Virus record (IMG/VR): IMGVR_UViG_3300042934_001319
Span: 1-24,480 of that record
Source: a virus
DNA length: 24,480 nucleotides
Direction: 5' to 3' (one strand)
Below are positions 1 through 24,480 of the stretch, in pieces. Positions within the stretch are counted from its first letter, which is position 1, and the number at the start of each line of letters is the position of its first letter. Below the pieces are notes generated by a model. That model saw nothing but the letters and a program-made list of their open reading frames with translations. It had not been told where the DNA came from and did not search any database. A program made the position numbers and the translations under genes.

Positions 1-1104
1 GTCGTACTCCAGCTGCAGCTGCTCCAGGTCGAACAGATCGCAGCCGCCGGCGATCGCATCGTCCAGGGTGATCGTCTTGCGCCACTGGCCGTCTGGACAC
101 AGCGCGCCCTGCGTGTAGGCCGCTTCGCTGGGCCACACACCGCCGGCCTTCTTGCCGCGTTTGCTGTTGCGAAATTCCTCGCCCGACCAGAACGGATACG
201 CTTGATGCGACACGGCGCTGGGCGTCGAGAAATAGGTTTTGCGCCATTTCTTGTGGGTCCCCATGGCGCTGGCGACGGTGCTGAGTTTTTCGAAGTCGCG
301 AATCCAGAAATACTCGTCCACATAGACGTGGCCGTGATAGCCCTGGGCGGTGCTGCTGTTGGTGCTGAGAAAGCGCAGTTCGGCGCCGTTACTGAGCGTG
401 ATCGGGTTGCCGGTCAGTTCGATATCAAACCATTGCTTGGCAAACTGGATGATGTAGCTGCGAAAGATCTCGGACTGCGATCGGCTGGCAGACAAAAAGA
501 CCTGGTTGTCACCGCTCAGCACGGCGTCCATGAACGCTTCGCCGGCGAAGTAGTAGGTCAGGCCAACCTGCCGGCTTTTGAGGATGTTCCGGACACGGCG
601 TGTCAGTGGGTTCTGCTTCGCCTCGAAAAGCTCTTTCTGATAGCCGTACATCTTCGAGATGAATTTATCGAGGAAATCCACTTCGGTCAGGCCGCTGATG
701 TCGTTCTTGGCCTTCTTTTCGCGCTTCTTGGCGCCGCCTTCGCCCCGTTCACGGCGTTGACCAGGCTGCCGTTCGCGAGGCTCGTCCGGACGACCAGACG
801 GCAGCGCCGGCGAAGGTTTCGCGGACAGCTTTTTCAGGCGTTCAAGCAGGCCGGTCAGTCGCTCCAGCTCGTCCAGTTCGGCTTTCGTCAGCGGATCGAC
901 TTTTTCCAGGATCAGGGTGAGGCGCCGATTGACCGCGCTCAACGGTTCTTCATCAGTGAGCATGTCGTCCCAGCCGCCTTGGCGGATCCAGTAGTAGACG
1001 ATGCGGATGTTGGGCAGATTCAAATGCGCCTGTATTTCCTTTACCGAACAGCGGCGCAGGTAGAGGCGTTTTGCGGCTTCTTTAACTTCGGTCGGGTAGT
1101 TCAT
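1..1104 (-). CDS. P: Terminase large (ATPase) subunit, P2 gpP-like, 3' part cut by window edge
   Basis: This is the DNA-packaging motor subunit that cuts cos DNA and drives it into the procapsid. Reading the minus strand from the ATG at 1104-1102 gives an open frame of 368 codons to base 1. The N-terminus (about residues 6-45) looks like the small helix-turn-helix of this family, with the end motif YYWIRQGGWDD. A P-loop-like motif SRQVGLTYYFAGEA lies at residues 177-190, matching the deviant Walker A of P2 gpP. Walker B follows at about 260-264 (VYVDE, D263/E264). P2 gpP is near 590 residues, so the C-terminal nuclease domain is missing only because the window ends. It is divergent from the scaffold gene, as in P2, where the portal gene Q lies downstream of P. 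A long plus-strand frame over the same bases (202-1179) is a shadow. Confidence 0.95.
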   Translation of the reverse strand, partial: MNYPTEVKEAAKRLYLRRCSVKEIQAHLNLPNIRIVYYWIRQGGWDDMLTDEEPLSAVNRRLTLILEKVDPLTKAELDELERLTGLLERLKKLSAKPSPALPSGRPDEPRERQPGQRRERGEGGAKKREKKAKNDISGLTEVDFLDKFISKMYGYQKELFEAKQNPLTRRVRNILKSRQVGLTYYFAGEAFMDAVLSGDNQVFLSASRSQSEIFRSYIIQFAKQWFDIELTGNPITLSNGAELRFLSTNSSTAQGYHGHVYVDEYFWIRDFEKLSTVASAMGTHKKWRKTYFSTPSAVSHQAYPFWSGEEFRNSKRGKKAGGVWPSEAAYTQGALCPDGQWRKTITLDDAIAGGCDLFDLEQLQLEYD

Positions 1105-1197
1105 AGTCCGCAGTCTATGCGGCGAAAACGCCGGAAACGCGGGGTGAAAAGCTGCGATTCGCCTATCTGGCGGAAATAGGAGAACACTGAATTTCAA

Positions 1198-1219
1198 CCG
1201 TTTGTTTGACGGCAAACGG
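1198..1219. promoter_or_regulatory. Perfect dyad in the divergent P/O promoter region
   Basis: The 162-bp gap between the divergent terminase and scaffold genes contains CCGTTTG, 8 spacer bases, then CAAACGG: perfect 7-bp inverted arms (1198-1204 and 1213-1219). In P2, late promoters including PP and PO are switched on by the zinc-finger activator Ogr at dyad sites around -55. The position here, about 50 bp before the scaffold start, suits such a site, but the sequence is not the P2 consensus. The assignment as an activator or operator site is inference. I see no convincing sigma-70 promoter in the gap. Confidence 0.4.
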
Positions 1220-1266
1220 CTCCCTATCGTGGCGGCTCATTCAACGATTGAGCGCAGTCACCACTC

Positions 1267-2190
1267 ATGCCCCGTTCCCTTGTCTCCTACTGGAAACGTG
1301 TTGCCACCAGCGGCCCGACCGTCGATGGCCGCGAGATTCTTCCCCAGGAACTGCGCGACATCGCCGAGACCTACACGCCGGCCAAATACACCGCTGTGAT
1401 CTGGTGCGACCACGAGCGCTGGCCTGGTTCACACGGCACTGTATTCGCTGTGCGCCTGGTTGAAGAGGGCGAGGATCTGGAGCCCGGACAAATTGCCCTG
1501 GAAGCCCAGCTAAAACCGAACGATCGCCTGCTGTACCTCAACGATCAGGGCCAGAAGCTGTTCTCCAGCATCGAAATCACTCCGAATTTTGCCGGCAGCG
1601 GCAAGGCCTATCTGACAGGGCTTGCGGTGACTGATTCGCCCGCCAGCCTCGGCACTCAGGAGCTGTATTTCTCCAACCGAACCAGCCGGGCCGCGTATTA
1701 CGCCGCGTCGCTGGAACTCGGCCCACTGCGCGAAATCGAGACGCAGGGCGAGATCGGCCGTCTGGCCGCCATGTTCACCCGCCTGTTCAAGCGTTTCGGT
1801 ATCGAAGACAGCCCCGCCGAAACCACTCCGCAAACCCCAAACGAGAGCAAACCCCCAATGGATGAAGCTACCGCCACGGCCCTCAAAGCCCTGCTGGCCC
1901 AGCTGCTGGTTGTCGCCGCCGGCATTCAAGCCGTGATCGAGCCTGCTGCAGAAGACGCACCAGAACCCGATCAAGCCCCGATCGATGATGTCACTGAGGC
2001 GGTGGACGAGATCGTCACCACAGCCGAAGAAGAGCGCGAATTCAAGCGCAACGGCGGCGGAAACAAAGCTGTGCTAGCAGCGTTGACCAGCTTGCAGAAG
2101 CAGTTCGCCGAACTGAAAAACACCAGCAACGGCCGTCAGTTGCCGCGCTCTGCTGGCCCCGCTGATAAATCCAAAGTGCGGGTGCTCTGA
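1267..2190 (+). CDS. O: Capsid scaffolding protein / maturation protease, P2 gpO-like
   Basis: The protein is the internal scaffold and serine protease that shapes the procapsid and then cleaves capsid, portal and itself. It has 307 residues (P2 gpO about 284). The N-terminal protease part aligns by eye with gpO. The expected catalytic residues are present: D20 in TVDGREI, H49 in CDHERW and S101 in KLFSSIEITPNF, followed by the family signature AVTDSPASLGT. The C-terminal half (about 170-307) is low in complexity, Ala/Glu/Pro-rich and helical, as expected for the scaffold domain. The ATG at 1267 follows a weak ribosome site. It heads the rightward late operon and ends 2 bp before the capsid gene, giving tight coupling of scaffold and capsid synthesis. 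Confidence 0.95.
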   Translation: MPRSLVSYWKRVATSGPTVDGREILPQELRDIAETYTPAKYTAVIWCDHERWPGSHGTVFAVRLVEEGEDLEPGQIALEAQLKPNDRLLYLNDQGQKLFSSIEITPNFAGSGKAYLTGLAVTDSPASLGTQELYFSNRTSRAAYYAASLELGPLREIETQGEIGRLAAMFTRLFKRFGIEDSPAETTPQTPNESKPPMDEATATALKALLAQLLVVAAGIQAVIEPAAEDAPEPDQAPIDDVTEAVDEIVTTAEEEREFKRNGGGNKAVLAALTSLQKQFAELKNTSNGRQLPRSAGPADKSKVRVL

Positions 2191-2192
2191 TC

Positions 2193-3212
2193 ATGGCCCG
2201 TTCCCTGAGCGCTTACGGCGCCAAGATGTACGCCGAAATGCAGCTGGCGATCGCTGAAACCTACGGTGTTCCGCTGTCCAGCAAGATGTTTTCCGTTGAA
2301 CCGTCGATCGCCCAGGAGCTGAACGACGCCATCACCGCAAAGGCCGATTTCCTGCAACGCATCAACGTCATTCCAGTGACCGAGATCAAAGGCGAGAAAG
2401 TATTTATCGGCGTGTCCGGCCCGGTCACCGGTCGCACCAATACCAAGACCACCGATCGCGAAGCGAAGGACGCGTCGGAGCTAGATAACAGCACCTATGA
2501 GCTGTCGTCGACTGAATCTGACGTGGGCCTGCCGTACGCGAAAATCGACGCCTGGGCCAAGTTTCCGGACTTCCACCAGCGGTACTCGGCGGCCGTCCAG
2601 AAACAGATCGCCCTGGATCGCATCATGGTCGGTTTCCACGGTTTGAAAGCGGCTGCGCAGACCGACATCGAAGCCTATCCAATGCTGCAGGACGTCAACA
2701 AAGGCTGGCTGCAGCAGTTACGCGAGCAAGCGCCGCAACAGGTTCTCAAGGAAGGCAAGGAAGCGGGCAAGGTGACACTGGGGCCGGATGGCGATTACGC
2801 CAACCTGGACGCCCTGGTACATGACACCAAGCAGATGGTGGACGAACGTCTGCGCGACGGCGGCGACCTGATCGCCATCATCGGCACCGACCTGTTGGCG
2901 GCGGACAAAGCGAAGCTGTACGCCAAGCAAGGCGACGTGCCGACGGAGAAAGAGCGCATCGAAGATGCCCAGGTGATTGCCACCTATGGCGGTCTGCCGA
3001 GCTTCAGCGTCCCGTTCTTTCCGGTCAACGGTGTGCTGGTCACCAGTTGGGACAACCTGTCGATCTACTTCCAGGACTCCAGCTGGCGCAAGCAAACCGT
3101 GGACAACCCGAAACGCTCCCGCGTCGAGGATTACAACAGCCGCAACGAAGGCTATGTGATCGAGCAGCTGGAGAAAATCGCGCTGACCGAGAACGTGGAG
3201 CTGGTGAAGTGA
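2193..3212 (+). CDS. N: Major capsid protein, P2 gpN-like
   Basis: This is the main shell protein of the icosahedral head. The 339-residue length is close to P2 gpN (357). Family features are visible: an N-terminal helical segment that gpO-type protease would trim, the PVTEIKGEKVFIGVSGPVTGRT region, and the FHGLKAA stretch. The ATG at 2193 lies 2 bp after the scaffold stop, and the stop overlaps the GTG start of the next gene (GTGA at 3209-3212). No frameshift or internal stop is seen. Confidence 0.96.
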   Translation: MARSLSAYGAKMYAEMQLAIAETYGVPLSSKMFSVEPSIAQELNDAITAKADFLQRINVIPVTEIKGEKVFIGVSGPVTGRTNTKTTDREAKDASELDNSTYELSSTESDVGLPYAKIDAWAKFPDFHQRYSAAVQKQIALDRIMVGFHGLKAAAQTDIEAYPMLQDVNKGWLQQLREQAPQQVLKEGKEAGKVTLGPDGDYANLDALVHDTKQMVDERLRDGGDLIAIIGTDLLAADKAKLYAKQGDVPTEKERIEDAQVIATYGGLPSFSVPFFPVNGVLVTSWDNLSIYFQDSSWRKQTVDNPKRSRVEDYNSRNEGYVIEQLEKIALTENVELVK

Positions 3213-3931
3213 GCCTGGCTCTCGCACACAAGCGCCGCACTTTGGCTCAGGGAACCGCTGCAGTGATTGCTGCTGCAGCGGCACCGCTGGCGTATTCGCC
3301 GGCGGAAGCCCTGAGCAGCCCGGCCAACGCGAAAAAGCATCTGCTGCTGATGGAAGCCTCGCTGGATCAGGATCTGCAACGCCTGAGCGATATCAAGGGT
3401 CTTGCCGGGCGTCAGGCGCTCAAGCGTGAGGAACTGCTGCCTAAGTATCAGGACTTCATTCAGCGCTACATGGACTCGGGCCTGGTGATGCCGAACCGCG
3501 TCCTGGTCCAGGTGATGGTCTGGCTGTTCGACACCGAGCAGTTCGAAGATGGCCTGGCACTGGCTGACTTTGCGATCGGGCAGGGGCAGGAGATGCCCGA
3601 GCGGTTCAAGCGGCGCGACGTGCAGACCTTCGTTGCCGACGCGGTAATCGATTGGGCTTACGCGGAATACAACGCCCAGCGCAGCCCGGAGCCATACCTG
3701 TCTGACCTGCTGCCCCGCGTCGACGGTGAGTGGGAGTTGACCGAGCAAATCCCGAGCAAGTACCACAAGTTGATCGGCATGCGCGCCATGGAGGCCGAGC
3801 AGTGGGAAACCGCGCTCCAGCATCTGGAGCGCTCGACCGAGCTGTACGCGAAAGCCGGCAACGAGACGCGCATTGCGAAGTGCCGCAAAGCGATCGCCAA
3901 ACAAACACCCGCCGTCACCGGCGCCCAATAA
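3209..3931 (+). CDS. M: Terminase small (endonuclease) subunit, P2 gpM-like
   Basis: This protein partners gpP to recognise and nick cos DNA during packaging. I choose the GTG at 3209, which overlaps the capsid stop as GTGA. The same frame is open back to 3047, but that extension overlaps the capsid gene by over 160 bp. From 3209 the product has 240 residues, against 247 for P2 gpM. It begins with a basic segment (HKRRTLAQGTAAVI). It contains the family-like regions KHLLLMEASLDQDLQRLSDI, VMVWLFDTEQFEDGLALADF and KRRDVQTFVADAVIDWA. The C-terminus is helical with a TPR-like look (YAKAGNETRIAKCRKAI). A 97-bp gap with a small CCCC/GGGG hairpin separates it from the next gene. Confidence 0.93.
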   Translation: MSLALAHKRRTLAQGTAAVIAAAAAPLAYSPAEALSSPANAKKHLLLMEASLDQDLQRLSDIKGLAGRQALKREELLPKYQDFIQRYMDSGLVMPNRVLVQVMVWLFDTEQFEDGLALADFAIGQGQEMPERFKRRDVQTFVADAVIDWAYAEYNAQRSPEPYLSDLLPRVDGEWELTEQIPSKYHKLIGMRAMEAEQWETALQHLERSTELYAKAGNETRIAKCRKAIAKQTPAVTGAQ

Positions 3932-4028
3932 CCGACTACCCCCCCAGCGGGGAACTGTGGACGTGTGTCTGCCATTTATGGCCAGCCCCACGGAAAACAG
4001 TCTCCCCGCCCTATTTGAGCGGTCAGCA

Positions 4029-4544
4029 ATGAGCTTTTCCGGTAAACCCACCACGTTTGTGGAACAGATGATCGAGAACGACGGCTTTTGGCCGGATCTG
4101 TCTGTTGCCGAATTCCAGAAAGGATACCGCCTGCCGGCGGAGTACCTGGTGGACATGCTGGCCGCTGACCTGACCATGGCAATGGTCGAGGTCAATGCCG
4201 ATCTGGCAGAGCTGAAACAACGCTGGCGAGCCCTAGGCGTAAACAGTGTCGAGGTTCCCGATCCGCTCAACCTCCCGCCGAAGCAGATCAAGGAATGGCC
4301 ATTCATCCAAACTGATCAGAACCTTCTGCCTGATAACGCGTTGAAGCTGAAAATCTACCGACGAGCCGTGTACTGCCGGGCCAAGGCGAGCGCGTTACAA
4401 CAGTTCGCCACGGTGACCCGCCGCGAAAGCGCAGAGAACACGGGCAAGGAAGCGCCGGAACGCGAAAGCACGTTCCTGGCATTCAGCCAAGCGGCAGTGC
4501 GCGCCTTGCAAGGCCGTGGCCGCGTCACGGCGGCGCTGTTATGA
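4029..4544 (+). CDS. L: Head completion/stabilisation protein, P2 gpL-like
   Basis: The gpL family seals the packaged head and prepares it for tail joining. The frame is open from 3873, but the ATG at 4029, preceded by a GAGCGG ribosome site, gives 171 residues, close to P2 gpL (169). The protein starts with MSFSGKPTTF and has the family-like segments GFWPDLSVAEFQKGYRLP near the N-terminus and KLKIYRRAVYCRAKASAL in the second half. Its stop overlaps the next start (ATGA at 4541-4544). No P2 gpX (LysM tail protein) follows, unlike P2 itself. Confidence 0.9.
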   Translation: MSFSGKPTTFVEQMIENDGFWPDLSVAEFQKGYRLPAEYLVDMLAADLTMAMVEVNADLAELKQRWRALGVNSVEVPDPLNLPPKQIKEWPFIQTDQNLLPDNALKLKIYRRAVYCRAKASALQQFATVTRRESAENTGKEAPERESTFLAFSQAAVRALQGRGRVTAALL

Positions 4545-4993
4545 CCAAGCTCCAAGGGCTGACCGCGTACCTGCAGGAACGCCGTCTGGTCGAACCCGAG
4601 CAGCTCGACAGTTTCACCGAGCAGGTCAAGCTTGCACTGATCTGGAAGCCCGACGTCGACGGGATGCATCTGGGCGACATGCACTATCGCGCCGTGATCG
4701 TCCTGGAGCGCTTCGCCGACCATCCGGCGCGGCTAATGGCTCTGGTGGGCAGTTGGCTGGAAAGCCACGACGCCAACCGTGACCGTCACGAGCTGCCGGC
4801 GCCGGAATTCCTTGTCGAGCCGGTCGACAACGACCTATTCGACGTGGAAATCACGCTGGAGTTTGTCGAGCCGCAGTATCTGGCCGAGGACGCCGCCGGC
4901 GAGATCCAGGCCTTTGGCAAAACGTGGGCGTTCGTCCCGTTTGACCTGTGGGTTGCCGAGCGCGGCGAGGTGGCCACCGATGGCCGGCCGTAG
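4541..4993 (+). CDS. R: Tail completion protein, P2 gpR-like
   Basis: The gpR/gpS pair finishes the tail end that docks to the head. This product has 150 residues (P2 gpR 155). It starts with the family pattern TKLQGLTAYLQERR and has the acidic patch LVEPVDNDLFDVEITLEF in the second half. It overlaps gene L by 4 bp and gene S by 14 bp, so it is translated as part of the same coupled string. In P2 the lysis genes stand between L and R; here L and R abut directly. Confidence 0.9.
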   Translation: MTKLQGLTAYLQERRLVEPEQLDSFTEQVKLALIWKPDVDGMHLGDMHYRAVIVLERFADHPARLMALVGSWLESHDANRDRHELPAPEFLVEPVDNDLFDVEITLEFVEPQYLAEDAAGEIQAFGKTWAFVPFDLWVAERGEVATDGRP

Positions 4994-5663
4994 CACGTTC
5001 GAACTGGACATTCGCGGTCGTTTGGGCGTCCGCGAGCAGTTGGCATTGCTGAGCCTTCCGCCGCAATTGCGCCGCCGCTTGCTGAATCAGGTCACCAAAC
5101 GCGTGCGCACGATGAGCCGCAAGCGCGTGCGTGAGCAGAAGAACCTGGACGGCACGCCGTTCGCCCCACGCAAAGGCGACGGCAAGGGCAAAAGGAAGAT
5201 GGAAGCCGGTCTGGCCAAGTTGATGGTGGTCACCCGGGTAAGCCCTGATGAAGCGGAACTGGGCTGGAAAAACGCCCTGACCCGATGGGTCGCCGCGCAG
5301 CAACACAACGGCGTCAGCGAACGCCGTACCGCTCAACAGATGCGCCGCTGGAACAAGACCCCACCGGGTTTGGCAGCCACCGACAAGCAGGCCAAGCGCC
5401 TGCGCCGGTTGGGCTTCCGCGTGCGCCAAGCGGGCAAAAAGACGCTGGCTCGGCCGTCGGTGGCGTGGATTCAGGAGCATGTGAACTACGCCAAAGCCGG
5501 TTTGCTGATCCGGATCCTCGACGACCAGCGCAGCGAAAGCACCGGCGCGCAGAGCTGGGAAATCACGCTTCCGAAACGCCAGTTCATCGGCGCCGAAACC
5601 GAACGCGAAACCAATCTCCTGATTAACCAGGTGTTGCAACAAATCCTAAATTCACCCCGCTAA
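4980..5663 (+). CDS. S: Tail completion / virion morphogenesis protein, P2 gpS-like
   Basis: I take the ATG at 4980, which overlaps the end of R and gives 227 residues. The open frame upstream to 4779 lies inside R and is not needed. The protein is very basic, with KRVRTMSRKRVREQKN and RKGDGKGKRKM at about residues 38-80. The family's central and C-terminal region follows, with HVNYAKAGLLIRIL and the ending around KRQFIGAETERETNLLINQVL. P2 gpS is shorter (about 150 residues). The longer form with an inserted basic Gln-rich middle (about 100-150) is common in the HP1-like branch as far as I know. It ends the head/connector block, 11 bp before the sheath gene. Confidence 0.85.
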   Translation: MAGRSTFELDIRGRLGVREQLALLSLPPQLRRRLLNQVTKRVRTMSRKRVREQKNLDGTPFAPRKGDGKGKRKMEAGLAKLMVVTRVSPDEAELGWKNALTRWVAAQQHNGVSERRTAQQMRRWNKTPPGLAATDKQAKRLRRLGFRVRQAGKKTLARPSVAWIQEHVNYAKAGLLIRILDDQRSESTGAQSWEITLPKRQFIGAETERETNLLINQVLQQILNSPR

Positions 5664-5674
5664 CGAGGCACTGC

Positions 5675-6790
5675 ATGGCACTCGGTCAAGTCACCGTCGA
5701 CAATCTCAATCTAGGCCAGGGCGCCGTGACTGAGGTTGAGCGTTACTTTCTTTTCATCGGCCCAGCCGCCAAGAACGTCGGCCAGTTCGTCCCGCTGAAC
5801 ACCGATAGCGACCTGGACGCCGCGCTGGGCGTTCCAGCGAGCGACCTCAAAACCCAAATCGCTGCCGCGCGGCAGAACGGTGGTCAGCGCTGGGCCTGCA
5901 TCGCGGCCCCGATCGGCGCCGAAGGTGACTGGGCCACTGCGCTGGAAAAGACCCAGCAACAGGGCGTGTCCGTCGAAGCGGTGATCATCACCAAGCCTGT
6001 AGTGAAGGCTGACGAGCTGTCAGCGATGCATGACGCAGCCGTCACCCTGAACAACACCTACGGCCGCCGAGTGTTCTTTCTGGCGAGCAGTGTCGGCATC
6101 GCCGTCGACCAGACCTGGGCGCAGTACCTCACTGAGCAAAAGGCCTTGGTAGCAAACCTCGCCGCGCCGCGCGTAGCTGTAGTGCCTCAGTTGCACGGCA
6201 ATGATTTGGGCGTGCTGGCTGGCCGCTTGGCCAATGCGGCGGTGAGCATTGCTGACAGCCCGATGCGCGTAGCCACCGGTGCCGTGCTGGGACTTGGCGA
6301 GGTGCCTGTTGATAGCGAGCTGACCCCGCTGCCGTCCGCCGTGCGCACTGAGCTGGACCGCGCAAGGCTATCCGTTACGCAAACCTACCCGGATTACCCA
6401 GGCGTGTACTGGGGTGACTGCAACATGCTGGACACCCCCGGCAGCGACTTTCAAGTCGTGGAGTACCTGCGCATCACCGACAAGGCCGCTCGCCTGATTC
6501 GCCCGCTGCTGATCCGCCGCGTCGCCGATCGCCGATTGAACAACACGCCCAACAGCATGGCGGTGAATACCAACCAACTGATGGCGCCGCTGCGTGCCAT
6601 GGCGAAGTCCATCAAGTTTGCCGGCGAAGTGTTCCCCGGCGACATCGAGCCGCCGAAGGACGGCGACCTGGTGCTGGAATGGCTCAGCAAAACCAAGGTA
6701 GCGGCCTACATCAAGCTCAAACCCCTCAACTGCCCGAAAGACCTGACGGCGAACATTGCCCTTGATCTTTCCACCGACAAAACGGAGTAA
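5675..6790 (+). CDS. Contractile tail sheath protein (DUF2586, HP1-type)
   Basis: The sheath contracts to push the tube through the host envelope. The protein has 371 residues and resembles the DUF2586 family, which fills the sheath slot in HP1-like phages in place of P2 gpFI. Supporting segments are the N-terminal MALGQVTVDNLNLGQG, the central alpha/beta part with RRVFFLASSVGIAVDQT, and the C-terminal sheath-core part with YLRITDKAARLIRPLLIRR and the end KLKPLNCPKDLTANIALDL. Start ATG 5675 follows GAGG at good distance. It lies directly before the tube gene, the usual sheath-tube order. The name DUF2586 is from memory of the family and should be confirmed by profile search. Confidence 0.85.
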   Translation: MALGQVTVDNLNLGQGAVTEVERYFLFIGPAAKNVGQFVPLNTDSDLDAALGVPASDLKTQIAAARQNGGQRWACIAAPIGAEGDWATALEKTQQQGVSVEAVIITKPVVKADELSAMHDAAVTLNNTYGRRVFFLASSVGIAVDQTWAQYLTEQKALVANLAAPRVAVVPQLHGNDLGVLAGRLANAAVSIADSPMRVATGAVLGLGEVPVDSELTPLPSAVRTELDRARLSVTQTYPDYPGVYWGDCNMLDTPGSDFQVVEYLRITDKAARLIRPLLIRRVADRRLNNTPNSMAVNTNQLMAPLRAMAKSIKFAGEVFPGDIEPPKDGDLVLEWLSKTKVAAYIKLKPLNCPKDLTANIALDLSTDKTE

Positions 6791-6795
6791 CGCCC

Positions 6796-7248
6796 ATGGC
6801 AAAGATTGGCGGCAAGAACTTTGACGTGAGCCTGGGCGACATCGCGCTGCACGTTGAGAACTGCACCCTGGACATTACCGACAACTCGGCAGTGGCTCAG
6901 ACCCGAGGTGTTCCCGACGGCTACGTGGACGGCGACGTGGCCGCTGCCGGCGAACTGGAGCTGGATACCACCAACTTTCAACTGCTGATCGATGCAGCGC
7001 GCTCGGCCGGTAGCTTTCGCGAGCTCAAGCCGTTCGACGCGGTGTTCTTCGCCAAAGCCGGTGGGGATGAGGAACTGCGCGTGGAAGCCTTCGGTTGCAA
7101 GGTGAAGGTGTCCAGTCTCCTGGCGATCGACCCGAAGGGCGGCGAAAAGACCAAGCACAAGGTGCCATTCGACGTCACCAGTCCGGACTTTATCCACATC
7201 AACGGCGTGCCGTACCTCGCTGCCGCTGAGATCGAAGGTATCCGCTGA
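6796..7248 (+). CDS. Tail tube protein (DUF2597, HP1-type)
   Basis: This is the inner tube subunit in the gpFII slot. It has 150 residues. It begins MAKIGGKNFDVSLGDIALHV and shows the tube-like alternation of beta strands, with GDVAAAGELELDTTNFQLL (about 51-69) and VPFDVTSPDFIHINGVPYL near the end. It resembles the DUF2597 family found after DUF2586 sheaths. It starts 5 bp after the sheath stop and its last base is shared with the next gene's ATG (TGATGG). Confidence 0.85.
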   Translation: MAKIGGKNFDVSLGDIALHVENCTLDITDNSAVAQTRGVPDGYVDGDVAAAGELELDTTNFQLLIDAARSAGSFRELKPFDAVFFAKAGGDEELRVEAFGCKVKVSSLLAIDPKGGEKTKHKVPFDVTSPDFIHINGVPYLAAAEIEGIR

Positions 7249-7460
7249 TGGTGGACTGGTTCGATCGCGCCCAGGAACTGGAGCAGCGCCAGCGTGACCA
7301 GGCCATCAAGGCCCAGCTGCTGAAGCCTGTGCCGGTCGGGCCAAGCCTGAGCCATTGCCAGGACTGCGACAAAGAAATCCCGCCGGCGCGCCAGGCGCTG
7401 GGCGGAAAAACGCGGTGCGTCCCGTGCCAAACGGGGTTTGAGCAGAGTAATCGCCGATGA
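7248..7460 (+). CDS. TraR/DksA-type C4 zinc-finger protein
   Basis: A 70-residue protein with a four-cysteine zinc finger, C37-x2-C40 and C57-x2-C60 (CQDCDKEI ... RCVPCQ), preceded by a short helical N-terminus. This is the layout of small plasmid and phage TraR proteins, which insert into the RNA polymerase secondary channel and act like DksA with ppGpp. By family precedent it may tune host or phage promoters late in infection; this is inference. It overlaps the tube gene and the following gene, so it is made with the late proteins and not from its own promoter. Confidence 0.85.
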   Translation: MVDWFDRAQELEQRQRDQAIKAQLLKPVPVGPSLSHCQDCDKEIPPARQALGGKTRCVPCQTGFEQSNRR

Positions 7461-7753
7461 CCACTGACGCCGTGCGCCTCGGAGCGCTGGAACAGAAGTT
7501 CGCTGTCTTTGAACACCGCTTGGGCGAGTTAGAAGACCGGCACGAAACCGTCCCGACTCGGGTCACCAAGTTGGAGCAAGGTTTCGAGCACATGGCGGGG
7601 CAGCTGTCTGAGCTGAACGCTGGCCAGCAGACCCTGACGGTCGCGGTGAACGACATCGGCGCGAAGGTTGGCCGCTTGCTGACCATCCTCACGGTGGTCG
7701 CTTCTGTGCTGCAAATGGTTGTGCCGGCACTGCTTCGAGTGTGGTTTCCATGA
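7457..7753 (+). CDS. Coiled-coil protein with C-terminal membrane anchor, holin candidate
   Basis: The protein has 98 residues. Residues about 5-70 have the heptad-like pattern of a coiled coil (LGALEQKFAVFEHRLGEL and on), and residues about 74-94 form one hydrophobic segment (LLTILTVVASVLQMVVPALL). This coiled coil plus C-terminal anchor layout resembles XhlA-type hemolysin/holin-associated proteins. It stands directly before the lysozyme gene (ATGA overlap at 7750-7753), where a holin is expected, and no other holin candidate is present. I did not recognise the family with certainty. It could instead be a pinholin or a holin partner. Confidence 0.6.
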   Translation: MTTDAVRLGALEQKFAVFEHRLGELEDRHETVPTRVTKLEQGFEHMAGQLSELNAGQQTLTVAVNDIGAKVGRLLTILTVVASVLQMVVPALLRVWFP

Positions 7754-8277
7754 GCCTGCGCGGCCGAATTCAAGCTGGCGCGCTCGCGCTGGCCAGCGCT
7801 CCGCTGGTGATCTTCCTGGGCACCTGGGAAGGCCGTGGCCAGAACACCGTTTACGCCGATCAGTTGGCCGGCGGTCTGCCGACCGTCTGCAAGGGCATCA
7901 CCCGGCACACCAGTCCGTTTCCGGTCGTGGTGGGTGACTACTGGTCACCAGGACGTTGCGCGGAGGTGGAGCAGCTGGTGATCCGCAAAACCCAACTGCA
8001 GCTGGCCGACTGCATCACCAACCCCGATGTGGGCCAGAACACTTTCGACGCGCTGACCAGCCATGGCCACAACGTTGGTGTGCCCAGCACTTGCGCCAGT
8101 CGGGCGGTGGCATTGATCAATGCCGGCCGCATCGCTGACGGTTGCAGGGCGTTGGCCTGGGCACCGGACGGCAAGACACCGGTATGGGCGTATGTGACCG
8201 ACGCCCAAGGCCGCAAGCGCTTCGTTCAAGGCCTGCACAACCGTCGTTTGGCGGAAATGAAGTTGTGCCTGCGATGA
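7750..8277 (+). CDS. Endolysin, lysozyme-like with N-terminal signal-anchor (SAR) segment
   Basis: This is the muralytic enzyme of the lysis cassette (175 residues from ATG 7750; an upstream in-frame GTG at 7741 is less likely because ATG overlaps the previous stop). The N-terminus has a short basic part (SLRGR) and a weakly hydrophobic Ala/Leu-rich segment (residues about 9-25) without a cleavage site. Such signal-arrest-release anchors are known in phage 21 and P1 lysozymes. The catalytic Glu is E27 in TWEG, directly after the anchor. D37 (YADQLAGG) and T45 (PTVCKG) complete the likely GH24 triad, with one extra residue between E and D compared with T4. Several cysteines (47, and others further on) could allow disulfide control. 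Substrate would be murein glycan strands. Confidence 0.85.
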   Translation: MSLRGRIQAGALALASAPLVIFLGTWEGRGQNTVYADQLAGGLPTVCKGITRHTSPFPVVVGDYWSPGRCAEVEQLVIRKTQLQLADCITNPDVGQNTFDALTSHGHNVGVPSTCASRAVALINAGRIADGCRALAWAPDGKTPVWAYVTDAQGRKRFVQGLHNRRLAEMKLCLR

Positions 8278-8801
8278 CTTTTTCCTCGTTGCGCCTGGCG
8301 CCGCTCGTCCTGCTACTGACCTTGCTGTTGTGGCTGGCCTTCGATCGGGTAACCGATCAGCGCGATGACGCCAGGCGCGAGCGCAACAGCGCGCAGTGGG
8401 AAGTGAAAGGCCTACGTGAGGCGGCCCGAATCAGCGGCGAAATGCTGGCCGAGCGGGACGCGATCGACCAACGAAACACTCAGGAATTGACCGATGCGCG
8501 CACCAAGAACGATCGCCTGCGCGGCGCTGTTGACGATGGCACTGGCCGGTTGCACGTTCGCGCCGCCTGTCCCGCCGGTGGATCTGTGCCCGCCACCGCC
8601 GGCGCCGCCCGCGTGGTTGATGCAGAGCGCCCCGAACTCGCAGCAGACGCTCGACCGGATTATTTCACCCTCCGGGATCAGCTCGCCTTAAGCCGGCAAA
8701 TGATCCTCGGACTGCAGCAATACGTCCGAGACGTGTGCCAGCGATCGCCGGCGCACCAGGACACCACTTTACCCAACCTCAACAAGAGAGCACCCCAATG
8801 A
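8274..8801 (+). CDS. Rz: Inner-membrane spanin, Rz-like
   Basis: The start is ATG 8274, overlapping the lysozyme stop (ATGA); the frame is open further back to 8142 inside the lysozyme gene. The 175-residue product has an N-terminal membrane anchor (residues about 8-22, LAPLVLLLTLLLWLAF). A charged periplasmic coiled coil (about 25-95, RDDARRERNSAQWEVKGL) and a cysteine-containing C-terminal part follow. This is the Rz layout: it joins the outer-membrane partner Rz1 to fuse the membranes at the last step of lysis. The Rz1 frame is embedded within it. Confidence 0.88.
   Translation: MTFSSLRLAPLVLLLTLLLWLAFDRVTDQRDDARRERNSAQWEVKGLREAARISGEMLAERDAIDQRNTQELTDARTKNDRLRGAVDDGTGRLHVRAACPAGGSVPATAGAARVVDAERPELAADARPDYFTLRDQLALSRQMILGLQQYVRDVCQRSPAHQDTTLPNLNKRAPQ
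8494..8691 (+). CDS. Rz1: Outer-membrane lipoprotein spanin, Rz1-like, embedded in Rz
   Basis: Entirely inside Rz in the +1 frame, this 65-residue protein has a lipoprotein signal peptide with lipobox LAGC, lipidated C20 predicted, followed by a proline-rich stretch (APPVPPVDLCPPPPAPPAW). Small size, lipobox, proline richness and nesting in Rz are the defining marks of Rz1. The mature protein would sit in the outer membrane and bind Rz across the periplasm. Confidence 0.9.
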   Translation: MRAPRTIACAALLTMALAGCTFAPPVPPVDLCPPPPAPPAWLMQSAPNSQQTLDRIISPSGISSP

Positions 8802-9085
8802 GCCAAAACACTGAAATCACCCTGGAAGTCGGCGAGCAGGAATTCACCTTCAACCTGACCCCGGCCGACGTCACCAAGTATTTCAACGCCCTGACCCAAA
8901 CCAACAAGGTCGCCCCGGGCAACAACCTGTTGATGACCACCGTCAAGCAAGAGGAAAAGGCCACGCTGAAACCGCTGCTGGGCAATCCGGTGATGGTGAT
9001 GCAGATCGCCGGCGCGCTGCTCGAGGAGTACGCGCCCAACGTTGAGGTGATCGTAAAAAAGCGCTCGAGCACGCTGAGCGCCTAA
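8798..9085 (+). CDS. Tail assembly chaperone, gpE-like (0-frame product)
   Basis: A 95-residue protein starting MSQNTEITLEVGEQEF, with ATG 8798 overlapping the Rz stop and an AAGAGAG ribosome site. It sits directly before the tape measure gene, the position of P2 gpE and lambda gpG, whose products coat the tape measure during tail assembly. The family-typical ending with a frameshift site is present (see 9055-9061). In the 0 frame translation ends at the TAA at 9083-9085. Confidence 0.85.
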   Translation: MSQNTEITLEVGEQEFTFNLTPADVTKYFNALTQTNKVAPGNNLLMTTVKQEEKATLKPLLGNPVMVMQIAGALLEEYAPNVEVIVKKRSSTLSA

Positions 9086-9249
9086 GCGAAAACGGACTGG
9101 GCCAGTTAATGGCCCTGACGAACCGCTGGCTTCCTGGTGCCGAACCCACGCCCGAGGCGATGGGGACGGCCAAGTGGCTGGAGGACGAACACTGGAGACG
9201 CATGGAGTTCGCCGTGGCTAACGGCATCGCCCTTGCGCTGAAAGGGTAA
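8798..9249 (+). CDS. Tail assembly chaperone -1 frameshift fusion, gpE+E' type, join(8798..9061,9061..9249)
   Basis: If ribosomes slip back one base on A AAA AAG (9055-9061), the next codon becomes GCG at 9061 and the frame stays open to TAA 9247-9249. This adds 62 residues to the first 88, for about 150 in total. The extension (ALEHAERLSENGLGQLMALT and on, ending ANGIALALKG) has no start of its own that would make sense and fills the gap to the tape measure exactly. P2 E/E' and lambda G/GT work this way, the longer form linking chaperone, tape measure and tube. The slip itself is inferred from sequence, not shown. Confidence 0.85.
9055..9061 (+). promoter_or_regulatory. Programmed -1 ribosomal frameshift site A AAA AAG
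   Basis: In the chaperone frame the codons are GTA AAA AAG, so the slippery heptamer A AAA AAG is in the right register for a tandem -1 slip, the same heptamer as in E. coli dnaX. A GAGGTG Shine-Dalgarno-like element lies just upstream (9044-9049). A short inverted repeat GCGCTC/GAGCGC (9061-9066 and 9076-9081) starts at the heptamer itself, closer than usual for a stimulatory hairpin. Confidence 0.85.
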
Positions 9250-9254
9250 CGACA

Positions 9255-11240
9255 TTGGCAGACCGTAGCGCCAGCCTGGCTTTCATTCTCAGCTTGCAGG
9301 ACAAGGTCACCGCGCCTCTGGGCAAGGTGAAAATGGGCTTTTCCGAGCTTGCCGATCAGAGCGAAAAACACATCAAGACGATCGGCATGGGCATCGGCGG
9401 CGTGACGGCGGCCGTGGTCGGGATCCGTGAGTCGATGGAACCAGCGCTGGAGGTCAATCGCGCCCTCGGCGACGTCCGATCGCTCGGCGTCGCCGAGGAT
9501 GCGTTGTCTGCGCTGAATGCGAAGTCGCTGCAGTTCGCGGTGAGCTACGGCGAGAACGCAAAGGATTTTGTGGCCTCGGCGTATCTGATTGAAGGCGCCA
9601 TCAAAGGCCTTGCCGGCAACCAGCTTGCGATCTTCACCAACACCAGCAACCTGCTGGCCAAAGCCACCAAAACCGACGCTGAAACCATGGGTGAATACGT
9701 CGGCACGCTCTACAACCTGCAGAAGTCCCAAGCGGATGCGATGGGGAAGGGCGCGTGGGTGGAAAAACTCGGCGGGCAGACGGCGCTGGCCGTGCAGCTG
9801 TTTCGCACCAGCGGCGCTGCGATGAAAGACGCTTTCAAGGAAGCCGGCGCGATCGCCACCACATCCGGCGTCGACCTGGCTGAGCAGATGGCAGTGATCG
9901 GCACGCTCAGCAGCACCATGGAAGGCGGCGATGCCGGCGGACGCTACAAGGCGTTTTTCGAAAACATCGGCGCGGCGTCGGACAAACTCGGCATGAAGTT
10001 CACCGACCAGCAGGGCAAGGTCCTGCCGATGATGGCGATCCTGGACAAGCTGCAGGGCAAGTTCGGAGATCTGACCAGTGCATCGGCCGGCGCCAAGTTG
10101 ATGGAGGCTTTCGGCGGTGAGGGCGCCCAGGTGATCGGCGCGCTGGCCAAGGACACCGATCGGTTGCGTAACGGCATCGAGCAGTTGGGCAAGGTGCGCG
10201 GGTTGGAGAACGCCGAGCAGATGGCCCGGGCCATGGTGGACCCATGGCAGCAGTGGGCCTCCCTGGTCGAGGTCATGCGTGTGGTGTTTGGCCAGGTGTT
10301 GATCCCGGTGCTGACGCCGTTCATGAACAAGATGGTGGATATCGGCAAAACCTTGGTGCGCTGGTCGCAGCTGTTTCCCAACATCACCCGCGTGATCGGC
10401 ATCACCGCACTGACAATCATGGGCATCGTTGGCGCCATGTCGTTGCTGACGTTGGTCGTTGGGATTTCGCGGATGACCTGGCTGGGTCTGGTGTCGGTGT
10501 GGAAAGTCGTCCAGTTGCTAAACCTGCGCACCGTTGCCGGCTTCGTGCTGCGGAAACTGGCGATCCTGGCTTACATGGCAGTGATCTACACCCTCAGCAC
10601 GGGCCTAGCGATGGTGCGCGGCGCCATGCTGCTGTGGCAGGGCGCGATCTGGCTGGTCAACGCGGCGCTGCTGGCCAACCCGATGGTATGGATCGTGGTC
10701 GGTGTTCTCGCCCTGGTGGCGGTCATTGTTGCGGCCGTCCACTACTGGGACGAATGGACGTCCGCTCTGATGAATACGGCCGCGTTCCAGTTCGTCGCCG
10801 ACAAGCTCCAGAAACTGGCCGACTGGTTCAATTCTATGGGCGGTTGGTCAGGCATGGCCAAGGCGGCATGGGACAGCATCGTCGGTATTTTCACCAAGGC
10901 CGTTAACGGCGTGATCGAGCTGCTCAACAGCATCCCGGGCGTGAACATCGAAGCGCGTTTCGGCGGCATGCCAGAGGTGCCTGGTGTTGATGCTGCCACC
11001 AATGCCGCCGACACCGCCAACGCCGCGCAGAAAGCCCAGCAGACCATCAACGCGGCCATTCCCAGCCTTTCACCGGCGCGCCCTGCAGCGGTGCCACCTG
11101 GTGGGTTGCTGACCAGCATCCAGAACAACAACAGCAGCCAGAACAAGGGCACGCATGTGGAGAACGTGAACATTCACACCAGCAAACCGATGAATCCGCT
11201 GGAGGTGGAAAACATGGTCGCTATGGCGGTGGGCGGATGA
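9255..11240 (+). CDS. Tail tape measure protein, gpT-like
   Basis: The 661-residue protein sets tail length and is ejected with the DNA. The start is TTG at 9255, six bases after the chaperone fusion stop, with AGGG upstream; no ATG or GTG near it in frame is better. Residues about 1-110 are helical (LQDKVTAPLGKVKMGFSELA). The middle has the tape-measure pattern around GNQLAIFTNTSNLLAKAT. Three strongly hydrophobic stretches occur at about 375-410, 435-465 and 475-495 (for example MVWIVVGVLALVAVIVAA), as in other tape measures. The tail end is Ala/Pro/Asn-rich. P2 gpT is longer (815), which predicts a shorter tail here. Confidence 0.92.
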   Translation: MADRSASLAFILSLQDKVTAPLGKVKMGFSELADQSEKHIKTIGMGIGGVTAAVVGIRESMEPALEVNRALGDVRSLGVAEDALSALNAKSLQFAVSYGENAKDFVASAYLIEGAIKGLAGNQLAIFTNTSNLLAKATKTDAETMGEYVGTLYNLQKSQADAMGKGAWVEKLGGQTALAVQLFRTSGAAMKDAFKEAGAIATTSGVDLAEQMAVIGTLSSTMEGGDAGGRYKAFFENIGAASDKLGMKFTDQQGKVLPMMAILDKLQGKFGDLTSASAGAKLMEAFGGEGAQVIGALAKDTDRLRNGIEQLGKVRGLENAEQMARAMVDPWQQWASLVEVMRVVFGQVLIPVLTPFMNKMVDIGKTLVRWSQLFPNITRVIGITALTIMGIVGAMSLLTLVVGISRMTWLGLVSVWKVVQLLNLRTVAGFVLRKLAILAYMAVIYTLSTGLAMVRGAMLLWQGAIWLVNAALLANPMVWIVVGVLALVAVIVAAVHYWDEWTSALMNTAAFQFVADKLQKLADWFNSMGGWSGMAKAAWDSIVGIFTKAVNGVIELLNSIPGVNIEARFGGMPEVPGVDAATNAADTANAAQKAQQTINAAIPSLSPARPAAVPPGGLLTSIQNNNSSQNKGTHVENVNIHTSKPMNPLEVENMVAMAVGG

Positions 11241-11554
11241 GCGAGTACGTAGACCTGTTGATCGTCAACAACGACCTGGCACTGGATCCGTCGCGCCAGC
11301 CACTGCTGATCGATGACCGCGCCTGTATCGCCCAGGACATCGCCCACATGATCCGCGACAGCGGGCTGCTGGTGACGTTGGTCGCCGAACGCGATCGGCT
11401 GCGTCAGCGCGACTGCATCCAGCAGCTGGAGCTGTTGGTGGAGGATGACCAGCGCCTGGTGCCGGGTACGGCGCGCATCACCCAGCAGGAACCAGGCGTG
11501 TACCTGGTCACTGCCAAAACTCTGAAATTTGGTTCGATTGAGGTAAGTCTGTGA
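11237..11554 (+). CDS. DUF2590-type phage baseplate/tail protein
   Basis: A 105-residue protein starting MSEYVDLLIVNNDLALDPSR, containing CIAQDIAHMIRDSGLLV and ending EPGVYLVTAKTLKFGSIEVSL. I recognise the pattern as the DUF2590 family, found between tape measure and gpJ in HP1-like phages. This is the slot of P2 gpW or Mu gp46-like wedge proteins (gp25-like), and the general fold pattern (IAQDIAHMIRDSG region) fits a gp25/W-like role. That role is inference from position and length. ATGA overlap with the tape measure and GTGA overlap with J. Confidence 0.78.
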   Translation: MSEYVDLLIVNNDLALDPSRQPLLIDDRACIAQDIAHMIRDSGLLVTLVAERDRLRQRDCIQQLELLVEDDQRLVPGTARITQQEPGVYLVTAKTLKFGSIEVSL

Positions 11555-12726
11555 GCCAGGTCGACTTCAAAAAAGTGATCGCCGACGCCGGCATCCCGAC
11601 CACCGAGGCCGCTCTGAAAGCTGCGTGGGAGAAGGAGGTCGAAGCCCAAGGCGCCAAAGTGGCCAACACCAGCAGCTATTCGCCGTTCTGGCGAGTAATG
11701 ACCGCACTGGTGACCAAGCCGGTGCTGTGGCTGTTGGATTTTATGTGCCTGACGGTGCTGCCCAATTTCTTCGTGAAAACAGCGGTAGACGCTTGGCTGG
11801 ACACGCTCGCGTGGGCGGTCAACGTCGAGCGCAAAGGCGCTACCAAGGCACGGGGGAAATTGCTGTTTACCCGGGCTTTACCGGACGGTGTCCTGGAGTT
11901 GGAAAAAGGCATTGTGGTGCAGTCTGCCGCGATCAACGGCAACGTCTACCAGTTGATTACCACGGCGCCGGCGACATTTGTTGCTGGTCAGCTGCAACTG
12001 GACGTACCGGTGGAGGCGGTCGATTCCGGCAGTGGTTTCAACCTTGCCCCGGGTTACTACGCGATTTTGCCGGTGCCGGTACCGGGCATCATTCAGGTCG
12101 TGAACAAGGACGGTTGGCTGGAGTCACCAGGTGCGGATCCGGAGCCGAACGACCAGCTGCGCTTGCGCGTGCGCAATCAGTTCTCAGCGGTGAACCAATG
12201 GCACACCGACGCCGTGTATCGCGCCATGATTTCAGCCTTCCCGGGCGTGCGTCCGGATGGCGTCTATTTCGAGCACGGCGCCCCGCGTGGGCCAGGCAGT
12301 GCCAATGCCTTCGTGCTTTTCGATGCGGGTGTGCCGGCGGCGACTTACCTGGAGCAGATCAATTCGCATATCCGCGACCAGGGTAATCACGGCCACGGCG
12401 ATGATCTGCTCGCCATGATCATGCCCGAAGTCCCTGTAGACGTCGAAATGACGCTTTGGCCGCAGCCCAACCTGAGCGCCGAGCAGGTCGACACGCTCAA
12501 AACTGAGGTCGAGCTGTTCATTCGTGCAGCGTTTCGAGAAAGCACGCCCCGCGACTATCAACCCACGTTGACTTATCCACAGTCGCGTTTCAGCTTCAGT
12601 CGACTCGCGGAAGAACTGCACCAGCAGTTCGCCGATATCGCATCACTGCGGTTCACCCCCGGCGTCGACATCACCAGCGGATTGGACATTCCGCGCCTGG
12701 CGTCGCTGAAGGTGAACGTGCAATGA
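11551..12726 (+). CDS. J: Baseplate assembly protein J-like (wedge)
   Basis: This is the main baseplate wedge protein. It has 391 residues, above P2 gpJ (302). The start is GTG 11551 overlapping the previous stop. The Baseplate_J pattern is clear in the central part: the strand region TFVAGQLQLDVPVEAVDSGS, GFNLAPGYYAILPVPVPGI, and then the typical N-D-x-LRLRVRNQF step (PEPNDQLRLRVRNQF, about residues 198-212). The C-terminal part includes VDVEMTLWPQPNLSAEQVD and the ending LDIPRLASLKVNVQ. Coupled to gene I by an ATGA overlap at 12723. Confidence 0.92.
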   Translation: MSQVDFKKVIADAGIPTTEAALKAAWEKEVEAQGAKVANTSSYSPFWRVMTALVTKPVLWLLDFMCLTVLPNFFVKTAVDAWLDTLAWAVNVERKGATKARGKLLFTRALPDGVLELEKGIVVQSAAINGNVYQLITTAPATFVAGQLQLDVPVEAVDSGSGFNLAPGYYAILPVPVPGIIQVVNKDGWLESPGADPEPNDQLRLRVRNQFSAVNQWHTDAVYRAMISAFPGVRPDGVYFEHGAPRGPGSANAFVLFDAGVPAATYLEQINSHIRDQGNHGHGDDLLAMIMPEVPVDVEMTLWPQPNLSAEQVDTLKTEVELFIRAAFRESTPRDYQPTLTYPQSRFSFSRLAEELHQQFADIASLRFTPGVDITSGLDIPRLASLKVNVQ

Positions 12727-13247
12727 ACAAACTGAAACTGCCGTTCTGGCTCGGTGGTACCGAGCTGTCGAAGTTGGTGGCCGCTGCCCAGGCATGGTGG
12801 GAAACCGCGACCGGCTGGCTGCGCTGGCCTTATTCGCAGATCGATCCCGACACCTGCCACCTGAATATTCTTGAATTGTGGGCCTGGCAGCGAGACGTGA
12901 CGCGGTTCAAAGGCGAACCCGAATCCCTGTTTCGGCTGCGCGTGAAATACGCGTTTATCAACTCGGTCGACGCCGGCAGCACCGCCGGCTTGAAACGCAT
13001 ATTCCAGCGCCTCGGAGTGGGTTACGTCGAGATCGAGGAGCGTCAGCCCGATCGGGATTGGGACGTCGTGCTGCTCAAATTCAGCAACGCTCAGCTGTCT
13101 CTGAACCCCGAGCTGCTGCGTGTATTGATCCAGCAATACGGCCGAACGTGTCGGCGCTATGACTTCGTCACCATCACCCCCGTAGGGCTACAAATCGCCC
13201 TGATCGACTTCAACGACGACCAGCAAACGCTGGTCGCCAGCCTGTAG
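12723..13247 (+). CDS. I: Baseplate/tail protein I-like
   Basis: The 174-residue product matches P2 gpI (176) in length and in its place between J and the fibre. Aromatic-rich N-terminal segments (AWWETATGWLRWPYSQ) and the pattern ELWAWQRDVTRFKGEPE followed by LFRLRVKYAFINSVDAGS fit the phage tail protein I family, where this region packs into the wedge and connects to the fibres. Its end precedes the fibre gene by 9 bp, which hold the fibre's AGGAG ribosome site. Confidence 0.85.
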   Translation: MNKLKLPFWLGGTELSKLVAAAQAWWETATGWLRWPYSQIDPDTCHLNILELWAWQRDVTRFKGEPESLFRLRVKYAFINSVDAGSTAGLKRIFQRLGVGYVEIEERQPDRDWDVVLLKFSNAQLSLNPELLRVLIQQYGRTCRRYDFVTITPVGLQIALIDFNDDQQTLVASL

Positions 13248-13256
13248 GAGCGCACC

Positions 13257-14924
13257 GTGAGCGCCAGTATTACCTTGGCGGGCGAAAGCCAAATCGCCCT
13301 GAAACAAAGCCTGCAACAGCCGCTGATTGTTACCCAGTTCATCTTTGCCAACGTGCCGGGGCTTGACCCGACCAAGCCGCTCGATCGCGCTGCCGGCAAG
13401 CCACCCGCTGAACAGATCGTCCACGTCTATACGATCCCGGAAAAAAATGCCGGCTACGTGAATCCGAACCAGGTGGTGTACAGCGCCCAGTTGGGATCGG
13501 ATATTGGTGACTGGGATTTCAACTGGGTCGGCCTCGAAGATGCCGATGGCATCTTGTTCGCCGCGTCTTCGGTGCCCCTGCAGCAAAAGCGCAGAAACAT
13601 TCCGCCGGAGCAGATCGGCAACAACGTCACTCGCAACTTTCTGGTGGCCTTTGATGGTGCGATGCAGCTCACCGGTGTGAAGATCGATGCCAGCACTTGG
13701 CAGCATGATTTCACGGTACGCCTTGCCGGCATCGACGAGCGCGAGCGGCTGAGCAATCGCAATCTCTACGGACGAGCGTTCTTTTTCAGTGACTCGTTGA
13801 TGTTCGAAAAAGCGGAGACCGGTTACCAGATCAACGGTGGCACGGCCTACGTCGAGGGCATCCGCGTAGCGATCGCGAAGGCAGAGGCCGTCCAAGAAGT
13901 TATCCCAGTAGGCAAGATCTGTTTAGACGTTTGCCTGGAGCGCCAGTTGAACGACCGGGTGGCTGTGTGGAAAGTGGTGTTCGGTGAACAAACCGACTAT
14001 ACCGACGCCGCTGGTGTGCGCCATTACTGTGTACCAATCGCCGATTTCATATCGCCAACCAACATCGTGGACTTGCGCGATGCCGAGCCAGTCGGCGGTG
14101 CGTTGATCAAATACCTCGCTTCTCGGACCGGCGACTATCCGTCACTGCGCGCCCGGGCCACCACCAAAGCAGACGTCGGACTGGGCAATCTTCCGAACGC
14201 CATCAGCGACGATCCGGCTACCAACAGCAGCCACATCGTGGCGTCTACGGCCGCGCTGAACAAATTGCAGAAACAGGTCGGGGATTCCATGACTGGCATG
14301 GTGGCAGGCTTTGCCATCTCTTGGGCGCCTGAAGGATGGCTGAAGTGCAACGGTGCGGCCGTCTCACGCACAACCTATGCGCGACTGTTCGCATTGCTCG
14401 GCGCGCACTACGGCGCCGGCGATGGATCAACGACTTTCAATCTGCCCGACATGCGCGGCTTGTTTCCACGAGGCTGGGACGACGGTCGCGGCCTTGATCC
14501 GGGGCGAGCCTTCGGCGCTTACCAGGACATGATGCTTCAATCTCATAACCACGGCGCTTCAGCCGGTGAAGTCGGCAACCATCTACATGCCGCGTGGACG
14601 GATGCGCAAGGCGAGCACAGTCACGCCGCGTGGACTGATGTTCAGGGCAACCACCAGCACACCGCCCCGCGCGCGCAAAACAATAACGTGGGCGGTGGCA
14701 GTCCTAACTTTACGACAGCAAACCTGCAGAACGGCACCACGGCTCCGACTGATTGGGCGGGTGCTCACTCCCACAACGTTGGTATAGGTGCTGCCGGCGC
14801 CCACGGCCATAACGTCGGCATCGACTGGGCCGGCGCTCACAGCCATGCCATTTCCGTGGCCGCAGCGGGCGGTGCGGAGACGCGTCCTCGAAACCTGTCT
14901 CTCGTTTTTTGCATCAAGTATTGA
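13257..14924 (+). CDS. Tail fibre protein with tail-collar domain and seven HxH metal-binding motifs
   Basis: The receptor-binding fibre has 555 residues. The start is GTG 13257, with a strong AGGAG site at 13246-13250. Residues about 1-170 form the baseplate-attachment part of gpH-type fibres (LKQSLQQPLIVTQFIFANVPGL, FNWVGLEDADGILFAASSVP). A Phage Tail Collar domain follows at about 348-410 (GWLKCNGAAVSRTTYARLF, FNLPDMRGLFPRG). Beyond it HxH motifs occur at H430, H442, H454, H466 and then H504, H516, H528: strict 12-residue spacing in two runs split by a 26-residue longer Asn/Gly/Thr-rich segment (about 469-503). T4 gp37 has such an HxH needle holding iron ions in its tip. The C-terminus (RPRNLSLVFCIKY) is the common end of collar-fibre proteins. 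Confidence 0.92.
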   Translation: MSASITLAGESQIALKQSLQQPLIVTQFIFANVPGLDPTKPLDRAAGKPPAEQIVHVYTIPEKNAGYVNPNQVVYSAQLGSDIGDWDFNWVGLEDADGILFAASSVPLQQKRRNIPPEQIGNNVTRNFLVAFDGAMQLTGVKIDASTWQHDFTVRLAGIDERERLSNRNLYGRAFFFSDSLMFEKAETGYQINGGTAYVEGIRVAIAKAEAVQEVIPVGKICLDVCLERQLNDRVAVWKVVFGEQTDYTDAAGVRHYCVPIADFISPTNIVDLRDAEPVGGALIKYLASRTGDYPSLRARATTKADVGLGNLPNAISDDPATNSSHIVASTAALNKLQKQVGDSMTGMVAGFAISWAPEGWLKCNGAAVSRTTYARLFALLGAHYGAGDGSTTFNLPDMRGLFPRGWDDGRGLDPGRAFGAYQDMMLQSHNHGASAGEVGNHLHAAWTDAQGEHSHAAWTDVQGNHQHTAPRAQNNNVGGGSPNFTTANLQNGTTAPTDWAGAHSHNVGIGAAGAHGHNVGIDWAGAHSHAISVAAAGGAETRPRNLSLVFCIKY

Positions 14925-14932
14925 GGTCGAGC

Positions 14933-15640
14933 ATGACTGAAAAATTCGTGTACCAAACCGACCACCTGGGCATTTTCATTGGAGCCGTAACGGCCGATGA
15001 ATCGCCGCTGGAACCGGGCGTACATCTGGTTCCTGGTGGTTGCGTCGAAGTGAAGCCGCCTGCAGTACCGGAGCAAAAAGCTGCATGGTGGAACGGCAAG
15101 GCCTGGCAGTTGGTGGATTACCTCGGCGGCGTCGTGGTGTACAGCATCGTCACCGGCGAGCCGCGAACGTTGGAAGGCTTTGAATCGGTGCCGGCGGGCT
15201 ACACCATGAAAAAGCCCGGGCCAAATCAGGTCTGGAAAAATGGCGGGTGGGTCGACGACATCGAAGCGGTTCTAGCGGCACTGCGTGACGAGAAGCTACA
15301 AGCGATCGCCACGGGCTGCTCCGGCTACATCGCTGGCGGTTTTACTTCCAGCGCATTGGGCGAGCCATACCGCTACAGCAGCGCCATTGATGACCAGGTG
15401 AATCTCAACGGCCAGGTGCTGTTGGGGCTCGACGACGTCTACCCCTGCTATGACATCGACCAGGTGCTGGCCTTCCGGCCGCACACCATCGCCCAGTTGC
15501 AGCAAGTCAGCCTTGATCTGGTTCGGTTCCGACGAGCCGCGCAGCAGCATGCCGAGGCGTTACGCCTGGCTGTGGAAAAGGCGCAAAAAGACAAAAACCT
15601 GAAAGCGATGAAAGCCATCCGCTGGACTGCGCCGGCATGA
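14933..15640 (+). CDS. Tail fibre assembly protein (DUF4376 C-terminus)
   Basis: It follows the fibre gene directly, with GAGG before the ATG at 14933; the frame extends a little upstream to 14909, inside the fibre gene's end. The 235-residue product begins MTEKFVYQTDHLGIFIGAV. The middle has the fibre-assembly pattern KPGPNQVWKNGGWVDD. The C-terminal half (about 120-235) fits DUF4376, with YRYSSAIDDQVNLNGQV as the recognisable core. Proteins of this type are thought to help trimerise or fold the partner fibre. The C-terminus is basic and helical. Confidence 0.85.
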   Translation: MTEKFVYQTDHLGIFIGAVTADESPLEPGVHLVPGGCVEVKPPAVPEQKAAWWNGKAWQLVDYLGGVVVYSIVTGEPRTLEGFESVPAGYTMKKPGPNQVWKNGGWVDDIEAVLAALRDEKLQAIATGCSGYIAGGFTSSALGEPYRYSSAIDDQVNLNGQVLLGLDDVYPCYDIDQVLAFRPHTIAQLQQVSLDLVRFRRAAQQHAEALRLAVEKAQKDKNLKAMKAIRWTAPA

Positions 15641-16560
15641 ACTGGGCACCGGTGACCATGCGCTGGCCAGAGCAGGCCACTCAGTGGCTGGGCGGGCTGT
15701 CAGCAGCCAAGGATCTGGCCGACGGCGAACTGGCCAGCACCGCCCAGCGCCTGGCGAGTCTGAGCGGGCTGGCCAACACCAACCCGGGGCCGGTAGGTGA
15801 TATGGCCAAAAGCGCGATCGCGGCCGGACGCAAGGCGCTGGCCGAGCAAATGGATCAAGTGCCTGCGTGCCTGGTGGTAACGCCGTTTCAAAACGGTGTG
15901 GGGCAGGGCGCGGGGTATCAGCGATTTCTGTCAGCGCCGAATGCGCTGGAACATCTCGCCAAAAAACTTGAGGACGCCAGCGACAGCGGGCGCCCGAGTG
16001 GGCCGCAGTACGCACTATCGATCCTGTTTTTGGCGACACGCCTTGAGCAGCTGGCCAGCAGCTTGGCGCGGTTCAATGCTTTGCTGCCGATCCCTGACCT
16101 GGTGCGAACCGAGCGCCGTGCGCAACACCTGGTGAAACTGGAAATCGAAAAGTGGGAGATCCCCGGCGCCGGCACGCTTCCGCGCTGGCAGGGTTTGCCG
16201 CTTGAACGTTGCACGGTGGTGAAAGCTGCCAAGCAGTCCATGGCGGGGCAGTTGGCGATGCTGGAAGGCTACGCGGCCGACAGCTCGCCGTTGGCCGATC
16301 TGGCAACGCTGGCGGCACGCAAGAGCGCTCAGCAACAGGGACGGGATAAGCAACTGGCTGACCTGAAAGACTCGCTGATCGGTGGCAACCCAGACGTCAG
16401 CATGCGCGCGCGGATGATTGGCCCAGGCACCGCCAGCGAATTGCGCCGCGAGCTGCTGGCCGGCGATGCGCCTGGCCACGAATGGATTCAATGCGCCGGC
16501 TTGCTGTTGGTGGGTAGCAAAGAAGGGCTGAGCTTCGTGCAGGAGCTGGTCGGCCTATGA
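15637..16560 (+). CDS. Phage tail/baseplate-associated protein of unknown function
   Basis: A 307-residue, mainly helical, Ala/Leu-rich protein that I do not recognise by domain. It starts MNWAPVTMRWPEQATQWLGG, and its stop overlaps the next gene (ATGA). It contains long amphipathic stretches (ALSILFLATRLEQLASSLAR, about 128-147; KLEIEKWEIPG). No signal peptide or clear membrane segment is seen. In HP1-like phages four genes follow the fibre genes and end the late operon; this would be the first of them. The context says virion or assembly protein. The Mu/P2 slot closest to it is the DNA circularisation or tail-hub group, but no similarity is claimed. Confidence 0.6.
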   Translation: MNWAPVTMRWPEQATQWLGGLSAAKDLADGELASTAQRLASLSGLANTNPGPVGDMAKSAIAAGRKALAEQMDQVPACLVVTPFQNGVGQGAGYQRFLSAPNALEHLAKKLEDASDSGRPSGPQYALSILFLATRLEQLASSLARFNALLPIPDLVRTERRAQHLVKLEIEKWEIPGAGTLPRWQGLPLERCTVVKAAKQSMAGQLAMLEGYAADSSPLADLATLAARKSAQQQGRDKQLADLKDSLIGGNPDVSMRARMIGPGTASELRRELLAGDAPGHEWIQCAGLLLVGSKEGLSFVQELVGL

Positions 16561-17111
16561 CGCTGCTACTCGACGGGCAAAAAGTCCAAGGCAAGAACCT
16601 CAAGGTCACGGCCAATCTGCGCATCGAAAGCGGCGACATGTCCGGCCAAACGAGTAACACCGACAAGGCTCACAAAGGCTTCAAGCCCAAGACGCTAGCC
16701 GTTTCGCTAATGATCCCCTTCGCGGATAAAACCCAGCTCACCGACCTGCTGCGCATGGCGGAATCTACCGCCGGCGGTGGTCAGCTCCATCTGTACCGGA
16801 TTGTGAACGACACGGCCGAGGCTTTCGGTGTACGTCAAGTGGAGTTCTCCGACGGTGTCAGCGCTCGGGAGGCGGACACGCTGAAAGCCTGGCTGGTGCA
16901 ATTCACCCTGAGCGAGCGCGAATCGAATCCGGAGAAAGTCGAAGGCCGGCGCGCCGGCAACAAGGTCACCGCGCAAGGCGCTCCCGGGAGCTCAGTCGGT
17001 GACGCCGGTACCGGCAACGGCGAATCAACCGGTAACGATCCCTCGCTGAGCGGCTTCGAAAAAGTGCTCGGGCGTGTGGACAAGTGGCTGGGCGGGAGTG
17101 AGCCGGCGTGA
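16557..17111 (+). CDS. Baseplate complex protein, HP1-type, putative gpU-like slot
   Basis: A 184-residue protein: MTLLLDGQKVQGKNLKVTAN at the start, then a beta-rich part with LAVSLMIPFADKTQLTDLL and LVQFTLSERESNPEKVEGR. A low-complexity Gly/Ser/Asn tail (about 138-160) and a short C-terminal helix follow. It resembles proteins annotated as baseplate complex proteins in HP1/K139-like phages. By position before the gpD-like hub it may fill the gpU (tail-hub/terminator-like) role, which is inference. ATGA overlap with the previous gene and GTGA overlap with the next. Confidence 0.65.
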   Translation: MTLLLDGQKVQGKNLKVTANLRIESGDMSGQTSNTDKAHKGFKPKTLAVSLMIPFADKTQLTDLLRMAESTAGGGQLHLYRIVNDTAEAFGVRQVEFSDGVSAREADTLKAWLVQFTLSERESNPEKVEGRRAGNKVTAQGAPGSSVGDAGTGNGESTGNDPSLSGFEKVLGRVDKWLGGSEPA

Positions 17112-17812
17112 AACTGCACAAGATACTTTCGATCAACGGCGCGCCGATCGCACTGGTCAAGGAGGACGTGCGGTTAGACGCGACCAGCCCCGGCCGGGCG
17201 AACTTTACGGTTCAATCCTCGGCGCCGCTCAAAGGGCTCGTGACGCTGGATATTGGCTACAACGAAGGCACGCTGCAGCGACACTTCATCGGCTACGTCG
17301 AGCGCTGCACCGCTGCCAACGCGGTCGAGCAGGTTCTATTTTGCCGTGAGCTGGCGGCCGTGCTGGCCAACCCGCTGCCGCTGAATCTGCGCCATGTTGA
17401 CCTACGCGCCGTGCTGGCCGAGGTGAGCATACAAACCGGCTTGCGGTTTCGTGTTCCTGATAGCACTTATGCCAGCGTGAAGGCGCCGTATTTCTACAGC
17501 CTCGCCGCCGGCTACCAGGCGATGGACAGCTTGGCGCGAGTGTTCAGCATTCCTGACTTCACCTGGCACCAGCTCGGCAACGGGGAAGTGTTCGCCGGCA
17601 GTTGGGCCGATAGTTTTTTCGGCGCACGTGCGCCGCTGCAGATCCCCACGGAGCTGTTTGACGGCTACCAGGGCAACCAGAGCGCGATGGTCGCGGCCCT
17701 TCCAGGGTTGCGACCAGGTGCAACGATCAACAACGGCGAGCGCATCACCACGGTGGCGCTCGCCAATGACCAGATGGCCATCCGATGGACGACGCAATCC
17801 GCCGCGCTGTAG
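17108..17812 (+). CDS. Baseplate hub protein, gpD-like
   Basis: The 234-residue product starts at GTG 17108. It shows a hub-protein pattern: an N-terminal beta domain (SINGAPIALVKEDVRLDATS, SSAPLKGLVTLDIGYNEG, FIGYVERCTAANAVEQVLFC), then an LxxVLAEVSIQTGLRFRVPD segment and an aromatic region (FTWHQLGNGEVFAGSWADSF). This matches the late-control-protein-D/gp27-like tail hub on which the spike sits. It is shorter than P2 gpD (387), and its last 28 bp overlap the spike gene in another frame. Hub followed by spike is the usual pairing. Confidence 0.7.
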   Translation: MKLHKILSINGAPIALVKEDVRLDATSPGRANFTVQSSAPLKGLVTLDIGYNEGTLQRHFIGYVERCTAANAVEQVLFCRELAAVLANPLPLNLRHVDLRAVLAEVSIQTGLRFRVPDSTYASVKAPYFYSLAAGYQAMDSLARVFSIPDFTWHQLGNGEVFAGSWADSFFGARAPLQIPTELFDGYQGNQSAMVAALPGLRPGATINNGERITTVALANDQMAIRWTTQSAAL

Positions 17813-18759
17813 AGCGCCAATTCCCCGAACTCACCGGTGGATATCACTTGCCACGATTTGCCCGAGTTGTCGCCGTGGCCGATGCGCCGGCGGACGCCGG
17901 ACTGTGCGACGACTTCCGCCCGCGCTATGCCGTGGATATTGAAGTGCTCGGCGCCGACGACGAACCAGACCCAGCCATGCCGCCGCTCACTGGCGTCCCA
18001 TTGCCGCTGCCCACCGGTGGCGAAGAAATGGGCATCTATGCATTCCCGGAGGAGGGCACGCGGGTCGTCGTGTGCTTTGCGTATGGACTGCCGAACAAAC
18101 CCTACATCCAATCGATCTTGCCGCACGGCCTGAGCATGCCGAAGGTGCCGAAAGGTGATCAGGTGTGGCAGCACAGCGATGCAGCCCAGCAGCGCGTCGA
18201 CGCCGACGGTAACTGGCTACGCCAGACCGATGGCAAGATCCGCGACCAGTCGATCGAGCGCGAGGTTGAGGCCCTGGAAAATCGCGAGCAGTTCCAGAGC
18301 CACACGCAGACGATCGAAAACCATTCAATCGAGTCAGTGGGTGGAGTGAAGAACATCGAGGCGCTGGGCGCGCTCAAGCTGATGTCAGGCGGATCCGCGA
18401 GCTTGGCGGCAGTGGACGACCTTCACCAAGCGACTGGCCGGGATCTGAATTTGGTAGTGGGTCAGAAGCACAACGCCACGGTCGGCGGCGATATGCATGA
18501 ACGGATTGGAGGTTTTCGCAGAAGCCTGGCAGGAGTTAACCAAAAACTACAGGCCCCCAAAACATGGCTCGGTTCCGAGAGCATAAACGTGTTGCAATTG
18601 CTTGGCGAACTTATTGATATGGTAGAAGATATGAACGGCCAATTAGCCAGTCATGTTCATCCCCAGCTTGGTCAACCACCAACGAACGCTGGTATGTTCA
18701 CTGATAACCGTCGCGAAGCCGCTGCGCTCTTCACGAAGCTCAGCTCAATCACTCTTTAA
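17785..18759 (+). CDS. Baseplate spike protein, gpV-like
   Basis: The membrane-piercing tip of the tail. It has 324 residues, start ATG 17785, overlapping the hub gene by 28 bp. Residues about 20-118 form an OB-fold-like domain (YHLPRFARVVAVADAP, then PRYAVDIEVLGADDE and EEGTRVVVCFAYGLPNKPYI), typical of gpV/gp45/gp5 spikes. A repetitive stretch at about 140-260 (QTDGKIRDQSIEREVEALEN onward, GGVKNIEALGALKLMSGGSA) suits the triple beta helix. H290-V-H292 is an HxH motif of the kind that binds iron at the apex of P2 gpV. About 30 further residues follow it, which is more than in P2. From about 18530 the codons become AT-richer, suggesting a recombination joint within the gene. It ends the late operon, tail to tail with the next gene (4-bp overlap). 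Confidence 0.8.
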   Translation: MDDAIRRAVERQFPELTGGYHLPRFARVVAVADAPADAGLCDDFRPRYAVDIEVLGADDEPDPAMPPLTGVPLPLPTGGEEMGIYAFPEEGTRVVVCFAYGLPNKPYIQSILPHGLSMPKVPKGDQVWQHSDAAQQRVDADGNWLRQTDGKIRDQSIEREVEALENREQFQSHTQTIENHSIESVGGVKNIEALGALKLMSGGSASLAAVDDLHQATGRDLNLVVGQKHNATVGGDMHERIGGFRRSLAGVNQKLQAPKTWLGSESINVLQLLGELIDMVEDMNGQLASHVHPQLGQPPTNAGMFTDNRREAAALFTKLSSITL

Positions 18760-19790
18760 CGTTTCCACTGAGGAATATATTGGCGTGCCTGAAGTATGGA
18801 CTCTTTCGTTGAGCTATACACAGTTTCGCCGCAGGTCTCCGCCATGCGTTTGTTTAAGTGAATTACATCTTCAATTGTGACTTGCTCCTTTAAGTGGTTG
18901 TAGTCTTCTGAGTCGTTAATCATGTACGCATGTGTTGGAGATAGTGGGTAGTAAAGGTCTAATTTCTCCGGGGGCTCATCTGGGAGAGTCATGCACATAC
19001 ACGAGTGAACATTAACAACAGGTCTATCACTTGTAATGAAAGGCTTGATGGTTTTGTTTTCAATCAAGAAGTGTCTTTCCTTCGGAACTTCAAGCAAACC
19101 CTTTCCTAGGTTTATACCTAATAAGAAGCTGACAAACCACCAGTTGCGTTTCATCGCATCGGTGACAAACTGTGGCAGGTGCCTCGAGGACGCGTCGAGA
19201 GATTTATCTCGAACCGTTTTAGTTCTAACGAGTTGCTGAGCAATGTAAAAGAAAAAGGAGTGCTTTTGAACTATGTCAGCTAGCAAGCTCGTGTTGCCCT
19301 TCCTTAGCTCGCTGATCATCGGCCACGCTTGTCGTTCTATCTTGCCGTGCATGTCCTCTAGAACGTTGAACTGTAAAATCTGCGACACAAGATCTGTGTC
19401 TGGCTGATGTTCTCTGGCTCTACCTTTGAGTATGTTTGAAATAGCGATGAAATTGTTTAAGAATCCTTCGTGTATTTGCTGCAAGTCATTGCTTGCAAGT
19501 TTAGAAATCGTTCGAATGTATAGAAGGTCGTCATCGTTGAAGGTTGTGATCTTGTAAAACCCCAACTCCTTCGCTACTCCTTTTACGCTCTCAGTCGCGG
19601 GTAGCCCCTTTTTTGTAATGTAGTGGATTTGCTTTTTTGATGCCCACGCCTGTAGATATCGCGCCCAGACATAGTGGTGCTTACGTTTTACTTCGAAGTC
19701 TTTTGGGTTCATAAGCATCCAGTCCACAATTCTACGTTGATTATTAGGAGGTATAGCAGAGCGAATAGATTTGTGCGTTTGCTTCACCAC
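18756..19790 (-). CDS. DUF4238-like protein of unknown function (accessory/moron gene)
   Basis: A 344-residue soluble protein. Its start is uncertain: GTG at 19790 gives the longest form, and ATG codons at 19718 and 19712 (residues 25 and 27) would leave the domain whole. Two features fit the DUF4238 family: an N-terminal KHHYVWARYLQAW at 37-49 and SDRPV at 254-258, followed by a PLSP motif in the LDLYYPLSPTHAYMI region. The family has no settled biochemistry; the paired histidines, SDxP and PLSP look like a possible active or binding site. It opposes the late operon, is visibly AT-richer than the phage core, and lies in the accessory slot next to attR. Such position and base content are typical of lysogenic-conversion genes. 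No function is assigned. Confidence 0.75.
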   Translation of the reverse strand: MVKQTHKSIRSAIPPNNQRRIVDWMLMNPKDFEVKRKHHYVWARYLQAWASKKQIHYITKKGLPATESVKGVAKELGFYKITTFNDDDLLYIRTISKLASNDLQQIHEGFLNNFIAISNILKGRAREHQPDTDLVSQILQFNVLEDMHGKIERQAWPMISELRKGNTSLLADIVQKHSFFFYIAQQLVRTKTVRDKSLDASSRHLPQFVTDAMKRNWWFVSFLLGINLGKGLLEVPKERHFLIENKTIKPFITSDRPVVNVHSCMCMTLPDEPPEKLDLYYPLSPTHAYMINDSEDYNHLKEQVTIEDVIHLNKRMAETCGETVYSSTKESILQARQYIPQWKR

Positions 19791-19797
19791 TATGATT

Positions 19798-19820
19798 TAA
19801 AAAAACACTTGATGGTCAAG
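19798..19820 (-). terminator. Weak intrinsic terminator between the two distal accessory genes
   Basis: On the minus strand CTTGA-CCA-TCAAG (19820-19808) forms a 5-bp hairpin followed by a T run (19805-19799). It would end transcripts of the 19899-20552 gene. The same bases contain TTGACC and an AT-rich run, so they could also be part of a promoter for the DUF4238 gene. The stem is short, hence moderate confidence. Confidence 0.4.
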
Positions 19821-19898
19821 CTTGCTGTGGAGATTAGCTGGCGCAGTAGTCTAAGCCATGCACAAGATGTAACCGGATGAGTCTAGACTGAGCTGTTG

Positions 19899-20552
19899 CT
19901 ATAAACCTAGCGAAGCATTTTCTAAATTTACGTTGTTTATGGCGAGATCACAGCCTGCGATATCTTCAGTCGGCGTTCCAATTGTTTTTAAGTGCGAAAG
20001 CATTTCGTAATGATCTATATAGTCGTTCAATTTGATCATCCTGCAGAGTCTAGCTGTTTCGATTGTTATGCTGAGGAGGTTTAACATGTCCACCGATCGT
20101 TCGTATGGTGTAGATTGGCCGCTGCGATTGCCTAGTTTTAGGTTGATTTCCTTAAGTCGTTCTAGTGTCAGTTGAATCCAGTAACGTTGGTTTCGGCTGT
20201 ATTTATGTGCGACATCAATGAAGTAAGAGTCGATGCATAATCCGCTTATGCTTCCTGGTAGCCGATTACCAACAATCGGAGATCTCTGAATTAGGAGAGA
20301 GACCAAGCGTGCACACTCCTTTGCAGTTTCATTGAGTGCATGTTCTAAAGCGTCGATGTCTTCATTAATGCACATAATTTTATTGTTTGCTGACTTGTTG
20401 TCTTTCACCTTACTGCTAGAAAAATTCAGAGCGAAGCCGAGCGTAGTACCAATCAAGGCTCCAGCAATAGGTAATATTTTATCAAACAAGCCTTTGCTAG
20501 GATTTATGGTCTGCATGAAGGTTAAGCATTGACTGAAGTTCTCAATATCCAA
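19899..20552 (-). CDS. Small membrane-anchored helical protein of unknown function
   Basis: I do not recognise this gene. The longest form is 217 residues from TTG 20552; ATG 20516 (205 residues) is a reasonable alternative and neither has a strong ribosome site. One membrane segment lies near the N-terminus (residues about 26-44, ILPIAGALIGTTLGFALNF). A Lys/Asn-rich linker and a long helical domain follow (INEDIDALEHALNETAKECA; YWIQLTLERLKEINLKLG). With one N-terminal anchor and a cytoplasmic helical body it could be a membrane sensor or an exclusion protein; this is inference. It starts 35 bp after the antirepressor stop on the same strand, so both are probably cotranscribed. Base composition is AT-rich, unlike the structural genes. 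Confidence 0.6.
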   Translation of the reverse strand: MDIENFSQCLTFMQTINPSKGLFDKILPIAGALIGTTLGFALNFSSSKVKDNKSANNKIMCINEDIDALEHALNETAKECARLVSLLIQRSPIVGNRLPGSISGLCIDSYFIDVAHKYSRNQRYWIQLTLERLKEINLKLGNRSGQSTPYERSVDMLNLLSITIETARLCRMIKLNDYIDHYEMLSHLKTIGTPTEDIAGCDLAINNVNLENASLGL

Positions 20553-20587
20553 TTTGGTAATCTCGATCCGTATTGTTGTTTGAATTT

Positions 20588-21424
20588 TTATTTTTTGTTG
20601 GGTCCTGCGTGGCCTTCAAAAACCCAGCATCGTATCGTTTTTCCTTCAATGGAACTGCCCTTCGCACCTCTAGTTATATATCGTGGGCTTTTACTTGCTT
20701 TCATTGCATTTCGTAACACTGAGTCGAAGTGCAGCGCGATATTGTGTTTCTTGAACAACTCGGCAAGGTGAGGAAGTTTGAGGTAAATCATCCCGCTCAT
20801 CCATGGCGCATGGTTGTATCGTTCTCCCTTACGATCCAAGACATCAAGGGCATCCCATAATTGGTTGACTACGTCAGATGCACCTATTGTGCCTAAGCCT
20901 ATCGTCTCAAGTGCCGGCACGGACAGACCCAGCTGCCTGGAAATCTGCGCCAGTTGCTCGTGCAGCGCAACCCGTAAACCGTTGTCCTGAGTCCGGTGCA
21001 GCTCTTTCAGTAAAGCTACACGATGCCGCGATAGGGCAATCTGCTGACTGACATTCGGTGCCTCGGTGCGTATTGCACCGCCCTTGGTCCAGTAGTCCCA
21101 CAGTACATCGTCGCAGTCCGCCTGATACTGAATGACCTTGTCGCGCAACTCGGGTGCAACTTTGTTTGGGCTGATGGAGTAGAGCCAAGCGGGGAGCTTC
21201 CGTAATGGTAAGCAGATCATTCCCCTGACTCTGCCATCCTCAGCCACCGTGTCGATTTCCGACACGGTTGAGTCAAACCGCTCTGCTATTTTTATCCGCT
21301 GCGCTGACCACCCGAGTCCCATGTTCTCAACGATCGGTCGCATTGCTACATATGGCTCGTTCTCTTTGCCTACCAAAACAATAGTGTCACCGTGAAAAGG
21401 GACTGATATTAGCTGTGTCTGCAT
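20588..21424 (-). CDS. Phage antirepressor, P22_AR_N-type
   Basis: The 278-residue protein starts at ATG 21424 with a good AAGGA ribosome site (21436-21431). Residues about 5-120 match the P22 Ant-type N-terminal domain: ISVPFHGDTIVLVGKENEPY, VAMRPIVENMGLGWSAQRIK and MICLPLRKLPAWLYSISPNK, then VIQYQADCDDVLWDYWTKGG. The C-terminal part (about 150-278) has a conserved-looking NHAPWMSGMIYLKLPHLAEL and a basic end (RNAMKASKSPRYITRGAKGS). P22 Ant binds and disables phage repressors, so this protein may counter the resident or a competing repressor. It appears to lead the accessory operon. Its own control region is upstream on the minus strand (21437-21560), with a dyad but no clear promoter. Confidence 0.88.
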   Translation of the reverse strand: MQTQLISVPFHGDTIVLVGKENEPYVAMRPIVENMGLGWSAQRIKIAERFDSTVSEIDTVAEDGRVRGMICLPLRKLPAWLYSISPNKVAPELRDKVIQYQADCDDVLWDYWTKGGAIRTEAPNVSQQIALSRHRVALLKELHRTQDNGLRVALHEQLAQISRQLGLSVPALETIGLGTIGASDVVNQLWDALDVLDRKGERYNHAPWMSGMIYLKLPHLAELFKKHNIALHFDSVLRNAMKASKSPRYITRGAKGSSIEGKTIRCWVFEGHAGPNKK

Positions 21425-21527
21425 TTCGCGTCCTTACGCCGACTGCTCAGAATCCTGGATATTTCGAAGATTGCCTGAATTCTGAGGCAGTCGGGAGCGG
21501 ATCGCCATCATCGACGGTTGGCCGAAG

Positions 21528-21543
21528 TTCTGTACCCACAGAA
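21528..21543. promoter_or_regulatory. Dyad TTCTGT-ACCC-ACAGAA upstream of the antirepressor
   Basis: Perfect 6-bp inverted arms with a 4-bp spacer lie about 105 bp upstream of the antirepressor start. A TATAAA sequence follows at 21550-21555 on the plus strand. Size and position suit a repressor operator for a promoter here, but no matching -35 box or binding protein is identified. Confidence 0.3.
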
Positions 21544-21581
21544 AAACTTTATAAAAAAGCACTTATCCCCCTCCCGCCAAC

Positions 21582-21601
21582 GGGCCTTAGGTCCTTTTTT
21601 T
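21582..21601 (+). terminator. Possible short intrinsic terminator
   Basis: GGGCC-TTA-GGTCC (21582-21594, one G-T pair) is followed by seven T residues (21595-21601). It would act on plus-strand transcripts, but no plus-strand gene ends just before it. It may serve a small untranslated transcript from around 21550 or be accidental. Confidence 0.3.
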
Positions 21602-22045
21602 GTGCAAATCCAAAATGGGTGCAAGTGCCCCTGTAACTCGCGCCAGCCGTGGGGCAGCGCAGGTGCGTTCCCATTTCACGGTTTGCAAATGTTGGAAGAA
21701 AAATGCATCGGCGTTGCAGAGCTAGTTCATGGCTGGCTTGCAACTGGAGCCCGCTGCAGCTTCCGGCCTGGCTGGCGGACCTGCTCAAAAACTCTGGTTT
21801 AAGCGACTTTTCATTTGTGATCGATCAAGTTCAGAGGGTGCTCGGCAGATGCAGGGAGCCCGAGCAATACAGCCGCAACGCCCTAAAGCACAACGCTGCG
21901 GCCCGCTCTCGGCCTTGGCACAGCTTTCACAAGACTGCACTCGAATCGACCAGGTAAGCGGGTCCGATCCGGCATCTAAAAAATTAACTGATCGGCAAGC
22001 GGCCGTGTTTTTCCCCCTACTCAACATGCCTATTTCCAGATGAGG
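21602..22045 (+). other. Gene-free or decayed stretch; no gene recognised
   Basis: Three overlapping plus-strand open frames of 94-104 codons lie here (21518-21802, 21649-21957, 21729-22043), none with a convincing ribosome site. The frame at 21649 has the most protein-like second half (WSPLQLPAWLADLLKNSGLS, then DFSFVIDQVQRVLGRCREPE). It might be the remnant of a gene. GC content here rises above the neighbouring accessory block. I assign no product. Confidence 0.3.
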
Positions 22046-22056
22046 GCTGGGAAAAA

Positions 22057-22330
22057 GGTAATTTTGGTAAGCGGAGTATAGAAACGGCCTGCAGCCCTTA
22101 TGGCGCTTGGCTTTCCGTCATTACCTCACAGGGTAATTTTAGGTAAGGCTGAAGGTAATATTTTCCGAAGTGCCTGATTTTACTGGGTTTGACGCTGATG
22201 GAGGATTACCAGTCTTAAAGGTAATTTTCTAACCTATTACTTACCTGATTATTACCTTTGCTGAAACCTACCAAAGCCCCGGTTTTGAAGGCTTCCAGCG
22301 GCTACCGCTGCCCACATTACCAATATTACC
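22057..22330. repeat. Cluster of GGTAAT/ATTACC motifs, candidate Cox/excisionase or regulator sites
   Basis: Nine copies of GGTAAT occur on either strand: forward at 22057, 22132, 22154 and 22220, reverse at 22120, 22205, 22251, 22316 and 22325. Three GGTAAG variants lie at 22066, 22142 and (reverse) 22240. Several form pairs 9-12 bp apart, one helical turn, for example GGTAATTTTGGTAAG and GGTAATTTTAGGTAAG. The copy at 22132-22141 (GGTAATTTTA) fits the HP1 Cox consensus as I remember it (GGTMAWWWWA). The place between phage genes and the attachment core fits excisionase binding. Function is inference. Confidence 0.6.
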
Positions 22331-22468
22331 TTTTTCCCATGGCTCAACATAAAACGCAAAAACTCCCACTGCGAACCGTTTTTACGTCCTAACGCGTTTT
22401 TGCTCTGGGACAGCCATGGGACAGATCTGGGACAGATTCTGGACAGACGACCGGGCTGCAGCCCTTAT
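22089..22468 (+). repeat. 13-bp direct repeat CTGCAGCCCTTAT flanking the attachment control region
   Basis: Identical copies stand at 22089-22101 and 22456-22468. The second lies between the TGGGACAG repeats and the tRNA remnant. The core CTGCAG is palindromic and the second copy is preceded by GGG, forming GGGCTGCAGCCC. A protein-binding role in recombination is possible but unsupported. Confidence 0.4.
22405..22446 (+). repeat. Four phased TGGGACAG repeats, candidate integrase arm-type sites
   Basis: CTGGGACAG (22405), ATGGGACAG (22416), CTGGGACAG (22427) and the shorter CTGGACAG (22439) repeat with an 11-12 bp period, so all would face one side of the helix. They end about 60 bp before the tRNA-Ser remnant. 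Tandem short direct repeats beside a core site are the normal form of arm-type sites for phage tyrosine integrases. The integrase itself is not in the window. Confidence 0.6.
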
Positions 22469-22508
22469 AAACCGGGGGGGTAGGCTCCAAAAATCGAAAA
22501 CGGGTAGT

Positions 22509-22531
22509 TTCGAATCTCTCCTTCACCGCCA
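22509..22531 (+). other. attR core: 3' end of a tRNA-Ser gene
   Basis: These 23 bases read as the tRNA 3' end: T loop TTCGAAT (22509-22515), T-stem strand CTCTC, acceptor strand CTTCACC, discriminator G and CCA (22529-22531). G as discriminator and CTTCACC (partner GGTGAAG) fit tRNA-Ser. The bases before (GGGTAGT) cannot pair as the 5' T-stem strand GAGAG, and no anticodon or D arm is found upstream, so the gene is not complete here. Prophages that insert in tRNA genes leave such a 3' copy at one end. The intact tRNA is predicted at the other prophage end. Confidence 0.8.
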
Positions 22532-22545
22532 CATTTTGAAAACGC

Positions 22546-22589
22546 AAACCCCTGATTTTCCTAGAGAAAGTCGGGGGTTTGTGGTTTTT
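22546..22589 (+). terminator. Strong intrinsic terminator, originally of the tRNA-Ser gene
   Basis: AAACCCCTGATTTTC (22546-22560) pairs with GAAAGTCGGGGGTTT (22566-22580) over 15 bp with two G-T pairs and a 5-base loop. A T-rich tail follows (to 22589). It stands 15 bp after the CCA, the normal place for a tRNA terminator. In the lysogen it shields the host umuDC genes from phage transcription. Confidence 0.88.
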
Positions 22590-22714
22590 GGCGTCTGGAA
22601 AAGGGTGATGTGGGCCCGTTGGTGCTCGGCATCCATGAAGTGTGCTTTGGTGATCATTCTCTCTCCAAAGCTATACAAAACCCTGTCACCCGTCGAAATC
22701 TCCTACACGCCTCA

Positions 22715-22743
22715 TTGACCCTCCGAACCGTCCCGAGTTTACT
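22715..22743 (+). promoter_or_regulatory. Sigma-70 promoter of umuDC
   Basis: TTGACC (22715-22720) and TTTACT (22738-22743) are separated by exactly 17 bp, a good -35/-10 pair. The -10 element overlaps the first bases of the LexA box, so bound LexA would block polymerase. The umuD ATG is about 38 bp downstream. Confidence 0.7.
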
Positions 22744-22759
22744 GTATGTGCATACAGTA
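22740..22759 (+). promoter_or_regulatory. LexA operator (SOS box)
   Basis: TACTGTATGTGCATACAGTA is a near-perfect 20-bp palindrome with CTG-N10-CAG, the gamma-proteobacterial LexA consensus. It lies 22 bp before umuD and covers the -10 region, so the operon should be tightly repressed and induced by DNA damage. Confidence 0.96.
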
Positions 22760-22781
22760 AATTCACTATCAGGTTCGTATC

Positions 22782-23213
22782 ATGAGCGTCACCATCCTCG
22801 GCCCGTTGTCAGGCGCGGGCGAAAAGCTTGCGTTGTATTCGTTTCGGATTCCCGCCGGTTTTCCTTCGCCGGCGGCTGATCACATTGAAAAGCACATTTC
22901 GCTTGATGAGATCTTCGATATTCGTGCGCCGCACGTTTATCTGGCGAAGATCGAAGGCGAAAGCATGCAGGACGCCGGGATATTTTGCGGTGATCTGGTG
23001 ATTGTTGATCGCAGCCTGAATGCCGAGCACGGCGATATCGTCATCGCCGGTCTCAACTCCGAACCCATCTGCAAGCGCCTGCACATGCGCGACAACACCG
23101 TCATCCTTCTTTCGGCCAACAGCAAATACCCGCCTCGCTACGTGATGGAAGGGGATGAGTTGGTGATCTGGGGCGTGGTCACTTACAGCGTGCGCGACCA
23201 TGGCAAATCGTGA
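22782..23213 (+). CDS. umuD: UmuD, self-cleaving subunit/regulator of DNA polymerase V
   Basis: The 143-residue protein is an S24-family autoprotease that, after RecA-stimulated self-cleavage, joins UmuC to form translesion polymerase V. The cleavage site is A25-G26 in IPAGFPSPAAD, aligned with C24-G25 of E. coli UmuD. The catalytic nucleophile S61 lies in IEGESMQDAG and the general base K98 in ICKRLHM; all key residues are intact. The ATG at 22782 is preceded only by a modest AGG. The gene overlaps umuC by 14 bp, giving translational coupling. Regulation by LexA is clear from the box upstream. It is a host gene just outside the prophage. Confidence 0.96.
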   Translation: MSVTILGPLSGAGEKLALYSFRIPAGFPSPAADHIEKHISLDEIFDIRAPHVYLAKIEGESMQDAGIFCGDLVIVDRSLNAEHGDIVIAGLNSEPICKRLHMRDNTVILLSANSKYPPRYVMEGDELVIWGVVTYSVRDHGKS

Positions 23214-24480
23214 GCAGGTTTTCGCGCTGATCGATTGCAACAGCTTCTATGCCAGCTGTGAGCGAGTGTTCCGGCCCGATCTGGCGAAGACGCCGATTGT
23301 CGTGCTGAGCAATAACGATGGCTGCGTGATCGCGCGCAGTTATGACGCCAAGCCCTTTGTGAAAATGGGCGCGCCGTATTTCCAGATTCGCGATGATTTG
23401 CGCCGCCAAGGCATTCAGGTGTTCAGCAGTAATTACGCCTTGTACGGCGACATGAGCGAGCGGGTGATGACGATCATCGAATCCATGGTGCCGGCCGTCG
23501 AGGTGTACAGCATTGATGAGGCGTTCGCCGATCTCAGCGGCATTCCTGGGGACCTGACCGCGTTTGGCCGAACCATCCGCTCCGCCGTTTATAAACGCAC
23601 CGGCATCCCGGTCGGCGTCGGCATCGCCCCCACGAAAACGCTGGCCAAGCTCGCCAACCACACTGCCAAACGCTTGCAAGCGCATACCGGCGGCGTGGTC
23701 GACATCTGCGATCCGTCCAAACGCGATTGGGTGCTGCGCAACACCGATGTCGGTGAAGTGTGGGGCGTCGGGCGGCGGATGAAAGCTCATCTGGAAAGCA
23801 TGCAGATCAGAAGCGCGATGGACCTGGCGAAGGCCGATCCGTGGACGCTGCGGCGCAAGTTCAGCGTGGTGATCGAGAAGACCGCGCGCGAACTGGGTGG
23901 CACATCCTGTCTGGAACTGTCCGAGACGGAACCGCCGAAGCAGGAAGTCTGCAGCAGCCGCATGTTTGGCAACCGTTTGACTACCATCGAACCGATCAAA
24001 GAAGCCGTGGCGACTTATGTGCATCGAGCGGCGGAAAAGCTGCGCGCGCAGAATTCGCTGTGCAAAAAGATCCGCGTGAGTATCCGCACCGGCATGTTTA
24101 ATCCCGAGGAGGCCAAGTACGCCAACGGCGCGCTGATCGAGCTGCCTTATCCGACCAATGATGTGCGATTGCTGAGCAAGGTCGCGAGCGAAGCGATTGA
24201 TCGATTGTTCCGGCCGGGGTTCAAGTACAGCAAGGCTGAGGTGCTGTTGATGGATCTGCGACAGCCCGGAGAATTTACCGAGGACCTGTTTGCACAGTCC
24301 CAACCTCAAGCGGCGGAGAGGGTGATGGGCGTGCTGGACCAGATCAATCAACGCTGGGGGCATGGAACATTGCGAGCGGGGAGCGTGCCGGCGGATCCTG
24401 CCTGGGGCATGCGGCGGGAGATGATGAGTGCGAGTTTTACAACGAAGCTGGATCAATTGTGGGTCGTTAAATCTAATTGA
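23200..24480 (+). CDS. umuC: UmuC, catalytic subunit of error-prone DNA polymerase V
   Basis: The Y-family polymerase copies across damaged bases during the SOS response, with UmuD'2 as partner. The gene is complete: ATG 23200 to TGA 24478-24480, the final base of the window, 426 residues (E. coli UmuC 422). Visible motifs are D12 in LIDCNSFYASCERVF (first metal ligand), the NNDGCVIARSYDAK finger motif, D106-E107 in YSIDEAF (catalytic acids) and GVGIAPTKTLAKLAN. The little-finger and C-terminal regions follow without gaps. A long minus-strand frame over it (23179-24456) is a shadow caused by GC-rich codons. Confidence 0.97.
   Translation: MANREQVFALIDCNSFYASCERVFRPDLAKTPIVVLSNNDGCVIARSYDAKPFVKMGAPYFQIRDDLRRQGIQVFSSNYALYGDMSERVMTIIESMVPAVEVYSIDEAFADLSGIPGDLTAFGRTIRSAVYKRTGIPVGVGIAPTKTLAKLANHTAKRLQAHTGGVVDICDPSKRDWVLRNTDVGEVWGVGRRMKAHLESMQIRSAMDLAKADPWTLRRKFSVVIEKTARELGGTSCLELSETEPPKQEVCSSRMFGNRLTTIEPIKEAVATYVHRAAEKLRAQNSLCKKIRVSIRTGMFNPEEAKYANGALIELPYPTNDVRLLSKVASEAIDRLFRPGFKYSKAEVLLMDLRQPGEFTEDLFAQSQPQAAERVMGVLDQINQRWGHGTLRAGSVPADPAWGMRREMMSASFTTKLDQLWVVKSN

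Follow-up and report, generated by a model that had tools for sequence, protein, structure and literature searches.

A defence-rich slot of Pseudomonas P2-like prophages that probably stacks a DUF4238 gene, a membrane-protein gene and a P22-type antirepressor gene

The window, i.e., the whole stretch of 24,480 bases that was analyzed, is a virus record from a phi3-like Pseudomonas P2-like prophage (Peduoviridae), and its DNA matches are to the Pseudomonas phages UFJF_PfPro and phi3 and their relatives (Peduoviridae). A preliminary description placed three genes of the minus strand between the last tail gene and attR; they are real, correctly positioned, and occupy the first 2.7 kb after the tail gene (Table 1). 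The stop codons of the DUF4238 gene and of the last tail gene overlap by 4 bp, and the antirepressor gene leads the run, with 35 bp separating it from the membrane-protein gene. On the right, the tRNA-Ser(GGA) fragment of attR (match from 22509) also ends dozens of related prophage loci, while the intact tRNA-Ser(GGA) is present in four related loci.

Table 1. Features of the cargo slot and its borders in the window
Feature	Position	Strand	Evidence and remarks
Last tail gene (baseplate protein)	17785..18759	+	phrog_4011, E 2e-140; left edge of cargo slot
DUF4238 protein, ORF of 344 aa	18756..19790	-	PF14022, E 2.3e-21; predicted to defend against phages as a single gene
Membrane protein, 217 aa, TTG start	19899..20552	-	Undescribed family
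P22-type antirepressor, 278 aa	20588..21424	-	PF10547, E 1.6e-45; phrog_524 anti-repressor Ant, E 5e-62
Three partly degenerate 22-bp copies, 11-bp spacing, CTGGGACAGA-like	22404..22447	+	Repeat search; adjoin attR
attR, 3' end of tRNA-Ser(GGA)	22509..22531	+	Right prophage edge

The block had been described as AT-richer than the structural genes, which holds for the block (GC of 0.44, 0.41, and 0.51 for the DUF4238, membrane-protein, and antirepressor genes, respectively, versus 0.59 for the last tail gene and ~0.61 to 0.64 for the late operon), and much less so for the antirepressor gene. An AT-rich segment that varies among strains could be degenerate or neutral passenger DNA, but this is contradicted by the open frames and by dN/dS ratios of ~0.1 in all three genes (~0.08, ~0.08, and ~0.10 for the membrane protein, DUF4238, and the antirepressor, respectively, against the close relative L003), and we consider it extremely improbable. 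Judged by these ratios, all three genes are under strong purifying selection and thus none of them is a chance ORF. Matches in a promoter and terminator scan were no more frequent than in shuffles, and an Rfam search matched no family.

The DUF4238-like identity of the third gene proved correct, its protein scoring 76.9 bits in a Pfam profile search against a curated cut-off of 27. Codons 1 to 26 of the ORF are without protein-level constraint (dN 0.46, dS 0.20) and relatives begin at the equivalent of residue 25; hence, translation probably begins with the ATG at 19718 or 19712 rather than with the GTG at 19790, which would give a protein of ~320 aa. The motifs HHYVW, TSDxP, and DLYYPLSP are largely kept across 21 aligned relatives, and conserved acidic and histidine residues, among them H39, E145, D255, and D278, may belong to an active site. 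The predicted structure (pLDDT 79) is mixed at the N terminus and helical in the centre (~86 to 233), and its C-terminal part bears the conserved TSDxP and DLYYPLSP. The structure comparison that the preliminary description had proposed gave no fold match for this model (nothing at E under 0.001 with Foldseek, a VIA Z of 4.5 at best), and a sequence search for solved homologues returned none.

The block had also been put forward as the likely place of an undescribed system, and for the defence gene this is no longer tenable, the anti-phage activity of DUF4238 having already been published (PMC9122126). In 2022, Rousset et al. described DUF4238 as an anti-phage system that consists of one gene and is carried by E. 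coli P2-like phages; such a gene, taken from the P2 hotspot of E. coli, conferred strong T7 resistance by a molecular function unknown to its authors (PMC9122126), and DUF4238 is listed among the defence systems of P. aeruginosa (PMC10855318). The published system and the window share the DUF4238 domain, the single gene, and the hypervariable slot of a P2-like phage, but the former lies in the gpA-gpQ slot beside cos in E. coli and the latter between the last tail gene and attR in Pseudomonas (PMC9122126). The window protein is likened to the tested E. coli protein through the shared domain, not through direct sequence alignment; the nearest enterobacterial match is a Klebsiella plasmid gene (31% identity), which has no E. 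coli DNA match. Since one DUF4238 gene from elsewhere was tested as anti-phage (PMC9122126), we infer that the gene of the window is a one-protein defence gene. Our best guess is that its product would act as a cytosolic one-protein sensor-effector halting some incoming phages.

DUF4238 genes without the membrane-protein gene were found in L135, L180-L183, L185-L187, and L212-L220, and those of L180-L183, L185-L187, and L212-L220 are solo genes with varied neighbours and no fixed partner. Those without either of the other two genes lie in P2-like phages (L135, L182, L185, L186, L212, and L213) and elsewhere in Pseudomonas genomes (L214-L220), as well as in Stenotrophomonas phage Smp131 and on plasmids. 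In two related slots (L135:3526-4998 and L182:3236-4723), DUF4238 is paired with a protein of 490 to 495 aa whose C terminus carries a SEC-C-like motif (CPCGSEKKYKKCC in L135).

The 217-aa membrane protein matched no family over the cut-off in Pfam, NCBIfam, or PADLOC and gave only sub-threshold matches in Pfam. A Methyltransf_24 match was discarded as chance (E 0.007, under the cut-off, in 2/16 members only), and a weak phrog_23177 match (E 0.005) was set aside. Hydropathy predicts one transmembrane helix (~26 to 44) with conserved glycines and followed by charged residues, and in the structural model (pLDDT 84) a helical bundle follows this helix. The fold matches of this model, which the proposed comparison also covered, were uninformative, being generic four-helix bundles only (Z up to 10.8), many of them designed proteins. 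The protein would sit in the inner membrane by its N-terminal anchor with the helical domain in the cytosol, following positive-inside reasoning. Relatives are 23 to 78% identical to the window protein, and the alignment of 16 members holds F6, Q8, C9, G35, K50, K58, C61, E64, A115, and R123 invariant. A genome scan with the single sequence found nothing and the relatives came from alignment-based searches, in Pseudomonas only; in a Gammaproteobacteria sample, run without positive control, the family was present in 0/369 genomes. In the way it might work, the protein resembles membrane superinfection-exclusion and Abi proteins, which are likewise small and prophage-borne with one N-terminal transmembrane helix and a helical domain, but it has no sequence match to any described family in the libraries searched. 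This family, which offers a concrete and small target for study, may be the sole part of the block that is new to science.

The claim of a P22-type antirepressor was borne out by the two profile matches of Table 1, the P22_AR_N domain (PF10547) spanning residues 7 to 117 as a likeness to P22 Ant; no mnt/arc-like arrangement, which would be a further likeness, was noticed beside the window gene in a passing and unsystematic look. P22 Ant antagonises a repressor, and the window protein would similarly belong to phage regulation, antagonising the repressor of its own or of an incoming phage. With this gene first in the run and just 35 bp before the next, the block could be conceived as a lysogeny-control module in which the antirepressor would provide the core function, with the two genes downstream carried along in its transcript. 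The composition of the antirepressor gene differs from theirs, however, and relatives of it occur with other cargo and with neither DUF4238 nor the membrane protein in L126, L045, L059, and L060, in L126 even on the opposite strand. The DUF4238 and membrane-protein genes are, moreover, widespread without an antirepressor, and such a module appears very unlikely to us.

The slot itself was surveyed with the last tail gene as the anchor: 160 loci were fetched and, with the window, 154 slots were long enough past the anchor, the slot counts being approximate because near-duplicates occur among these loci. Of the 154 slots, 117 contain, within 2.6 kb, an AT-rich ORF no shorter than 120 aa, the tail region of the surveyed loci having a mean GC of 0.62, and the AT-rich clusters number 135, of which 82 are singletons. 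Cargo representatives match models of AbiLi, AriA (PARIS), GajA/PtuA/OLD-type ATPases (heavily overlapping models that identify a class, not individual named systems), HEC-01, and PDC, and also HEPN, RloB, DUF4435, AIPR, PRTase-CE, KAP, acyltransferase, and other domains. The same slot holds HicAB in phi3 and a glycosyltransferase in UFJF_PfPro. The view of this slot as a place of cargo with a defence theme was thus well founded, and the slot between the last tail gene and attR is, by its gene content, a defence-rich cargo hotspot. It is analogous to the gpA-gpQ hotspot of defence genes in E. coli P2-like phages (PMC9122126) but has another position in the genome; P2 old/tin and the E. coli P2-like cargo are likewise variable defence cargo of Peduoviridae prophages differing in position. 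In P. syringae, Peduoviridae prophages carry defence genes according to a recent survey (PMC13182921). Our mapping adds a hypervariable slot in which known and candidate defence genes abound and places the DUF4238 gene in Pseudomonas P2-like prophages; because of this abundance, an uncharacterised gene in the slot is a good candidate for testing. On the attR side of the cargo, a conserved 98-aa gene of the minus strand (MHVLVTPMRLRGVALDPKERRRYPA..., e.g., L118:7721-8029) is found in 63 of the 154 slots; it is missing in the window and in 4/5 of the other antirepressor-bearing loci.

Scoring co-occurrence and gene order across the slots went against the three genes forming one module, as had been suggested: the trio is restricted to the window and its close relative L090 among the 154 slots and each gene occurs without the others, so that an obligate three-gene module was rejected and stacked cargo is indicated instead. 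We therefore propose that the block is probably stacked cargo of the Pseudomonas P2-like hotspot, made up of a stand-alone anti-phage DUF4238 gene, a separate and interchangeable membrane-protein gene, and an antirepressor gene of phage regulation. We infer that these genes are expressed in the lysogen, where the membrane protein would most likely serve as an exclusion or accessory defence factor.

A closer tie between two of the genes deserves weighing, namely, a two-component system in which DUF4238 would be the cytosolic sensor or enzyme and the membrane protein its effector or anchor, the antirepressor being incidental. The two genes lie side by side in the window and L090 and share a slot again in a distinct and diverged lineage, L175, where the pair shows 28 to 36% identity and swapped gene order. 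Their overlap in the 154 slots (2 shared, 3 and 1 with one gene alone, 148 with neither; Fisher p 0.0025) exceeds chance, an excess resting on one lineage, and together with the L175 case it makes a functional link possible. Nevertheless, at least nine DUF4238 genes stand in other phage or genomic settings without a membrane partner, the membrane-protein gene pairs with many unrelated genes, none of 399 Pseudomonas genomes has both families (membrane family in 6, DUF4238 in 11), and the published DUF4238 system is a single gene (PMC9122126). Altogether, a dedicated pair seems quite unlikely.

The company of the membrane-protein gene suggests yet another role. It occurs without DUF4238 in L118, L027, L075, L171-L174, L176-L178, and L207-L211, and its neighbours include AbiLi/AbiLii-like (L172), HEPN_LA2681 (L177), DUF5677 (L178), DzbB-like (L208), OLD-like (L210), PDC-S39 (L211), and DUF4238 (L175) proteins as well as an unclassified one (L174). 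In these eight loci, it lies on the same strand, 6 to 293 bp downstream of the defence-type or, in L174, unclassified gene, as would befit a general partner or regulator of whichever defence gene lies upstream (for instance, their common membrane effector, anchor, or attenuator). The hotspot by itself would yield such neighbours, however, and the gene has none of them in L171, L176, L207, L209, and L237 and precedes its neighbour in the window, L090, L075, and L173; we hold a general partnership to be unlikely. A bolder version, that the protein represents a hitherto undescribed family of anti-phage proteins in Pseudomonas prophages, i.e., a membrane-anchored helical shared effector or accessory factor that combines freely with cytosolic defence genes of unrelated kinds (DUF4238, AbiL-like, OLD-like, HEPN, and PDC-S39), is offered tentatively and as a rather doubtful proposal. 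Beside the membrane protein, a family of 302 to 313 aa without Pfam or PADLOC match also recurs (L075:7055-7996 and L178:2010-2918).

Between the antirepressor gene and attR, GGTAAT/ATTACC motifs recur at 22041-22346, a region that also contains a 30-nt inverted repeat (87% complementary), and the 22-bp copies next to attR are possible candidates for integrase arm sites. Past attR, umuD-umuC (22782-24480) is preceded by a LexA-box-like palindrome, TACTGTATGTGCATACAGTA, at 22735-22764, and the window record stops exactly at the umuC stop codon. In other prophages, umuDC lies inside or beside the cargo slot (L212:5990-7724, L181:3246-4944, and L058:7932-9630), adjoining a DUF4238 gene in L212 and L181; given these positions, umuDC may itself be mobile cargo.
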